Source: a virus. From it: DNA of 64,000 nucleotides. A program made the position numbers and the translations under genes. The stretch's first letter is position 1; each line of letters begins with the position of its first letter. The notes under the pieces were generated by a model. The model ran no database searches. It saw nothing but the letters and a program-made list of their open reading frames with translations, and was not told where the DNA came from. Positions 1 through 64,000 of this stretch are shown piece by piece. The stretch is taken from positions 1-64,000 of IMG/VR virus record IMGVR_UViG_3300025881_000010, one strand, 5' to 3'.

Positions 1-360
1 AATGAATATAGTATTGAAACTTACTTCGCAAATATTGAAGGAAGACAAGGAGATATTTGCATTGCACCTACAGAAGTAGGTGAAGAACAATTAAAAGAAG
101 CACTGGAAGAAATTGCTCAAATGGTTTATCGTAAGATATTGCATTGGGGAAATTTCTGGTCAGTAAAAAAAGCTTTTTGTAAATATTCTTATGGATATGC
201 TACAACAGCTTACAAAGCTCAGGGGAGTACATATGATACAGTTTATGTTGACTTGGAAGATATTATGACAACAGGACCGTTAACTCCTAAGAGAAAGCTT
301 CAAACGATTTACACCGCTTTAACTAGAGCCAGAAAAGATGTTTGGTTCTTAAAATCTTAA
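1..360 (+). CDS. SF1 DNA helicase (Dda/RecD-like), C-terminal part only
   Basis: The reading frame is open from the first base of the window, so the gene begins upstream and only the last 119 codons are visible. They carry two C-terminal motifs of superfamily 1B helicases: a motif V-like block near visible residues 65-79 (GYATTAYKAQGSTYD) and a motif VI-like block near the end (IYTALTRAR), as in the UvrD_C_2 domain of Dda and RecD. These motifs couple ATP hydrolysis to strand movement. The gene probably unwinds phage DNA in replication or recombination; it is followed 2 nt later by the next small gene, so they are probably one operon. The ATPase motifs I-III lie outside the window. Confidence 0.85.
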   Translation, partial: NEYSIETYFANIEGRQGDICIAPTEVGEEQLKEALEEIAQMVYRKILHWGNFWSVKKAFCKYSYGYATTAYKAQGSTYDTVYVDLEDIMTTGPLTPKRKLQTIYTALTRARKDVWFLKS

Positions 361-362
361 TA

Positions 363-638
363 ATGAACATTGAAGAATATATCAATCAAGACTCCCCACG
401 TAGGGGAGTCAAAGTTGATTTGAAAGATGAAGATTATGTAGTTTGGTTTTCATGGCCGGAGTTTGATACTTCAGAATGTGAACGTAGATTTTATAATATT
501 AAAGTCAATGCTTATCCTGAGTACACATATTTACTTAAAGGAGAAAGTGGTGTTTTATGGTCAACAGATTCTGATGGGAACCCAAAGAGTCCAAGTGTAT
601 TTTATATTGAAAAATTAAAACAAAATGGCAAAGACTAA
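363..638 (+). CDS. hypothetical protein, 91 aa
   Basis: I do not recognise this protein. The start is taken as the ATG two bases after the helicase stop; an in-frame TTG at 342 would overlap the helicase and is less likely. The protein is acidic with several aromatic residues, has no signal peptide or membrane segment, and looks like a small cytoplasmic phage protein. Its 3' end overlaps the next gene by 14 nt, which suggests translational coupling in the replication operon. Confidence 0.7.
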   Translation: MNIEEYINQDSPRRGVKVDLKDEDYVVWFSWPEFDTSECERRFYNIKVNAYPEYTYLLKGESGVLWSTDSDGNPKSPSVFYIEKLKQNGKD

Positions 639-831
639 TCATTTTATAGCTAAAGTAGAAGATTCTATTAATGGCTATGATTTAATCGGAGAAGTTTACA
701 CAGATGCGAACACTCCAAAGCAAGCTGAAAAAGCTTTTAAAAAAGATCCTTTTATTAAAAGGCATCTTGGTAATAAGAGATACAAAATTTCATTTCGCCA
801 AAATGCTATTCTAATACAAGATTCAGAATGA
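625..831 (+). CDS. hypothetical protein, 68 aa
   Basis: Unrecognised small basic protein, with a lysine-rich middle and no membrane segment. It begins inside the 3' end of the preceding gene and ends in an ATGA overlap with the following one. The tight coupling is the main support that it is real. Confidence 0.65.
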   Translation: MAKTNHFIAKVEDSINGYDLIGEVYTDANTPKQAEKAFKKDPFIKRHLGNKRYKISFRQNAILIQDSE

Positions 832-1031
832 TAACTAAAGCTCAAAAAGTTGCAATATTTGAAGCTTGGAATTATTGTGATGAAGAAGATAAAAGCACTG
901 AATTCATGTTTCAATATATGTCAGATGTTTCAAAAGTTGATTATGATGATATAGTAGATTATATCTGTACAGATGAATCTACAGAAGAAAGGAGTGCTTA
1001 TAATAAGAAAACTTATGGAAATGGAGAATAA
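828..1031 (+). CDS. hypothetical acidic protein, 67 aa
   Basis: Unrecognised, strongly acidic small protein (many Asp and Glu, with a YDDIVDY stretch). It starts in an ATGA overlap with its upstream neighbour and its last 17 nt overlap the exonuclease gene. Its acidity recalls DNA-mimic or inhibitor proteins, but nothing specific supports that role. Confidence 0.6.
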   Translation: MITKAQKVAIFEAWNYCDEEDKSTEFMFQYMSDVSKVDYDDIVDYICTDESTEERSAYNKKTYGNGE

Positions 1032-1872
1032 ACCATTTACCGCTAATTCTGCAAGTCAATGGAATAAGAAAGACTTTTCAGATAAGGTGGCTTTAATCGA
1101 TGCTGACTTTTTTAAGTATATTGTAACCTCAAGAGTTTACAAAGACCTTGAAAACGGTTATAAGAGAGATCAGGCTTTAGTAGAAAAACACATAGAAGAT
1201 GCTTTATATGATTCCATATTTAGCAATTTTGATGCTAAAGCTTTTGTATTTTGTTTCTCAGCTCCTACAGGAAAAGTGTTCCGTAGTTCAATAGCTCAAG
1301 AAAAGAAATACAAGGGTAGCAGAGCCAAGCGTGATGATCCTAATGATTATGAAGGTAAGTACAAAGACATGATATATGTTGCTGAATATGTTGAACGCAA
1401 ATATGGAATGTTAATGTTCGCAGATTTAGAAGCTGATGATATCTTATCTATGCTTCAAGATCCACATAAGACTTTCATTTATTCTAAGGATAAGGATTTA
1501 ATGCAAGTTACCGGATATCATTATGACATGAATAGTCGTAATTTGACATACACTACAGAAGAAGAAGGATTTTTTATGTTGATCAAACAAATTCTAACTG
1601 GAGATACAGTAGATGAAATTCCAGGATTGTTTGGTTTTGGTAAAGCAGCTTTAGCAAAATTCTGTAGAGAGCATGAAGGACTTCCTAACGAAAGTAAATT
1701 GATTGGGGCAATCAAACAATATACTGACAAGCATGGCCTATTAATAGGAATGGATATGTTTGTAGAAATGTGGAGTTTAATATCTATGAAAATTAATCGG
1801 GGCGATTACTTACGAGAAAAATACTCTAAAGGTTTTGCTTTGATTGAAAACCTTTTAAATGGAGAGAGCTAA
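1015..1872 (+). CDS. 5'-3' exonuclease / flap endonuclease (FEN family, T7 gp6-like)
   Basis: The acidic metal-binding residues of phage FEN nucleases are visible in order: D29 and D31 in LIDADFF, E139-D142 in LEADDI, D158/D161 in SKDKD, and the GDTVDEIPGL block (196-205). The last is followed by a glycine-rich turn like the H3TH DNA-binding element. These enzymes remove RNA primers and flaps in replication and help degrade or recombine DNA. I chose the ATG at 1015 (285 aa); an in-frame ATG at 973 would add 14 residues lying inside the upstream gene. It sits in a replication operon behind a helicase, which fits its job. Confidence 0.88.
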   Translation: MEMENKPFTANSASQWNKKDFSDKVALIDADFFKYIVTSRVYKDLENGYKRDQALVEKHIEDALYDSIFSNFDAKAFVFCFSAPTGKVFRSSIAQEKKYKGSRAKRDDPNDYEGKYKDMIYVAEYVERKYGMLMFADLEADDILSMLQDPHKTFIYSKDKDLMQVTGYHYDMNSRNLTYTTEEEGFFMLIKQILTGDTVDEIPGLFGFGKAALAKFCREHEGLPNESKLIGAIKQYTDKHGLLIGMDMFVEMWSLISMKINRGDYLREKYSKGFALIENLLNGES

Positions 1873-2164
1873 TATAAGAGATCTATTCTTTCTAACTAAT
1901 GACGAGCAACCAGAACTGGAGATGCCGAATATGTTTCAATGTTGGAACATATTCAAGCATCATCCAAATTTGTCATTTACCACAATCAGAGATTTCAACA
2001 CGTATAAATATTGTGCTGTACTTAGTTCCTGTTATGATGGAATAGATAGACAAACTTTGTTCAGTTTTTCAAATTTCTCATTTGATACTGAACAACAAGC
2101 TGGAGAAGCTATGAAATCCGTAGTCTCCGAGATCAAAAGAAAGATAACCATCGAATGTAATTAG
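1859..2164 (+). CDS. hypothetical protein, 101 aa
   Basis: Unrecognised. It overlaps the end of the exonuclease gene by 14 nt and is probably translated in coupling with it. The sequence is mixed, with several aromatic and cysteine residues and a C-terminal amphipathic helix rich in Lys and Glu. No signal peptide or membrane helix is seen. Confidence 0.65.
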   Translation: MERANIRDLFFLTNDEQPELEMPNMFQCWNIFKHHPNLSFTTIRDFNTYKYCAVLSSCYDGIDRQTLFSFSNFSFDTEQQAGEAMKSVVSEIKRKITIECN

Positions 2165-2167
2165 ATT

Positions 2168-2347
2168 ATGAAAAAATGTAATGCTTGTGAATTATATCCA
2201 GCAATAAAAGGAAAAAATAAATGTAAAAGTTGCATAGGAATAATTAATCATATTAAAGAACAGAATTTAAAACAAAATTTCACTGAATGTTCTAAGTGTG
2301 AAACACTATTTCCAAAAGGAACTGAATGTCCAGTATGTAGATTTTAA
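2168..2347 (+). CDS. small double zinc-ribbon protein, 59 aa
   Basis: A short ORF starting at ATG 2168, three bases after the preceding stop. It contains four CxxC pairs: C4/C7, C19/C22, C41/C44 and C54/C57. This spacing predicts two tandem treble-clef or zinc-ribbon folds, each with four cysteines. Such proteins bind nucleic acid or proteins; the exact role is unknown. The regular cysteine spacing strongly supports a real, selected protein despite its size. Confidence 0.75.
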   Translation: MKKCNACELYPAIKGKNKCKSCIGIINHIKEQNLKQNFTECSKCETLFPKGTECPVCRF

Positions 2348-2368
2348 TTAACCCCTTAAAACAAATTC

Positions 2369-3466
2369 ATGGGAACAAATCAAGAAGAAGTACAGGAAAT
2401 TACTGTATTAACAGAAGAACAGATTAATCAACTTCCAGACACGGTTAAGAAAAATGTAGTTTTTCTAACCGAAGAAGCTCGTCCTAAAGAGCTGATGAAA
2501 TTAAATCCATTAGCTACAGAGCTATTGAATTTAAGAGATAAAGTATCTAAATTAGAATTGAAACGTGATGACAAAAATAATATCACTAAAGAATCTATTG
2601 ATGCTTATAAAGAGTTGAAAGCTGAACAACGTACTTTCAATGGTAAGCTTACAGCTACAGCTAAAATACTTCAAAAACCTTATCAGGATATCAATAAGGG
2701 ATTCTTAGAAATTAAGAAAACTTTCAAGGAAGAATCTGATAAAGTCAAAGATGAAGCTGAAAAAATATTTGCTGATTACGAAACTGAGAAAGCTAAGAAA
2801 GCTGCAGAAAAACAAGCCAAGAAAGATGCTGAAATGAACGCTAAAATTGAAGCGGCCAATGAGCAGACAGCTGAGATTACAACAACAATGAAAAAATCGA
2901 ATGCTATCAATGCGATAAAATATGATCGTATTAAAGATGGCATTTCTTCATTAGTAACTAAATCTATACTGGATGCAAATGAGCAAGCTTTATTTAGATT
3001 GAAAGCTCAACTTGCTCAACATACTATAGAGAGTGTTTCTGAAGGAGTGGAAAATAAAGATTTACTTACTCCAGAAGATTTAGAATCACTTCAGAAAATA
3101 TTAGATGAAGCAAAGCAAGATGGTATCAGATTGATTGATGATAAGATTGATCAGTATGAAAATAATCGTCAAGCAATGATTAAAGAAAATGCTCCTGGTC
3201 CAGTTCCACCACCTCCAGTTGGAGATGGATATATGAGTGGAGTAGAAAATCCGGAACAAGCATTTTCTAATTCTAGCGATATAGAACAATCATTTTCACA
3301 TGAAGCTTTACCGGTAAACCTAAGATGGAAAACTAACGGAGAGTTTGTAGATAAGATAAAATCTATGGTAACAGCTTTAGAGTTTGCTGTAGATATGAGA
3401 TTGAAAGAATTTAAAGATCCTTCAATCTTAGAATTGAAAAATCGTTTTAACCAATTTAATTCTTAA
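2369..3466 (+). CDS. coiled-coil phage protein, possibly DUF1351-like recombination-associated
   Basis: 365 aa, rich in Lys, Glu and Ala, with a long predicted coiled coil (about residues 45-190). A proline run (PVPPPPVGDG, near 275) acts as a linker, followed by a C-terminal helical domain. The helical layout recalls DUF1351-type phage proteins, which accompany single-strand annealing recombinases, but I see no defining motif and hold this weakly. A CCCC motif lies about 15 nt before the ATG. It sits between small zinc-ribbon and clamp-like genes in the replication block and is probably cytoplasmic. Confidence 0.6.
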   Translation: MGTNQEEVQEITVLTEEQINQLPDTVKKNVVFLTEEARPKELMKLNPLATELLNLRDKVSKLELKRDDKNNITKESIDAYKELKAEQRTFNGKLTATAKILQKPYQDINKGFLEIKKTFKEESDKVKDEAEKIFADYETEKAKKAAEKQAKKDAEMNAKIEAANEQTAEITTTMKKSNAINAIKYDRIKDGISSLVTKSILDANEQALFRLKAQLAQHTIESVSEGVENKDLLTPEDLESLQKILDEAKQDGIRLIDDKIDQYENNRQAMIKENAPGPVPPPPVGDGYMSGVENPEQAFSNSSDIEQSFSHEALPVNLRWKTNGEFVDKIKSMVTALEFAVDMRLKEFKDPSILELKNRFNQFNS

Positions 3467-3469
3467 CAT

Positions 3470-4231
3470 ATGATTACATTACAATTCCCCAAACTGGAAA
3501 CTGCGCTTTCCAAAAACAAAAAATCAATGACTGATGATGATCCTCGAAAGGGGATTATTGTCATACAAAACAATGCTATTGTATTTTCAGAAGATTTCTG
3601 TTTAGTGATAGACTTGTATGAGTATTTCACCATTGATTGTATGATTAATGATGATGGAGAACTCGCTGAATTAAAGCGTATTCTTTATTACATGAATGAA
3701 AAAGTATTCAGTGCAGAGTATTGGGCTGAACTTACTAAAGGAGCCAATATGCAAATGTCTAACGGAATGTTAGCTATTGAAACTCCAAAGTATGCTAAAG
3801 ACTTACACTACAAGCATATTGATGTAAGTTTAGTAGCACCATTAAAGCAATTAATAGATACTGGTAAATCTACAAATGCTATGGTACCAAATATTTCATT
3901 ACCATTTTCAGCTATTAATTCTATCTATTCTATTTTAAAGACTGACTTCAAAACTGATCATATCATTTTTGAATTCCTTTCTCAGAACAGAAACGTAAAG
4001 TTTACTTTCAAAAATAGAAAGCATGTTTATGGATTTATAATTCCAGATTATGATTCAGCAGTAGAGAGCTGGAAGTTCCATACGTGGGAAAACTTTATTA
4101 GCAATAAAGATGTATTTGACCTTTATCAAAAAGAGAAGGAAAAATCGGTACCACCACCACCTATAACATCTATGGAAGTGGTTGAAGATGATGAACCTGA
4201 AAACACTTTATTCGATGCAGCAAAAGAGTAG
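3470..4231 (+). CDS. unknown protein, possibly DNA sliding-clamp-like
   Basis: 253 aa. The alternating strand pattern and the segment near residues 165-195 (FEFLSQNRNVKFTFKNR, then VYGFIIPDY) resemble the last domain of beta/PCNA-type clamps, where a chain ends in a strand such as YxxIxMP. After this comes a disordered tail with a proline run (VPPPPITS) and a terminal NTLFD, which could serve as a clamp-binding peptide. The call rests on shape only. Neighbours (exonuclease, PD-(D/E)XK nuclease, dUTPase) make a replication role plausible. Confidence 0.4.
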   Translation: MITLQFPKLETALSKNKKSMTDDDPRKGIIVIQNNAIVFSEDFCLVIDLYEYFTIDCMINDDGELAELKRILYYMNEKVFSAEYWAELTKGANMQMSNGMLAIETPKYAKDLHYKHIDVSLVAPLKQLIDTGKSTNAMVPNISLPFSAINSIYSILKTDFKTDHIIFEFLSQNRNVKFTFKNRKHVYGFIIPDYDSAVESWKFHTWENFISNKDVFDLYQKEKEKSVPPPPITSMEVVEDDEPENTLFDAAKE

Positions 4232-4235
4232 AGAT

Positions 4236-4895
4236 ATGAATGACTACGAAATGTACTTTACCTGGTACATGGAAGAGTTAATTCAACACGGCTATTTAAA
4301 AAGCTATCAATGGGAACCAGAGAAGATTATTATTCTTCCGGACTACGTTCATAAACGTGAGAAACATTATAAGGTAAGACCTAACGAGTTAGAGAACTTC
4401 ACTTTATTACCGAAAGCTACATATACTTATGACTTTAGAATGATTTGGAATGAAAGTGCTATAGATATTTTCACCAATCTATTTGATAAGAAAAGTCATT
4501 TTCCTTTCGGTATTCCAACGTTTGTTTCTCATTACGTCAAAATTAATGACGAGTTAGAAATAGCTTCTTATGTGGATATAAAGCCACATTCTACAGCTGC
4601 AGCTTTTAGTGGATCTATGGCATCTTATTTCACTTTTCCTTTCGTGCAGAAAATATTATTAGCAACCAGAGGATTGTATATAAATAAGATTGTACCTATT
4701 CCTTCAGGAAAAAAAGGAATAGCTAATTGTCTTTTTAATAAAACGTTTACTCCTAATCGGTATAAAATGACTGATGGCGGTGGACAGAAAAGAACAATCA
4801 AATTTCCTACGACACCAATTGTTTCATACGCAAAAAGACAAAGAGGAATCATTGATGATCTAAGGTCTAAATCCAGTCAACAAACGCTTCTATGA
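4236..4895 (+). CDS. PD-(D/E)XK family nuclease (resolvase/DUF1064-like)
   Basis: 219 aa from the ATG at 4236, just after the upstream stop; an in-frame ATG at 4182 would overlap the clamp-like gene. The nuclease core is visible as D66 (TYTYDFRMIW) followed by D114-I-K116 in ASYVDIKPH. This matches the D...(D/E)xK signature of restriction-like endonucleases and Holliday-junction resolvase relatives. A long C-terminal basic part (RYKMT, KRQRG) could bind DNA. Probable role: cleaving branched DNA in replication, recombination or packaging. Confidence 0.65.
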   Translation: MNDYEMYFTWYMEELIQHGYLKSYQWEPEKIIILPDYVHKREKHYKVRPNELENFTLLPKATYTYDFRMIWNESAIDIFTNLFDKKSHFPFGIPTFVSHYVKINDELEIASYVDIKPHSTAAAFSGSMASYFTFPFVQKILLATRGLYINKIVPIPSGKKGIANCLFNKTFTPNRYKMTDGGGQKRTIKFPTTPIVSYAKRQRGIIDDLRSKSSQQTLL

Positions 4896-5113
4896 TGAAA
4901 ATAGCATGGCGAAAAGTGGTACCAAATATGACCACAAGAAATGCAAAGAAATTGGCTTTAAAAATGTATGCCTCCAATTGTGGAGGCATCATTTTAACTA
5001 AAGAGCCATTTGAATATTTAAGAATTTTAAGAACATACGGAATATCAGCAAGTGCTAAACCTATTCTTAGAGATAAGAAGCTTGTTGGTTATAAATTCGT
5101 TCAAACATTTTAA
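4892..5113 (+). CDS. hypothetical basic protein, 73 aa
   Basis: Unrecognised, strongly basic protein with an ATGA overlap to the nuclease gene (ATG at 4892; a second in-frame ATG at 4895). The composition would suit nucleic-acid binding. It is followed two bases later by the dUTPase gene, so it is in the same operon. Confidence 0.6.
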
Positions 5114-5115
5114 TA

Positions 5116-5541
5116 ATGAAAGTAGAAATTAAATTAGCCCCAGGAGTACAAGCACCAACCTATGAAAGCGAAGGTGCTGCAGGAATGGATATCAGATCCA
5201 ATGAAACTATTTCAATGCCACCTAACAGTAGAAGATTAGTAAAGACAGGAATGTTTTTAAGCATATCTAAAGGATATGAAGCTCAAATTCGCCCACGTTC
5301 AGGGATGGCTTACAAACAAGGTATTACTGTTTTAAATGCACCAGGCACCATTGACAGCGATTATCGCGGAGAAGTTGGAGTCATACTACACAACACTTCT
5401 AATATTGGAGTGCTTATCTCTAAAGGAGATCGTATTGCTCAAATGGTATTTGCGAAATGTGAACAAGCAGAGTTTGTAACCGTAGAATCTTTAGAAGAAA
5501 CCGAAAGAGGTACTGGAGGTTTTGGATCAACAGGAAAATAA
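5116..5541 (+). CDS. dut: dUTP diphosphatase (dUTPase)
   Basis: 141 aa, the normal length of a trimeric dUTPase. All five motifs are present: I AAGMDI (21-26), II RPRSGMA (59-65), [13 protein letters not shown] (77-86), [10 protein letters not shown] (103-110) and [11 protein letters not shown] (131-140). It hydrolyses dUTP to dUMP and pyrophosphate, keeping uracil out of phage DNA and supplying dUMP for thymidylate. It lies within the plus-strand replication operon. Confidence 0.97.
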
Positions 5542-5666
5542 TGACAACTTTAGAAAAGAACACTCCCCACTTTTGCAAAGCCAAAATAAGCAATGGCTTT
5601 ATCGTAACAGTTTGTGATCAACAATGTAAACAATGCAATTCTATAGAACATGGAGAAACAAATTAA
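5541..5666 (+). CDS. cysteine-rich mini-protein, 41 aa
   Basis: A small ORF whose ATG overlaps the dUTPase stop (TAATG) and whose end overlaps the next gene by 17 nt. Cysteines at 12, 25, 29 and 32 form a C-x12-C-x3-C-x2-C pattern that could bind one zinc ion. The coupling on both sides and the cysteine spacing are the evidence; the function is unknown. Confidence 0.55.
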   Translation: MTTLEKNTPHFCKAKISNGFIVTVCDQQCKQCNSIEHGETN

Positions 5667-6045
5667 ATTACCTTATCAAGAGTATGTTGAGATGCAGGAA
5701 ACCATTAAGAACCTCAACAGAAAAATGAATACTGCGATCATGCATGAAGGCAATATGATCATTGATAATCGGGCAACACCTTCCTATGATGGAGTAAAAT
5801 TGCTTCCAAAAATATCAGGTAAGATTCCAGAAGCTTTTACAAAATACAGTGAAGAATTTGAAAAGCAATCAGCACGTATTGCAGAGATCTATAATTCTTC
5901 CAGAGAAGCTGAATTGGCTTTAGATAGAAAGCATCAAAAGCTAGATGATCAATTAGATAAGAAACATTATTATAAAGATCTTTTTATTGGTATGGTTTTC
6001 TTTTGGATCACTTCTATGTATTTAGTTTTTGAATTTTTTGTATAA
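5650..6045 (+). CDS. tail-anchored coiled-coil membrane protein, 131 aa
   Basis: Residues 1-105 are soluble with a heptad-rich helical region (about 65-105). The last ~23 residues form one hydrophobic helix (start DLFIGMVFFW), so the protein is probably anchored in the inner membrane by its C-terminus with its body in the cytoplasm. I do not recognise the family. Possible roles include membrane anchoring of replication or superinfection control. It is the last gene of the first plus-strand operon. Confidence 0.6.
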   Translation: MEKQIKLPYQEYVEMQETIKNLNRKMNTAIMHEGNMIIDNRATPSYDGVKLLPKISGKIPEAFTKYSEEFEKQSARIAEIYNSSREAELALDRKHQKLDDQLDKKHYYKDLFIGMVFFWITSMYLVFEFFV

Positions 6046-6115
6046 AATTTAACTAATCTGAACGCTATAGTAAATAAAGGGCGTTTGGACATAATGACTA
6101 AAATAAATCAGATAT

Positions 6116-6370
6116 ATGAAAACACCATTTTTAGACGAAATGATAAAGGAATTAGGTGGCTATGAAGGAGCTGACCAATCCTACTTATCAAAAACAGGAA
6201 AACAAAAACTTAAGGAGTTTGAAGCAATAAAAGAGCAATTGGAGTTAACCGCAGTTGTGCAGGCGAAGCCAGAAAAAGATGTGTTCGAAAAGCTACATTC
6301 TTATGAAGGACCGATACCATACGGAAAATGCTACAAATGTGGTAAAGAAAAATGGGAACACGACTTTTGA
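6116..6370 (+). CDS. hypothetical protein with C-terminal CxxC, 84 aa
   Basis: Unrecognised. The body is helical and charged; the C-terminus ends in YGKCYKCGKEKWEHDF, a CxxC with a nearby His that may be half of a zinc site. It is the first gene of the accessory zone and is followed immediately by the first long palindromic element. A short stretch before it (GGGCGTTT, near 6079) recalls the start of the direct repeat found at 6498 and 8011. Confidence 0.55.
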   Translation: MKTPFLDEMIKELGGYEGADQSYLSKTGKQKLKEFEAIKEQLELTAVVQAKPEKDVFEKLHSYEGPIPYGKCYKCGKEKWEHDF

Positions 6371-6485
6371 GCAGTTTTAAGCAAACGCCACATCTTATAA
6401 TCATTTGCGTACTGATCGGTTCTGTCAGATGTAGTTTTAAACCACGTTGCTTAAAATTGTGCCCAACTACGCAGTATAACCGCAG
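6371..6485 (+). repeat. palindromic intergenic element A
   Basis: First of four related elements (A, C, D, E). It starts one base after the stop of the 84-aa gene. A perfect 10-bp arm TTTTAAGCAA (6375-6384) pairs with TTGCTTAAAA (6447-6456), and ACATCT pairs with AGATGT further in. Shared with the other copies are GCAGTT at the left edge, GCAAACG (6381-6387), a central GATCGG, and AACTACGC (6465-6472) then TATAAC at the right edge. It could be a structured RNA, a terminator or a recombination site. Confidence 0.75.
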
Positions 6486-6497
6486 TAAAAAAAATAG

Positions 6498-6542
6498 GGC
6501 GTGGCTTTGAAAAAGCCAAATGAGTATGAGTGAGTATTAACC
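6498..6542 (+). repeat. 45-bp direct repeat, left copy
   Basis: Begins GGCGTGGCTTTGAAAAAG and runs to GAGTATTAAC. It is almost identical to 8011-8055 (one mismatch in the first 34 bases, small changes after that). It contains a small hairpin, GGCTT/AAGCC. The two copies flank the three-gene module between them in the same orientation. Confidence 0.8.
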
Positions 6543-6556
6543 TAAAAATAGAAATA

Positions 6557-6853
6557 ATGAAGAAAATATTTAAATATGAATTGAGCATTAAGGAAAAACA
6601 AGAAATTGAATTACCGTTAAATGCTGAAATTATTAGAGTTGATGATGTTGAAGGTAGGTTTTTCCTGTGGGCAATGGTTGATGTACAGATTGAAAGCGAA
6701 CCAGAAGTAGAATTTGAAAAAAGATTCCTTGAATTTTATAAGACTGGACAACCAATTAAAACTCCAAGTGAAAACTTAAAATATATTGGTTTTTGTAAAT
6801 TATTTATTATGCAGGAATTAGGATTATATGTATTTGAAAATATATCAAAATGA
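6557..6853 (+). CDS. DUF7352-like protein, 98 aa
   Basis: The pattern of an N-terminal KKIFKYEL, then a leucine/proline-rich strand with ALPLNAEIIRV-like spacing, then FFLWAMVD and a glycine turn (YKTGQPI) matches the small family I know as DUF7352, common in phages and their hosts. Function is unknown. The ATG at 6557 is chosen over an in-frame GTG at 6530. The last codon overlaps the next gene (ATGA). It is the first gene of the repeat-flanked module. Confidence 0.65.
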   Translation: MKKIFKYELSIKEKQEIELPLNAEIIRVDDVEGRFFLWAMVDVQIESEPEVEFEKRFLEFYKTGQPIKTPSENLKYIGFCKLFIMQELGLYVFENISK

Positions 6854-7482
6854 AATACGGAACACTACCAAAGTATATAGGTCAACACGAAATTATATGT
6901 GATGAAATGCTATTTTATCAATATTTGCCTATTAAACTAAAAGATGGAATTGAGCCAATAATGGAAGAAAGGTTAAAGCCTTTTAAAGATTTGGTTGGAA
7001 ATATATGTTGTGATTTCGTTGGAGAATTTGGACTTGATCGTTTTATTAATAGCTATGTTTACTTAACTGCTAAGAAAATGTATCAAATGCCGGGATGCTC
7101 TTTTAATAGAGAAGGATATCATTCAGATGGATTTATGACTGATGATATAAATTATGTATGGTGCGATAAAAACCCAACTATCTTTAACTTTTCTCCTTTT
7201 AATCTAACTTTGGATGATAAAGTTTCTATGAAAGAAATGGAAGAACAAGCTAATCCAGAAGCTATTGAAATATACCCTGAAAATAGTTTATTACGATTAG
7301 ATCAGTTTCAAATTCATAAAGTTTCCGAAATCACAAAGTTAGTTCTAAGGACTTTTATTAAAGTTTCTTTTAGCTCAGATGTTTATGATTTAAAAGGTAA
7401 TTCAAAAAACTATCTTATCGATTATGATTGGGAAATGAGGGATCGTTCTATTACCAGAAATATTCCACAAAAAATAAACTAA
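6850..7482 (+). CDS. 2-oxoglutarate/Fe(II) oxygenase-like protein
   Basis: 210 aa. The double-stranded beta-helix signature of 2OG-Fe(II) dioxygenases is visible: H91-x-D93 in GYHSDGF, a distal H156 in FQIHKV and R167 in VLRTFIKVSF, in the right order and spacing for two His, one Asp and an Arg that binds 2-oxoglutarate. Such phage enzymes can hydroxylate nucleic acids, proteins or small molecules; the substrate cannot be read here. It is translationally coupled to the DUF7352 gene by an ATGA overlap. Confidence 0.6.
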   Translation: MKYGTLPKYIGQHEIICDEMLFYQYLPIKLKDGIEPIMEERLKPFKDLVGNICCDFVGEFGLDRFINSYVYLTAKKMYQMPGCSFNREGYHSDGFMTDDINYVWCDKNPTIFNFSPFNLTLDDKVSMKEMEEQANPEAIEIYPENSLLRLDQFQIHKVSEITKLVLRTFIKVSFSSDVYDLKGNSKNYLIDYDWEMRDRSITRNIPQKIN

Positions 7483-7494
7483 AAAACAAACAAA

Positions 7495-8007
7495 ATGAAA
7501 AACCTAACCTTAACACTATTATTAATTTTACCATTATCACTAGCAGCTCAATCGGATGTTTACGCCTCTTTTGAGTTTGATCCAAACAAAGCATTTAGTA
7601 TTATTGATAATCCCAGAACCGAAATGGATCACAACGGATTAGACTTTGATTTTGAAATTGGAGCAAGAGGAAATAAAATAGGAATGTATATTTTTTACGG
7701 TCGCTTCGAGAATGCTAACTATCAAAATTACGGTGTAGGATTAGATTACTATCTTGCAAAAGGTTATCGCTATGATATTGGAGTAGGTGCAAACATTCAC
7801 AATATAATGAGGCATCAAACAATTGGAAATGCATCTAACATGGCTTGGGCAACTTATTTAGGTTGGTCGGTTCGTAGTAGATATACTTATTGGATATTAC
7901 CTAAAATTGGAGTATCCGGAGTAATTCAATATACTAGAAGACCTGATATTAATGTAGGTGGAATAGTAGAGGGTAGAGTTGGAGTTGTGGTTAAAGTGGG
8001 GCGGTAG
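7495..8007 (+). CDS. secreted outer-membrane beta-barrel protein
   Basis: 170 aa with a clear N-terminal signal peptide (MKNLTLTLLLILPLSLAAQS, cut probably after AAQ or before Q as is usual in Bacteroidota). The rest alternates aromatic and polar residues with glycine turns (GVGLDYYLAKGYRYDIGVGA) and ends in a barrel-like strand (VGVVVKVGR). This predicts a small, perhaps 8-stranded, barrel in the host outer membrane. A phage-borne barrel may mask or replace a receptor (superinfection exclusion), but that is inference. It closes the repeat-flanked module. Confidence 0.7.
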   Translation: MKNLTLTLLLILPLSLAAQSDVYASFEFDPNKAFSIIDNPRTEMDHNGLDFDFEIGARGNKIGMYIFYGRFENANYQNYGVGLDYYLAKGYRYDIGVGANIHNIMRHQTIGNASNMAWATYLGWSVRSRYTYWILPKIGVSGVIQYTRRPDINVGGIVEGRVGVVVKVGR

Positions 8008-8010
8008 GAT

Positions 8011-8055
8011 GGCGTGGCTTTGAAAAATCCAAATGAGTATGAGTAAGAATACTAA
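8011..8055 (+). repeat. 45-bp direct repeat, right copy
   Basis: Starts four bases after the barrel-protein stop and is nearly identical to 6498-6542; the hairpin arm changes from AAGCC to AATCC. The two copies define a module of about 1.5 kb (DUF7352, oxygenase-like, barrel) that could have entered or could leave by recombination between the repeats. Confidence 0.8.
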
Positions 8056-8072
8056 CAATTAAAATAATAATT

Positions 8073-8564
8073 ATGAAATTAATATCAATGACAGACTTTG
8101 TAGAGAAAATCAGGAAAGAATCAAATGTTTCTCCATTTAATGATGAACAAAAAGAAATGGATAATGCTGAATTATATAAGATATTTAATTATGCTCATTT
8201 CCTAAAACAACCACTAAAACTTGAAATGTTTGTGCCATGTGATGAGAAAGGTAATGTTTTGGAAAAGCCTAAGGATTATCAAAAATATATTAAACATAAT
8301 TTTTACGCTTCTAAAGTTTGTAAAACCTATCAAGAAGCCAAAGAAAAAGTGTTGTTTGAAAGTTTTGAAATTGACCTTGAAGAAGGGTGTGGATTTCCTT
8401 TTTTAAATAATCACCCACCTTTTTTCTTTTCAATAGACAATAAATGGGATATTTCTTCTTGTTTTAAAATAATAGAAGATTTGGAAGGCTATAATATTCA
8501 ATTAACAAATACAGCACTAAAACAATTAGGACTTGAAACAAGTATGAACGTCAGCGCCATTTAA
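8073..8564 (+). CDS. hypothetical protein, 163 aa
   Basis: Unrecognised cytoplasmic protein. The middle is lysine-rich and the part around 108-130 is rich in Phe and Pro (GFPFLNNHPPFFFS). No signal peptide or membrane helix. It lies between the right direct repeat and palindrome C, so it is laid out as one gene per unit. Confidence 0.6.
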   Translation: MKLISMTDFVEKIRKESNVSPFNDEQKEMDNAELYKIFNYAHFLKQPLKLEMFVPCDEKGNVLEKPKDYQKYIKHNFYASKVCKTYQEAKEKVLFESFEIDLEEGCGFPFLNNHPPFFFSIDNKWDISSCFKIIEDLEGYNIQLTNTALKQLGLETSMNVSAI

Positions 8565-8570
8565 AAAATT

Positions 8571-8705
8571 GCGGTTATGCGCAGTTGGCTACTTTGTTTT
8601 GCAAACGTATCTCGTTAATACTTAAAGCGTACAGATCGGCTTATTTTCGGATTACGATTAACACAATGCAAAATATTGTTGCCAACTACGCTGTATAAGA
8701 GCAGA
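8571..8705 (+). repeat. palindromic intergenic element C
   Basis: Begins 7 nt after the stop of the 163-aa gene. The left arm GCGCAGTTGGCTAC (8579 on) pairs with the right arm TTGCCAACTACGC (8679-8691), and the stem continues through TTTTGCA/TGCAAAA. It shares GCAAACG, GCGTACAGATCGG, TTCGGATTA and AACTACGC with elements A and E. Total span is about 120-135 nt. Confidence 0.8.
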
Positions 8706-8748
8706 GCCTTTTAAAAACTAACAAAATTAAAAACTATAAACATTAACA

Positions 8749-8764
8749 GCTTCTTGATTGAAGC
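8749..8764 (+). promoter_or_regulatory. leader hairpin before the 76-aa gene
   Basis: GCTTC pairs with GAAGC around a 6-nt loop, ending exactly 15 nt before the ATG at 8780. The same hairpin, at the same distance from the start, precedes the gene at 9224. It may act on translation or mark the 5' edge of each unit. Confidence 0.5.
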
Positions 8765-8779
8765 CCTAAAATTAAAATT

Positions 8780-9010
8780 ATGACTGAATTTAAAGATTAC
8801 TTAGTAGAATGTAACAATCCTAAATCCTTCGATGAAACTATACAACAACTTGGAAAAGCTGTGTTACATCAAAATCACAAAGGTGAATATGAAAAACACG
8901 AAGGTTATTATTTGATGAGAATAATAGGAGATCCTGGTTATGTAAAATTTGCTATACAAAATCAAGGATATGGTAGAATTATAAAAGAAGCTGAAACGCC
9001 AAATTCTTAA
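8780..9010 (+). CDS. hypothetical protein, 76 aa
   Basis: Unrecognised small cytoplasmic protein rich in Gly, Tyr and Lys. It sits alone between element C with its leader hairpin and element D, in the one-gene-per-unit layout of this zone. Confidence 0.55.
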   Translation: MTEFKDYLVECNNPKSFDETIQQLGKAVLHQNHKGEYEKHEGYYLMRIIGDPGYVKFAIQNQGYGRIIKEAETPNS

Positions 9011-9029
9011 AAAACGGAATCTAAGCTTT

Positions 9030-9145
9030 GCTCTTATACGCAGTTCTTTACAGTTGTGGTGTACGCTAAAAATCTTAAGACAAATGTGCTATGGTGCGTT
9101 AGACTCATTCAGCACCACTATTGTATAGAACTACGCGGGTTAACA
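9030..9145 (+). repeat. palindromic intergenic element D
   Basis: The left arm CGCAGTTCTTTACA (9039-9052) pairs with TGTATAGAACTACGCG (9123-9138), and GTGGTG (9056-9061) pairs with CACCAC (9113-9118). The edges keep the family signature (CTTATACGCAGTT on the left, AACTACGC then GTTAAC on the right), but the centre differs from A, C and E. Stem bases thus change on both sides while pairing is kept. Confidence 0.75.
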
Positions 9146-9193
9146 AATGAGCCTTTGAAACGAAATTACCTTATTGAAAACGAATTATAAACC

Positions 9194-9208
9194 GCTTCTT
9201 ATTGGAGC
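9194..9208 (+). promoter_or_regulatory. leader hairpin before the 67-aa gene
   Basis: GCTTC pairs with GGAGC (one G-U wobble) around a 5-nt loop and ends 15 nt before the ATG at 9224, the same distance as the related hairpin at 8749-8764. Confidence 0.45.
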
Positions 9209-9223
9209 AGAAAAAATCATAAT

Positions 9224-9427
9224 ATGGATATTTTAATACAAATGAAAAAACAATCTTTAAAGAATTATGAAAAAGATTTAGAGAAGAATCTAGGAGAATT
9301 TTATGATGCTTGTGAAGATAATGATGAAGAAAAAATGCTGAAAGTTGCTAAAAAAGGAGCAGGTATAAAAATGATGATTGATTATTTAAAAAAAGATCTT
9401 AAAGAAGCGGAAAACTCTAATTATTAG
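9224..9427 (+). CDS. hypothetical coiled-coil protein, 67 aa
   Basis: Unrecognised. Almost entirely helical, rich in Lys, Glu and Asp with heptad-like leucines and methionines, so probably a small coiled coil. It is the last plus-strand gene before the switch to the minus-strand virion block. Confidence 0.55.
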   Translation: MDILIQMKKQSLKNYEKDLEKNLGEFYDACEDNDEEKMLKVAKKGAGIKMMIDYLKKDLKEAENSNY

Positions 9428-9448
9428 AAATTTATACGAGCTTTTTTG

Positions 9449-9574
9449 TTAACCGCAGTTCTTGCCAGTTTTTTGCAAACGTATTATTCTGAATATCTCC
9501 CGCGCACAAATCGGTTATTATTCGGATAAGTTGGATCTTAAAGCAAAATATTGGCTGGAACTCGGAATAAGCGC
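9449..9574 (+). repeat. palindromic intergenic element E
   Basis: The left arm CAGTTCTTGCCAG...TTTTGC (9455-9475) pairs with GCAAAATATTGGCTGGAACTC's complement run at 9543-9563. It shares GCAAACGTAT, GCGCACAAATCGG and TTCGGATAA with elements A and C. It is followed by the strong terminator at 9613. Confidence 0.8.
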
Positions 9575-9612
9575 AACTTTTTCCTAAATAACTGCGTTTA
9601 TTTTGACAAAAA

Positions 9613-9639
9613 AAAGCCATCTCGTAGGGAGATGGCTTT
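9613..9639. terminator. bidirectional rho-independent terminator
   Basis: An 11-bp perfect stem, AAAGCCATCTC paired with GAGATGGCTTT around a 5-nt loop, preceded by an A-run and followed by T-rich DNA. It lies where plus-strand and minus-strand genes converge and can stop transcription from both sides. Confidence 0.9.
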
Positions 9640-9688
9640 AATCTAGAAAACTAAATTGACAGTTAGTAAGAATAGCATTGCTAATATA

Positions 9689-12600
9689 CTAAAACAATTC
9701 AGATATAAAATTATTTGTAGATTGAATTGCCGGAGGAATCATTTTATTAGAAAGTTTTGGGTGATTTATATAGTAATTTGCATCTCCAAATAGATTAGTT
9801 GCTAAATTACTACTTAATGCAGCACCCGCAAATCCAATTACAGTACTCATAGCCATGCCTCTAAGACCGCTATCAAGTTTAGCTCTTTCTTCTTTAGAAA
9901 GCTTATTACGATATTCAACGAATCCACTCGGATCGTTTACCACCTCTCTTACCATATTACCGACAGCTCTAAGGCTACCAATTGTTTCTTGTCCGTAAAT
10001 ATTGACATCTTTTTTAGCAAACCTATCTTGTATCATTGTAGGTATAAATTTGCTAAACTGCATCATCATATTACCCCAAGAATACATCTGCACAGCTCTC
10101 TGATCAGTAGGTTGATAACCTCTTCCATGTGATTGCTTCACTTTATCTTCTAATTGAACAAGCAATTCATTATCAACTTCAGACTCACCTTTTTTATAAT
10201 TTCCTTCATCGTCAAACTTGTTCAATATATCTTCATTTAATAGACCTATCATATGAACACGTTGAATCCACTCTTCACTTTTAGTCATTGGCATAAGCGC
10301 CAGTTCGGAAAACACTTTATCTAAACCATTTTGTTTTTCGATATTCACTTCATCGTAAACATTTATGTCCATGAAATTCAAATTCTTCATTATTCTAGAC
10401 ATACGCTTATGACGATTCAAGACTCCTTCAATTCCACCTTCAAAACCTTTATCTAACCCCCAATATTTCAGCTCTCCATTTATCCAAGTCTTACCACCAA
10501 CATCTTTAATGTTATGGTATTTCCCCACTGCAATATTTCCTAAGACATATAATCCACCTGTATTTTTATTCGCTTGATATCCAAGCGCATAAAATAAGTT
10601 GAGGTTAGTAAGTGTTCTAATCACTTTATCAGTCTTTTCACCCAATAGAGAAGTTTGCCTTTTACCTCTGGTAAAGTAATCTTTCCATACTGTTTGAACA
10701 TGTTCATTCATATATTGAAAGTTATTATCTCTATTGAATGCAAGCACTCCATCAATATAGCTTTGCAACTTCTCCATTCCTTTAAACTTACTGTTTCCAT
10801 TGACAAATAAAGTAGCGTGAACATAATCACTCAAAGCTTTATTTAAGTCCATAGAAGGCAGTTCTTCCGCAGTAACAGAACGGTTATTGGTAAATCTATT
10901 TATAGCGCCAAAACCTAAAGCTGTTTCAATTCCAACTCTATCATATTTGATAGGAGTTCCATCTTCATTTTTTCCTTCCTTCAGTAACTTTAAAGCTTTC
11001 TTTTTAAGATTACGATATTCTACGATTTTACCAATATCGTTTTTGTACTTATCTTGACCTGAATACCTTTTAAAGCTATCTTCAATTTGTCTAAAACTCA
11101 TAAGTTTCTCTTCTCCATATTCATCCTTGAAATTCATTTTAACATCACTCAAAGCTTCATTTTCAGATCTGGAGTTCGCCATTAATCCTAATAAACCTCT
11201 AGCTGAAAATTTTTCAAGTCTTGTCATAGAAGTATGAGGAATATAATCTTCTTTCCTTTTTTCGATTACTTTGGCCGGCATCAACTCACTGGTTGTTTTT
11301 TTGAAAACATTGTAAAAATCATTTTCAGCTTTAGATATTTCACCTCTAGCAAAAGCCGCGGCGATATCTTCTTTTGACTTTAATTTAAAATCGTAAGTGA
11401 TATTACCTTTTTTATCTTCAACACGCTGACGTACTACTAAATTACCATACAGTTTATCGTAAACATTTTGAGCACCGATACCAAAGAAATCTTTCAGTCT
11501 AAAGATTACATTTTTCAAACTTCTATTGGTACCATAACCAAGACGATCTTTATATAAAGCATCAGTAGCTTTATTAATTTCAGTCATGTACTTACGTTTT
11601 TCTCCAATGAAAGTTTTGTATTCTTTCTCTAAAATTCTAGCCATTGCTTGTGCTGAAGGATGATTTGATGGAATTGTAGATCCTGTCATCATATAAGCTT
11701 GTAATCTATTTACATCTTTACCATCATATCCCTTTCCTTCTGTTCCATCTTTCCATAGTTCAGATTGGCTAATCGCTAAACGACTAGCCAATTCTTGTAC
11801 TATTGGAGTAATAACAATTGAGTAAGCATACACATCTTTATTTCCATGGTCCTGATATAATTCCATAAGATCTTCTTCAGATAGATTTGGAATATTAGGA
11901 ACCAATTCTTGAGCAATTCTATTAGCTTCTTTTTTGCTTTTAAGGTATTGCTCATACATTCCAGTTCTAGTAGAATTAGGAACAAGCGAATTAAACTCCA
12001 TTGATCTCTCATACTCTTGCTGAGTGAGCGCTTGTTCTTTTCTGAACAATGGGATATCAAAATCCTCTCTGGCATCCATTCCGGAAACCACAGAAGATTT
12101 TGTCATTTTATCTTTCAGCCTATTTGCTCTATCCTGATAACTCAAATTTGCTTCAACCAATCCTTCTACATTTTTTTTCTTACTATAGTCTGGAGTAGTT
12201 TTATAAGGGCTATAAGTATTGGCAATATCTTCAATCATTGCGATATCTATCTCAGGATTGTAGATACGAGATTTTTTACCATTACGAGTATTCTCATTAT
12301 AAGAAAGTGTATTTGGTATATGGCGTATTTTTTCAGCAGCCATTTTCAATACCTCAACATTTCTACGTCCTGAATCATTGATAGCTTGTAATTGCATAAT
12401 CTCTCTAGCATCAAACTGAGGAAGCTCATATAAAGCTGTTTTTCCTTGTTGACGAACATTGATATACATTGGTTGCCAATTCTCAGTAATAGCTTTCTGG
12501 ATAGCTTTATTCTGTATTATTTGACGAATCACATCGTTAGTAGCTCTAAAGTCTGTTTGGGATTTTAAATAAACTTTAGGGAAACTATTATTCTTAGACA

Positions 12601-15600
12601 TTGATTGTTTCAATGCTATTATAGTTTCCAATTTATCTGTAATCTCTTTAGGAACTTTAGCTACATTCTTATTGACAGCATCTTCATTTGAAGCATAGCT
12701 AATCCAATCACTTGTTTCACGGCCAAAGAATGGAGCCATAGACCTTTTATCTTTCCAGCCATGTTGAACCATGTCATAAAGAATAAGATCATCTTGAAGG
12801 CTTGTAGGGAGTTCTTCGAATTCTTCTTGAATTCGAGTTCTCTCTTCAGCAGTAAAGCTTTCATCTACCATAGAACTACTTGCTGAGATGTATTGATTAT
12901 CTCCAGATAAGTTCATGTTCAAAGCTTTTCTAAAAAGAACACTATTATGAAACCTTGAAACTGTTTTGCTAGGATCATCAACATTCTCTTCTTGAGCCAT
13001 TTTTAAATCATTCACAAATTCAGTCATTTTCTTAAAGATAGAAGTTTCACTTTTTTCATTAAGTAAATCCTGAACGTATGCTTTAGAAATGTTGTTCAAG
13101 CCTATAAGTCTGGAAGTATTGAACTTTAATAAATCTTTAGATATGTTCTCTATTTCCATTGTACTCAACTCCCCACCTAATTTACGTGTTAATGCTTCCA
13201 GCACCTTTTTAGTAGCCGGACGATAAACAGGATTTAGTTTCTCAGAATGTTTTAATGCTTCTTCAGCAGTTCTAAGATATTGTTGAATATCAGGGTTTTT
13301 ACCAAATTCTGAATTGAAAGTAAGATGCTCACTTTCTTTTAGAGTTTTAGAGAAGTCTTGAATCTGTTGGTTCAGAACAAATGGATTAACGTGAATCTTA
13401 TTGTGCCCGGACATGATAGCAGATATCTTTTGTAAATCTCCATTTACTTGAGATAGATTAATCAACGTTTCAAGTATTGCTGGTTGTTGACTTTTATCTT
13501 TGATGTTCTCTATATTGATTTTAAGATCTACATTTTTAGGTCTCTTTTTGAATCCTAATTTTTGATACACATCATTGATAAGTGCAGATGTTTTTTTGCT
13601 AGAATGAAACAAACTACTATTATTTCTATTTGCTTCACTCCATGCTTTAGCTGCATCTGAGTTCAAGATTAAAGCCGTATCTTCTAAAGACACTCCTAAG
13701 TTGATTAGAAGTGTAGCTTGAGCCATATTGTGTTCATCAAAACCAAAAGCATCAGCATAACCATGTTTGGCGTTATCCAATATGATGTTAGCTAATACAG
13801 CAGATTGTTGGTTTCTTGATAAATCTCCACTTACAGTATCTCTAAAAGTATTGTACTTGTTATTACCGATTACGAATCCTTTTTTCAAAGGAGTTTCGTA
13901 AGCGGCTAATAAGTTTGCAATCTTATGTAGATTAAAAATCTTTCCAATATTACGTTTAGAAACCATAGTATTACTATAATCTTGTCTACGTTGCTCTGGA
14001 GAGAAAGGAGCTTTATCTTTTGCAGATTGAGAAAATACTGATTGTACTTTTTCTAAAGCTGGCTGAGCTACTTTTTTAATATCCATTTTAGTTTGGATTT
14101 GTTCAGCCATTTTAGGAGATAACCAATATTGAGTAAGCTTATCAAATGCTTTGTTCCAATCAGCGTATTCTTTTTTATCACCTCTTTTTTGAATGAATAA
14201 AGAATCTCCATCATTATCAGAACCAATGATTTCATTAAATTCTCCGGGAACCATTACCTGATTACCATCAGAACTTTCATCAAACCCTATTACTTCAAAT
14301 ACTCCAGTAGAAGATGGACCATGACCAGGAACACGAGAAGCCATTACAGTTTCACCTTTAACGTAAAACCCTATTGGAACACCACTTTTATTATTGACAG
14401 CACCCATGAATTTTTCATAGTTGTCTTGATTACCGGTTTCTTGGAAAGCTCTTCTTTTAGCTTTTCTAACTGTAAGGCTTTTTAAAGCATCTAATTCTTG
14501 TTCTTTAGTAAAGTCATTCTTATAACTTTTACGTATTCTATCAAGTTCAGATTTATGAGTGTACCGAGTTACATCTTCTCTGGCTTCAGCTTCCTGAGCC
14601 ATGTGCTTAGGTAAAATCATATGTGCAGGACTAAGACTACCATCTATGTTCTTCTCATAACCTAATAAAGTAGGTACAGATGAAACAGTAGCATTTAGAT
14701 TATATCCTGTATCTGGTTTTTGATGTGCATTTGTTCCGGGCGTTTTAAGCTTGTTTCCGGCACGCAAAATCATTTTAGCTAATTGGTTAACGGCAATCTC
14801 ATTTACGTAAGGGTGTGCCACAGAACCAAGCTTATCTTCAAGAATATGACGCTGAGCCTGATCCATATCTTCTTTGTTCAGCTCTCTATCAATAATTTCC
14901 TTGTACTTATCAATTTGACCACTAGCAAGATCTTTAGATATCACATCTAAAGCTTTCATTTTTTGATCAGAAAGATGTTGTTGGATTTCAATAGCTAAAT
15001 CCATTTCTCCATTTAGTGCAGCATTAACCATTATAGAATTAACCATTTGCACAGGAGTATTTGAAGATTTAGTAATCTTATCCATTACTTGTTGAGGTCC
15101 GAAGTTATAAGTTTCAAGACCTACGAAATTTCCTTTATCATCATAATAAAGATCATCTTGCATTTTATCTACATGAGACCAATCTTGTTTTAATGAAGAT
15201 GGGGCCATTCTTTGACCTTCTTCAGTGTATTCCATAGTATCATCATTGTAGAATTTTTGCTTAGCAAAATTCGACTTATCAGAAGATTGAGGCATAGCAA
15301 TAATCAAATGGTTAGGAGTACCATCATTATAATTGTCTGAAGGTAATTGACCATATTGCTTTTCATGCCATTGGTTATACTTATCCATTCTGGCTTTCAT
15401 CATAGGGTAAGCCCAATGATTTTCATCTACGATAGTAGTATATCCTTTTAAGTAACCAAGCTTTCCTTCAAAATTAGGATTGTTCTTTTCAATATGAGAG
15501 TTCAATAGTTTGAAACCATTATTCATATCAAATACACCTTGACCTACTTTTTGCAATTTTTCAGCTTGTTCTTTAAGAATGTACATTCCTGAATCACTTC

Positions 15601-18600
15601 CGGCAATAGATCCATTTACAATTTCATCAGCAAAGAATAAAAATTCACTTTTGAATTCAGGATTTTTTATAGATAATATTGGAGAAGAATTAGCTTTCAT
15701 TCTTTTTAAGATTCCTTTTCCAGTTACACCAGGAAGGAATACATCAGCCACATTAAGACCATGAACAATATTGTTCATCACGTATTCACCAACCATCTTT
15801 TTACCTTCTTTATTCAGAATGTAATTTCCATTTCCTTTATCCCGGATATAAGGTTTTAATGATTTTACATTAGACAACTCATTCAAGTTATCTTCTATAA
15901 ATTTCACTTCATTTTGCATTGCTTCAATAATACTTTTCTTGAAAGCTGCCTTATTATTTGTAACGCTATTATCAGGAAACATAGCACTGGCAAGATTGAA
16001 AGCATTGTTCAATATTTTACCATCAGTTTGCCAATGTCCATTTTCGTCAAATACTTGATCGTATTTAATACGGTTCATGTTCATAAAGAACTTTCTAGGT
16101 GAATCTGAAAATGTTCCCATATTACCTAAGTATTGACGTAATCTTTTACCGTTATCTCCAGTTGAAGTATTTAAAAAAGTAAGTAGATCTTCAACACCTT
16201 GTTCTAAAGCTGTACTGTTTTTAAATAAACTACTTTTCTTATTGTCGATATCTTCAAGTCCATGATATTGACTTATTTGAGGTATCTGGCCATTTTGGAA
16301 GTTGTTGTAAATGTTTACAAGGAACTCATTATTATGATAAGCTTTATTATCTCTGTTTTCGAAAATAGAATCTTTGAATTCTTTATTGAAAGCAGCTTCA
16401 GATACACGAGAACCTTTTTTGTCTTTCAACAAAAATGTTCTCATTTTTTTAATATCATTCTTATCTATTTGAGGAAATTGTTCTTGAAGTGTAGTTTCTG
16501 AAGGAACTCTTTTAATTCCATTAGGATCTACAGCTTTATAGATTTTACTCAATGAAGCTTCTCCCATAGCTGTAGTAGATTTTCTCTTTTTGAATTTACT
16601 ACCGGTATGAGAATACCTATCCATGAATTGATCTAATGTAGGTTTACCAGCTCCATCTTGTCCATGAAGATATTCAACCATATTATCAATCTCATTTGTC
16701 ATGTGATTGTTAGCAATTCTGGATTGCTCCATATTACCTTCAGCATTTAATACTGAACTATATTCAGTGTACTTGCGATTGGTATTTTGTAAAGCTTCAA
16801 CTAGATTACGGAAACCATAAACATATAAACTCTCTTTATTGTAAGTTCCATTTTCAAATCTGTTGTACACATAATCTCTTTTTAGATATCCGGAAACTAA
16901 AGTTTCAATTGGGATATTAAGACCATCATAAGTAATATAACCACTCTTCCAAAATCTAGCTTCATTAAAACTACCATCAGTTAGATTATTGATCACATTG
17001 AAATAATCACTTTCAGTTTCTACACCTTTTTGAATGTTTAAAACTGATTGCCTGAAATTGGCCCATTGCTCTGTTTTACCATCAAGTTTTTCACGAAGAT
17101 TGGCAATAACATTGTTGGTGATGTTCTTTTCTCTAATAGATAAAGAATCATGCATCTCATGTATGATTTCTCCATCTGAACCTTTCTTGATTACATTTCG
17201 AATACCATTAACGTGCTTCGCATTTGAAAACACGAAGTACATACCATTAAGCAATTGTAGCTTATCATCTTTTTTAGTTTTATCTAAAAAGTCATTAAAG
17301 TCTATCATTTCTTTAATAGCGGAGTTTTCAACTTGATAAATGAAATCTACTGCAGATTTGGATTCTTTAGCAAGATTGTACATTTCAGATTCAAATAGAT
17401 GTCTTTCAAATAAAGGCTCTTCATTAAGATCTACATCTCTTCTTGATACATTGTCTTTAAGGAATTTTCTACGAATAGATTTATTGTAGATAATACCAAA
17501 CCTCTTAATGATTTTTGAAGCACCTTTAGCTTGTTGCTTGAATTCTTTAGCAGAAAATGGATTTCCAGTTTCTTCTAATTCATCTTCATATTCATCCATG
17601 TAATCTTGGTCAAACTTTTCTTCCCAAAGTTTGTCAGGATCTTTCTTGATTGTCTTAGACATTCTTTGACGAATATCATCAAGCTTAGCAGCACGTTGAG
17701 TTTTAATCTTTCCAACTCTGGCATCCATTCCGATACCATCCATTTTTATACCTTCAGTAACAGCCTTAAAAGTATCAAGTATGAAATTCTTAGGATTTCC
17801 TTTAGGAACATTAGTTTGATCATCAGCTAATTTTCTAATCATTTGCTGAACACCATTTTCACCATCTTCAATTACTTCTCCCTTACGTCTAAGCATGCCC
17901 CAAAACTTCTTAACTTCTTTTTGGCGCTTCGCTTCTTTTTGGCTGAAAATTTTATCGAAATTATCAGCTAAAGGATTTTGCAATGCTCTGGTGAACATTT
18001 CTTCTAATAAGTAATGTTGTTCATTTAATGGAACTGTAGAAATACCATCATCTTCTAAACTAAGATATTTAGCAAGTTCACTTTCTAAATCTTCATCTTT
18101 AACTCCATCAGATTTGAACATCTCAAAGAATTGACCTTTAGTATATCTTTCGTTTCCTAATTGATATAAAGTCAAATCATCATACTTACTTCTTATCTCA
18201 CGAACAAGTTCTTTATTGGCTAATGCCATTTTTAATATTTCTTGAGTTTCTGGAGCATCTTTAGCTAACTTGTAATAGATGTGTGAAAGCTCATGCATAA
18301 AAACCCAATCTTGTTCCCAGGCTTTTTCATCAATGAACATTGTAGCCGCAAGTGAATGACCTACACCTACAGAACCGATAGCTTCATACATGTTTTTCAC
18401 AATAATTACTTGTGCCGGATCTTTTAGATTCTCAGGAAACATTCTTTTTAATTGGTGATTTACCAATACCATTTTATCTAAGTTGGAAGGACCCATCTCA
18501 TTATACATGGTAGAACTATTCAAGTAATTGTCTAGTTCATTTTGAGAAATGTTAGTTTGAGTGCTAATTCTACTACGAGATAATTTACTTAGAAACTTCA

Positions 18601-21598
18601 TTTTCTTAATGAAGCTTCTATAGTTTTTAGCGAAAATTGTACTTGTTTGATCTCGGGCATCCATTCCAAGATTCTCTTCTGAACCTTTAGTTTTATTACG
18701 ATCAATCTTCCAAGCAGATTTTGCATTATCAGCTTTATTACGAGCATCCATTCCTAAAGAAGATGCTTTTTTATACTTCTTAGTTTTGCGAGATTTTATG
18801 AATTCTTTTTCATCATCTGAAACATCTTCATCATCAATATCGTCTGAAGTATCATCATCCTGATTATCTATACTATCATCCGGATTATCGGGATTGTTGT
18901 CTGGATTTTCGGGATTATCAGGATCTATATTATCATCAGTATTAATAGGATTTACTTTATCAATACCAAGCATTTTATTGACGATAGCATTTTTAACAGC
19001 ATCTCTATTTTTAACTCTGATATCTTCTTGACGATTGGTAAGCTCTCCATTATTCATGATAGCTTCAGCAATACCATTTAAAGTTTCAGGACTTACTTCT
19101 CCAGTCTCTTCAAATTGCTTGAAATCTTCATCTGATACTGTTTCATTTTCATCTGTAACAACAGCTTCCTCAGCCATCTGTTCAGCTTCAGCTTCCGCAG
19201 CTTGTTGAGCTTCTTTAGATTTCTTACCTGTTACATTATCAACTTGATCACTTTGAAATTTCTTTTTAGCAACTTTTAGTTCTTCATCAAACCTAGCATT
19301 GATTTCTTTGATATCGGTTTCATCTTCGACACCTTCAAGTTCTGCAGCACGTTGTTCTTCAATACCGGCTTTCGCTTTTTTGAATTCATCATAACCTTTA
19401 GTAGCGTTGTCAATTTTTTCTTCAGCATTCTTCATGAAAGGACTGGTAATATTTTTCAGCCATTTATTGAAGTTAGATCCTGCAGATTTGATTTCTGGCA
19501 ATACACTACTTTTCTCTCCAGCTTTTGTAAAAGCTTTAAAGTCTTTACGAGATAAACCAGTAACAACTATTTCATTCCCAAATTGATCATATTCTACTTC
19601 TACATCAATTGGGTTTGCACGTTTACCTAAAATAAGATTACGTTGATTCTGCATTGCTTCTTGTTGCATTTGACCTAAACCAAAAGCACGTTTTTTGAAC
19701 AAGTCTTTTTCTTGTTGAATCTTCTTTAGAATTTCATTTTGTTCTGATTTGATTTTAGCAGCTTCTTCTCTGGAAACTTTTCCTTCCGGACGAAGACTGT
19801 CAATCATCATATTTAATTTCTCAATACGCTTATTTGCTTGTACCTGATAAGTTTCAATTTGAGATTGAGCATATCCTTCTTCAGCTTTGTTTTGTAACAA
19901 AGCTTGAAGTCCTTTGACATTTAGAAGTTTTCCTTCTTGTTTAACCTTGTCAAATTCTTCATACATCTGATCAAAACGTTTCTTTTCTTCTTCATTGATA
20001 TTTTCGTTTTCTATCAATTTATTCATGAAGTTGTTGTAAACATCTTTTCCTGTTTTTTCATCAATAACAAGATCAGCTATTTGCTTACGAACATGCATTT
20101 CTTGAAATGTAAGTTCTTTTTCAGTTCCTTGCTTTTTAGTTATTTCTTCAAAATTTTTGATTCTATTATGAAGCTTATGAGATTCATCAGCTTTCTTATC
20201 TATAAGATCTCCAATATTAAATACAGAACCACCAAGCGCACCCATAGCTGCAGAAAGAACTATAGTACCTCTGTTTTCTTTAGACTTATAGAATTCCCAA
20301 AAACCTCCCGGATTAAATAGCTTATCATCTCCCTCACCTGTAACCTCAGCAATAGCTTTCTTTTTAGACCATTCTTCAAATGATTCTTGGAAAGTTTCTT
20401 CCAATCCTTCAAATCCAGCTTTACCCGCAACCTTAGCAATACCTTTGATAATAGGAGCAACATCATAACTAAACATTTTAGCAATAGTAGCACTAGAACC
20501 ATTTTTAGCCATATTCATGCCCTTAGTGATAGGGTTAAGTCCTTTAAGTGCTTTCCATCCACCACCGAAAGTAAGTCCAAAAGAAGCCATATCTACAGCC
20601 ATCCAAGCTGCATTGTTTCTAATAGTAGAAGCAGCCATTTGTGAAAGATCATCTTCATTGAAGATTAAATTTCCTTGAGCATCTTTTAAGTCTTTATTAG
20701 AGTTTACAACCTCAGCAGCATTTAATACTCCAGATAAAATGTTACCTGTAAAACCACCACCAATTGCTTCTACTCCCATTCCAGCAGCTTTAGTCAATCC
20801 TTGATCAGAAACAAGCTTACCAATAATACCTTGTCCACTACCAAAAACTTCTTTACCTAAAGCATTTCTTGTAGCATTTTTAGCTACTGTTTTTGCCACT
20901 CCCTCAGCACCTTCTTGAAGACCTTTTTCAACAATACCTTTAGCGATACCACTAGCTGTTCTTTTAGCTAAAGCACCACCACCTTTTGATAAGAATATAA
21001 ATTCTGCAAGTTGAGGTATCATTTCTGCAGCATGAATACTCCAAAATTTAGGATCCATCATAGAACCAAATGTCAAATTCTCAGACATTAGTTCTTCTGG
21101 AATATATGCTTTGTATTTAGATTCTATTTCGGCACCAGTTTCTTGAAGATATCTTGAAAATGGATTTCCTGTAGCAATACTTTGTCCAGGAACAATTGCG
21201 GAAGCAACTTGGATTAAATCTCCAGTTCCTTTTACAATATGTTTACCAACACCTCTGGCTATACTTTTTGCTGATTCTTCCCAAAAATCACGCATGGTAA
21301 ATTCAGCAGACCAAGCATTATTTCCTTTTTCAAGCTCTCCAGTACTTGCTACAGAAACACCACCTAATTGCTCTGAAGCAACTTTAGTATTTCTATTGAC
21401 TTCATTTTCTTGGGGAGTTCCTAAGTCGTCAGGCATTGGCATAGCTTGACCAGCTTGTTGTTGTCCTTGATTTCTATATCTAGGATCTAAATACCTTTCA
21501 TCCGTTCTTTCTTCAGCTAACGACGGGTTTTCGGGGGGAGCTTGCGAACTGGCTTTTTGGGTTTGAGCCTTATTCACAATGTCTAAAAAATCAGGCAT
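9689..21598 (-). CDS. giant virion RNA polymerase polyprotein (crAss-like), 3969 aa
   Basis: The polymerase signature lies in the middle: SRVPGHGP followed ~45 residues later by GSDNDGDSLF, with D2461/D2463/D2465 as the DxDGD metal-binding triad. This matches the beta'-like double-psi barrel of cellular RNA polymerases and of the crAss-like virion RNA polymerase. The N-terminal ~900 residues have glycine- and alanine-rich hydrophobic stretches (about 150-480) and long coiled coils, like ejection proteins. A Asp/Asn/Pro-rich linker (about 880-945) follows. An HELSH zinc-protease motif is at 1102-1106. GMDAR occurs at 949, 978, 1290 and 3173, near apparent domain edges. Probable role: packaged, ejected, and used to transcribe early genes. 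It has its own promoter and follows a terminator. Confidence 0.9.
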   Translation of the reverse strand: MPDFLDIVNKAQTQKASSQAPPENPSLAEERTDERYLDPRYRNQGQQQAGQAMPMPDDLGTPQENEVNRNTKVASEQLGGVSVASTGELEKGNNAWSAEFTMRDFWEESAKSIARGVGKHIVKGTGDLIQVASAIVPGQSIATGNPFSRYLQETGAEIESKYKAYIPEELMSENLTFGSMMDPKFWSIHAAEMIPQLAEFIFLSKGGGALAKRTASGIAKGIVEKGLQEGAEGVAKTVAKNATRNALGKEVFGSGQGIIGKLVSDQGLTKAAGMGVEAIGGGFTGNILSGVLNAAEVVNSNKDLKDAQGNLIFNEDDLSQMAASTIRNNAAWMAVDMASFGLTFGGGWKALKGLNPITKGMNMAKNGSSATIAKMFSYDVAPIIKGIAKVAGKAGFEGLEETFQESFEEWSKKKAIAEVTGEGDDKLFNPGGFWEFYKSKENRGTIVLSAAMGALGGSVFNIGDLIDKKADESHKLHNRIKNFEEITKKQGTEKELTFQEMHVRKQIADLVIDEKTGKDVYNNFMNKLIENENINEEEKKRFDQMYEEFDKVKQEGKLLNVKGLQALLQNKAEEGYAQSQIETYQVQANKRIEKLNMMIDSLRPEGKVSREEAAKIKSEQNEILKKIQQEKDLFKKRAFGLGQMQQEAMQNQRNLILGKRANPIDVEVEYDQFGNEIVVTGLSRKDFKAFTKAGEKSSVLPEIKSAGSNFNKWLKNITSPFMKNAEEKIDNATKGYDEFKKAKAGIEEQRAAELEGVEDETDIKEINARFDEELKVAKKKFQSDQVDNVTGKKSKEAQQAAEAEAEQMAEEAVVTDENETVSDEDFKQFEETGEVSPETLNGIAEAIMNNGELTNRQEDIRVKNRDAVKNAIVNKMLGIDKVNPINTDDNIDPDNPENPDNNPDNPDDSIDNQDDDTSDDIDDEDVSDDEKEFIKSRKTKKYKKASSLGMDARNKADNAKSAWKIDRNKTKGSEENLGMDARDQTSTIFAKNYRSFIKKMKFLSKLSRSRISTQTNISQNELDNYLNSSTMYNEMGPSNLDKMVLVNHQLKRMFPENLKDPAQVIIVKNMYEAIGSVGVGHSLAATMFIDEKAWEQDWVFMHELSHIYYKLAKDAPETQEILKMALANKELVREIRSKYDDLTLYQLGNERYTKGQFFEMFKSDGVKDEDLESELAKYLSLEDDGISTVPLNEQHYLLEEMFTRALQNPLADNFDKIFSQKEAKRQKEVKKFWGMLRRKGEVIEDGENGVQQMIRKLADDQTNVPKGNPKNFILDTFKAVTEGIKMDGIGMDARVGKIKTQRAAKLDDIRQRMSKTIKKDPDKLWEEKFDQDYMDEYEDELEETGNPFSAKEFKQQAKGASKIIKRFGIIYNKSIRRKFLKDNVSRRDVDLNEEPLFERHLFESEMYNLAKESKSAVDFIYQVENSAIKEMIDFNDFLDKTKKDDKLQLLNGMYFVFSNAKHVNGIRNVIKKGSDGEIIHEMHDSLSIREKNITNNVIANLREKLDGKTEQWANFRQSVLNIQKGVETESDYFNVINNLTDGSFNEARFWKSGYITYDGLNIPIETLVSGYLKRDYVYNRFENGTYNKESLYVYGFRNLVEALQNTNRKYTEYSSVLNAEGNMEQSRIANNHMTNEIDNMVEYLHGQDGAGKPTLDQFMDRYSHTGSKFKKRKSTTAMGEASLSKIYKAVDPNGIKRVPSETTLQEQFPQIDKNDIKKMRTFLLKDKKGSRVSEAAFNKEFKDSIFENRDNKAYHNNEFLVNIYNNFQNGQIPQISQYHGLEDIDNKKSSLFKNSTALEQGVEDLLTFLNTSTGDNGKRLRQYLGNMGTFSDSPRKFFMNMNRIKYDQVFDENGHWQTDGKILNNAFNLASAMFPDNSVTNNKAAFKKSIIEAMQNEVKFIEDNLNELSNVKSLKPYIRDKGNGNYILNKEGKKMVGEYVMNNIVHGLNVADVFLPGVTGKGILKRMKANSSPILSIKNPEFKSEFLFFADEIVNGSIAGSDSGMYILKEQAEKLQKVGQGVFDMNNGFKLLNSHIEKNNPNFEGKLGYLKGYTTIVDENHWAYPMMKARMDKYNQWHEKQYGQLPSDNYNDGTPNHLIIAMPQSSDKSNFAKQKFYNDDTMEYTEEGQRMAPSSLKQDWSHVDKMQDDLYYDDKGNFVGLETYNFGPQQVMDKITKSSNTPVQMVNSIMVNAALNGEMDLAIEIQQHLSDQKMKALDVISKDLASGQIDKYKEIIDRELNKEDMDQAQRHILEDKLGSVAHPYVNEIAVNQLAKMILRAGNKLKTPGTNAHQKPDTGYNLNATVSSVPTLLGYEKNIDGSLSPAHMILPKHMAQEAEAREDVTRYTHKSELDRIRKSYKNDFTKEQELDALKSLTVRKAKRRAFQETGNQDNYEKFMGAVNNKSGVPIGFYVKGETVMASRVPGHGPSSTGVFEVIGFDESSDGNQVMVPGEFNEIIGSDNDGDSLFIQKRGDKKEYADWNKAFDKLTQYWLSPKMAEQIQTKMDIKKVAQPALEKVQSVFSQSAKDKAPFSPEQRRQDYSNTMVSKRNIGKIFNLHKIANLLAAYETPLKKGFVIGNNKYNTFRDTVSGDLSRNQQSAVLANIILDNAKHGYADAFGFDEHNMAQATLLINLGVSLEDTALILNSDAAKAWSEANRNNSSLFHSSKKTSALINDVYQKLGFKKRPKNVDLKINIENIKDKSQQPAILETLINLSQVNGDLQKISAIMSGHNKIHVNPFVLNQQIQDFSKTLKESEHLTFNSEFGKNPDIQQYLRTAEEALKHSEKLNPVYRPATKKVLEALTRKLGGELSTMEIENISKDLLKFNTSRLIGLNNISKAYVQDLLNEKSETSIFKKMTEFVNDLKMAQEENVDDPSKTVSRFHNSVLFRKALNMNLSGDNQYISASSSMVDESFTAEERTRIQEEFEELPTSLQDDLILYDMVQHGWKDKRSMAPFFGRETSDWISYASNEDAVNKNVAKVPKEITDKLETIIALKQSMSKNNSFPKVYLKSQTDFRATNDVIRQIIQNKAIQKAITENWQPMYINVRQQGKTALYELPQFDAREIMQLQAINDSGRRNVEVLKMAAEKIRHIPNTLSYNENTRNGKKSRIYNPEIDIAMIEDIANTYSPYKTTPDYSKKKNVEGLVEANLSYQDRANRLKDKMTKSSVVSGMDAREDFDIPLFRKEQALTQQEYERSMEFNSLVPNSTRTGMYEQYLKSKKEANRIAQELVPNIPNLSEEDLMELYQDHGNKDVYAYSIVITPIVQELASRLAISQSELWKDGTEGKGYDGKDVNRLQAYMMTGSTIPSNHPSAQAMARILEKEYKTFIGEKRKYMTEINKATDALYKDRLGYGTNRSLKNVIFRLKDFFGIGAQNVYDKLYGNLVVRQRVEDKKGNITYDFKLKSKEDIAAAFARGEISKAENDFYNVFKKTTSELMPAKVIEKRKEDYIPHTSMTRLEKFSARGLLGLMANSRSENEALSDVKMNFKDEYGEEKLMSFRQIEDSFKRYSGQDKYKNDIGKIVEYRNLKKKALKLLKEGKNEDGTPIKYDRVGIETALGFGAINRFTNNRSVTAEELPSMDLNKALSDYVHATLFVNGNSKFKGMEKLQSYIDGVLAFNRDNNFQYMNEHVQTVWKDYFTRGKRQTSLLGEKTDKVIRTLTNLNLFYALGYQANKNTGGLYVLGNIAVGKYHNIKDVGGKTWINGELKYWGLDKGFEGGIEGVLNRHKRMSRIMKNLNFMDINVYDEVNIEKQNGLDKVFSELALMPMTKSEEWIQRVHMIGLLNEDILNKFDDEGNYKKGESEVDNELLVQLEDKVKQSHGRGYQPTDQRAVQMYSWGNMMMQFSKFIPTMIQDRFAKKDVNIYGQETIGSLRAVGNMVREVVNDPSGFVEYRNKLSKEERAKLDSGLRGMAMSTVIGFAGAALSSNLATNLFGDANYYINHPKLSNKMIPPAIQSTNNFISELF

Positions 21599-21613
21599 AG
21601 TGTTATTGGGTTT

Positions 21614-21635
21614 AATTTATGTTAAAACAAATATA
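21614..21635 (-). promoter_or_regulatory. late-type promoter of the RNA polymerase gene
   Basis: On the minus strand a Bacteroidota -7 box TATATTTG is followed by TTTTAACATAAATT, about 15 nt upstream of the start at 21598. The same box and downstream AACATA are found before the scaffold gene and the 201-aa gene. It lies directly after the T-run of a terminator. Confidence 0.65.
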
Positions 21636-21637
21636 AA

Positions 21638-21664
21638 AAAAGCAACCTACAAAGGGTTGCTTTT
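21638..21664 (-). terminator. terminator after the 636-aa gene
   Basis: AAGCAACC (21640-21647) pairs with GGTTGCTT (21655-21662), extendable by A-T pairs. On the minus strand the stem is followed by a run of seven T. It separates the 636-aa virion gene from the polymerase gene. Confidence 0.85.
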
Positions 21665-21691
21665 CATATATATACTATAAGAAAGCAAATA

Positions 21692-23602
21692 TTAGAGTAT
21701 GCCTAAAATTTGTTTCCATTTTTGTGCTAATTCTAAGTTACGTTTATATCCAAGTGAACCTTCTTCTTGATCGCTATTCATAGTATCTAGCCATGATGCG
21801 ATAATAGTTTCAGGAGAATTACCTTGCTCATATTTTTTAAGCAATTCATTAATTCCTCCTTGTGCTGCAGCTACACTAAAAATATTGTTGTCAACACTTT
21901 TTTGTACTCTGGTAGGATCTACATTACCATCTCCACCACTTAAATGATCAAAAGCCATGTAGAATGATTTCATCATATCATAACGATTACTTTGTCCAGC
22001 ACTATTAGCACCAAAGTATTCTTCACCTTCACCTTTGAAAGCATCATTATTGAAAACTTTAGTTTCCAACATGTTCTTAGCAGATTCAAATTGAACTTGT
22101 TGTTCAGTTTCAAGATTTTTAGCGCTATTAATAAGTTGTAAACCTTCATTCTGCATCTGGACAGTTTCAGTAATATCGTCTGCAGGCATTAATTGAGAAA
22201 GTTTAGTTTGCATCATAGGATCTGCGATATCTACTTTCTTATAAAAAATTTCGCCATCTTCATCTTGAAGGGCAATAACCGTAGCCATTTTTACATTGTT
22301 AGTATATCCAGCTTCCATTTTAGCATTAGACTTTTTATCAATTTTTCCATCAGATTCATATCGGTCCATAAGCAAAGCATCAGTTTCATCACTATCCATA
22401 TAAGATTCTAAAGCTGTAGAAACTCCAAGAATTTTAAAGTTACCTCTGTAATCTTCAGGATCTATAGAATTGTTACCGGTAACTTTCACACCATCTTCAC
22501 GATACATATCTTCAGTAGGTGCAAATCCCATTACCATTCCGTTCTTAATTTCAAATCCCGGAAGTACACTACTTACAATTTCATTTTCATGCCCTGGGAA
22601 TACATGATATCCTTCTTTAAGACCTAACCATTCATCATCTATCCAATCTGAATCTTTAGACTTAGCAGTAAATTTATCTTTGATCATTACTGCAGCGGCC
22701 TTATTAGTTCTTTTTAAGTTTTCTATTAACTTACCATCATAGCCACCTTCAGAACTTGGTTGGTTAATACGAGATACATTAATATCGCGATCAACTCCAG
22801 CGACAAAAGTATTGTACATATTAAGATAACTTTTACGTTTTGGATCCGATTCTTTTGCATATTTAGCTTTTGCGGCAGCTTCAGTAGCGGCAGCTTTAAT
22901 TTTAGCAGTGTTACTTCCTAAACCACCATATCCCATTTTTTTACCAAACTGAACTAATTGCTCCCATGTTGGTTCTGGACGATCAGGATATGTGATACCA
23001 TAATTGGCACGAACTTTCATCATGTTACTCTTATGAGTAAGTATATTTTCTATTGGCATTTCAGTACCATAATCAAATAATTCTGAAGGTGGTATTTCTA
23101 CCTCAGCCATCATACCTTTATAACTAATTTCAGAACCATCATCTAAATTATAATAATCCTCCACTGATTTTAAATCAGTAGGAGAGATTAAATGACCTAA
23201 TCCTTTCTCCTGAGCCATTCTTATTTTAGCAAGATTTTCAGAATTTTGACGATAGCGTTGAGCTTCTTCTGATTCTAAAATACCGTTTTTAATTTTATTG
23301 GTATATGAAGCACCACCATTAGCCATAAAATCAGCTTTAGAACCACCATATTTTGCCATCTGATCTCTAAGTTCAGATTGCATAATTTTAGCTCTATTGT
23401 TAATTCTATTGCGATCCTTTTCAAGCATGCCACGAGATTCCTCATATATTTTTTGAAAGGATTCTTCTTGCATTCTTTGTGCTTCAACACTAGCTGCCTT
23501 GTCTTGATTGACACGCTGATCCATTCTTTCTAATACAGAAAGTTGTTGAACCGCAGCTTCACGTTTATCAGGGCTTTGAGCCAGTCCTTGAAGTCCGTAC
23601 AT
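21692..23602 (-). CDS. internal virion / ejection protein, 636 aa
   Basis: I do not recognise a domain. The first ~150 residues are a charged, glutamine-rich coiled coil; the rest is mixed and acidic, with no signal peptide. Position between the lysozyme-domain virion protein and the virion RNA polymerase fits the crAss-like cargo or ejection proteins. The start is preceded by AAACCC, a C-rich motif shared by several virion genes. It ends before a strong terminator. Confidence 0.65.
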   Translation of the reverse strand: MYGLQGLAQSPDKREAAVQQLSVLERMDQRVNQDKAASVEAQRMQEESFQKIYEESRGMLEKDRNRINNRAKIMQSELRDQMAKYGGSKADFMANGGASYTNKIKNGILESEEAQRYRQNSENLAKIRMAQEKGLGHLISPTDLKSVEDYYNLDDGSEISYKGMMAEVEIPPSELFDYGTEMPIENILTHKSNMMKVRANYGITYPDRPEPTWEQLVQFGKKMGYGGLGSNTAKIKAAATEAAAKAKYAKESDPKRKSYLNMYNTFVAGVDRDINVSRINQPSSEGGYDGKLIENLKRTNKAAAVMIKDKFTAKSKDSDWIDDEWLGLKEGYHVFPGHENEIVSSVLPGFEIKNGMVMGFAPTEDMYREDGVKVTGNNSIDPEDYRGNFKILGVSTALESYMDSDETDALLMDRYESDGKIDKKSNAKMEAGYTNNVKMATVIALQDEDGEIFYKKVDIADPMMQTKLSQLMPADDITETVQMQNEGLQLINSAKNLETEQQVQFESAKNMLETKVFNNDAFKGEGEEYFGANSAGQSNRYDMMKSFYMAFDHLSGGDGNVDPTRVQKSVDNNIFSVAAAQGGINELLKKYEQGNSPETIIASWLDTMNSDQEEGSLGYKRNLELAQKWKQILGIL

Positions 23603-23603
23603 A

Positions 23604-26018
23604 TTATTGGGTTTTATAGTAATCGTTCATACTTGCTATTTGATTTTCTAAACCTGAAGCTAAACCGGGAGGGGCAATTCCCGGCGTAGCAAGCTGTGGA
23701 GCAACACCTCGATTCTGGGGCGAATTCGGTTGAGGCATTGTTTCTGCTTTTAATTCAGGCTGAGCAAGACCATTCATAGGTAGGGTTACTGGATTAACCG
23801 TTGCTCTTTGGAGTTGGGGAGAAGGGGGCAGATTAAGTTGTAATGGTTCATCAGTAAAAGGTTTAGGTTGAGGTAATGTAGAAGCTACTTCTTCTACAGG
23901 ACGTTTACCACCGGCCAAAGCTTCTTCTCTACTCATTGCTAATAAACCATAATTTCCAGTTTGTTTAGCTAGATCTATATTATCCATGTTGATACTAGCT
24001 AAATCTATCTCGGGATTTTGTTGCATGAAATCTATCATCTTTTCTGCATTACCAAAATCTCTACTTCCATTAGCCATTAAATTATCCACAACACTTTGTT
24101 GTGTAGAATTTAAATTACGGAAACGTTTATCGAATTTTTCTGCTTGCATCTTTTCATCTGCAAGAATACCAATATTTTTTTCATAATGACTACGAGTTCC
24201 TTTTTTTGTTCCACTACCATCATCTTTCATGTTAGGATCAAAACCAAACATATCTTGCATCAAATAACTTTTGTACATATGATTGGCACTTCCAGGACCA
24301 TTCTCTCTCGCATATTGTAAATCATTAATCATGCTTGCAAATCCAGCGTTAGCAACTTGCTCACCTCGATTTCTTTTAAGCATAGCTTCTTGATATTTAA
24401 TACCATGATTAGCTACATCTCTATTGGTATCAAAATCATTGATATACTTTACCGCTTCACCATATTGCTGAAATGCTTTTTCTTTAGCTTCATAATCAGC
24501 AATTTCCATATCTATAATACCTCTAGTTTTAGCAACTTCAAGCATTCCTTGATTACCAAGAATTGTAGCTCTGTTCCCAGCTGAAGCATTGACAATATTT
24601 CTAAGACCACCATCATAAGCTTCAGTAATATTATTTGCCATTTGAGCTTCTTTCTCAGGTGGCAATCCTATTTTAGATCTTCTTGCTAATTCTGCAGTAA
24701 GGTTTTTTACAGCTTCAGAAACTTGTTCTTCTCTTAAAGGTATATCTACCTCAGAAGCCATTTTATTACCTATTAATCCCATTGCCATTCCAGATACAGC
24801 ATCTAAAGGCAACATTGGATTAAAATTCTTTTTATCATAACCAAGTCCACTTGGTTCTGGAGCATTTAATCGAGCGTCTAAAATATCAGAAGTAAGACCT
24901 TTATTATTTTCAGAAACTTTAATCTTAGAACTTGTAGTTTCATCTCCAGTTTTTGCCGCACTTGTTTCCGAAGTACTCTTATCTGCAGGAACATCTTCAA
25001 CAACTGTTTGTTTTGCTTGAGGTGGAAATTCTGAAGGATTTATTAAAGTACGTGGAGTATAATCTTCTTGATTAACTTTTAATTGTGTGGAAGATTTATT
25101 TTTTCCTACAGCTGTTGATTCTGTTACTGTTTTTGGAAATATATTTTTATCGTTTTTATTTTTAGAACGATTTTTCCAAGACTCTAAGTCTTTATCTAAA
25201 TTGGATTTTTCTCTACCAGATTTAGATAAAGCTTTATCTTTTTCTTTCTGACTGTTTTGCTCTTTTATATAATCATTGAAAATCTCAACATCTCCGTTGT
25301 TTGAGATTTCCTGATACAATTCTCTTCTTGCTAATTCTTTAGTTTTTGTATCAACATCCATATTACTGATTGCTGAATCTCTTTTAACATAATCTGACTT
25401 TCGCTGATCAATTGTTTTTACAATTTTTTTTTCAGCCTCAGTAAGCACATCACCTCTTTTAGATCTTGCCATTACATCTTTAGTAACATCAATCTTATCT
25501 AAACCTTTTTCTGATAAAGCAGAATTATAAGTATCAAGATATTTTTGCATTGCTACATTATCTACAGTAGCACCATCTACACCTTTTTCAGTAGATTTTC
25601 TGTATGCAGATTTACCTTGTGTAATAGCTCTTTTAGCAACTTCCGGAGATTGGAAATGATAAAACATTGTCATTTCCTCTAAGCTTAAATTTTCAGGATT
25701 TTTACCACTATCATATACTTCCATTGCTTTAGGAAGAATATCATTCTTTACATAGTGTTCAAAATAAGATTCTTGGAAAGCTGGAGAATTTATGAAATCT
25801 TCATAATTATCAGCTTTAAATCCATTGGCTTTACCAAATTTGGTAATTTCTTTCCACCAATATTTAGGAACAAATTGATATTTACCTAACGCATTGGATT
25901 GTTCATTAATAGCTTGATATCCCTTTCTAGGAGATTCAACTTTACTGATTCCAATTTTTAAATTTTGGACGATACGGTTAAGTGCTTGAGGACTTAAATT
26001 GAATGAAGGTTTCGGCAT
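23604..26018 (-). CDS. virion protein with N-terminal lysozyme / transglycosylase-like domain, 804 aa
   Basis: Residues ~15-130 look like a peptidoglycan hydrolase of the lysozyme-like fold: a candidate catalytic E28 in ISKVESPRKGY, followed by the hallmark GKYQF (45-49) and aromatic-rich helices. The remainder is disordered and helical with a Lys/Asn/Ser-rich middle (240-340) and a proline-rich end. Like the internal proteins of T7-type phages it probably travels in the capsid or tail and opens the cell wall during DNA entry. The stop is 1 nt from the start of the 636-aa gene, so they are co-translated. Confidence 0.7.
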   Translation of the reverse strand: MPKPSFNLSPQALNRIVQNLKIGISKVESPRKGYQAINEQSNALGKYQFVPKYWWKEITKFGKANGFKADNYEDFINSPAFQESYFEHYVKNDILPKAMEVYDSGKNPENLSLEEMTMFYHFQSPEVAKRAITQGKSAYRKSTEKGVDGATVDNVAMQKYLDTYNSALSEKGLDKIDVTKDVMARSKRGDVLTEAEKKIVKTIDQRKSDYVKRDSAISNMDVDTKTKELARRELYQEISNNGDVEIFNDYIKEQNSQKEKDKALSKSGREKSNLDKDLESWKNRSKNKNDKNIFPKTVTESTAVGKNKSSTQLKVNQEDYTPRTLINPSEFPPQAKQTVVEDVPADKSTSETSAAKTGDETTSSKIKVSENNKGLTSDILDARLNAPEPSGLGYDKKNFNPMLPLDAVSGMAMGLIGNKMASEVDIPLREEQVSEAVKNLTAELARRSKIGLPPEKEAQMANNITEAYDGGLRNIVNASAGNRATILGNQGMLEVAKTRGIIDMEIADYEAKEKAFQQYGEAVKYINDFDTNRDVANHGIKYQEAMLKRNRGEQVANAGFASMINDLQYARENGPGSANHMYKSYLMQDMFGFDPNMKDDGSGTKKGTRSHYEKNIGILADEKMQAEKFDKRFRNLNSTQQSVVDNLMANGSRDFGNAEKMIDFMQQNPEIDLASINMDNIDLAKQTGNYGLLAMSREEALAGGKRPVEEVASTLPQPKPFTDEPLQLNLPPSPQLQRATVNPVTLPMNGLAQPELKAETMPQPNSPQNRGVAPQLATPGIAPPGLASGLENQIASMNDYYKTQ

Positions 26019-26030
26019 GATATGAGGGGT

Positions 26031-26750
26031 TTATCCTAGTAATCCTAATTGTTTTTTATTTTGTGATTTCATAGCTTCAAGGGTATCTAATCCTTCAGCC
26101 ATACGATATTCATCTTCACGTTTTTTCTTTTCAAAGTAACTTTCTTTTGCCCCCTTTTCTTTAGCTACTCTTAATCTTCCACGATTTCTTGCTTTCCCGG
26201 CAATTACTCCAGATAAAAATGGAGCCGCTATTGTTAGACCTTTTTCAAAATCTGTAGCATCTTCACTTTTAAGTGTTTCTAATTGTCCTGAAAATGGATC
26301 TACAATTCCAGAAGCTATATCTCCACCGCTTTCACCCCCCATAGCAGTACCGATATTCTTAGCTCCTTTTTCTACAGCTCTACCCGCAGCCATCCAAGGA
26401 TTTGTTTGAGCAGCCATATCTTTAACTCCTTCCATTGCCATCATTTGATTTTGCAATTTAGGATCATAATCATATCTATTCATAAAACCTGCATTACTGC
26501 CACCGGAACTCTCTGAAAGAGTTCCAACGGCATCTCCTAATAAACCACCAATTTTACTTTGTGGTTTAGCAGCATTAGCAATTTTATTCTGTTGACTCAT
26601 TTCTAAACCAGAAGTATCAATTTGATTTAATTCAGGTTTAGAAAATGATAGTGAATTAGTTTTTAAAGAAGATACGGATTGAACCTGATCTCTTTGAGCT
26701 TCGGGTTGTCCGAACCTATCAAAAAATTCATTTAAGGCTGTATCGTACAT
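26031..26750 (-). CDS. probable internal virion protein, 239 aa
   Basis: Unrecognised. The first half is polar and Ser/Gln-rich; the middle (about 60-190) is rich in Gly and Ala with hydrophobic helices (GLTIAAPFLSGVIAG near 170), and the end is a basic coiled coil. This layout fits a small ejection protein that enters the membrane. It lies 12 nt upstream of the lysozyme-domain gene in the internal-protein block. Confidence 0.6.
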   Translation of the reverse strand: MYDTALNEFFDRFGQPEAQRDQVQSVSSLKTNSLSFSKPELNQIDTSGLEMSQQNKIANAAKPQSKIGGLLGDAVGTLSESSGGSNAGFMNRYDYDPKLQNQMMAMEGVKDMAAQTNPWMAAGRAVEKGAKNIGTAMGGESGGDIASGIVDPFSGQLETLKSEDATDFEKGLTIAAPFLSGVIAGKARNRGRLRVAKEKGAKESYFEKKKREDEYRMAEGLDTLEAMKSQNKKQLGLLG

Positions 26751-26758
26751 ATTGTAGG

Positions 26759-29700
26759 TTATTGGTGGCTAAATCTAAGGTGGTTTATAATTGCTAAGAT
26801 ATCAACTTTATTTTTGTTTAAGCTCTCTGCAGTAACTTCAACATATACCCAATTACCTCTAAGGTCTGCATATTCTTCAGGTATCTCACTTTCATTCTTA
26901 GCTGGTATAGTATGATTCCCTTCTCTAATTTTGTACCATCCATGAGTACCAGGAACAATTCTATATTGTTTTAAACTTGATCTATAAATTACTTGTTTTA
27001 TTGGATAATCCAAAGAGGTAATTATAGAAATTCCTTTATGGATAAAAACTTTATCTAATTGAGCATTTACATAGAATCCTATCTTCAATTCTTTTTGCTC
27101 GCCAAATAAATTTAAGTAATCTCCTTCATTAAGTTCATGTAGCTTATTAGGGCTTCCGTTTACTGGAGAATAAATCTTCTTGTCAAAGTTAATATAAAGA
27201 TCGTTATTATACTCATATTCACCATTAAAGACATTCAACATTTCATTCAATGAAAGTAATATGGATTTTCCACTTTTAGTACGAATCCTAATATTACTTT
27301 CTTTCATCTCATGATCATAGTAAGCTTCAGTATCAATAATTGGATCCTTTTTAAACATTTCAAAATAATCCATGTGAAGCAATTTCATAGCTAACATAGG
27401 TTTATCTAATTTGATAAACTCTACATTTTTTTCATCAAAAAAGACAAATCCATAATCGCTTTCAGCTACAGCTCTACGTATAGAAGTTCCATAATCTGAA
27501 ATGATTCTATGACCATCTACAACTTGTCCAGAACCTTGTTTAATATTGATTGGTTGTCCTGATTGATCAGTAAGTATTCTATCAGTTCCTATATATATCA
27601 ATGAAGTTTGACCTTCTTGAATAGCATAGATTTCTTCTTTATGTCTAAAGATGTTAGATACATCACCTTTATTTTTTTCTAATTCAGCATAGAAATTATT
27701 AGGCTTGAACATTGTCCATGCATCATAGATCTCTCCAGCAATTTTTACATTTGAAACAGCAATTACATTTCCTAAATTAGGATCGTCTTTATACTGAAAT
27801 GGTTTTGGTATAAATTGCTTTAATGACTTAGAATTAAAGTATGCCGGATTGATCATTTCAGTTCTATTAATCTGAAAATTATGAGAACCTGAATCTTTGT
27901 AAAATTCATATCCATAAGTTTGCTTTGGCTCTACTTGCGTTTCTAAAACATTTACATAAGCCCAAGCTCCTTCTCTAAGCCATGTTTTAATTTCACCTTT
28001 AGCTCTACCACCTCCAGCATTATCAAATTCTATTTCTTCAATTTCATTTTCTCCGGAATCATTTTTTGTTCTTATGTTAAGCGTAACATAGGTATCAGCA
28101 CCACAGTCAAAAAATTGAGCTCCGCTATTTTTTGAGACTGGAATGGTTTTACTTAAAGGAATATATTTGTTATTGCTATAAGCTTGTTCAGTTCTACCAC
28201 CATACACAGCTTCTCTATTGTTCCTAAAAATATTTATCAAAGGATAAGTCTCATAAACAATATGATTGTTGATAGGTCCTCCTAATCTTATTTCTGAATC
28301 AATTTTATAGATATCTCCACCTATAAATTCATCAGTAAATAAATCTTCTTCTGTTTTAATTATTGTAGTAGGATAACCAGGAGAAGGAATTACATGATTA
28401 AAAAGATCAGCTCTAGGTCTTCCACCTTGTAAATCCCATCTTCTTTGATAATCACTAAAGAACCAAGGCATACAAGGAAGTACTACAGCATTATTAGAAA
28501 CATCGTGATTTATACCAAAAGCAGCTCCCGAGATTATTTCTCCACGATTTAAAGTTTCTGCAGCTTCTATAGAAAATTCTTTTTTAGCGTATTCTGTATT
28601 TTTAGCAAAAACAGAAACATTGATAAAGTAAGTTTCATGAGTACCACTTTCTCTATCTTCTCTAGCTCTTCTTGGTAATTCATCAGTATGATTATCTCCA
28701 GCTACTTCATTCTCTAAAATTTTTCTTGAGAACTTAGGATATATTTCTGGAGAAAAACCATTAAAGCCGCCATGTTCCATAATTGTTTTTGGAGAATGAT
28801 CAGTATTTAATTTAGATACTACAGATAACTTTGAAGTTTTTATATGTTGATCGGAAATCTTATTAAAATATAAGTCCGGAGAATCAAAATACATTAATCC
28901 TCTATGAGTAATTATACGTTCACTAGAACCATCACCTTCATAATTGAAGTTTTCTCCATTGGCATCATATTGTTGTAACCCTCTTTTTTCATAAACCGGA
29001 CCGCCGTAATAAGGAAGATTCCATTTGTTTTTTAAAGGAACTGGAACATCATAATGAATTGAATCGTTATTATGCTGCATCCTGTTTAAAGGCGCTGCAA
29101 TACCTTGACAAAGAATAGTTCTATCGTTCTCTGTTCTTTCTACATATAAAATTTGATACATAGAAATTAGATTTTGAATTTCACAGCTTAAACGAACTTC
29201 AAAATGCATTTTAATTCCATGACCATAAAGAATACCATTCTCTACGGATTGATTTACGTACTTCTTAGAAGTTATTACAGGATTTCCTTGATCATCTATG
29301 TAAGATATTAAATCGTTGATTTCAGGTATCATTAAATCACCAATAGGAATAGCAAAATATCTACTTGATGCAGTATCATAAGATTGAAACGATAATCGGT
29401 AGATCTCACCTTTCATATTATACTTCTCTCCTGAAGGTTTTATGTAATCTAATATAGGCCCGTTACCATCGTATTTAGATTGAGCTTGATTTAATAAAGG
29501 CTCTTTGAATTCTCTATAAGTAACTCTAATTCCATTTCCTTGATTGAAACCAATTGATTCAGCACCATGAATAAAATTAGATTGATTTACTCCAGGATCT
29601 AAAAATTTAATGTCATTTTGAAAAGTTTCAATGAATTGATCATTATTAGATTCAAAAACATAATTACTAAAATCAGTAGCTATATTTTCATCTAAATAGG

Positions 29701-31369
29701 TAAACAATAACTGACCGTTATTGTCTACTATTTTTAAGTTTGGAAATACCGCTGGAAAATAATTTTGTTCTTGTTCAGCGACAAGCCAAGCAATAACTCT
29801 AGATAATACATTAGTATATTCTTCAACTGATAAATTTGGAAAAGGGTATGTAATATCATTACCGGTAAGTTTATTTCTTAACGTTAAAGTAAACGGCCCG
29901 AAAGAAGAAATGTTATCATATTTCTTTTGACGAATTCTAATAAGTGGATTAGTATTCTTAGGATCTATAAATCTATAATTCCATGGTTCCGGATTCATGA
30001 TAGACTCAAAAGTATTTCCTTGAGCATCCCAGGCATGTAATGGTAATAGATATTCTAAATCTCCAATACTTGTAGGTATAGGAGAGTTTCTTAGTCCAGC
30101 TGGAATTAATTTATTTTTTTTAGAAGTGTAATCATTACAATATTTAAAAGTGTTCTTGAATTCAAGAATGTCTTGAATAGTTATGTTATCTGAGAATTGA
30201 GGTTCATTTCCTAAATGCTTAAATTCTACAACACTTCTTACTGGCTCCAGTCCTAAATTTTTAATACCTGTAGGAACACCTAAAGCCTCAAATTCTAATG
30301 CTATGCATTCAATTTGAGCTGAAGGTTCAGGATTAATAATATTGCATTTTATAGTAACTACTTTATCTGTAGTTTCATCAACATTTCCACCTCTATATTT
30401 TATAGCATCTTCTTCTGGAAGTATTGTGGCAAAATCTGAAAAAGGAGAGAATTCAGATACTTGTCCATTTTTAGAGATTATTCTATACAAGTACAAAGCT
30501 TTCATAGCTTTAAGTTGACCACCACTACTTATGTCTGAAACTATAGGCTGTAATAATACGTTGTCAAGAATTTGATTAAACTCTTTAGCGCTTCTACTAA
30601 ATAATGAAAGATCTTTAAGGTTTACTACTCTTCTTGGATTTACAGCATCACTATAATAAACTCGTTTATAAAATTCATTTTCTTCAACTCCCTCACAAGT
30701 AATCTTTCCATTTAGCGGCCAGTTTTGTGCTCCAGTCCAAATTCTAGTTCCAGTAAGATTTCCTTGACTATCTTTTTTGAAACTAATGATTGTATCATAA
30801 TATTCTAAATTACTGATAGGAACTTCCCCAATGTTTATTGAGCACAGTTCAAAGTTGGCAACATTAAATCTTTCTTTATAATATTCTCCAAAATCTAAAC
30901 TTACAGTTTCAGTATCAACTTCAGTATAGTTTACTTGAAAATCAGTAGGATCTTCTACCGGTTTGGTAATAGTATAGCAGCTTATAGATTGTTCGCTATT
31001 TTCAGATATCTTATTTCCTATAAATAATTTTTCTTGAGCTGCAGCACTATCAATTACTGTAAATGATTCAGCTATGATAACATCTTTACAAACTTGTTGT
31101 TCTGTAGTTTGTCCACTACCTGTAGGTTTTAAACATTTAGCAAAAATAATAGCCTCATCTCTAAAGGAATATACTCCTAACCATTTTACTATATCATCAT
31201 TTTGATAGACAAGCTTGCTACCCTTAATCGCACTAAACGAAAAAACTCCATCTCTTGAATAAATACGTCCATTCAAAGGATTAGAGTAGGTGTTTTTCTT
31301 TTCTATATTGTTGGTCAACTCTTTTGAGTAGCCGCCATCGAAAGTATTTTCGCGTGGAAAGTTTAACAT
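26759..31369 (-). CDS. large tail hub / muzzle (stabilization) protein, 1536 aa
   Basis: By size, beta-rich composition and place this corresponds to the big tail 'stabilization' or muzzle protein of crAss-like phages, related in role to P22 gp10. The N-terminal region (NTFDGGYSKELTNN, then NPLNGRIYSRDGV) is typical of tail proteins that begin with a short sequence motif and an EF-type loop. No catalytic motif is seen. It would form the lower tail through which DNA and cargo proteins leave. A CCCC motif lies 6 nt before the start. Confidence 0.65.
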   Translation of the reverse strand: MLNFPRENTFDGGYSKELTNNIEKKNTYSNPLNGRIYSRDGVFSFSAIKGSKLVYQNDDIVKWLGVYSFRDEAIIFAKCLKPTGSGQTTEQQVCKDVIIAESFTVIDSAAAQEKLFIGNKISENSEQSISCYTITKPVEDPTDFQVNYTEVDTETVSLDFGEYYKERFNVANFELCSINIGEVPISNLEYYDTIISFKKDSQGNLTGTRIWTGAQNWPLNGKITCEGVEENEFYKRVYYSDAVNPRRVVNLKDLSLFSRSAKEFNQILDNVLLQPIVSDISSGGQLKAMKALYLYRIISKNGQVSEFSPFSDFATILPEEDAIKYRGGNVDETTDKVVTIKCNIINPEPSAQIECIALEFEALGVPTGIKNLGLEPVRSVVEFKHLGNEPQFSDNITIQDILEFKNTFKYCNDYTSKKNKLIPAGLRNSPIPTSIGDLEYLLPLHAWDAQGNTFESIMNPEPWNYRFIDPKNTNPLIRIRQKKYDNISSFGPFTLTLRNKLTGNDITYPFPNLSVEEYTNVLSRVIAWLVAEQEQNYFPAVFPNLKIVDNNGQLLFTYLDENIATDFSNYVFESNNDQFIETFQNDIKFLDPGVNQSNFIHGAESIGFNQGNGIRVTYREFKEPLLNQAQSKYDGNGPILDYIKPSGEKYNMKGEIYRLSFQSYDTASSRYFAIPIGDLMIPEINDLISYIDDQGNPVITSKKYVNQSVENGILYGHGIKMHFEVRLSCEIQNLISMYQILYVERTENDRTILCQGIAAPLNRMQHNNDSIHYDVPVPLKNKWNLPYYGGPVYEKRGLQQYDANGENFNYEGDGSSERIITHRGLMYFDSPDLYFNKISDQHIKTSKLSVVSKLNTDHSPKTIMEHGGFNGFSPEIYPKFSRKILENEVAGDNHTDELPRRAREDRESGTHETYFINVSVFAKNTEYAKKEFSIEAAETLNRGEIISGAAFGINHDVSNNAVVLPCMPWFFSDYQRRWDLQGGRPRADLFNHVIPSPGYPTTIIKTEEDLFTDEFIGGDIYKIDSEIRLGGPINNHIVYETYPLINIFRNNREAVYGGRTEQAYSNNKYIPLSKTIPVSKNSGAQFFDCGADTYVTLNIRTKNDSGENEIEEIEFDNAGGGRAKGEIKTWLREGAWAYVNVLETQVEPKQTYGYEFYKDSGSHNFQINRTEMINPAYFNSKSLKQFIPKPFQYKDDPNLGNVIAVSNVKIAGEIYDAWTMFKPNNFYAELEKNKGDVSNIFRHKEEIYAIQEGQTSLIYIGTDRILTDQSGQPINIKQGSGQVVDGHRIISDYGTSIRRAVAESDYGFVFFDEKNVEFIKLDKPMLAMKLLHMDYFEMFKKDPIIDTEAYYDHEMKESNIRIRTKSGKSILLSLNEMLNVFNGEYEYNNDLYINFDKKIYSPVNGSPNKLHELNEGDYLNLFGEQKELKIGFYVNAQLDKVFIHKGISIITSLDYPIKQVIYRSSLKQYRIVPGTHGWYKIREGNHTIPAKNESEIPEEYADLRGNWVYVEVTAESLNKNKVDILAIINHLRFSHQ

Positions 31370-31381
31370 AATTAAGGGGCT

Positions 31382-31900
31382 TTAAAATATCTTTAATCCA
31401 ATTCCGGCTCTAAGATTGAACTTATTAAGTTCGGATTGTCCTACTGTAAAAATATAAACTTTTTTAATGTCATAAGTCAATCTACCTCGAAGTCTAAAAT
31501 CATTTATCTTGGAAACATCAGTATCAGCTTCAACCTTAAATGTAAGTCTTGAAAATAGGTTTGAAGCTATTTTTATTTCTTCTTTAGAAATATCATCTAT
31601 CTCTTGATTACTGTCTTTTATAAAAGAAGTAAGCTCATTAATGCGATTAGAGAGAACTTTAGAAGTTTTAGCTAGTTGTTGTATAGTATTTTCTTTGACA
31701 GCTATCACGCTATCCTGATAGGCTACAACGACTAATAATCGTTCATATTCATCAGCCATTATTGAATAATCAATATAAGCTTCTGGTGCTACCTCAACTT
31801 TATTTGTTCTTTTGTTGTAGGAATCTTTGTCTTGCCCTTGGCAAACGATTAAGGGCAGTATCAAGACTGCGATTAACATAAATGATTTTTTCGTAAACAT
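31382..31900 (-). CDS. secreted protein, candidate o-spanin partner
   Basis: 172 aa with an N-terminal signal peptide (about 22 residues, ending LIVCQGQ; a cysteine lies at the cut region but the lipobox is poor, so lipoprotein status is uncertain). A coiled-coil stretch (60-125) and a C-terminal beta-rich part follow. It overlaps the upstream membrane coiled-coil gene by 101 nt in another frame, an arrangement typical of Rz/Rz1 spanin pairs that fuse inner and outer membranes at lysis. The C-terminal beta part is unusual for Rz1. CCCC precedes the ATG by 1 nt. Confidence 0.5.
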   Translation of the reverse strand: MFTKKSFMLIAVLILPLIVCQGQDKDSYNKRTNKVEVAPEAYIDYSIMADEYERLLVVVAYQDSVIAVKENTIQQLAKTSKVLSNRINELTSFIKDSNQEIDDISKEEIKIASNLFSRLTFKVEADTDVSKINDFRLRGRLTYDIKKVYIFTVGQSELNKFNLRAGIGLKIF

Positions 31901-32150
31901 AGGGGCTGTATTTGATTTTAGAATTTTCTTCGAGTATAGAATCTATTTTTTTATTATAATCTTCAGTTACATCTTCTAACTCTTTAATGTAGTTGTCTCG
32001 TTCTACTTTTTTAAGCTCTTTTTTTTCTTTCAGAAAATCAAGCTTTTGTTCTGTGCTATCATCAAGATTTATTTTAATGATCACTCCCATTATAATAACA
32101 GCAATGATCAAAATTATAATTAGATAATATTTCCAGTTAAGTCTAAACAT
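31800..32150 (-). CDS. membrane-anchored coiled-coil protein, candidate i-spanin (Rz-like)
   Basis: 116 aa: one N-terminal membrane helix (about residues 8-27, rich in Ile and Val), then a long charged coiled coil and a basic end (RARQRFLQQKNK). This is the topology of inner-membrane spanins. Its 3' end overlaps the secreted 172-aa gene. The pair lies downstream of holin and amidase genes, which supports a role in the last step of lysis. No sequence motif proves it. Confidence 0.55.
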   Translation of the reverse strand: MFRLNWKYYLIIILIIAVIIMGVIIKINLDDSTEQKLDFLKEKKELKKVERDNYIKELEDVTEDYNKKIDSILEENSKIKYSPYVYEKIIYVNRSLDTALNRLPRARQRFLQQKNK

Positions 32151-33138
32151 CTGTTGAAAGTGTTACACTATCATTGGCTGAAACTAAAGAGAGATCTTCA
32201 TTAATACTATTTAAGAGAATAGTTGTAGAACCTATTTCATTAGCATCATCTTTAATAACTTCATGAGTTACTTTAATATAAGCACTTCCGTTATCATCTA
32301 AGTTTGCTACTAAATTAAAAATTTCATCTGCTGATTTGATATCTTCGATTCCATTAACTTCCACATAAATATAACTTTGAGTACTTACTAAAATGGTATC
32401 TAAGAAGTCGGCATTGATAGTAACTTCAATTTCTGCAGTTCCATTTTGATAACCTTTAGTGATCATTACTTCGTAAACTTCTCTAATCACATCGTAGTTT
32501 ACAATTCCTCCAGCACCATCATCAAATTCTTCATTAGTAGTTGAGGTCTTAGTATCGATTAAATTTATCTCTGCAGAACTCATAACATTTACAGTGTAAT
32601 TGTAAATAGTTGCTTCTAAAGTTTTACCTCTTCCAACTTTATAACTTAGATTAAAATAAGGTTCACCACCACCAAATTCATTTACATTAAATGTTGCAGA
32701 TAATAAATCTGAAGTTTCAATTCTGTTTCCAGGAATCAACTTAATATTATTTAGCTTTAAATTTTTAACTCCATCAATAGCTGTTATCTCAATAAATTCT
32801 ACTCCAGAATTAAGCGGCAGCACTTCTAATAAAATCTTTTCATCTAAACTATTTAAAGTCTCTTCAAAATCTGCAGATGCCGGAATAACATCTGCATTTT
32901 TGAAAACTATATTTCCTACAGCTTCATTGCTGTCAAGATTTAAATTAGAATCATGAGTTTTATACATAAAGCTTTCACTTACGTAAAAATCATCAAGTGC
33001 ATCTATTCTTTTAAAATTCAATGTGCTTTCATCCTCGATAGGATAAAGCACATTTTGTTGAACAGGTATTAATCCTAATAAAGAAATGATCTTGTTCTCG
33101 TCAGGTAATTTGGTTATTTTAAAGTGAGTCGTTGCCAT
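32143..33138 (-). CDS. beta-rich structural-type protein, 331 aa
   Basis: Unrecognised. No signal peptide or membrane segment; regular alternating hydrophobic strands and few lysine-rich helices suggest a beta-sandwich virion or fibre-associated protein. It lies among lysis genes between the amidase and the spanin-like pair; its 5' end overlaps the 31-aa membrane peptide and its 3' end the i-spanin-like gene. Confidence 0.55.
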   Translation of the reverse strand: MATTHFKITKLPDENKIISLLGLIPVQQNVLYPIEDESTLNFKRIDALDDFYVSESFMYKTHDSNLNLDSNEAVGNIVFKNADVIPASADFEETLNSLDEKILLEVLPLNSGVEFIEITAIDGVKNLKLNNIKLIPGNRIETSDLLSATFNVNEFGGGEPYFNLSYKVGRGKTLEATIYNYTVNVMSSAEINLIDTKTSTTNEEFDDGAGGIVNYDVIREVYEVMITKGYQNGTAEIEVTINADFLDTILVSTQSYIYVEVNGIEDIKSADEIFNLVANLDDNGSAYIKVTHEVIKDDANEIGSTTILLNSINEDLSLVSANDSVTLSTDV

Positions 33139-33214
33139 AATTTATTATTATCAATATCAGTAAAAGAATAGATGCTATTGTCAAAACTATTAAAGTTTTG
33201 ATATGCCTTTTCAT
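33119..33214 (-). CDS. 31-aa single-pass membrane peptide
   Basis: A short ORF starting in an ATGA overlap with the amidase stop. It encodes a basic N-terminus (MKRHIK), one hydrophobic helix of about 20 residues rich in Leu and Ile, and a polar end (YGNDSL). Its 3' end overlaps the start of the 331-aa gene in another frame. Translational coupling to the endolysin suggests a small holin, antiholin or lysis regulator, which is inference. Confidence 0.55.
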   Translation of the reverse strand: MKRHIKTLIVLTIASILLLILIIINYGNDSL

Positions 33215-33756
33215 CTATTATGAGGCAAAGTCTGAATAGAATTAGTTGCTCCATAAATGATGTTGTATTCTGGAATAGCATCAAAACTAGGACATTCTTT
33301 AATTCTTTCGTTAGACTGAATAACATTATCGTGATTTCTATCAGTAGAAAAATCTCTATGACCTAATACCATAAGATCTTTCTTAATATCCTTGCCATTA
33401 TCTCTGAGCCAGTAAACAGCTTCAGATATGCATTTATGAATACCTACTTTTTGTAAATCAGTTCTGGTATCTTCAGCAATATAAATTCCTGATTTTGATT
33501 TCTCATAATTGATACCACCAACATAAGAGATATGAATACATTGAGAGTTGAATCCACCAACTCCATTTGTTACTCTATTAAAATCATATAGCTCGGCAAT
33601 CTGACCACCTCTTTCTACAATACGATGATAACCTCCAGTATGCCATCCTCGGCCACCTTTAGTTTTAGGTCTTAAAAAATAATCTTCAACTGCAAGTGCA
33701 GATTTAAAACCTGCAGTACAGTGAATAACAATGTACTTAATCTGGGGGGCTCTCAT
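33211..33756 (-). CDS. N-acetylmuramoyl-L-alanine amidase endolysin (Amidase_2)
   Basis: 181 aa. T7-lysozyme-like zinc amidase: H12 in IVIHCTAG, H133 in VLGHRDFS and C155 in KECPSFD match the three zinc ligands, and GWHTGGYHRIV (38-47) is the conserved substrate-side block. It cuts the bond between muramic acid and L-alanine in peptidoglycan at lysis. No signal peptide, so it needs a holin; the holin-like gene overlaps its start by 20 nt. Confidence 0.92.
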   Translation of the reverse strand: MRAPQIKYIVIHCTAGFKSALAVEDYFLRPKTKGGRGWHTGGYHRIVERGGQIAELYDFNRVTNGVGGFNSQCIHISYVGGINYEKSKSGIYIAEDTRTDLQKVGIHKCISEAVYWLRDNGKDIKKDLMVLGHRDFSTDRNHDNVIQSNERIKECPSFDAIPEYNIIYGATNSIQTLPHNR

Positions 33757-34408
33757 TTTCGTAGTCTTTTAAATGTTCATATGATTTGTTCTTTTTTTCA
33801 AAGATATCTTTACCTTCAAAAAATTTTAAGATTTTTAATTCAAATATTGCTTCAACAATAGTAAAGATAGAAGCTTTTTTGTCATAGATCACAGTGGAGT
33901 TCTCTCCAATGCTTTTAAACTCATAGTACCAAAATATAGCTACAGGAGCTTTACATAAAGCTTCTGTTGTAAAATCAAAAAAAGTTCCATTGTCTTCTAA
34001 TAGTTTTGTAACAAAATATAGATATCCAAGAAGCGACATACATTTAAAAAAAACGAACTGAAGTCTTTTTGCACTAAAAGCGTTTCTCTGCATTTTAGCA
34101 ATAAATAGATCTACTTGTTTTTCTTCAATCTCGGTATCTAAAGCTCTTTGTTCATAGTAACGAAATAAAACTTTACTTTTTCTTACTCCGTAATAAGTAT
34201 TAAAAAATACTGTCAAAAAAACTAAGGAAAGAACCATATTGGTAGTTCCAAAGTATTCTTGTTTCATAAAAATCTCTATGAATTCTCCACTTAAAGTAAC
34301 TCCTATTGCGGCAAATGTGGTTTTATATCCATTGGCGTAGGCTAAAGCACCAATTTTTTTTAACCACTGCGTAAGTAGTAGAATTCTTATACTGTCTGCA
34401 TTCAACAT
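33737..34408 (-). CDS. putative holin, 223 aa
   Basis: Multi-pass membrane protein with hydrophobic segments near residues 27-45, 55-75 and 115-135, and a charged C-terminal tail (EGKDIFEKKNKSYEH). It lies directly upstream of, and overlaps, the amidase gene, the usual place for a holin that lets the endolysin reach the wall. The membrane layout resembles the large holins of Bacteroidota phages. CCCCC lies 3 nt before the ATG. Confidence 0.65.
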   Translation of the reverse strand: MLNADSIRILLLTQWLKKIGALAYANGYKTTFAAIGVTLSGEFIEIFMKQEYFGTTNMVLSLVFLTVFFNTYYGVRKSKVLFRYYEQRALDTEIEEKQVDLFIAKMQRNAFSAKRLQFVFFKCMSLLGYLYFVTKLLEDNGTFFDFTTEALCKAPVAIFWYYEFKSIGENSTVIYDKKASIFTIVEAIFELKILKFFEGKDIFEKKNKSYEHLKDYENESPPD

Positions 34409-34480
34409 ATTGGGGGCTGTTGGGGGGTTCGTATCTTATTGTTTTTTAATATAATGCTAATAATGAAAGCAGTACAGTAC

Positions 34481-35062
34481 TTATTTTAAAATGAACCATA
34501 AAAATGTGAATAAGATTAATAATAAAGGCCAGATAGGAGTCAGCATACATTTGAAACGATCTCCACCACTTCCAATTTGAAAAGTAAACCAAGAGTTAGC
34601 GTAAGAAATTCTACCGCATACAATACCTTTAGTTTCATAATAGATTACTCTCCATCCATAAAGCTTATCTCCACTATTGGACCATTTCATTTTATCAGCA
34701 TATTCATCTATATTATTAGGATCATTTAGATGTGCTGGATATAAAACATTGACTTTACTTTTATCTGAAGTTCCGGGTTGAGGATAAGAATTAAGATAGT
34801 TATCACATGGATTTCTTAACCACCAACGAATAGCACTCCAAGTACCAGGTTTTAATTTATATTTTATAAGCCACCATTCAGCGCCATAATCTCCATCTGG
34901 ACCATCATTTAAAAACGGTGAATGATCATTTTTACCCATATGGTGCTTACGATAAAAATCTATAAACACCATCAATGTAAGTACTCCAAAAAAGCTATAG
35001 GAGAACCACGCTAGTAGCACTCCTATATATTTTTTCCAATACTGTAATTTAATATCCACCAT
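34481..35062 (-). CDS. membrane protein, 193 aa
   Basis: Two hydrophobic segments, one near the N-terminus (YIGVLLAWFSYSFFGVLTLMV) and one at the very C-terminus (IWPLLLILFTFLWF), enclose a polar Trp-, Gly- and Asn-rich domain (WWLRNPCDNYLNSYP). I do not recognise the family. The ATG at 35062 gives a 14-nt overlap with the preceding gene; an in-frame ATG at 35098 would add 12 residues. It is in the cluster of membrane genes before the lysis genes. Confidence 0.6.
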   Translation of the reverse strand: MVDIKLQYWKKYIGVLLAWFSYSFFGVLTLMVFIDFYRKHHMGKNDHSPFLNDGPDGDYGAEWWLIKYKLKPGTWSAIRWWLRNPCDNYLNSYPQPGTSDKSKVNVLYPAHLNDPNNIDEYADKMKWSNSGDKLYGWRVIYYETKGIVCGRISYANSWFTFQIGSGGDRFKCMLTPIWPLLLILFTFLWFILK

Positions 35063-35555
35063 GTCCTGAAAAGAATATTGAAAGGGCAATGTAAACACCT
35101 ATTCCTGTTATTATAAAAGGCAATAATCCAAGAACAACATTTACGTTTTTCTTTCCATTAAATTTAGCATCATGCCATATTTTCAATTTTTTGTATTCTT
35201 CTTGATATCTAAAACCTTCAGGATAGGATTTATCTTTAATACCAATACCCGGTAATTTATTAAGCATCTGCCATTTTTGTTCTTTACTTCTAAGTTCTGC
35301 GTAGGTAATTGGATTTTTTCCAAAATATCCAATTCCAAACCAAGGAAAACCATAGTAAACAGGTATTGAAAATATAGCCCATATTAATAATAAAAGAAAT
35401 CCATTTTCAGTATAAAGACTAAGACATATACTAATGAACATTGCTATTAAACATGGAATTACAGCTCGTAAGTATTTACCTGTTGGACCTATGTTCTTTC
35501 CTAGAACTCTGGTTTCATAGCTTAGTGCAAAATATTTAATAAGGGAATTTCTCAT
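35049..35555 (-). CDS. membrane protein, 168 aa
   Basis: Three to four hydrophobic segments (about 29-47, 52-72 and 143-162) around a polar, basic loop. Family unknown. It is overlapped by the genes on both sides (ATGA-type at its start and 14 nt at its end), so it belongs to a coupled set of membrane proteins whose role may be in envelope control or lysis timing. Confidence 0.6.
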   Translation of the reverse strand: MRNSLIKYFALSYETRVLGKNIGPTGKYLRAVIPCLIAMFISICLSLYTENGFLLLLIWAIFSIPVYYGFPWFGIGYFGKNPITYAELRSKEQKWQMLNKLPGIGIKDKSYPEGFRYQEEYKKLKIWHDAKFNGKKNVNVVLGLLPFIITGIGVYIALSIFFSGHGGY

Positions 35556-36025
35556 TTTTCAATTTTTGAAGTTAAGGTTCTTAATGTGTAGTTGGAACGG
35601 TTTTGTTTATAAAAAATAATTTCAGTATCAGGACTGACTTTAAAATTTGATAATACAGAAGGTCTTTTTTCATTATCAATTTTACCTCCAGTAAGTAAAT
35701 ATATTTCTTGCCATATAGCTACTTGCTTAGTATAAGGAAAGCTATTTAATCGGCTATTGAGATAAATAGTTCCATCTTCAAAAGAACTAACAAATTCTCG
35801 ATCTTTATTTATTATCTGAATATTAGAAATCTTTCTAAGTATCGGTTCATAATTAAAGTTGCTTTCTTCCATGTTTGCTATAAATCTTTTTACAGCAATT
35901 TCACTAATACTATCAGGAGTATTGATCTGGTGTTGGATTTCTCCAGTAATTTTAACCATACCTTCAATTTGAGAGAATGAAGTAGCATAGATTAAAAAAA
36001 AGAAGAAAAAAAGTGGGAGCTTCAT
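35552..36025 (-). CDS. secreted protein with signal peptide, 157 aa
   Basis: A strong signal peptide (MKLPLFFFFFLIYATSFSQ) with a Bacteroidota-style cut before or at SQ. The mature part is polar with no recognisable enzyme motif. Probably exported to the periplasm. It ends in an overlap with the next membrane gene. Confidence 0.6.
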   Translation of the reverse strand: MKLPLFFFFFLIYATSFSQIEGMVKITGEIQHQINTPDSISEIAVKRFIANMEESNFNYEPILRKISNIQIINKDREFVSSFEDGTIYLNSRLNSFPYTKQVAIWQEIYLLTGGKIDNEKRPSVLSNFKVSPDTEIIFYKQNRSNYTLRTLTSKIEK

Positions 36026-36089
36026 TTTTTCTAGGTTTTAAGTTAATTTTAAGATAAAGATAATAGAAAGAATTAAACCAACAATTATA

Positions 36090-36587
36090 CTATGTTGAAG
36101 CTTTTAAAATTGCAGAATTCAATTCTATTATTTTTATAGCTTGATCAATTTCAACTTGCACCGATTTATTACAATGGTCTTTTTCTAAAAATTCCAATAA
36201 TTTATATAATCTCATTCCAGATTTAGAAAGGTTATTTATTAAGTAATTCCATTGTATTACAGAGCTTATTCTTTGCCCAGCTATTCCAAAAGGAAACTGT
36301 TTTACCTCTTTAAGGAATAACCAATTAAAAACTCCTGAACCCGAAATGCATCCTAAAATATCGATACCAATAGCCACCATTTTTGCAAAGCTTCCATTGC
36401 TTAAAAGGATTTCTTTTGCTGAAAGTTTTCTACTCCATACGGTTATTAAGTAATGAGCAGCATTTGATAAGCACACAACCACAAAAACAAAGGCTGCTAA
36501 AAAAATTAAAAACACCCCTAATACAAACCGCCACACATTGGTAGCAGCTTCTTTGATCCAGTTTAAAAGGGGGGATAGTTTTTTCAT
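36090..36587 (-). CDS. membrane protein, 165 aa
   Basis: Hydrophobic segments at about 18-50 (VLGVFLIFLAAFVFVVVCL) and 66-90, then an amphipathic helical tail. It could be a second holin-like protein, but nothing decides this. It starts directly at the stop of the 122-aa gene. Confidence 0.55.
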   Translation of the reverse strand: MKKLSPLLNWIKEAATNVWRFVLGVFLIFLAAFVFVVVCLSNAAHYLITVWSRKLSAKEILLSNGSFAKMVAIGIDILGCISGSGVFNWLFLKEVKQFPFGIAGQRISSVIQWNYLINNLSKSGMRLYKLLEFLEKDHCNKSVQVEIDQAIKIIELNSAILKAST

Positions 36588-36955
36588 TATTCAGTATCTA
36601 TTTCCCAATCGCTTGGATTAGTTCCATAATTATCTCCCGACTCTTGTTGTAGCTGAAGCATTACAAATTCTTCCAAACGCTGCGAGATGTTAGCGTATAG
36701 GTTTTGAGTATTATTAAGTGCTGGCAAATTGTTATTTTCTACCTGCTCTACAATTACCCATTGTTTTTGGGCATTACTTCCAAGATCATCAAGCTTTATA
36801 ATTTGTCCATTTTCATCTATGTAGTAGTAATAACCCTTAGGAGTAATGTTATTCTTATCTAAAAAAATACCATCAATAATTAATCTAACTATTGCTGTTT
36901 TGACTGCTCTAGGAGCAGGTATTTGAAACTCTGTTTTTGTTCTTAGTTTTAGCAT
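36587..36955 (-). CDS. hypothetical protein, 122 aa
   Basis: Unrecognised soluble protein. Strand-rich first half (KGYYYYIDENGQIIKLDD) and helical, Gln-rich second half. Sits between the LamG-domain fibre gene and the membrane genes; may be a small tail or fibre-assembly protein. Confidence 0.55.
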   Translation of the reverse strand: MLKLRTKTEFQIPAPRAVKTAIVRLIIDGIFLDKNNITPKGYYYYIDENGQIIKLDDLGSNAQKQWVIVEQVENNNLPALNNTQNLYANISQRLEEFVMLQLQQESGDNYGTNPSDWEIDTE

Positions 36956-36961
36956 GATTTT

Positions 36962-38539
36962 TTATATTAAGGATTGTCCTGAATTTCCTTTAGCAAATAT
37001 TTCTGAAACTTCTGCAGCAGTTAATTCTTTATTAAAAATTGGCATTTCATCTAATTGCCCGTTTAATTTAAAGTTAGCATCTGCCTGATAATTTCCTATC
37101 CATAATTCATTATTTGTATTTGCCATTTTAACATAAGTACCGGTCATTATACTGGCAGAAGAAACTAAAGTTCCATTTATATATGTTTTCATACCTCCAT
37201 TTCCTAATCCGTTATAAGTATGAACTACATGAACCCAAGCACCAGAAATAATAGCGTTTGTAGTGATATTTTGAGTAATATTATCGTATGAACCGTTACT
37301 AAATAATCTCCAAGTTAAAACTCCACCATTATAATAACCGAAATATTCATTATTGGAATAGCTTGAATTCAGCTTAGAGAAAATCATAAATTTAGTATCC
37401 GTAGTTTTTATCCAATATGAAATACTAAAAGGCTTATCGTTTGTGCCATCTATAAAACTCAAACTATCAGTATCGCCTAAATTTATAAAACTAGTTGAAC
37501 CATTTAATACTGCTGCCTGTCCTACTAATCCGGCTGCATAAGTAATTGCTGTTGGCGTTCCATTATTCGCTCCGAAACTATCTAAAACATTCCCTTCCAT
37601 TTTGTAGTAGGAAATAATACTACTTACTGGATAAGGCTCACTAGCATTTGTTTTTTGCGATACTGTATTACTTGTAGATTTATTATAGTAAATATCTACT
37701 GGCTTCACTTCAAAAGTATAAGTGGTATCAAGACTTAAACCTATACAATATCCACCTGATTGTATTTTTCCTTTATAAACTCCATTAGCATATACCTCAT
37801 AAAACTCAATTGCATTTGTGCTTCCTGTGGGTGCGGTAAAATTAAGTTGAACGGCTGATCCGTAAACATTGCTTATACTTAGGTCTGTAATAGGATTTGG
37901 TAAAAGTTGATCGTAGGTATAAATATCTCCAGTTACCCACTCGACTTCTAGCATATCGTTTGCAATTCCATGAGCTATTGTTGCATTTACACCCCCTGAA
38001 TTACTTGTTTTATTAAAAATATTTGCATAAATCTTTTGTTTTACATCGCCTAATCCAAACATTGTTGTATCTGCAACAGATGGGTCTCCGCCTATATTCG
38101 TTGCTAAAGGAAAGTATAAAATACGAGGTGCTAAATCAGTATAATTCGAATGATAAAATGAACTATTATTAATAGTTAAACAACCAGGGAAATAAAACAT
38201 TGCTGTATTGTTACTAACATAAAATGATGCCGGTAATAATTTACATTTTTTTGCTATATCTATCCAATAAGTTGGACTTGAAATTGTGTTTGCAGTATTT
38301 TTGAATGCATATGGTCTAAGGTTATAATCCAAATCAATAAAGCATTCAATATTATCACCAACAATAGTAAAATTATAAATATTAGAGGGTGAAAAATCTG
38401 AACCGCTAGGATAATTTAAAAGTTTTGCAGCCAAGAGAGATGGTGTATTTATTATAGATGCAACCCCACCAATAAAAGTATTAGGCTGCAACGCCTGAAT
38501 ACTACTTTTCCCATATTCAAAATACTGTACTGGATTCAT
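36962..38539 (-). CDS. tail adhesin with fibronectin-III and LamG-like domains, 525 aa
   Basis: Residues ~1-210 are a beta-rich head with repeated 'LYFPLATNIGGDPS'-like surface-protein features. Residues ~213-297 fit a fibronectin type III fold (ITDLSISN...VQLNFTAPTG...YEVYANG). Residues ~300-520 fit a LamG/concanavalin-like sandwich (YYKMEGNVLDSFGANNGT, WIKTTDTKFMIFSK, WVHVVHTYNG, LDEMPIFNKELTAAEV). LamG domains bind sugars, so this is a likely receptor-binding protein for host surface glycan. It lies next to the main fibre gene. Confidence 0.75.
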   Translation of the reverse strand: MNPVQYFEYGKSSIQALQPNTFIGGVASIINTPSLLAAKLLNYPSGSDFSPSNIYNFTIVGDNIECFIDLDYNLRPYAFKNTANTISSPTYWIDIAKKCKLLPASFYVSNNTAMFYFPGCLTINNSSFYHSNYTDLAPRILYFPLATNIGGDPSVADTTMFGLGDVKQKIYANIFNKTSNSGGVNATIAHGIANDMLEVEWVTGDIYTYDQLLPNPITDLSISNVYGSAVQLNFTAPTGSTNAIEFYEVYANGVYKGKIQSGGYCIGLSLDTTYTFEVKPVDIYYNKSTSNTVSQKTNASEPYPVSSIISYYKMEGNVLDSFGANNGTPTAITYAAGLVGQAAVLNGSTSFINLGDTDSLSFIDGTNDKPFSISYWIKTTDTKFMIFSKLNSSYSNNEYFGYYNGGVLTWRLFSNGSYDNITQNITTNAIISGAWVHVVHTYNGLGNGGMKTYINGTLVSSASIMTGTYVKMANTNNELWIGNYQADANFKLNGQLDEMPIFNKELTAAEVSEIFAKGNSGQSLI

Positions 38540-38540
38540 A

Positions 38541-41531
38541 TTATACGTCGTTTGAAATTCTTACGTTAATAACATTCCCTACTACACTTACAGCAGCGGT
38601 ACTTCCTAAAGCTCCATCAAGCACTTTATTGGTTTGCCTTATCGTTTTCCCTGCGCTTGCAACAAATGTGATGTTCCCAGTTCCTTCTTTTTGGTAGGTA
38701 GCTATAAAATTATCTGTAGCTCCAAGGGTGATATTGATGGCATTCGTACTGTGCTTAATAACATTGTTTCTACCATTTTGAGAATAACCACCATCGCTTA
38801 AAGTTTCAGAAGTGATACTTACTTCAGTAGTAATGGTTGTCTGGCGAATGTCTGTGTAATTCTTTGCAGCAGTAATTGCTTCAGCTTTGGCGGTGGCGAT
38901 TTCAGCAGTGGTTGCATAATCTGAAGATTCTAAAGTACTAATTCTAGCTTCATAATCATTATCTAAATCAACACTTTCCTCTTCAGAATATTTGTAGTAG
39001 TCATCAATAGTTCCTAAAGTAGTGCCTAAATATTCATAGTTAGCACGTCCAGCTGTTACTGTTGGATCTGAGGAAGCATCATTTACTCTAAATTGATCTA
39101 AATCAAATTGAGTATTTTGATCAGCAATCATATCAGAAATAGTAGCATACACTTTAGTAAGCCCAGAACCTCCAGAAGAACCTCCTAGTAAGCTTGAATC
39201 TAAAAAAGGACGTTTATCCCATCCTAACTTCAAGGCGTTAAAAGACTGTCTAGAAACACCTGAATCACCTTTAAAACAATGTATTCTGTCTGTCTGATCT
39301 ACAAAATAATATTTATCAAATAGATCTGTATAAACAAATCTATTTCTAAAAAAGTCTTTGGCATAAATAGTTTGTGGGTCCTGAAGAATGAATAACGCTT
39401 GATCTTTATTCCATTCAAAAACTTCATAAGAAAAATCTTCTTTAGGCCAGAATATATATTTTGTAAGTCCTGTAAAATTAATATTACTGAACTTTGCATC
39501 TTGCTGTGATCTTGCAGCAAACCCAACTTGTCCAAAATTTTTGAATGGTTCTAATTCTGGAAAATCAACAATCATAGCATCAATATCTACAATTATTTCT
39601 GTAGCTTCATCTATAACTGTACTTCCAAATTGAGAGGTTTTAAATGTAAAAACATTTCCTGTTCTATTGATAGAACCTTTTGAAGGACCGTTTGTAGTCC
39701 AACCTCCATTAGCTCCATTAGGATATGGAGCTAAATCAGTTCCTTCAACTATTACTTTTTGATTTGTTTGAGCAAAATTATAATATATTCTATAAGTCCA
39801 ATCTCCTTGACCTGAATTTTCAATCATACATCTAATTAAAGATAAAGTATATTCATATCCTGTTTCTGGATCTTTATAAAACGCAGCGATTAAAGCAATA
39901 AAATCATCATCATCATTACTTGAAGACATTATAGCTTCAAAATCATAATTTCCAAAAGGTCTTGGTGAAATATAACCTGTATAGCAATGATAATTTCTAT
40001 TAAGACTGATAGAATCATCTGCAGCATTATAATTCCAAGCTGTTTTATTATAAAATTCTTCAGCAGTTAAACTTACTCCAGGTCCATCATTAGGGTTTAA
40101 CGCTGGAAAGTTTGGTGGTGATTTAGCACCTGTTCCTCCATTAGCTCCATGTTCACCATTATAATGAGAAAACATTTCCCAAGTATCAAAGACTTTTTCT
40201 AAAGTAAATCCTTCAGCTGTAGCTATGTCAAATTCTTCTTGACTTTGAACTATAATATTTTCTAATAATAACCAATCTGGAATTACCTTATTAGTTCCTT
40301 CTTCAGATATAAAATAGATTTGATCTTTTAATCCTTTAGGCAAACCAAAAGGACTAGGAATTACAGGTAGTTGATCTAAATCATAATAGTTGTTTGTTTG
40401 TCCAGCAAGACCTACAGTAAATAATTGATTACCTCCTTGACTAATTGTTATAGCTCCTGTTTCTGGATCTACAGAAACAGATGCTACATATTTAGAAAGA
40501 TTTATTTCATGTGGAGTTCCATCAGTTTCATAAACTACCCATACATCTGCATCATCTGGATCAGGTTCTATTTTATCAATATTAATATCTAATACTGCAG
40601 CAGGAATTAATGGGGTAAAATCAAATTCTCTATAATATTCTACTCCAGTTTCATTTCTGTAAAACCAACGTACTTTTTTTGTGCCGGCAACATGTTCAAT
40701 TTTAGTTAGATCTGTAATTGTTTCAAAAAACTTTTTCAAGTTTATTTGACCAATTTCATTTCTATTAGCTCTATTATTTAAATCTGTAACTGTAATGCTT
40801 GTTGAATCACCTCTTTGATCTTCATAAGATTGTTGGAATTCTTGACCGTTAACAAGTCTTAGTGTTAATGTTATGATTCTTTTACCATTAACATCTACAG
40901 ATGGAGATACGTCAAAATAATTAAGAGGATTATCTATAGGGGTACCATCTCCACCATTAGGCTGTAAAACAAAATTCTTTTTGACGTTTACATTTTCCCA
41001 CGGAATAGGACAAAATATTTGTGTTGCTGTTTCTAATTGAGATACAGTAGATCTCACAGAAAACTTGAATTCTAAATCAGAATTACGAATACCAATTCCT
41101 TGAATGGTAATCATATCTGCAGTGTTATTAGGATCAACAAATACAAGCAAACCATTATAGTTTGCTATCATTTTATATCCTAAATCATTTTGAGTTTGAA
41201 TTATTGTATCTAATTCATTTTCAAAACGATAAAGAACTCCATTATGAATAACATAATTTGAAGGAACTCTAAATTCTAAATTCTGAGCATTTACAGAAAA
41301 AAATGTATCATTAATTTGTAATGGATTTTCATTTAAATAAAGAAAATTATTTTCTATTGGTAAACTTTTTATAGTTACCAATCCCGGATTCCCATTTAAT
41401 AGATCTTGCCAATTTTTAGAAAATGAATTTTGATCAAAAACATTAATAGGATATTTTATCAATAAAGAATTCTTCTCTACTGAAGGTTTATATTTTGATT
41501 CTCCGGATTGATGAAATCTTGCTAATGCCAT
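38541..41531 (-). CDS. tail fibre protein, 996 aa
   Basis: Long beta-rich protein. The start (MALARFHQSGESKY) is probably the virion-attachment end. A region near 770-890 is a short coiled coil (SVDLDNDYEARISTLESS, then TAKAEAITAAKNY) and the C-terminus is a small strand-rich tip (ATDNFIATYQKEGTGNITF). This trimeric-fibre layout suits the distal tail. A segment near 500-690 resembles a lectin-like jelly roll. It is followed at 2 nt by the LamG adhesin gene. Confidence 0.7.
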   Translation of the reverse strand: MALARFHQSGESKYKPSVEKNSLLIKYPINVFDQNSFSKNWQDLLNGNPGLVTIKSLPIENNFLYLNENPLQINDTFFSVNAQNLEFRVPSNYVIHNGVLYRFENELDTIIQTQNDLGYKMIANYNGLLVFVDPNNTADMITIQGIGIRNSDLEFKFSVRSTVSQLETATQIFCPIPWENVNVKKNFVLQPNGGDGTPIDNPLNYFDVSPSVDVNGKRIITLTLRLVNGQEFQQSYEDQRGDSTSITVTDLNNRANRNEIGQINLKKFFETITDLTKIEHVAGTKKVRWFYRNETGVEYYREFDFTPLIPAAVLDINIDKIEPDPDDADVWVVYETDGTPHEINLSKYVASVSVDPETGAITISQGGNQLFTVGLAGQTNNYYDLDQLPVIPSPFGLPKGLKDQIYFISEEGTNKVIPDWLLLENIIVQSQEEFDIATAEGFTLEKVFDTWEMFSHYNGEHGANGGTGAKSPPNFPALNPNDGPGVSLTAEEFYNKTAWNYNAADDSISLNRNYHCYTGYISPRPFGNYDFEAIMSSSNDDDDFIALIAAFYKDPETGYEYTLSLIRCMIENSGQGDWTYRIYYNFAQTNQKVIVEGTDLAPYPNGANGGWTTNGPSKGSINRTGNVFTFKTSQFGSTVIDEATEIIVDIDAMIVDFPELEPFKNFGQVGFAARSQQDAKFSNINFTGLTKYIFWPKEDFSYEVFEWNKDQALFILQDPQTIYAKDFFRNRFVYTDLFDKYYFVDQTDRIHCFKGDSGVSRQSFNALKLGWDKRPFLDSSLLGGSSGGSGLTKVYATISDMIADQNTQFDLDQFRVNDASSDPTVTAGRANYEYLGTTLGTIDDYYKYSEEESVDLDNDYEARISTLESSDYATTAEIATAKAEAITAAKNYTDIRQTTITTEVSITSETLSDGGYSQNGRNNVIKHSTNAINITLGATDNFIATYQKEGTGNITFVASAGKTIRQTNKVLDGALGSTAAVSVVGNVINVRISNDV

Positions 41532-41532
41532 A

Positions 41533-42009
41533 TTAATTTACCCATTGTCCGTTTACAGCATCTCTAATTGAAAAATCAAATACATCTATTTCTGAAGAAC
41601 CAGGAACACCGTAATGAGAGAAATCAAAATTAGGATCTAATAACTGTAAGCGAGTGATTATTGTATCTTTTGTAATTGGTTGATTATTTATTAAAAAGTA
41701 ACCTATGTTGGTTTTATAAGGATCTAAGTCTTTTAATAATACAGCATCCAATAAGTCATTTTCTTTATCGTTATATGGAGGTGCAGCTATAGATGTGAAA
41801 TAATCTAAAGTGATTCTTGTCTTTACTCCTGAAGGAATATAAACATCAATATTTCCTATTGTAGGTGCTTCGTTACTTTCCGGATCTGGACCATTACCAT
41901 TATCATTCGTGAAATCTAAAACAAGTACTCTGTTTAGATACCCTTTAGAATATGATATTCCATTGTGGAATGCTCCACCTATTTTTATTTTATTTAAATA
42001 GCCAGCCAT
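41533..42009 (-). CDS. tail-associated structural protein, 158 aa
   Basis: Unrecognised. Beta-rich with conserved-looking turns (NDNGNGPDPESNEAPTIGN). It ends 2 nt before the fibre gene and its start overlaps the upstream 158-aa gene by 16 nt. Probably a small tail or fibre-base protein. Confidence 0.6.
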   Translation of the reverse strand: MAGYLNKIKIGGAFHNGISYSKGYLNRVLVLDFTNDNGNGPDPESNEAPTIGNIDVYIPSGVKTRITLDYFTSIAAPPYNDKENDLLDAVLLKDLDPYKTNIGYFLINNQPITKDTIITRLQLLDPNFDFSHYGVPGSSEIDVFDFSIRDAVNGQWVN

Positions 42010-42470
42010 TCCGGTTGTATTGCTTCTGGAGTTAAATAAAGAATTTTAGGATCATCTTCATCTGCATTGATCAAATCAATATATTCTTGTTCACTTGCAA
42101 GAAATTTGATTTCACTTAAATCAGCGCTTTCAATCATATTGACAATATCTTGTGTTGTCAATTTATCTTCTTGAAAGAAGTTAAAAGTTCTACCTGAATA
42201 ATCTATACCTATCGCTTGGCTTCCGGCAGGATAAGTAAAATGAGTTGCAAGAAGACCAGGGCCATCATCGATTTTTACTTCTCTCCACTGATAACGTGTT
42301 TTATTTTCGTTCACATAAGCAAGCATACCTTCGTAATACTTGAATGCATTATTATTTCCGGCTCCTAAATTTTTAATATCAGTAAGCGTTAAAAAAAAGG
42401 TTTTTCCATCCAATGGTATTTGACCATTAGAAATAAGCGCGGTAAGAATATTGGAGGCAGTTCCTATCAT
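41994..42470 (-). CDS. tail-associated structural protein, 158 aa
   Basis: Unrecognised soluble protein with strand-rich and acidic parts. Its first codons overlap the connector-like gene (ATGA-type) and its last ones the next gene, so the three are translated as a coupled set in the tail operon. Confidence 0.6.
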   Translation of the reverse strand: MIGTASNILTALISNGQIPLDGKTFFLTLTDIKNLGAGNNNAFKYYEGMLAYVNENKTRYQWREVKIDDGPGLLATHFTYPAGSQAIGIDYSGRTFNFFQEDKLTTQDIVNMIESADLSEIKFLASEQEYIDLINADEDDPKILYLTPEAIQPEWLAI

Positions 42471-43486
42471 AATTTAATGAATTTGTAGAATACGTTTGAA
42501 GTAGTGTAATATTCCTTAGAGATAAAAATCTCAAAAGTTCCATCATAAATTCTATTGAAAGCAGTTTCATTTACAATGTTCCCAATAATATCAGTTATTT
42601 GAAATTGGTTATCTGTATTGGTTTTTATAGCAAAACCAATACGGCCAGTAGTTTGATACATTACAAATTTACCAGCTTCTAAATCTGATTGTAAATGAAG
42701 CTCAGCATTTAAATCTAAATAAGCTTGATCAATTAAATTGCTTTGATTGATATCGTCAGTTAGATTTTGAAATTGAAATGAATAAATTGGTATTTGTTCT
42801 CCTTCCACGGTTCCAGTATTTGATGAATATTCAGTTTCTTTTACATTGCAAAAACATCTATTGATGTGAGAATACAATAGCGCTTCCATAGTACTATACT
42901 TCCAAGTATTGGCTATTCTTTCCCATTCTTCAGGAGTGCTTGGCATAACATCATCTCCTATAGCTTCAGCAAGTCTATTTTCATATTCTATTTCCATATC
43001 AAGATATACTTGCTTACCGATTTCTCGATTATAATATCTTGGACGATTTATAAAATAAGTTACTCCAGCAGTGATCGCTTCAGCATGATTTTCAGGAATA
43101 ACAGGATTACCATTTCCATCTAATAGCAAAGCATAATAAATAAGATTGAATTCATCTCTGGAGAAACCTTCACAGAAGAAAAGGTAATTACCTTGAATGA
43201 TATAATCATCCGGACACATTCCCTGAGTACACATTCCAACGGCTTCTAGTGAAACTACATCTGCAGGAATTTTAACTTTAAAACGTTTTCCATCAGTAAC
43301 GATACCACCGTTAAGCTTGCTGAATTTTATTTTTTTGAGAATTACTGAAGCTCCATAACCAAGATCTTTTTCGATTCTTGATATATGCCGTAGAATAGCC
43401 GGCTTCATTGAATTGATATTATCAATTCCGTTATCATCTTGAATTTGTTGCAAAATGGTTTCGAATGGAACTAAATTGGAGTACAT
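42467..43486 (-). CDS. head-tail connector / ring protein, 339 aa
   Basis: The N-terminal part (residues ~1-200) has the helical layout of neck adaptors: a Pro- and Ile-rich start, MKPAILRHISRIEKDLGYG, a beta insert, and the AEAITAGVTYFINRPRYYNREI helix pair. The C-terminal part is beta-rich. In crAss-like phages such proteins form rings between the portal and tail. The family is inferred from place and shape. Confidence 0.6.
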   Translation of the reverse strand: MYSNLVPFETILQQIQDDNGIDNINSMKPAILRHISRIEKDLGYGASVILKKIKFSKLNGGIVTDGKRFKVKIPADVVSLEAVGMCTQGMCPDDYIIQGNYLFFCEGFSRDEFNLIYYALLLDGNGNPVIPENHAEAITAGVTYFINRPRYYNREIGKQVYLDMEIEYENRLAEAIGDDVMPSTPEEWERIANTWKYSTMEALLYSHINRCFCNVKETEYSSNTGTVEGEQIPIYSFQFQNLTDDINQSNLIDQAYLDLNAELHLQSDLEAGKFVMYQTTGRIGFAIKTNTDNQFQITDIIGNIVNETAFNRIYDGTFEIFISKEYYTTSNVFYKFIKL

Positions 43487-44013
43487 ATATATAACGTTTT
43501 ATTAAGTTTGCCCCTCTTAAATTCCGAGCTAAATATAGGCAATAAATCTTTGTTAAAATTATCTTTATATAAATTTTCGATCTCTGGTAGTCGATTGCTT
43601 GAGCCTGTAAGCTTTTTTATCTTGACCATATAGAACATTTTTTGACTAGCTCTCATGTACCAATATAAACCTATAGCACCATCACTTCTACTGAATTTCT
43701 TTTCAGCTTTTCCTTTGGCCATTTTTCGAGCCCATTTTTTATAAATTACTTTCTTTAAAAATCCACCAAGAAAAAAATATATTGGAGATTCATTCATATA
43801 GAAATCATAGAAGTAAACTTTAAAATATTCTAATATGATTTTTTTATATAATGAAAGTGGTACCGGTTGAGGTTTCTTTTTTCTAGTCTTTTCACCAAGA
43901 CAAAAAAGAGAAGGCGGGTACCTTCTCTTTTCAAGTTGAAACATGTCAAAAAAATATTTTACACTAAGTACTTCAATTTTAGATTTCTCTTTTTTCTTGA
44001 TCATCTTTAGCAT
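43471..44013 (-). CDS. basic structural or head-completion protein, 180 aa
   Basis: Unrecognised, strongly basic and aromatic (KKEKSK, EKTRKKKPQP, ESPIYFFLGGFLKK). It overlaps the gene on each side (34 and 16 nt). An alternative start is the ATG at 44004. Position in the neck block suggests a small connector or DNA-contacting protein. Confidence 0.55.
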   Translation of the reverse strand: MLKMIKKKEKSKIEVLSVKYFFDMFQLEKRRYPPSLFCLGEKTRKKKPQPVPLSLYKKIILEYFKVYFYDFYMNESPIYFFLGGFLKKVIYKKWARKMAKGKAEKKFSRSDGAIGLYWYMRASQKMFYMVKIKKLTGSSNRLPEIENLYKDNFNKDLLPIFSSEFKRGKLNKTLYICTPI

Positions 44014-44686
44014 CGTTTTTCATATCTCCAACATCATCAGTTCTTGCTCTTAAAAATATGTTGAACTCACGAGCATTTACAGAATTAATTAGATCTTCGG
44101 TTAATTCATCAGGAAATGGATAAGGAGATTTTCTAAAGTTATATCCAGCTTCATCATCAGGATTTACAAGTACAGCTTTTACATTTACTGAAACTTGTTT
44201 TTGAGTGAATGACTTGGCTAATTTTCTAACTATGATATTCAATTCTGATTGAGAATCATCATTGAAATCATTAGGCTGAATTAGTCCAGGATATAATTCT
44301 AATTTATTATTTACATACTGCAGCATAGGTTGATATTTATTAAATCTATGCTTCTGATTGTTTCTAAATTCTCCGGGGGGAACTATCGCAATTGGATAGG
44401 TATCTATATCAGCTATTAACCCGAAGTAATTTTCAAAACGGATAGTCTTGGGGAGCGCCGGTGATAAGTAAACTTCGGATTGTAAGCTGAATGGAATAGG
44501 ACCTAAGTCTTGATAGACTTCGATAGGCATGTTCTTACCATTCTTGTAATTTCTGGCAAGATGCTTACCTCTATGAATTCTAAGAAATGCGCGTAGCAAT
44601 CTCTCATTTATAGGATCATCTTGGTTGTACTGACCACCTCTGACAATCTCATGAATTCCGTATATGATTTCTAATTCTGTTTTCAT
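43979..44686 (-). CDS. neck / tail ring protein, 235 aa
   Basis: Soluble, mixed alpha-beta, with a proline-rich surface loop (AIVPPGEFRNNQ) and a charged C-terminus. In crAss-like genomes two or three such proteins stand between the capsid and tail genes. It starts at the stop of the 214-aa gene. Confidence 0.55.
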   Translation of the reverse strand: MKTELEIIYGIHEIVRGGQYNQDDPINERLLRAFLRIHRGKHLARNYKNGKNMPIEVYQDLGPIPFSLQSEVYLSPALPKTIRFENYFGLIADIDTYPIAIVPPGEFRNNQKHRFNKYQPMLQYVNNKLELYPGLIQPNDFNDDSQSELNIIVRKLAKSFTQKQVSVNVKAVLVNPDDEAGYNFRKSPYPFPDELTEDLINSVNAREFNIFLRARTDDVGDMKNDAKDDQEKREI

Positions 44687-45330
44687 TATTTAAATACTTT
44701 AGCGAAAGATTCTTCTAAACTATTATTTACTTGCACTCTTTCATCTCCAGTACTTTTAAATACATGAGTACAGACTTTTAGAATAATTTCTTCAATACTA
44801 TCATCAGGCAAATCAACAATTCTATTGTCTTTTTTTCCTGTAGTAGCAAAGCTTGGTTTTTTACAGTAAACCAACTTTAAATATTCTGGAACATAGATTC
44901 CAGATCTAATACCAAATAAATTTGCTTCTTGAACAATTTCAGGATAATCCTTTGTAGCTTCTCTATAAGGATTGTTTCTATCCATGTTAGAGCGTGCGTG
45001 TTGCTTTAAATCTGCACGGATGCACTTAGAGCCATCTTTGTAAATAACGTCATAAGCGACAAGCCTATGGTAATTTACAGGAAGAGGTGTGATAAACCTT
45101 TCGGTATCATTTTCATCTCTAATGGCAATAACTTTTTTATTCTTAATTAGTGGCCGAATTGCTTCGACCACTTCTTGAGTTTTTTCTATGACTTTAAGCT
45201 GACTATTTACAAAGTCGTAAGTTGAGGTTTCAAAATACATAAGTAGCACCTTCATAACAAAGTAATCAGATCCTATTTTATCACAAAAGACTTTCATCTT
45301 TTCGTCAATTCCGGCTAGTGAATAGTCCAT
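44686..45330 (-). CDS. neck / ring protein, 214 aa
   Basis: Soluble protein with no recognisable enzyme motif; mixed helices and strands, and an acidic C-terminus. Likely part of the head-tail connector by its place after the capsid genes. A CTCCC motif is 9-13 nt before its ATG. Confidence 0.55.
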   Translation of the reverse strand: MDYSLAGIDEKMKVFCDKIGSDYFVMKVLLMYFETSTYDFVNSQLKVIEKTQEVVEAIRPLIKNKKVIAIRDENDTERFITPLPVNYHRLVAYDVIYKDGSKCIRADLKQHARSNMDRNNPYREATKDYPEIVQEANLFGIRSGIYVPEYLKLVYCKKPSFATTGKKDNRIVDLPDDSIEEIILKVCTHVFKSTGDERVQVNNSLEESFAKVFK

Positions 45331-45343
45331 ACTTAAAGGGAGA

Positions 45344-46186
45344 TTATTTTCTTAGTTCAGTGTATAATTCTTCAACTAATTGCTGATAGAAATCAGGATT
45401 CTTTTCAAAGTAGTCAACTACTCTTTCTTTAGAAATACCAATGTTTCTACCTCTATACTTGAATACAGCTCCATCAATATCTATGATGTTGATACGTACC
45501 ATTTCTGTAATTTCGAAATTGTACTGAGCTTCTTTCATGTTGTCAAGAATTCTATTCACGTTTTCAGCATTCTTATAAGAACTACGTACATACTTCTTCA
45601 GAATACTTTTAAGTTTTAATAATTCTTTCCCAGGATCATTCATCAACTTCTCTTCACGATATTGCAATCCAAGAGCATTTAAAATGTATCTGGTTCTATC
45701 TAATCCTAAAGTTTTACCTTTTTCAGAAGAGATGTAACCTACAAGTTGATCAATATAATTTTCTTGTTCGATATCTTCAACATCTTGATGGTCAAGATTT
45801 TTTAGCGTATAAAGCGGATTGCTTCTTTTCTTGCTATATCTTTTGTCGTCCAAGTGGACTTGCTCATTGTTGATACCTATTTCCGGATGCTTGATTAAGT
45901 GATCAAGGTCCAATAGATCTTGTCTATTTTCTGAAGGCTTGTAATTCTTAATTACTTTGTCAATCCAAACACCGTGTTTATGTCCACCTTGAGCATTCTC
46001 AGGATAAACATCTTTACCGGAAGTTGGATCCTTATAGCTACCGATCATACGGCCACTAAATCCTTCAATTCCTAACTTGTTAGTTAGCTTAACTCTTAAT
46101 TGCCAAGTACCTCGCATAATTCCTTCGCGAAGCATCTGGTCTCTTTTCTTCAATTTTTCAATTTTGTCTTCGTGTAATGTTTCCAT
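45344..46186 (-). CDS. conserved head-associated protein, 280 aa
   Basis: Highly charged, mainly helical protein (KLKKRDQMLREG; SSEKGKTLGLDRTRY) with no known motif. Placed just after the major capsid gene and its terminator, where crAss-like phages keep a conserved virion protein. It may be an auxiliary capsid or neck protein. Confidence 0.6.
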   Translation of the reverse strand: METLHEDKIEKLKKRDQMLREGIMRGTWQLRVKLTNKLGIEGFSGRMIGSYKDPTSGKDVYPENAQGGHKHGVWIDKVIKNYKPSENRQDLLDLDHLIKHPEIGINNEQVHLDDKRYSKKRSNPLYTLKNLDHQDVEDIEQENYIDQLVGYISSEKGKTLGLDRTRYILNALGLQYREEKLMNDPGKELLKLKSILKKYVRSSYKNAENVNRILDNMKEAQYNFEITEMVRINIIDIDGAVFKYRGRNIGISKERVVDYFEKNPDFYQQLVEELYTELRK

Positions 46187-46201
46187 GGTTATAATAATAA
46201 A

Positions 46202-46228
46202 AAGCTACCTCCAGTGCGGAGGTAGCTT
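46202..46228 (-). terminator. terminator / attenuator after the capsid gene
   Basis: An 11-bp perfect stem AAGCTACCTCC / GGAGGTAGCTT with a 5-nt loop, followed on the minus strand by TTTTTATTATTATAA. It lies between the capsid gene and the next virion gene, which starts only 15 nt beyond it. It probably lowers expression of the distal genes relative to capsid protein. Confidence 0.85.
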
Positions 46229-46244
46229 GATTAATAAAAACTAT

Positions 46245-47912
46245 CTAAAAAATGAAATCAGTAGCTTTTTGTCCAGCGATAGTAGTACCGTTAAGATCTC
46301 CACCATCCCAAACTGCTGAAGCTTTTAAGATACCACAAGAACGAGTATCATAAAGAACAGCCATTTGCTCAGAAAGCATATGCACAGCGCATCCATCAAA
46401 ACCACTTGCCGCATGGCTAGAGTTTTTGCTAGAAGGATCGAAAGATGTCATACCATCTACAAACTTACGTTTGTGCTCTCTTTCTTGACGAGATATGATC
46501 TCGAAGTTACCAACTCCATCTACAGAAGTCGTGTTGATTATGTAGATGTTACCAGTACCCACAAGTCCACCGTTTGTAGGAAATAAACCTGGGTGGTTGA
46601 AGATTTCATCTTCGATGATAGTAATCTTGTTGTTCAAGTACTCATAAGTAGTAACATTGAATCCAAGAGTAACATCTTGTCCAGTTGTGATGTTGTAAAC
46701 AATATTGTTTCCACCACCATTTCCTGAATCAAATTGAAGAAGTTTCTTCATACCTCTATCAAAAGCTGTTCTACCAATACGGTCAGTTACAGCTAAGAAC
46801 TCATTGTTATCAGTTCCCGCAGGGGAACGAGTAGCAAGTACGTTCAATAACGCTTCGATAAGTGTATGAACTAATCCGTTGTTAGGATTATAATCGAATG
46901 TTGCGTTGTCTTGAATTTGAGGGATCCAACCTTCTCCGATTATCGGAGCTGTCATACCTGACTCAGCACGGAAACCAGAAAGCGAAAGCTTATTGGTACC
47001 GTAGTTTTCATACCAAGAATGAGTTTCAGGGTTCATGGTAGTTCTAGAGAAACGTAAAGAAAGTTCGTTGAACATTCTGAACATTTCATCAGCCTTCATA
47101 ACCTCAGCAAATTCCCAAGAACTTTCGTTTTGGTTTTTACCGTTCCAGATCTTAGCTACTTTTTGACTTGCAGCTGAACCAGTCATAGTTAATGTGTAAC
47201 GAGAGATAACTGAATAGTTAATTCTCCATTTGTTACGAGAAGTTCTTTGGCTACCTTTCATAGACCCTTCACCAAATGCAGAACCACCTTCACCAAGAAC
47301 GTTTCCGTCAGCTAAGTGTGCTTCGTCAAAAAGTGGAGCTTCACCAATAAACTTACCATCGTAAACAACGTTGGTTTTATCTGCAGATGCTCTACCAGGT
47401 TTCTGAATTAAGAATTGAAGACCAAGACCATTGTCTAAGTTCATTCTATCGTTAGGGTTGAATTTGTCTCCAAAAACACCATTATCAGGATCATGAGCAA
47501 TAGCAATAGAACCTGGAACATCAGTTTCTACTTTAGTTGCATCAATACCTCCTGTGTATGCTACTGCGCCAGCTTGTCCAGAAATATCCGGACTTGGATT
47601 GGCAGCATCAAAATATCCTCCGATATAAGCTTTCCCAAAAGAGTAAGCTGGAAGAATATTCATTCCTTCATAAGAAATACGGTAAGCATTATCATTAATG
47701 CTTTTATCTCTTTTCATTTTACCAGACTGAACCCCTTGGTTCACTCGGCCAGTATTATAAATCCATGACTGGAATTTATTGTACTTTTTAAATAAGTCGA
47801 AAGTCTTTCTTTCAACTGCGAAGTCTTTTGCCATCAAAGTAGTCAGCGAGTTGTCTTCGGTGTGGATTTGGGGATTGAACCTTTCTACAGGTCCACGCAT
47901 AAGTAATGCCAT
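46245..47912 (-). CDS. major capsid protein (crAss-like, HK97-type)
   Basis: 555 aa, the size and place of the crAss-like capsid protein: downstream of portal and scaffold, upstream of a strong terminator. Beta-rich, rich in Gly, Asn and Phe, with start MALLMRGPVERFNPQIH and GVQSGKMKRDKSIND near residue 60 typical of the N-terminal arm region. I infer an HK97-type fold; no protease-cleaved leader is obvious. It builds the icosahedral shell. Confidence 0.85.
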   Translation of the reverse strand: MALLMRGPVERFNPQIHTEDNSLTTLMAKDFAVERKTFDLFKKYNKFQSWIYNTGRVNQGVQSGKMKRDKSINDNAYRISYEGMNILPAYSFGKAYIGGYFDAANPSPDISGQAGAVAYTGGIDATKVETDVPGSIAIAHDPDNGVFGDKFNPNDRMNLDNGLGLQFLIQKPGRASADKTNVVYDGKFIGEAPLFDEAHLADGNVLGEGGSAFGEGSMKGSQRTSRNKWRINYSVISRYTLTMTGSAASQKVAKIWNGKNQNESSWEFAEVMKADEMFRMFNELSLRFSRTTMNPETHSWYENYGTNKLSLSGFRAESGMTAPIIGEGWIPQIQDNATFDYNPNNGLVHTLIEALLNVLATRSPAGTDNNEFLAVTDRIGRTAFDRGMKKLLQFDSGNGGGNNIVYNITTGQDVTLGFNVTTYEYLNNKITIIEDEIFNHPGLFPTNGGLVGTGNIYIINTTSVDGVGNFEIISRQEREHKRKFVDGMTSFDPSSKNSSHAASGFDGCAVHMLSEQMAVLYDTRSCGILKASAVWDGGDLNGTTIAGQKATDFIF

Positions 47913-48036
47913 TTTTTTAAATTTTAAGGTTATAAAAATTTGTTTTTATAGTCCTTAAACTTCACTACCATTGGCTGATCGGTTAAAGGGGGTAATTGTA
48001 ATAAACATAATTTCAAACGGCTTTGCCTGTTATCCA

Positions 48037-49092
48037 TTACTTGTCGCTTGTTAAAGCGGAAATTAATCCTTGTTGTGTAGATGCTGAACCACTGGTGCCT
48101 CTTCTTTGGGCTTTAGTTAATGTAGAAGCAGTATTGTTTTCTTCGTTCTTTTCAAACGCATCAATAGCAGCCTTCAGTCCATCACTATAGGTTAATCCGG
48201 AACTTTTTTTATAGATTTCTTCTCTATACTCCAGTATCGCGGCTAACTCTGTGGCTAATTTAGGATCACCTTTCACTTTTTCAAGGAACTCCCCAGAATT
48301 TACAGATTTATAAACCTTGGAAAGTGTCTTTTTATCAGGATTGATACCAAAAAAACTCTTAGAGTTATGGATATCAACCACTGCATTTTCAATATTTTCT
48401 TTTCTAGTACGCTTTAAAGCATTCTCAGCTTCTTCTTTACGTTTTACAATTTCTTGCTTGGTATTAAGAGCTGGATCTATTTTCAGTTCTTTAATATCTC
48501 TACGTAAATTTTTGGCATGAAGACCGATAGTTCTATTATCAATGATTTCTTGAAGTTGATTTTCAATTTCATATTGAACATCTTCATCATTAAGATCTTT
48601 ACCTTCTTGAGCTGCAACCATTTCATATTGCTTTCTCATAAGACCTTCATCATTCATCACTTGAGGATCTACCAATTTCTGATAATAATCTAAAGTGGTT
48701 TCCGCACTTTCTAATTTTTGTTCATCAGTTTTATCATCAGCTTTGTTGTCCTGAGCTTTTAATGCAGTTCTAAATTCTTCAGCGGATTTGAAATCCGTTC
48801 CGAATTTAGCATTTAAAGAGGCTAGATCTTCATCAGTAATATCTCCTTCCGCTTGCTCTTCTTCTTCTTCTCCGAAGTTAAAAGAATCTTCCTCTTCCTC
48901 TTCCTTTTCTTCTTCAGCAGTTTGTTCAGCCGGTGGATTAGCTGGTGCTGTAGGTGCAGGAATTTCCTCTGCGGGAGTGTTGTCATTTCTAAATTCTGAT
49001 GTGTCAAAATCATCATCATCAGTTTCAGTCTCGTTTAAATTACGGCGAAACATTTGATTTTCATCGATAGTATTTTCTTCTGGTCCAGGCAT
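48037..49092 (-). CDS. capsid scaffold protein
   Basis: 351 aa from the ATG at 49092 (the in-frame TTG at 49098 is rejected). Residues ~1-85 are very acidic and Pro-rich with a long Glu run; the rest is charged coiled coil (KADDKTDEQKLESAETTLDYYQ). Scaffold proteins of tailed phages have this composition and lie between the portal and capsid genes. It would guide shell assembly and then leave. It has its own promoter upstream. Confidence 0.75.
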   Translation of the reverse strand: MPGPEENTIDENQMFRRNLNETETDDDDFDTSEFRNDNTPAEEIPAPTAPANPPAEQTAEEEKEEEEEDSFNFGEEEEEQAEGDITDEDLASLNAKFGTDFKSAEEFRTALKAQDNKADDKTDEQKLESAETTLDYYQKLVDPQVMNDEGLMRKQYEMVAAQEGKDLNDEDVQYEIENQLQEIIDNRTIGLHAKNLRRDIKELKIDPALNTKQEIVKRKEEAENALKRTRKENIENAVVDIHNSKSFFGINPDKKTLSKVYKSVNSGEFLEKVKGDPKLATELAAILEYREEIYKKSSGLTYSDGLKAAIDAFEKNEENNTASTLTKAQRRGTSGSASTQQGLISALTSDK

Positions 49093-49099
49093 TTTCAAA

Positions 49100-49120
49100 A
49101 ATTTATGTTAAACAAATCTA
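49100..49120 (-). promoter_or_regulatory. late-type promoter of scaffold and capsid genes
   Basis: On the minus strand TAGATTTG (TAnnTTTG class) followed by TTTAACATAAATT, 7-20 nt upstream of the scaffold ATG, and preceded by a T-run and an A+T-rich hairpin. Same layout as the promoters before the RNA polymerase and the 201-aa gene. Confidence 0.65.
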
Positions 49121-49146
49121 TAAAAAAATATTAATTATTAAGCTAT

Positions 49147-51384
49147 TTAAGCTTTTTGAGGTGTCTTTTTTGTATCACTTCGATCTTTTTGTTCTAATTC
49201 AGCAGCTTTTACTCTTTCGGTTGTAGTAGCTTTCATACCTTCTGTGATAGCTTTATTGTTAGCATATGTATCAGCAATTCTTTCTTGAGAAGCATTTCTA
49301 TCATCAGCAATTTGTTTTGTCTGTTCTAGTTTAGCTTGTTCGGTTTGAGCTTCTAATTTAGCTTGTTCCTCAGCAGCTTTTCTATTTGCTTCTTGCAATT
49401 CCATATAAGATTTCATGGTTCTTTTGAAAACCGCTTTTTTCTCTGAAGCTGTTTCAGCTTCGAGAACATCAATTAAACCTTCCATCATTTCAATAGCATT
49501 TGAAGATGATAAAGCTTGTTCTGCAGCGGCATCAATTCTTTGAGCTTTTTCTTTATCCTTACGGCTATCAGATAAATAAATACCTAAATCAGATTCAAAA
49601 AACTCTTTGTAAATCTTAATGAATTTAGCTTCTAAATCTCCAAAAGCCATTTGTAATACTTCTCCTTCAGAATAATCATGTTTAGATTTCATGATCACTC
49701 GCTCAATAAGCGTTTGCACAAATTCATCAAAAGGAGTGAATACAACTTCTGTACGTGCAGCTGAACCCGCGATTGCGGCATTAGTTCCTCCGGCAGTTTG
49801 GTATTGTCCAACTTGACCTTCACGCTCTGGAGATATCCCTACAAACTTACTAGCCATATCTTCAATCATTGCCAAAGCAGTAAACATATCTTGCATAGTT
49901 CCTTTTGCAGATAAGTCAAGTGAATTGAATTGATTGAAAGTATTTTTTTGTTGAGCTCTATCTTTAGAGTTTATGAACATGATCTTATCTTTCTTGATGT
50001 GGTGCATTACTCTATCAAGTGCAGAATCATATCCTTTTTTAGAAACATCTTTAGGAGTTTGAGCAACATCATATATTAAAATACGACTATCTCCCATGTG
50101 CTTTACAGCAAGTCTAATTTCGAAAAGAATTTCAGAAGCTAATTGTTGTAGTTGATACAATTTAGCAGCTGGTGATTTTATTTGAGAACTTCCAGTAGCA
50201 ATATCTCTAACTAAAGAAACTACCGGTAATTTACAAATATATGGATTGTCAATAGAAGAGAAACGTTGTTTCATAATTCCAAAATCCAAGCATATTTCAG
50301 GACCTAACATTTGAACAAATCTTGGCACTTCACCATAGATTTCTTTTATGTTATCGTTCTCTCTGGCTTTTTCATCTATACCTAGTTTCTTATAAAAAAC
50401 TTTTTGAGTTTTTTTGCTTTCAGAAACTTTGATAGAAACTTTTTTCTGAGATTTCCACATACCGCTAACCACTCTCATACGTGTAGTTTTGTTATCGGTA
50501 TTTACCCAGCCATCATACTTCTTAGCGTTTTTTAAAGGCTCACTATTATTGGTATTATCTCCAGTAGTAAAAGCACTAAAGATAGCATTTACAGCATCTT
50601 TCTTTTTCTTATCTAATTTGAAAATATTGAAAATCTCATTTTTCGTCAACCAATAGTTTTCGAAAAAATATTCATGATCATCTTGAATAGCTTGATAAGG
50701 ATCTGTATCATGGTCAGCATCTAAAGGATGCACTTTTCTTGCAATAGTATGGCCTTTCATTTTATCAACTATTGCATGGCATTGATCAGCAATACAAAAG
50801 TCAGTGAACATTTCCGGTATTCTATTTTTACCTTTATTCACTTCAAGCCAAAGCTGTGCTAAATTATCAGCTACATCTTCAGCAATCATTTTGAACTTCT
50901 TAGTCATGAACTCTTCTACATCTGGAGGAAGCTCAACATCTTTGTGTTGAGTTTCAATCTCAAATCCAAGTTCTTCTTTAGTTTCTTGCGATACCCCACG
51001 CATTACTTCTTCAGTAAGAAGATCTAATTTTTTATCTAACTTTTTTGAAATTGATTTTTTATCTATAACGTAAGCTTTTTTCCTAAGTGGTCGGCTCATG
51101 TATTCCCCAACAATTTGCTCGATCTTAGTTTGAATCAAAGGATAAACAATAAATTGAACTCCCAAATTAACTCCATTAGGACAAGTGATGGATTTTACAA
51201 GTCCTTCTTGTTCTGGAGATAGTTCAGCAAAGTAAGCTCGATAAAGCTTTTCAATTTCTTTTTTTCTATCATCTGCAGTTCCAGGATTAGAAAATCTAGC
51301 ATACTCTATAGCATGCTTAATGTGAAATTCCTCGTTCTTCTGATTTTCAGGAATTGTTTGGTCGGGGAGTGCAAAGTAACTCAT
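49147..51384 (-). CDS. portal protein
   Basis: 745 aa. Place after terminase, size and the conserved beginning (helix-rich with EYARFSNPG, then SMSRPLRKK-like region EYMSRPLRKKAYV) fit the crAss-like portal. The C-terminal ~150 residues are a long coiled coil (AAEEQAKLEAQTEQAKLEQ) forming the barrel or crown. The dodecameric portal is the DNA gate and packaging dock. A segment near residues 430-475 has a clear copy in the small early gene at 58915-59235. CCCC lies 1 nt before the ATG. Confidence 0.85.
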   Translation of the reverse strand: MSYFALPDQTIPENQKNEEFHIKHAIEYARFSNPGTADDRKKEIEKLYRAYFAELSPEQEGLVKSITCPNGVNLGVQFIVYPLIQTKIEQIVGEYMSRPLRKKAYVIDKKSISKKLDKKLDLLTEEVMRGVSQETKEELGFEIETQHKDVELPPDVEEFMTKKFKMIAEDVADNLAQLWLEVNKGKNRIPEMFTDFCIADQCHAIVDKMKGHTIARKVHPLDADHDTDPYQAIQDDHEYFFENYWLTKNEIFNIFKLDKKKKDAVNAIFSAFTTGDNTNNSEPLKNAKKYDGWVNTDNKTTRMRVVSGMWKSQKKVSIKVSESKKTQKVFYKKLGIDEKARENDNIKEIYGEVPRFVQMLGPEICLDFGIMKQRFSSIDNPYICKLPVVSLVRDIATGSSQIKSPAAKLYQLQQLASEILFEIRLAVKHMGDSRILIYDVAQTPKDVSKKGYDSALDRVMHHIKKDKIMFINSKDRAQQKNTFNQFNSLDLSAKGTMQDMFTALAMIEDMASKFVGISPEREGQVGQYQTAGGTNAAIAGSAARTEVVFTPFDEFVQTLIERVIMKSKHDYSEGEVLQMAFGDLEAKFIKIYKEFFESDLGIYLSDSRKDKEKAQRIDAAAEQALSSSNAIEMMEGLIDVLEAETASEKKAVFKRTMKSYMELQEANRKAAEEQAKLEAQTEQAKLEQTKQIADDRNASQERIADTYANNKAITEGMKATTTERVKAAELEQKDRSDTKKTPQKA

Positions 51385-51408
51385 TGGGGATATTTTAAGA
51401 TAAAAATA

Positions 51409-53616
51409 TTAATTATTATTTATTTTCTTATGATGTTCGTTCAAAATGAATGACATAGGATCATGACCGTATTTGTCAAGTATATCTTGTCGCTCTTTCT
51501 CAATGTATCTTTGATTCTCTACAATAGTACTTTCATACTTTTCTTTTTCATATCCTTCAAGATCATATTCTGGTTTGAATTGAATTAAATCTTCATCGTA
51601 AGAATAAGGATCTTTCTTGTTTGTTAATTGTCCAAAGGTTTGATATTCGTATTGTCCGTTTTCATTTACAACCCAAGTTCCTGCACCATCTAATTCAGAA
51701 ACATCATTATGGTCTTCTTCTATACCATCGGTAAGATCTCCGAAAATACTCATTTTATAAATCATTGCCATTGCAAAAGCAGAACCTAAATCTGAGTTTT
51801 CTTCTCCGAAGTCAATAAGATGCAACAATATTTCTTCAAACCAGATATTATTCCAGAAATTATTAACCTCAGCTTTTAAAAGCTTCGCAGATAATTTCCA
51901 TGAATGCTGATTGGACATTTTAAATCCATATGTATTCGCAGCATTAGAACTATAACCATCTATATCAGGTCTTCCGGCAAGATGCTTAGTACCACCACAA
52001 TCAATGAAATGTTGCTTGATAGCAATCTTAGTATATTCCAGTAGCATTTCTGAACCATAATATACCGTTAGTCTGAATGTTTGAGAATAGAAGACATCAT
52101 CTTCATCTGAAGTTCCACGATCTAGTATATACGCGATAGGGAGATTGCAAACTTTATTTATACTGTAGAAACAGCGATACACAATCGTTGCACCTTCAGA
52201 ACCAGTACCTTCTTTTACTTCATCATCATAACTATCACAAGCAACTAAGTCAGGACAGTAAGGAAGATTTTTGGAATCAATAGGATCCATAATCTTCTTA
52301 ACAGTACCAAATTCTTTATCATCTACAAAAACAGCTTTAGAACCTCTAGTGAAATGTATCTTGTCATATTCTTTCAAGTTTTTGGCTCTGGCCGCAAGCT
52401 TTTCAGTTATAGGATCATTAGTCTTCCACTCAATTCTACCTGTCTTAATTTCGTAAGGGCAGTTATCAAGATTTGCTAATTGAGCATTAAGTTTTTGGCG
52501 ATTTAAATAACCACCTGAATTCTTAATGAAAATATCAGCTTCTTTAAGTGGGTATGATTGAATATGTTTTACATAACCTTCAGAACCTTCTTTTTCTAAA
52601 CGCTCTTTAATGATGTGCTCATGAGCAGCTTTAGAATTTGTTCTACCTGTACGGAAATCAAAGAATGATATTTTTTCTCCTGTTTCTTCATCAGGAATTC
52701 CATCTCCAGGATAGTAATCAGTAGCAGAAACAAAAACTTTTTTAAGGTTGTAAGTTTCTTTACGGCTATGCCACATGCTCTTATATCCTTTAGAACCTTT
52801 ATCAATTTCTCCACCGGTACCATATACAAGTGGTGTTCCAAATTGAATAGATCCTTCTTTGAAACATGGTTCGGTAGATTTGTATGCAGCAATTAAATCT
52901 TCGAAAAGTCCAGCTTCTTCAAAGATTACCATAGAAAGCGATTTACCCTCAAAACCTGTTGGTTTTGCGTACATCGTTTTCATGTACATACTGGATTTTA
53001 AACCACCTTCTTTTTTCTGTTTGTTCTCTGTGTATTGGTAAGATAATCTGATTTCATCAGCATTACGAACACTGATACTGGACCTGTATTCAGGTCTAAT
53101 ATTGTCAAGTAGATATTGCACTTTCTCATAGAAATCTTGTGCTTTATCATCTTGTCCGGCAGCTACTCCAATTTTGTTTCCTTTGTAGAATAATAATTCA
53201 TAAGCTGAAGAAGTAGAACCTACCCACGATAAACCTACTCGACGTGGTTTACCAATAACAAGTCCATAATGACCTCTTTTAGCTTGATGTATTTCATCGA
53301 ATAATCTCCTATCTAATTCTCTGTAGAATGGAGAACCCATGCTTTTTCTTGTTGCTCCTGGTTCCAGAAGCTCAATGTTACACATGTTTAGGTAAAAGTA
53401 ATGTTCACCTGTGATTGAAGGCATGTAAGCTCTAGGCTTATAACCATTGATACAACGGTTATCTTGTTCATCCCAAAAATCATCATATGCGATAGTTCCC
53501 GGATTATAGTCAGGAATTTCTTCCTCTATAAGCGGACGATAGTATGTACTATCAAAACGATCCCAATTGATATTTACTTCCATAAGTAGGTTATTAAAAA
53601 AGGCACCGGTATTCAT
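51409..53616 (-). CDS. terminase large subunit
   Basis: 735 aa. ATPase: Walker-A-like GKPRRVGLSW (122-131) and Walker B MVIFEEAG (229-236). The nuclease half begins near residue 455 with PDLVACDSYDD (D461 a metal ligand candidate) and continues with DRGTSDEDDVF and DFGEENSD acidic blocks. It drives DNA packaging through the portal and cuts the concatemer. Directly upstream of the portal gene, as in crAss-like phages. Confidence 0.93.
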   Translation of the reverse strand: MNTGAFFNNLLMEVNINWDRFDSTYYRPLIEEEIPDYNPGTIAYDDFWDEQDNRCINGYKPRAYMPSITGEHYFYLNMCNIELLEPGATRKSMGSPFYRELDRRLFDEIHQAKRGHYGLVIGKPRRVGLSWVGSTSSAYELLFYKGNKIGVAAGQDDKAQDFYEKVQYLLDNIRPEYRSSISVRNADEIRLSYQYTENKQKKEGGLKSSMYMKTMYAKPTGFEGKSLSMVIFEEAGLFEDLIAAYKSTEPCFKEGSIQFGTPLVYGTGGEIDKGSKGYKSMWHSRKETYNLKKVFVSATDYYPGDGIPDEETGEKISFFDFRTGRTNSKAAHEHIIKERLEKEGSEGYVKHIQSYPLKEADIFIKNSGGYLNRQKLNAQLANLDNCPYEIKTGRIEWKTNDPITEKLAARAKNLKEYDKIHFTRGSKAVFVDDKEFGTVKKIMDPIDSKNLPYCPDLVACDSYDDEVKEGTGSEGATIVYRCFYSINKVCNLPIAYILDRGTSDEDDVFYSQTFRLTVYYGSEMLLEYTKIAIKQHFIDCGGTKHLAGRPDIDGYSSNAANTYGFKMSNQHSWKLSAKLLKAEVNNFWNNIWFEEILLHLIDFGEENSDLGSAFAMAMIYKMSIFGDLTDGIEEDHNDVSELDGAGTWVVNENGQYEYQTFGQLTNKKDPYSYDEDLIQFKPEYDLEGYEKEKYESTIVENQRYIEKERQDILDKYGHDPMSFILNEHHKKINNN

Positions 53617-53662
53617 TTCTGAATATTCGATACCTTTTCATGGAAACAGAAGATTTGTTAAG

Positions 53663-54268
53663 CTACCTTTTATCTTGATAAAAAGTATTCTTCTTTTTTT
53701 CTGCTTTTTGTTCTAGTCTTGAAAGTTTGTACCCACCACGCGATGGCGAATTCTCGTAAACATCATTTCCTTGGATATACTCATTGTACTTTTTCAAATC
53801 TTCGTTAATCTTACGAAGTCGAATAGATATCTTCTCCGGATTCTCGAAAATCATTTTTTCTCCATCTGAATTTTGTCGATTATGGGGCTTACCAAAATAA
53901 CGTTCAGATTCTTTAAGATCTTCTAAAGCTGTGAGTTTTCTTTGGAAATGAATTTTACCTTCTTCTACAGTTAAATCAAATTGAAGTTCATCATACTTGA
54001 TCAAAGCTGCTTGAATTTTTTCAAGGTTCCAATTAAAGGCACTTCTATCACCAATTACTTCTTCCATTGCTTTTTTTGGACGATCTGCATCGGAATAAAA
54101 ACGTAAAGGAGATTTGTAATCTGCGGTGAGAGCAATTGCTGTAAAACATTTAAGACCTAATTCCTCGTCATAGATTACTTCACGGAATTCCTTGATGGAT
54201 AATACTCCATCATCTTCTTCGGAAAGTTTTATCAATCCGGTTTTCGTGTCTATTGGGGTTAGATACAT
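53663..54268 (-). CDS. conserved protein upstream of terminase, 201 aa
   Basis: Soluble, charged; ends in a basic Lys/Glu coiled coil (KLSRLEQKAEKKKN). Place directly before the large terminase and with its own late-type promoter suggests a packaging role, possibly the small-terminase function, but no DNA-binding motif is clear. Confidence 0.55.
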   Translation of the reverse strand: MYLTPIDTKTGLIKLSEEDDGVLSIKEFREVIYDEELGLKCFTAIALTADYKSPLRFYSDADRPKKAMEEVIGDRSAFNWNLEKIQAALIKYDELQFDLTVEEGKIHFQRKLTALEDLKESERYFGKPHNRQNSDGEKMIFENPEKISIRLRKINEDLKKYNEYIQGNDVYENSPSRGGYKLSRLEQKAEKKKNTFYQDKR

Positions 54269-54283
54269 ATGTTAACAAATGTA
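54266..54283 (-). promoter_or_regulatory. late-type promoter before the 201-aa and terminase genes
   Basis: On the minus strand TACATTTG followed by TTAACATATG, directly after the T-run of a terminator and overlapping the start of the 201-aa gene. Matches the TAnATTTG + AACATA pattern at the scaffold and RNA polymerase genes. Because it overlaps the ATG, it would make a leaderless or very short leader transcript. Confidence 0.55.
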
Positions 54284-54291
54284 TAAAAAAA

Positions 54292-54313
54292 AGAGGATGC
54301 AATTGCACCCTCT
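54292..54313 (-). terminator. terminator after the 105-aa gene
   Basis: A near-perfect 11-bp palindrome, AGAGGATGCAA against TTGCACCCTCT with one mismatch, followed on the minus strand by a run of T. It ends the chaperonin-side operon just before the promoter of the packaging operon. Confidence 0.8.
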
Positions 54314-54319
54314 TTTTAA

Positions 54320-54637
54320 TTAGTGATATTTTTCGTTTTCAAGGTAAGCTTTAATCTTCCGTTCCATGGTTCGCCTTGCTGAAAACAAGTGATAACGATT
54401 GTTCATTATCTTGTAAATATCCTCTGGCTTTTTCTGAGGATATACCTTGCGTAGAAACTCACTAAGAAATCCGGTTTTATATACAGCCTTCTCCGTATTT
54501 GTCTTGAATTTTTCAGGTACGAAAAAAGATAATTTTGAAGAAGACTCCGCTTTCTGTAGGTCCTCCAGTTCGAAGTCTCGATAATCTAAAACTTCGGAAG
54601 GATTCTCTATCATAGCGCCATCTTCATAAACTATCAT
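54320..54637 (-). CDS. hypothetical helical protein, 105 aa
   Basis: Unrecognised. C-terminal half is basic and helical (ARRTMERKIKAYLE), compatible with DNA binding. It could be a small terminase candidate by its place two genes before TerL, but it is separated by a terminator. Its start overlaps the 129-aa gene stop by 4 nt (ATGA). Confidence 0.5.
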   Translation of the reverse strand: MIVYEDGAMIENPSEVLDYRDFELEDLQKAESSSKLSFFVPEKFKTNTEKAVYKTGFLSEFLRKVYPQKKPEDIYKIMNNRYHLFSARRTMERKIKAYLENEKYH

Positions 54638-55023
54638 TTTTTCACTCTGGCTTTAGTATTCATTGTACGTACTGCACTTTTTGGCTTTTCTTCAGGTTTC
54701 AATTTTTGAAATCTTGCAACTTCTTGATTGTGCTTTTCATGAAGTATATCAACATACCTACTTGTTGTAGCATCTGGAAAATCTCGGGCAATTCTTCGCA
54801 TTAATTCATCATCAACTGACTTGATTATTTTATTATTCCTGTCAATTTTTTTCTGAAGAATTTCTTCTTGCTCTTTTAAGAATTCATCTGAAACGATTTT
54901 CTTTTCAGCTTGTTGCCCTTCAATTCTATTGTGGTAGGTGTACATTTCTCTACTAGCCATAGCCACCATAGACTGAGCTGTGATTAAGTATTGAGTTGAT
55001 AGTTTGGATAAATCTTTTCCCAT
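54634..55023 (-). CDS. hypothetical coiled-coil protein, 129 aa
   Basis: Charged helical protein with a long coiled coil (about 40-75, LKEQEEILQKKIDRNNKII) and a basic tail. Function unknown; no membrane segment. Located between the KTSC gene and the 105-aa gene in the same operon. Confidence 0.55.
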   Translation of the reverse strand: MGKDLSKLSTQYLITAQSMVAMASREMYTYHNRIEGQQAEKKIVSDEFLKEQEEILQKKIDRNNKIIKSVDDELMRRIARDFPDATTSRYVDILHEKHNQEVARFQKLKPEEKPKSAVRTMNTKARVKK

Positions 55024-55024
55024 A

Positions 55025-55276
55025 TTATACTTTGTTACATTTTAGGTTTTTTTTATTCTTTATGTGATTACTAAAATAACCACCTACACTCGGAGAGTCC
55101 GCTAACTTGTCGTAATCTTTTCGCTCTAATGGAGCATAAGCATAGACAGTATCATTCGTTTTGAAATGAACGTAAAGTGTTTTCTTTTCAGGATAATAAG
55201 CGATCTCTTGAATAAGACCGCTATTTTTCACTTTAGTTCTAGGCCATGATGGATTAATTGGTAATATGTGATCCAT
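55025..55276 (-). CDS. KTSC-domain protein, 83 aa
   Basis: The residue pattern of the KTSC domain is clear: IQEIAYYPEKKTLYVHF, then VYAYAPLERKDYDKL and SVGGYFSNHI. The domain is small, common in phages and often next to lysyl-tRNA synthetase or packaging genes; its activity is not established. Overlaps the Tad2-like gene by one base. Confidence 0.8.
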   Translation of the reverse strand: MDHILPINPSWPRTKVKNSGLIQEIAYYPEKKTLYVHFKTNDTVYAYAPLERKDYDKLADSPSVGGYFSNHIKNKKNLKCNKV

Positions 55277-55599
55277 TATGATTCTATTTTAAATTCTTCC
55301 CAGTCTTCAGCCATGATATCAGTTTGACTTGCTAACCATCCGTTTACGATAGTATCATCAGCTGCTTTCATACAGATGTATGAAGTTACTTTTACAAATT
55401 CAAAAACTTCTTTACGCCCAAGATGTTTTCTATCATAATATCTTTTCACTTCATCAGGAATTGATACTGCATTAAAAAATACATGTGCTGGAAGTTTATC
55501 TTCAGGACGTGAAAAAAGAAACATATCTTTTCCGTTCCAACCTTTACGAGTTACGAGCTTTCCTTCTTTAAGTAGCTCTATTGCTTGTCCAAAATTCAT
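55276..55599 (-). CDS. Tad2-like (DUF2829) Thoeris anti-defence protein
   Basis: 107 aa. The DUF2829 signature is nearly complete: NFGQAIELLKEGKLVTRKGW and GKDMFLF at the start, then YICMKAADDTIVNGWLASQ and TDIMAEDWEEF at the end. Known Tad2 proteins bind the cyclic ADP-ribose-type signal made by Thoeris ThsB and so block the host suicide response. Function here is inferred from family; it lies among early-type genes between GroEL and KTSC. Confidence 0.8.
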   Translation of the reverse strand: MNFGQAIELLKEGKLVTRKGWNGKDMFLFSRPEDKLPAHVFFNAVSIPDEVKRYYDRKHLGRKEVFEFVKVTSYICMKAADDTIVNGWLASQTDIMAEDWEEFKIES

Positions 55600-55600
55600 A

Positions 55601-57253
55601 TTAATATTGTTGAGGTTTGTAGATATCTGGATCTACGATTACTGATTCCGTTGTTAATATCATTCCCATAATTGAGACAGCGCTTTCTAAAGCTACACGA
55701 GTAACTTTCTTTGGGTCCATAATTCCAGCTTTGATCATATCATCTACATACTTGATCTCACGAGCATCAAATCCCATATTGAAATTCGATTCCATTTCCT
55801 GAATTCTTTCAATAGGAATATTATATCCTACATTTTCTACAATTTGTTCAAATGGTTTTCTTATTGCTTTAAGTAATACCTCAGCGCCTTTCTTACGATC
55901 TTCGTTATTACTAATGCTTCCAATATTCATTTGACTTAAACTAAGAAGTGCAGTACCACCACCCGGGATAACACCTTCTTCGTATGCCGCTTTAATTGCA
56001 TAAAGCGCATCCGTTACACGAGCTTGCTTCTCTAATAATTCTGTATCACTAAGACCTCCAATATGAATAAATGATAAACCTTCAGTCAATCTAGAAATTC
56101 TAGAATTGATTATTGATTTTTGATATCCATCAAGATTTTTAGTTTTCAATTTATCGCGAAGTTCTGAAGCTCTCTTTTCAGTATGAGCATCAATTTTTTC
56201 ATACTCTTCATCTTTAAGACCAATCGGCCCTTTAAGAGAACTTGTATGTTGACCGATAGTGATCTCTTCAGATTGTGGTAAATAATCTAAAATGTTTTCA
56301 TTGTCCAAAGAATAGAAATCTAATCCTTCATCAGTGAAAATTTCTTTTCCCATTACAATTGAAAGATCATTAAGAATATCAATCTTATCATTTCCGAAAC
56401 CAGGAACACGACAAACACAAATTTTGAAATTCTTTTTGACTTTATTCTCAGCCATAATATTCAAAACAAATTCGTCGATATCTTCACAAATGATCAATAA
56501 CGATTTATCACCTTCATGAATCTGAGTAAGCAAGATATCTAAATTGTCATAAGGCTCAATGTTCGTAATCTTTTTATCTGTAATGTAGATATACGGATTT
56601 TCAAGAACACAAACTTCTTCTTCTTTTCTGTTCATGAATACTCTGGACTTATAACCCATAGGTAAAGTCAATCCATCTACAGTACTTAAAAAAGTTTTCT
56701 CAGTATGAGATCTTTTGATATTTACAATTCCCTGTTTTCCGGAAGTCTTGAAAGCATCAAAAACTACATTTGCAATTTCTTCATCATTGTTAGAAGATAT
56801 CAAGGCAACTTGTTTTAGAATTTTATTATTCTCTTTGTTGTCCTCGGTAACATCTTTAGATAATTTTGCCAATTGATCAACAATCAATCTTGCCATATCA
56901 TCCATTCCTCTTTTCATTTCTAAGAGGTTTGTATCTGGAGCTTGCTTTAATCCTTCAATAAGAATAGCTTCTCCAATAACCGTAGCGGTAGTGGTACCAT
57001 CTCCAGCTTTACTATCAGAACTATTTGCAATATCCTGGATTGATTCAATAGCAATCATTTCAAAAGGATCTTCAGAAGCCATGTGTCCAGCAACGGTAAC
57101 ACCATCTTTTGTTGAGAATGGTCTTTCATCCTTATTTCTAATTAGCACATTTCGTCCACTTGGACCTAATGTCGCTTTAACTGCTTTCGCAATTGAAGAA
57201 ACCCCGGAAGCTAATTTCTTCCGGGCATCTTCACCATATAGTACTTTATTCAT
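55601..57253 (-). CDS. groEL: GroEL-type chaperonin
   Basis: 550 aa, full length. ATP site: LGPSGRNV (29-36), KDGVTVA (49-55) and AGDGTTTATV (83-92); the catalytic Asp in ARVTDALYA and the C-terminal GFDAREIKYVDDMI block are present. The usual C-terminal Gly-Met repeats are missing. Divergent apical part. It would fold capsid or polymerase proteins too large or unusual for the host chaperonin. A GroES-like gene lies two genes upstream. Confidence 0.95.
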   Translation of the reverse strand: MNKVLYGEDARKKLASGVSSIAKAVKATLGPSGRNVLIRNKDERPFSTKDGVTVAGHMASEDPFEMIAIESIQDIANSSDSKAGDGTTTATVIGEAILIEGLKQAPDTNLLEMKRGMDDMARLIVDQLAKLSKDVTEDNKENNKILKQVALISSNNDEEIANVVFDAFKTSGKQGIVNIKRSHTEKTFLSTVDGLTLPMGYKSRVFMNRKEEEVCVLENPYIYITDKKITNIEPYDNLDILLTQIHEGDKSLLIICEDIDEFVLNIMAENKVKKNFKICVCRVPGFGNDKIDILNDLSIVMGKEIFTDEGLDFYSLDNENILDYLPQSEEITIGQHTSSLKGPIGLKDEEYEKIDAHTEKRASELRDKLKTKNLDGYQKSIINSRISRLTEGLSFIHIGGLSDTELLEKQARVTDALYAIKAAYEEGVIPGGGTALLSLSQMNIGSISNNEDRKKGAEVLLKAIRKPFEQIVENVGYNIPIERIQEMESNFNMGFDAREIKYVDDMIKAGIMDPKKVTRVALESAVSIMGMILTTESVIVDPDIYKPQQY

Positions 57254-57259
57254 AAATAA

Positions 57260-58231
57260 TTAATCTTTTCTTATTTCTGATAACACTCTTCCTAACTCAA
57301 ATTTAGCTTCACACGTATAATTGTAAGCATTTGTTCTAGCAATAGAAGCTTCTCTTGAAACGTCAAAAGTTTCAATACCTTTCAACCACTCTGCAACTTC
57401 TTCATAATCATCACGAAGTTGATTCACAGCCACTAATACATCAAGCAATCCAAATTGATTCAACTCTGCATAGTTCTCACGCTCTTCGTAAACATCTGCA
57501 GTTTTTGGAATCTCACGTAAGTTGGTAGCTTTCTTGTATGGATTAGCTGCACCAAATTCTGCAAGTAATTTTCCTAACCAAGCTTTAGCATAGAATGTTT
57601 TCTCAGTAACATCATCACTAACTCTAAAATGCTTCTTAGCCATTTTAGATAGCTTATCCAATTTCTTACGATAGTCTTTTATCTCTAAAATCATATCATC
57701 ATTACTCTTACCCTCTTCACTACTTTCACCATTCCCCTGTTCAGTATTGAGTTCTTCAAGTCTAGCGTCAATAATTGCAAAAGCACCTTTTCGGTGATCA
57801 TCTCTGAATTCGATTTTTCGTAGTTCTTCTAAAGCATCTCTACTATCAATTTTAGCAACTTCATCTGCAAATTCTGGAAGATATTCATCTTGAATATCTT
57901 CTAAATTATTTTTACTTTCAATTGGGACCGCCGGAGTTTCATTCGTATCTGTAGGAGTAGGAAGATCTCTTGGGGCTGGAGGTGTTTGAGTGTTGTTGTC
58001 TACAGGAGTGGTTCCTTTATCTTCAGTAGTAGAACCAGCTTCATTATTTTGAACTTCTATAAGTTCTAATCGCTTAGTTTCAATTGCAGCTAAAACCGTT
58101 TTTCTTGGTTTTTCCTGATTAGATTCAAGTGTAAAAATTTGACTTAAAAATTGTAAGCTTGTAACATCAGCTACTTTCGCTATGAAATCTGTAGCATTTA
58201 ATCCTTCAAAATCTTTTGTTGTCATAATCAT
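57260..58231 (-). CDS. protein with duplicated N-terminal module, 323 aa
   Basis: Unrecognised. Two similar ~40-residue helical modules (about 12-52 and 115-158) each end in an ARLEEL/KRLELI-like helix, joined by a Thr/Pro-rich linker (TTPVDNNTQTPPAPRD). A helical C-terminal domain follows (YRKKLDKLSKMAKKHF to the end). It lies between GroES-like and GroEL genes and could be a partner or substrate adapter. Start at 58231; a second ATG at 58225 is equally good. Confidence 0.6.
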   Translation of the reverse strand: MIMTTKDFEGLNATDFIAKVADVTSLQFLSQIFTLESNQEKPRKTVLAAIETKRLELIEVQNNEAGSTTEDKGTTPVDNNTQTPPAPRDLPTPTDTNETPAVPIESKNNLEDIQDEYLPEFADEVAKIDSRDALEELRKIEFRDDHRKGAFAIIDARLEELNTEQGNGESSEEGKSNDDMILEIKDYRKKLDKLSKMAKKHFRVSDDVTEKTFYAKAWLGKLLAEFGAANPYKKATNLREIPKTADVYEERENYAELNQFGLLDVLVAVNQLRDDYEEVAEWLKGIETFDVSREASIARTNAYNYTCEAKFELGRVLSEIRKD

Positions 58232-58244
58232 TAAATTAAATTAG

Positions 58245-58511
58245 TTATTGTTTCGGTTCAATCGTCAACCAACCACCATCCGGTAACAACTTCAGGTTTT
58301 CAGTTTTTTTAATAATAATATCATCTGCAAGAACCTCATTGTAGATAATAATTTTTCCTACAAATTTTGGATCAAGATCCTTCCCAACTTTTAAAATTTC
58401 TGCAGCAGTTAATAAAACTCGATTAGATGCAAAATTGCTTTTAAAATAATCTGAAATAGGTTTGATCAAAAATTTTTTGGAAGGAATTTCAATGTCATTG
58501 TAGTCTTTCAT
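58245..58511 (-). CDS. divergent GroES-like co-chaperonin candidate, 88 aa
   Basis: The pattern FLIKPISD near the N-terminus, ILKVGKDLD, VGKIIIYNE and a final strand WLTIEP lines up with the beta-barrel of Cpn10/GroES (IVKR, VLAVG, VGDIVIFND, ILAIVE), with a short or altered mobile loop (NFASNRVLLTAA). Length is close to the usual 95 aa. The nearby GroEL gene makes a co-chaperonin reasonable. Low sequence identity keeps this tentative. Confidence 0.5.
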   Translation of the reverse strand: MKDYNDIEIPSKKFLIKPISDYFKSNFASNRVLLTAAEILKVGKDLDPKFVGKIIIYNEVLADDIIIKKTENLKLLPDGGWLTIEPKQ

Positions 58512-58526
58512 GTATATATAAATAAC

Positions 58527-58553
58527 GTAAACCCGCTGATAGTGCGGGTTTAC
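58527..58553 (-). terminator. hairpin upstream of the GroES-like gene
   Basis: A perfect 10-bp stem GTAAACCCGC / GCGGGTTTAC with a 7-nt loop. It lies between a palindromic promoter candidate (58650) and the GroES-like ATG, 16 nt before the start. No T-run follows, so it may be a leader or attenuator hairpin rather than a full terminator. Confidence 0.65.
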
Positions 58554-58634
58554 AGGTGATTAATAAAATAAGTTAATAAATAATTATGTGGGGGGTAGCA
58601 TGTAGTCATAGATTATTATCGCTTTATGGGATTG

Positions 58635-58665
58635 CTAATCTAGTCAAAACGTCAAAATGGCGCAA
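58635..58665 (-). promoter_or_regulatory. palindromic early promoter candidate 1
   Basis: CGTCA-AAA-TGGCG (58650-58662) is a 5-bp-stem, 3-nt-loop palindrome with one G-T pair, next to a -33-like TTG (58663-58665, minus strand). The -7 box is weak (TAGATTAG, one mismatch to TAnnTTTG) and 7 nt away. Related sites lie at 59610 and 60596. Confidence 0.5.
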
Positions 58666-58672
58666 GTATTAT

Positions 58673-58912
58673 TTAAGAAAATTTCGGCATTAAAGTCAAA
58701 GCATGTTGTTTTGCCATTTCCAAAGACTCTCTCATTCTTTTTTGAAAATTTAATTTTCTTTGTTCTATCATTTCTTCAGTAGCATATATTGGTTGTGGAT
58801 CTATAACAAATATTCCATATCCATGCAACGATGCTATTGTATGAATAAAACCCCAATCATATCCTTTATCTAAAAGAATTTCATAAAATCTTTGATCTTG
58901 CCATTGTGCCAT
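58673..58912 (-). CDS. hypothetical protein, 79 aa
   Basis: Unrecognised; mixed, with an Ile/Val-rich strand (GYGIFVIDPQPIY) and a basic helical end. The start is taken at 58912, just after the upstream stop (TAGATATG), rather than at the in-frame ATG at 58942. Part of the early minus-strand cluster. Confidence 0.6.
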   Translation of the reverse strand: MAQWQDQRFYEILLDKGYDWGFIHTIASLHGYGIFVIDPQPIYATEEMIEQRKLNFQKRMRESLEMAKQHALTLMPKFS

Positions 58913-58914
58913 AT

Positions 58915-59235
58915 CTAAAAGTTTGAGAATATAAATCCACAATCATTTGGATTGCGTTCTTTGCTATTAATAAACATAATTTTGTCTCGCTTTATATGAT
59001 GCATCAATCTATCCAGATCTTCTTTACTTACGCTAGGCAAAAAGTCTATATCGTAAACTAAAACTCTTGGCGGTTCTACAAAATACTGTAATCCCAATAT
59101 AGGATCATAGTTGAATACCATCGTTGTCTGAATTGAATTTTTTAATTCTTCTGGATAAGGATTTACAGAAATCTTCTTATGAGTAATAGGAATTAAACCA
59201 GTCTCAATAGCCATCCTTCTTAATTCTTCGATCAT
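58915..59235 (-). CDS. 106-aa protein carrying a portal-protein segment
   Basis: Residues ~58-97 match the phage's own portal: RVLVYDIDFLPSVSKE then LDRLMHHIKRDKIMFINSK here, against RILIYDVAQTPKDVSKK and LDRVMHHIKKDKIMFINSK in the portal. The final ~10 and the first ~55 residues have no match that I see. Start at 59235 follows the upstream stop (TGATATG). It could be a duplicated portal part serving as decoy or regulator of assembly. I see no membrane or enzyme motif. Confidence 0.65.
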   Translation of the reverse strand: MIEELRRMAIETGLIPITHKKISVNPYPEELKNSIQTTMVFNYDPILGLQYFVEPPRVLVYDIDFLPSVSKEDLDRLMHHIKRDKIMFINSKERNPNDCGFIFSNF

Positions 59236-59236
59236 A

Positions 59237-59422
59237 TCAATTTTGAATTTCTTTTTTAATAAATCTTTTTTGAAATTCTTGATTTTCCATAGCAAATAAA
59301 TAATCAAATACTTTTCGCTTATAAACTACAATTGTTATTCCTAATAATTTTTCACCCATTCCTGCAGTCATAGAATCAATTACTTCTATTTCTTCTTTAT
59401 TTTTTTTATCAGTATATATCAT
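59237..59422 (-). CDS. hypothetical protein, 61 aa
   Basis: Small basic protein. The pattern IEVIDSM..GMGE..LG..IVVYKR..FDYLFAMENQEFQKRF resembles the small strand-rich phage proteins that describe one beta-sheet with a C-terminal helix, but I cannot name a family. Leads the small early operon 59422-58673 with stops and starts 1-2 nt apart. Confidence 0.6.
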   Translation of the reverse strand: MIYTDKKNKEEIEVIDSMTAGMGEKLLGITIVVYKRKVFDYLFAMENQEFQKRFIKKEIQN

Positions 59423-59440
59423 ATCATTTGAAAGTTATAT

Positions 59441-59590
59441 AAAAAAAAAGCCGGCAATATTTCTATCACCGGCGCCCCCAATACCGAGAATAGTCCTACA
59501 CTACTCTCTGCACTATTTCAATCTCTTTCAAATGCCTTTCTCAAGGTGGACATCAGTAAGTGTCTCATCATTACCATATCTGAAATAATA
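59441..59590 (-). ncRNA. candidate small transcript between early promoter and terminator
   Basis: On the minus strand a strong promoter (TATATTTG with TTG 20 nt upstream) fires at about 59590 and a GCCGG / CCGGC stem followed by nine T ends at about 59441. The ~150-nt transcript holds no long ORF. It contains a 19-codon ORF (59577-59518, start MVMMRHLLMS). It may be a regulatory RNA, a leader of the 61-aa gene, or a micropeptide gene. Confidence 0.45.
59450..59473 (-). terminator. terminator of the small transcript
   Basis: GCCGG (59450-59454) pairs with CCGGC (59469-59473). On the minus strand the stem is followed by a run of nine T (59449-59441). It lies about 20-30 nt upstream of the 61-aa gene start. 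Confidence 0.65.
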
Positions 59591-59596
59591 CTTCTA

Positions 59597-59627
59597 CAAA
59601 TATATACTACGTCATTTTGACGTGCAA
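59597..59627 (-). promoter_or_regulatory. palindromic early promoter candidate 2
   Basis: Minus strand: CTTGCA, then the perfect palindrome CGTCA-AAA-TGACG (59610-59622), five bases, then TATATTTG (59597-59604). TTG to -7 spacing is 20 nt. The palindrome occupies the spacer of a canonical Bacteroidota promoter, so it could be an operator or a hairpin recognition element. Confidence 0.7.
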
Positions 59628-59631
59628 GAAA

Positions 59632-59657
59632 AAAGCCTACTTTTTTAAGTAGGCTTT
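59632..59657 (-). terminator. terminator after the 99-aa gene
   Basis: An 11-bp stem AAAGCCTACTT / AAGTAGGCTTT, followed on the minus strand by a T-run. It lies 10 nt past the stop of the 99-aa gene and directly before the early promoter at 59627. Confidence 0.85.
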
Positions 59658-59666
59658 AATTTTTTA

Positions 59667-59966
59667 TTAAGTGTAGACCAAATCATCCCGAATCCGAGGT
59701 TTTGTCCTCGAATCCAATAAGATCTCCGTACTAAGGAATCCCACAGTCTTAGAATAATCACCTTTTAATATCGCTACATGGTTGTCTACAAGAACAGCAT
59801 GAGAGATTAAACGGTAATCAAAATCTAACACAGAAATTACTTCCGGGCCTACGCTTAACTCTTTGTGAACAGATGCAACATCATCAACATGAACAATACT
59901 AACCTCGGGGAGAGTTAACAAAGCCAAGCCAATCATTCCGCATCCTACAATCAGAATCTTACGCAT
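59667..59966 (-). CDS. hypothetical protein with hydrophobic N-terminus, 99 aa
   Basis: The N-terminus MRKILIVGCGMIGLALLTLP could be a signal or membrane segment; it also resembles a glycine-loop of nucleotide-binding folds (GCGMIG), which I hold less likely in so short a protein. The rest is strand-rich. Placed in the early minus-strand cluster between two terminators. Confidence 0.55.
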   Translation of the reverse strand: MRKILIVGCGMIGLALLTLPEVSIVHVDDVASVHKELSVGPEVISVLDFDYRLISHAVLVDNHVAILKGDYSKTVGFLSTEILLDSRTKPRIRDDLVYT

Positions 59967-60027
59967 AATTGAAATAGTTGGTTAAACATTTATCGAAATA
60001 CCAAGATAGTAATTTTTTTCAATTAAA

Positions 60028-60054
60028 AAACCCAGCCTGTAGGGAGCCGGGTTT
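60028..60054 (-). terminator. terminator after the zinc-ribbon gene
   Basis: AAACCC (60028-60033) pairs with GGGTTT (60049-60054), and GCC/GGGC pairs inside; followed on the minus strand by TTTTTT. Separates the zinc-ribbon gene from the 99-aa gene. Confidence 0.75.
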
Positions 60055-60106
60055 TATAATCTAGATGGGGGTTTCATTTATTTATCTGGAAGCAAATATA
60101 TAAAAA

Positions 60107-60562
60107 TTATCCATTACAACCATTACACTGAAACGCACACCTTTCATTATGATCAATATCATCACCACAATAAAAATCCTCGCCAGTTACAATAGGAGTT
60201 TTGAAAGTCATTCGGAATTCTCGATCACGCCTAACCTTATTCTCCCAAGCAGTATAATCAGCAACTACTTTTCCGTTAGGAATTTTTTGCCCAAAAGGCT
60301 TCTTACAACTAAAGCACTTAGCTTCTCCATTAATATCAAAAAGAATACCTAAAGATTCAGAAGGTGCACACTCACAATATCTGCTTTCAAAGCATTCTAC
60401 TTTTGGTAACGAATCTTTGCTTTTTTTATAAATAATCTTCTTTTGCTTTACATGCATACTGCCCTCTTCCATAATTAATGTGAAAGATTCTTTCCTCCAG
60501 TAAAATCTCCAGAAAATCAAAGTGTCCTCAGCCAACCAAAATTGCTTCTCACAATCATTCAT
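60107..60562 (-). CDS. zinc-ribbon protein, primase-like zinc finger, 151 aa
   Basis: Residues ~60-90 form a CxC...CxxC ribbon (C63, C65, C83, C86) with LGILFDINGEAKCFSC, resembling the zinc-binding domain of T7-type primases. The C-terminus has another Cys cluster (YCGDD..., CAFQCNGCNG). The middle is basic. The ATG at 60562 is chosen because the promoter box lies at 60583-60590; an ATG at 60601 would precede the promoter's start site. Probably an early nucleic-acid-binding regulator. Confidence 0.6.
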   Translation of the reverse strand: MNDCEKQFWLAEDTLIFWRFYWRKESFTLIMEEGSMHVKQKKIIYKKSKDSLPKVECFESRYCECAPSESLGILFDINGEAKCFSCKKPFGQKIPNGKVVADYTAWENKVRRDREFRMTFKTPIVTGEDFYCGDDIDHNERCAFQCNGCNG

Positions 60563-60582
60563 AATATCAAGGTTTAATATCA

Positions 60583-60608
60583 CAAATATAGTGAACGCCA
60601 AATTGACG
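60583..60608 (-). promoter_or_regulatory. palindromic early promoter candidate 3
   Basis: Minus strand: CGTCA-ATT-TGGCG (60596-60608), five bases, then TATATTTG (60583-60590), about 20 nt before the ATG at 60562. Palindrome length and distance to the -7 box equal those of the site at 59610. Confidence 0.65.
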
Positions 60609-60679
60609 TGTTCGCGTAACTCCGAAAAATTTTCAGAAAAAATTAAAAATTGGATTCACGGTTGCTTAATAGGGTTTTA

Positions 60680-60718
60680 CCCCCTCCCCCCTTCGGGGTT
60701 TCGGGGGCCGCCCCCCTC
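60680..60718. other. GC-rich structured tract
   Basis: In AT-rich surroundings the tract holds two C-runs (60680-60684, 60686-60691), a C(TTCG)G tetraloop hairpin, G-runs (60695-60698, 60703-60707) and a final C6 run. The C-runs can pair with the G-runs as nested hairpins. It lies between divergent transcription units. It could be a terminator, a replication structure or a genome-end signal. I see no gene in 60602-60801. Confidence 0.6.
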
Positions 60719-60801
60719 TTGCGGAAATTCAAAAAAGAGAGTCCGTTTAGGCTCATAGGCAGGTAGACTATTCTCCAACTAAATCCTTAATACATATAAT
60801 C

Positions 60802-61059
60802 ATGGGATCATTTAAATCTATTACGTTCAAAGCAGTATCAATCGTAAGTGGCGAACTGCACTTTATGGCACAATCAACAGCTGATTCAATCAAGCACGCT
60901 GAAGGCTATCTAGGTCACAAGCTCACAGGAGCCAACAAGCAAGACATCATGTCTAAGCGAGTACAACTAACCAAGGCTCAACAAGCAGACTACAAGAAGT
61001 GTGCACAAACCTTGAGAGGTACTATGTCCAACAAGTTTAAGGCTATAACACTAGACTAA
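60802..61059 (+). CDS. hypothetical protein, 85 aa
   Basis: Unrecognised, basic, helical protein with a lysine-rich middle. Codon use has more C- and G-ending codons than the virion genes. It leads a plus-strand run of very small genes and may be highly expressed. Confidence 0.6.
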   Translation: MGSFKSITFKAVSIVSGELHFMAQSTADSIKHAEGYLGHKLTGANKQDIMSKRVQLTKAQQADYKKCAQTLRGTMSNKFKAITLD

Positions 61060-61062
61060 GCT

Positions 61063-61146
61063 ATGACAACATTAGGCATCATCATCATCATCGTCCTAGC
61101 TATCTGGGAGAGCTACGAGTACTATCAACTACTAAGAAAGAAGTAA
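61063..61146 (+). CDS. 27-aa membrane peptide
   Basis: Starts 3 nt after the preceding stop and shares its stop with the next ATG (TAATG). The sequence is one short hydrophobic helix rich in Ile (LGIIIIIVLAIW) followed by YEYYQLLRKK. Real status rests on the tight packing; the function is unknown. Confidence 0.5.
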   Translation: MTTLGIIIIIVLAIWESYEYYQLLRKK

Positions 61147-61280
61147 TGTACTACAAGATCCACGTTATCACCAATGTAATGCGCACCCGCAAGTGTGGTG
61201 TGCAAGAAGCTATCGCTTGGCTGGAACACAGACCAAGTGAAGGAGAATTCAAGTTTAACCCTCAAAACAAACAGTTATGA
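61146..61280 (+). CDS. hypothetical protein, 44 aa
   Basis: Small basic protein (MRTRKCG near 12-18) whose start overlaps the preceding stop (TAATG) and whose stop overlaps the next start (ATGA). No known motif. Confidence 0.5.
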   Translation: MYYKIHVITNVMRTRKCGVQEAIAWLEHRPSEGEFKFNPQNKQL

Positions 61281-61429
61281 GACCACGTATCTACAGACCG
61301 ATCAAAGCATCGGAAGATCACAAAGCAAAACGCGCTATTCAAGTAAGGCGTGAACTCAACGCCGGAAATTCAACAAATGATGTTGTATGGCGTAACATTC
61401 AACGAGATTGCGCTAGACTTAGCGCATAA
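61277..61429 (+). CDS. hypothetical basic protein, 50 aa
   Basis: Very basic, Arg-rich small protein (MRPRIYRPIK, QVRRELNAG), coupled by ATGA to its upstream neighbour. Possibly nucleic-acid binding. Confidence 0.5.
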   Translation: MRPRIYRPIKASEDHKAKRAIQVRRELNAGNSTNDVVWRNIQRDCARLSA

Positions 61430-61454
61430 TTATTAATCAATTAAATTCAAGATT

Positions 61455-61772
61455 ATGTCAAGATTACGTATTACCAAGACCACAGTTGCCGCCCGTTCAA
61501 AGAACTATTGTACTGATAAAGTACAAGTAGGCAACCTCAACCCAACTCGTGAAGTTTACTACCACGATGTTGCAGACTTCTATGAACTACCATGGTGTAG
61601 ATTCAAGAAACAACTAATAGCTGCTATCTATGTGCAGCGAACACAGTTCAAAACTGATAAGGAGCATGCTACAGAACTCTATCAGCAGTTCAAGCAAAGC
61701 GTCAAAGTCATGCGACGTAGAATAGCAAGAGCCCAGTCCGAAGACCAGGCTCAATTTGATATAGCTTGCTAA
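61455..61772 (+). CDS. hypothetical basic protein, 105 aa
   Basis: Unrecognised, basic with a C-terminal helical Arg/Gln-rich part (VMRRRIARAQSEDQAQF). Shares the higher-GC codon style of the small-gene cluster. It is followed 44 nt later by the converging RepL-like gene. Confidence 0.55.
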   Translation: MSRLRITKTTVAARSKNYCTDKVQVGNLNPTREVYYHDVADFYELPWCRFKKQLIAAIYVQRTQFKTDKEHATELYQQFKQSVKVMRRRIARAQSEDQAQFDIAC

Positions 61773-61816
61773 TTAATAACCAATAGATCATTAATGCTGA
61801 CAAGCAAATATATGGA

Positions 61817-62203
61817 TTATTTATCACCGAAGTTTACTTCTGGCTTCTTTTTAAGGCCAAAAAGTGATTTTAACCAATCCATTTGTCGGCGATTATGATA
61901 GTTTATCATATTGGGATTGATATAATGATCACTCAGATCATATTGCAAGAATCCAGCTACCACAAGTTCCTTACGGTATCGACTGAATAGATTTCGGTCC
62001 ATGCTGAGGTCTTTGTAGGTAGCATTAACTACAATAGACTCCAGATCACAGCCGGCATTTACCTTATCAAGTAATGCCCACAGCAAGCTTCGAGCACTAG
62101 GCTTCAAGCTAGCGTATGCTTCAAGTGATTCCCGAGTAAGTTCATAAGTACGTGTGTATTCAATAGAGTGCTCACGGATTAGAGCTTTGATGGTATTAGT
62201 CAT
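61817..62203 (-). CDS. RepL-like winged-helix replication initiator candidate, 128 aa
   Basis: The pattern LKPSARSLLWALLDKV, then VNATYKDLSMDRNLFSRYRKELVVAGFLQY and YINPNMINY matches the winged helix-turn-helix of RepL-type plasmid initiators. The recognition helix would be LFSRYRKELV. The ATG at 62203 is used; the in-frame TTG at 62230 is less likely. Three iterons start 52 nt upstream of the start, so it probably binds them to begin replication and to control itself. RepL-like genes are known in some crAss-like phages. Confidence 0.65.
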   Translation of the reverse strand: MTNTIKALIREHSIEYTRTYELTRESLEAYASLKPSARSLLWALLDKVNAGCDLESIVVNATYKDLSMDRNLFSRYRKELVVAGFLQYDLSDHYINPNMINYHNRRQMDWLKSLFGLKKKPEVNFGDK

Positions 62204-62254
62204 TAAGTCAAGTATTGGGTTAATTGTCAAGTTATATCATTGCAAACATAATAA

Positions 62255-62347
62255 ATTGTAGCCTAAGTCAGGCTACATTTATTCAAAAATTGTAGCCTAA
62301 GTCAGGCTACATTCTAAGGTACGTTGTAGCCTAAGTCAGGCTACATT
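62255..62347. repeat. three 34-bp iterons
   Basis: Copies at 62255-62279, 62289-62313 and 62323-62347, exactly 34 bp apart. Each holds the perfect palindrome TGTAGCCT-AAGTC-AGGCTACA flanked by a T-rich base. The gaps are 9 nt and differ. Three helical turns of about 11.3 bp per period place them on nearly one face. They lie directly upstream of the RepL-like gene. Confidence 0.9.
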
Positions 62348-62681
62348 TTCTTTTCTAACTATCTCATTACTATAGAGTTAAGTGAAAAGTCTGTACCAGT
62401 ATTACTATATAGTACGTGTACAAGCTATCAAAATTATGTACACACAATTACTATTACGTGTACTTGAACATTGACTCGGTAACGCTACGACGCCTTAATA
62501 CTATGCGTTCTGTAGCTGTAATACCGTTGTTACGTGATAATTTACTCTATCGCGTACTTTACAATTTCATTCTACAAGTAATACTAAGCAATCTCGATAA
62601 AAAGAGAGATTGTCTTAGAGAGGTACGATATCGTATTGTTATCTCATTCAAACAAATATTTAAGTTTAAAACTACAAGATT
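62348..62681. other. non-coding AT-rich stretch, origin candidate
   Basis: No convincing gene in 334 nt. The ACGTGTAC octamer occurs at 62414-62421 and 62456-62463, with more ACGTG steps nearby. Together with the iterons and the RepL-like gene on its left this may hold the replication origin and a plus-strand promoter for the 160-aa gene. No DnaA-type box was recognised. Confidence 0.4.
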
Positions 62682-63164
62682 ATGAAGACAGTAAATTATT
62701 CAACAGTTGTTGTATCGTTCAAGGTTACAAAGTTCTTTGAAGCAAGAAGAGAGGCTAATGTAACAGTATCATTCATCAGTACTGATGGGGAAGTGATTTC
62801 GGAGAAGTCGCTACGTAAAGTTAAAGTAAGTGCATTATTGGGGTGGAGATTAACTCACAATGATGCTAGTGGTACTAAGTTCATTGAACTAAATAAGATC
62901 TATACTTCGAGTAATAATGAGAAGTTCAGAAAGACAAATCCATTGCAATTGGTACAATATGCTGTGGAAGGTAACTTGGAATACAAGTTGGCATGTGTTG
63001 AAGAGAGATCGCCAAAAGTAACTAAGCATTCATCTCCATTTGGAGGTGCAGATATGTTGGAGTTTAAGACAAGGTATCATTATGCTGAACATTACAGAAG
63101 ATTTAGAATTGCTTATAGTGCGAGAGTATTGAAGCAGAAAAGTAAAGAAGCTGTTACAGCTTAG
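62682..63164 (+). CDS. hypothetical basic protein, 160 aa
   Basis: Unrecognised, strand-rich and basic (HYAEHYRRFRIAYSARVLK near the end). The start follows an AT-rich leader. A terminator hairpin follows the stop. No signal or membrane segment. Confidence 0.6.
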   Translation: MKTVNYSTVVVSFKVTKFFEARREANVTVSFISTDGEVISEKSLRKVKVSALLGWRLTHNDASGTKFIELNKIYTSSNNEKFRKTNPLQLVQYAVEGNLEYKLACVEERSPKVTKHSSPFGGADMLEFKTRYHYAEHYRRFRIAYSARVLKQKSKEAVTA

Positions 63165-63174
63165 TATAAATCAT

Positions 63175-63206
63175 ATCTCCCTTCTTCCTTAGCGGAAGAG
63201 GGAGAT
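63175..63206 (+). terminator. terminator after the 160-aa gene
   Basis: ATCTCCC pairs with GGGAGAT and CTTCC with GGAAG inside, around a 5-nt loop, followed by TTAATATTT. Lies 11 nt past the stop. Confidence 0.8.
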
Positions 63207-63219
63207 TAATATTTCATTT

Positions 63220-63621
63220 ATGAAAGTAGGAATGTTATGCAATAGAGGACATCAGTTTGTTGTTCAACAAAGTGAAGTAAACAAAACCATATTTAATAAT
63301 CTTGGTTTAAGCCAATGGCAGTATGATCAGAACTGTAATTTACAACGTGAATTAGAAGTTCTCAAAGTCATGCATCATGCTATTGACAAACATAAGGGTG
63401 AAGACTTGTCTGAATACAAAATGATTGCTGGAGTATATGATATACTTCAATCCTCACTCATGCGCAAAATTCAACAATACTCCGGTATTATTGAATTCAC
63501 TCATACTCAAAAGAAATGGCATTTAGTACCATTATCATTTGCGACTAAAACAAAATTAGGATTATTTATTAATCCGGAAGATGTAAGTGAATTCTTTATG
63601 GATTCATTTGTCTACATATAA
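63220..63621 (+). CDS. hypothetical protein, 133 aa
   Basis: Unrecognised; soluble, mixed helices and strands, with a CNRGH start (residues 7-11) and a hydrophobic C-terminus (FMDSFVYI). It is 8 nt from the next gene and probably shares its transcript. Confidence 0.6.
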   Translation: MKVGMLCNRGHQFVVQQSEVNKTIFNNLGLSQWQYDQNCNLQRELEVLKVMHHAIDKHKGEDLSEYKMIAGVYDILQSSLMRKIQQYSGIIEFTHTQKKWHLVPLSFATKTKLGLFINPEDVSEFFMDSFVYI

Positions 63622-63629
63622 AAACAGTT

Positions 63630-63854
63630 ATGGCTAAAAGAAGATTCACAAGCGAGAAAAATGCTAGAGCATTTGCTAAGAAGATTAATGGAGAATTTAA
63701 AGATCTAAGGGACATACCTGGATCGATAAGTAAATTCGTAGTCAAGTATAACGGTACACCTAAAACTAAAAAGTTTTGGGATTCTGATCAATCTAATGAT
63801 TGGTCTCCAGAAGAAGGTAGAGATTTTGGTTATCCAAATGAATACTGGAAATAA
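63630..63854 (+). CDS. hypothetical basic protein, 74 aa
   Basis: Very basic N-terminal half (MAKRRFTSEKNARAFAKKING) and an acidic, Trp-rich C-terminal half (SNDWSPEEGRDFGYPNEYW). Unrecognised; possibly a small DNA-binding or structural protein. A hairpin follows. Confidence 0.6.
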   Translation: MAKRRFTSEKNARAFAKKINGEFKDLRDIPGSISKFVVKYNGTPKTKKFWDSDQSNDWSPEEGRDFGYPNEYWK

Positions 63855-63922
63855 GAGCTTCTAAGCTAACATAATTACAACTTGGTAGGATTACATACAT
63901 CAAGCCAAAAACATTCAAGAGT

Positions 63923-63950
63923 ACCTATAAGGATATACTGTATAGGTTTT
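63923..63950 (+). terminator. putative terminator near the window end
   Basis: ACCTATA (63923-63929) pairs with TATAGGT (63941-63947) and is followed by TTTT. It ends the last plus-strand operon in the window. Confidence 0.6.
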
Positions 63951-64000
63951 AATCATTCAATTCAACAAACCTGATTGCAAGGGATTATAAAACGTGCTCA

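Follow-up and report, generated by a model that had tools for sequence, protein, structure and literature searches.

The window analysed here, a stretch of 64,000 nucleotides from a virus (IMG/VR record IMGVR_UViG_3300025881_000010, positions 1 to 64,000), contains between 6.0 and 9.6 kb short genes alternating with four palindromes, designated A, C, D and E (Table 1). All four are present where an initial annotation had placed them, as elements that might be a cassette recombination site, a structured RNA family or a mobile hairpin. Compared with 200 shuffles, their folding energies give z=-3.2 for C, z=-3.3 for E, z=-2.3 for D and z=-1.2 for A, and no Rfam family matched in the window. Over a 21-position stem, C and E each form 18 pairs and D forms 19, counts that shuffling of the right arm equals in at most 6 of 100,000 trials. 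The long stems with differing arms and preserved pairing described for the family are thus borne out for C, E and D (18-19/21 pairs), but not for A, which is a weak hairpin because its left arm has lost ~10 nt (GCAGTT-TTAAGC, compared with ATTGTGCCCAACT).

Table 1. Palindromic sites, candidate cassettes and their genes in the window (the arrow marks the junction at the AAC core).
Feature	Position	Strand	Details
Site A, degraded palindrome	6371..6467	+	right arm ATTG-TGCCC-AAC; junction AAC↓TACGC at 6467/6468
Cassette 1	6468..8686	+	outer arm ATAACCGCA (6476-6484), four genes, outer arm TGCGGTTAT (8570-8578), hairpin C
Cassette 1 gene, DUF7352	6557-6853		
Cassette 1 gene, phrog_1843	6850-7482		
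Cassette 1 gene	7495-8007		
Cassette 1 gene, phrog_12560	8073-8564		
Site C, hairpin	8583..8687	+	stem AGTTGGCTACTTTGTTTTGCA / TGCAAAATATTGTTGCCAACT; junction 8686/8687
Site C loop	within 8583..8687	+	conserved GCAAACG and GCGTACAGATCGG
Cassette 2	8687..9131	+	outer arm GTATAAGAGC (8693-8702), outer arm GCTCTTATAC (9030-9039), hairpin D
Cassette 2 gene	8780-9010		76 aa, no family
Site D, hairpin	9042..9132	+	register as in the others; inner stem differs: GTGGTGT / GCACCAC
Cassette 3	9132..9561	+	outer arm GGTTAACAAA (9138-9147), outer arm TTTGTTAACC (9445-9454), hairpin E
Cassette 3 gene	9224-9427		67 aa, no family
Site E, hairpin	9457..9562	+	array end AAC↓TCGGAATAAGCGC, resembling the prophage site AAC↓TCGAGATAAGAGG

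The sites share a common anatomy, in which a short spacer separates a 21-position stem (AGTT-N5-C(A)GT ... ATTG-N5-AACT) from an outer arm around TATAA. Within the stem, invariant AGTT/AACT precede five variable positions and a C-A-G-T box opposite A-T-T-G that includes a G.T pair; beyond this box lie one mismatch and seven variable positions. Together with two copies from outside the window, in genome G315 and viral contig L093, sites C, E and D have 18-20 of the 21 stem positions paired, with compensatory changes at positions 5, 6, 7, 9, 15, 17, 18, 19 and 20. The inner arms are site-specific, scoring 8.0 of 9 with their own partner and 4.0 in cross-comparison (0/100,000 permutations). The centre said to be kept in A, C and E (GCAAACG and the second loop motif of Table 1) is indeed common to them and to the G315 copy, and is kept weakly in D; the edge reported for E requires correction, as its terminus reads AACTCGGAATAAG and not AACTACGC.

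The outermost edges pair best across the gene between two palindromes, not within one palindrome, a feature absent from the initial annotation. The right arm of A complements the left arm of C, the right arm of C complements the left arm of D, and the right arm of D complements the left arm of E, so that each gene unit is enclosed by complementary edges. For each of 15 cassettes, taken from the window, the G315 prophage, the relative of that prophage, the Freya phages and further viral contigs, this pairing was scored between the 22 nt that follow AAC↓ and the 22 nt that precede the next GTT within the cassette. The mean score is 10.0 within a cassette and 5.2 for mismatched cassettes; the observed sum was reached in 0 of 100,000 permutations, and the result also holds without the window's own cassettes. 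In integron cassettes, both ends of one cassette make up one recombination site, and neighbours swap ends. Because the ends of one cassette form one site, cassette-wise pairing of outer arms is the signature expected of integron cassettes. A role of the complementary outer arms as transposon ends was considered and rejected, since the Freya breakpoints place the exchange point inside them, at AAC↓.

Other repeats were observed alongside the array. A 40-nt repeat, GGCGTGGCTTTGAAAAAGCCAAATGAGTATGAG, lies ahead of two cassette 1 genes (6498-6537 and 8011-8050) and is possibly a shared leader or promoter; the similar GGGCGTGGTTTTGTCAAAAACCAAAT is present in a Freya array. An in-frame motif, V(M/V)QA(K/Q)PEK, encoded by the conserved DNA GCAGTT(A/G)TGCAGGCGAAGCC(C/A)GAAAA, occurs inside small genes of different phages (window 6253-6281; contig L096, ~2310-2345 and ~2700-2730). 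Far downstream, at 62253-62347 of the window, a small perfect hairpin, AAATTGTAGCCTAAGTCAGGCTACATT, is present as three 34-nt units in tandem.

A covariance model built from C and E only recovers D (E=2e-6) and A (E=3e-6) and otherwise nothing convincing in the window. Among 400 Flavobacteriaceae genomes, it yields one strong copy, in G315 (65 bits, E=9e-11); weak matches in G090, G119, G135 and G341 (E 0.03-0.08) were judged to be chance. Further copies with covariation had been suggested as a check: the copies found do covary, but the covariance model finds few, because the short boxes alone are conserved. Exact DNA patterns for the centre and edges, searched in viral contigs and 84,980 species genomes, gave chance matches that do not fold like the element, except for the G315 copy, and two Flavobacterium phage loci (L071 and L072) contain no convincing copy. 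A general scan for GTT..AAC hairpins with a short loop limit is not discriminating genome-wide, since the loops of many true sites are as long as a gene. Searches of viral contigs gave no protein relatives for two window cassette genes or for the large protein next to them; for the gene at 8073-8564, blastn detects relatives in Flavobacterium phages and tblastn in Riemerella and other phages. No close relative of the window phage turned up in the collections searched, so that neither gain nor loss of a cassette was observed in this phage itself. In contig L096 (IMGVR_UViG_2890863339_000001), at 287-2960, other intergenic palindromes lie densely between small, partly paralogous genes; their arms end in an ATTG...AAC-like manner, and they probably belong to the same superfamily.

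The G315 copy lies inside a prophage and follows a gene of 59 aa whose outer arms are complementary; in L093, a near-identical phage contig, another gene, by its sequence a putative MT-A70-like methyltransferase, occupies this locus. The two share a left context (..CCCC(A/G)AAGATAAC↓, with the junction GATAAC↓) and a right context (TATTGCACCTAAC↓TCGAGATAAGAGGAG, beginning ↓TCGAG), between which the stem arm AGTTAGGTG is the one common stretch. Both copies have AGGTG/CACCT at five variable stem positions despite their different genes and inner stems, and this sharing counts against a purely cassette-borne site, which does not predict it. Past the end of the prophage array in contig L077, the reverse strand at ~1450-1510 reads AAC↓TCGAG-ATAAGAGGA...TCCTCTTAT-TTGGT-GTT, the order of a small classical attC.

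Turnover of such arrays is visible in related marine phages, the Polaribacter phages Freya_8, 9 and 10, reached through a short DNA match, to which Freya_1, 2, 5 and 6 were added. Freya_8, 9 and 10 are near identical but for clean insertions: Freya_10 and Freya_9 differ by 307 bp between ACCAAC↓ and ↓ACCCCTATAAC, and Freya_10 and Freya_8 by 902 bp between TTTACAAC↓ and TTACATGTATAAGG. Within two common flanks, Freya_1, 2, 5, 6, 8, 9 and 10 contain nested arrays of 0, 842, 1744, 2216, 4040, 4635 and 4942 bp, respectively. All breakpoints are AAC↓, the array lies directly 5' of a gene for a compact Xer-like tyrosine recombinase, and the differing unit adjoins this gene, with one exception, an internal loss in Freya_8. 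The junctions beside the integrase are internal to the records of Freya_5, 6, 9 and 10; those of Freya_1 (empty array), Freya_2 and the Freya_8 loss depend on circle closure, because they are located at record ends. Several circular Freya records (MT732463-MT732472) start exactly at an AAC↓ junction, where the assemblies may have broken because arrays varied within the sample. The anatomy of the Freya sites is that of the window, with ATTG-N5-AAC↓, a 5-6 nt spacer and TATAA..., and an inverted copy inside each unit; one hairpin carries GCGTACAGATTGGG in its loop. Cassettes that differ as whole units, with breakpoints in the core site, were thus found both among the Freya isolates and between G315 and L093. 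The original description of Freya reports one integrase and genomes of 44.0-48.9 kb, and its main text makes no mention of integrons, cassettes or insertions (PMC8776804).

The Freya integrase (PF00589, 271 aa) is nearest to XerA/XerC-like structures, and its relatives of 264-269 aa are encoded in viral contigs L128, L130 and L132 and genomes G291, G356 and G130. Against the integron integrase model TIGR02249, with a cut-off of 265 bits, the Freya recombinase scores 96.5 and that of G291 scores 123.6, and both lack the insertion between the catalytic R and HxxR that is IntI's own. The R-to-H distance in IntI1 is ~131; in the recombinases beside homologous arrays it is 84-89, as in Xer proteins. 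An attI-like site, TTTACAAC↓ACCCCTATAAC, places AAC↓ 46 nt before the integrase ATG in Freya, where the candidate attI sequence reads TTTATTGTTTACAAC↓ACCCCTATAACAACAATAAG. The pattern AAC↓N3-7-TATA/CTAA occurs 36-52 nt before the start codon in 7/7 compact integrases, that is Freya and six further ones, compared with 13/199 other ORFs, where the pattern was widened to admit CTAA for the sake of one of the seven, and L128 and L132 are related. Paired GTT..AAC arms lie further upstream of the integrase in L128, L130 and L132. In Danklef_1 (L114 7361-7492) and Danklef_5 (L115 8352-8483), the integrase gene lacks its N-terminal half and the neighbouring array layout is identical, while arrays vary in Freya, where the gene is intact. 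The 82.5-kb record from which the window derives contains no PF00589 tyrosine recombinase, so its array would be of a kind without an integrase.

The edge triplets of the window palindromes do read GTT...AAC, the reverse of the classical order, as previously noted. A classical attC has the order AAC-X..X'-GTT with the gene outside, and in ordinary integron cassettes the GTT...AAC arc holds the gene. The sites of the window, G315 and L093 instead have the gene enclosed by the outer arms, X and X', and a GTT..AAC arc of only ~50-65 nt, which forms a 60-nt loop in the window; the triplets look reversed because the gene fills the loop between the outer arms and the arc is a short hairpin. Freya units 2 and 3 and the sites of Polaribacter phage P12002L are classical-attC-like on the recombining geometry. 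The AAC/GTT cores are invariant, and the full consensus RYYYAAC/GTTRRRY fits A, G315, L093 and L130, but not C, D and E.

Judged from their sequences, the window palindromes are very probably recombination sites of an integron-like gene-cassette system of Flavobacteriaceae phages. Among the options raised initially, the cassette recombination site is favoured by the cassette-specific flanks, the exchange of genes at one locus, the insertions and deletions at AAC↓ in Freya and the adjacent recombinase with attI-like sites. Each cassette would contain two inverted copies of one site (box ATTG-N5-AAC, ~6 nt spacer, outer box around TATAA). The stems and non-identical spacers suggest that the sites fold as single-stranded DNA, which would give an attC-like structure marked by the stems GTT..AAC and X..X'. 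A compact tyrosine recombinase would then exchange one strand at the AAC core, acting on either two cassettes or a cassette site and the attI-like site that immediately precedes the recombinase gene, and cassettes would thereby be inserted, lost or replaced. Neighbours would swap the sequence beyond AAC↓, because of which the outer arms would match across the gene and not across the palindrome. The spacers differ between sites (ACCCC, GTATTT, TTACAT, TACGCA). Ordinary two-strand exchange needs an identical overlap and is therefore unlikely here; single-strand exchange, as in integrons, would be the natural reading. The window array would consist of cassettes without their own recombinase, inside-out relative to ordinary integron cassettes with the gene between X and X', and we infer that the window phage either uses a recombinase supplied in trans or once had its own and lost it. 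We lean towards a further step, by a modest preference, in which these systems would form a phage integron class of their own, with a compact non-IntI Xer-type recombinase, attI just upstream, arrays turning over within one phage species, and an inside-out subclass that includes the window.

The weightiest alternative is that these are ordinary divergent attC sites of classical IntI integrons, in a cluster without integrase (CALIN), with nothing beyond the phage CALINs already known. Phage attC clusters, including one attC site active with IntI1 in P12002L, have been described (Qi et al. 2023, PMC9892861), and the ATTGTTGCTAAC box of Freya unit 4 recurs in the intergenic regions of P12002L, which places the family at the border of true attC sites; the four sites that fit RYYYAAC/GTTRRRY also agree with this alternative. 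We nevertheless regard it as unlikely, though with appreciable weight, because RYYYAAC does not describe C, D and E, the gene occupies the loop other than that of the short GTT..AAC hairpin, and the recombinases beside homologous arrays have Xer-like spacing and scores far below the IntI cut-off.

The remaining explanations are much less probable. Structured RNAs between phage genes, such as terminators or processing hairpins, would have covarying arms through selection on the RNA stem and could account for long covarying stems placed after genes and for the apical GCGTACAGATCGG conserved in A, C, E and G315; this is very unlikely, as no Rfam family matches and as it leaves unexplained the pairing of outer arms across a gene up to 2.1 kb apart, the AAC↓ indels beside a recombinase and the replacement of genes at one locus. 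Mosaic exchange between phages through homologous recombination at conserved boxes, in which template-switch correction of quasi-palindromes would maintain the likeness of the arms, is slightly harder still to credit: it would account for the AGGTG/CACCT stem shared by G315 and L093, but three common bases (AAC) are far too short, and the breakpoints are exact and adjoin an integrase. MITE-like hairpins, which a transposase would move as terminal inverted repeats and between whose insertions genes would only happen to sit, fit the inverted ends, the repeated copies and the insertion after genes, yet the arms differ strongly between copies, constant target duplications are absent, copies are very rare in the 400 host genomes, and the unit that moves in Freya is gene plus site, not a hairpin alone; we consider this scarcely tenable. 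The structured-RNA and mobile-hairpin options of the initial annotation hence explain less than a cassette site.

If the recombination-site interpretation is correct, these phages possess machinery dedicated to exchanging accessory genes cassette by cassette within the phage population, and the traded genes include DNA methyltransferases and many unknown small genes, plausibly serving counter-defence. It would also reveal a second, non-IntI recombinase lineage with integron-like action, which bears on the origin of integrons from Xer recombinases. The rule ATTG-N5-AAC↓, spacer, TATAA would locate cassette genes of flavobacterial phages, including genes that may escape attC detectors trained on IntI sites, and the Freya isolates would offer a ready experimental system.

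Among known systems, integrons (IntI/attI/attC), including phage CALINs, are similar in having cassettes with imperfect palindromes, two inverted half-site pairs, an unpaired spacer, an AAC/GTT core and insertion beside the recombinase gene at an attI-like site; the differing spacers would imply one-strand exchange in both. The systems described here depart from them in the compact Xer-like recombinase (264-271 aa) beside the homologous arrays, whose score falls well short of the IntI cut-off, in genes that face towards the recombinase and, in the window, in the position of the gene between the outer arms, in a GTT..AAC arc with a short conserved loop inside it and in a partial match to the R-box consensus. 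In the open-access literature searched, we found no report of a Freya-type recombinase with array or of the inside-out arrangement. The pdif/dif modules of Acinetobacter plasmids also place gene modules between inversely oriented Xer-type sites; these are described as near-identical 28-bp dif sites served by host XerCD (PMC13141974, PMC12907356), whereas the arms here vary and form long hairpins, with a phage recombinase beside the homologous arrays. REP elements are likewise short intergenic palindromes, but are described as repeats 20-40 bp long and high in copy number (PMC3733652), while the present elements measure 90-110 bp, have variable arms and are tied to cassette exchange.
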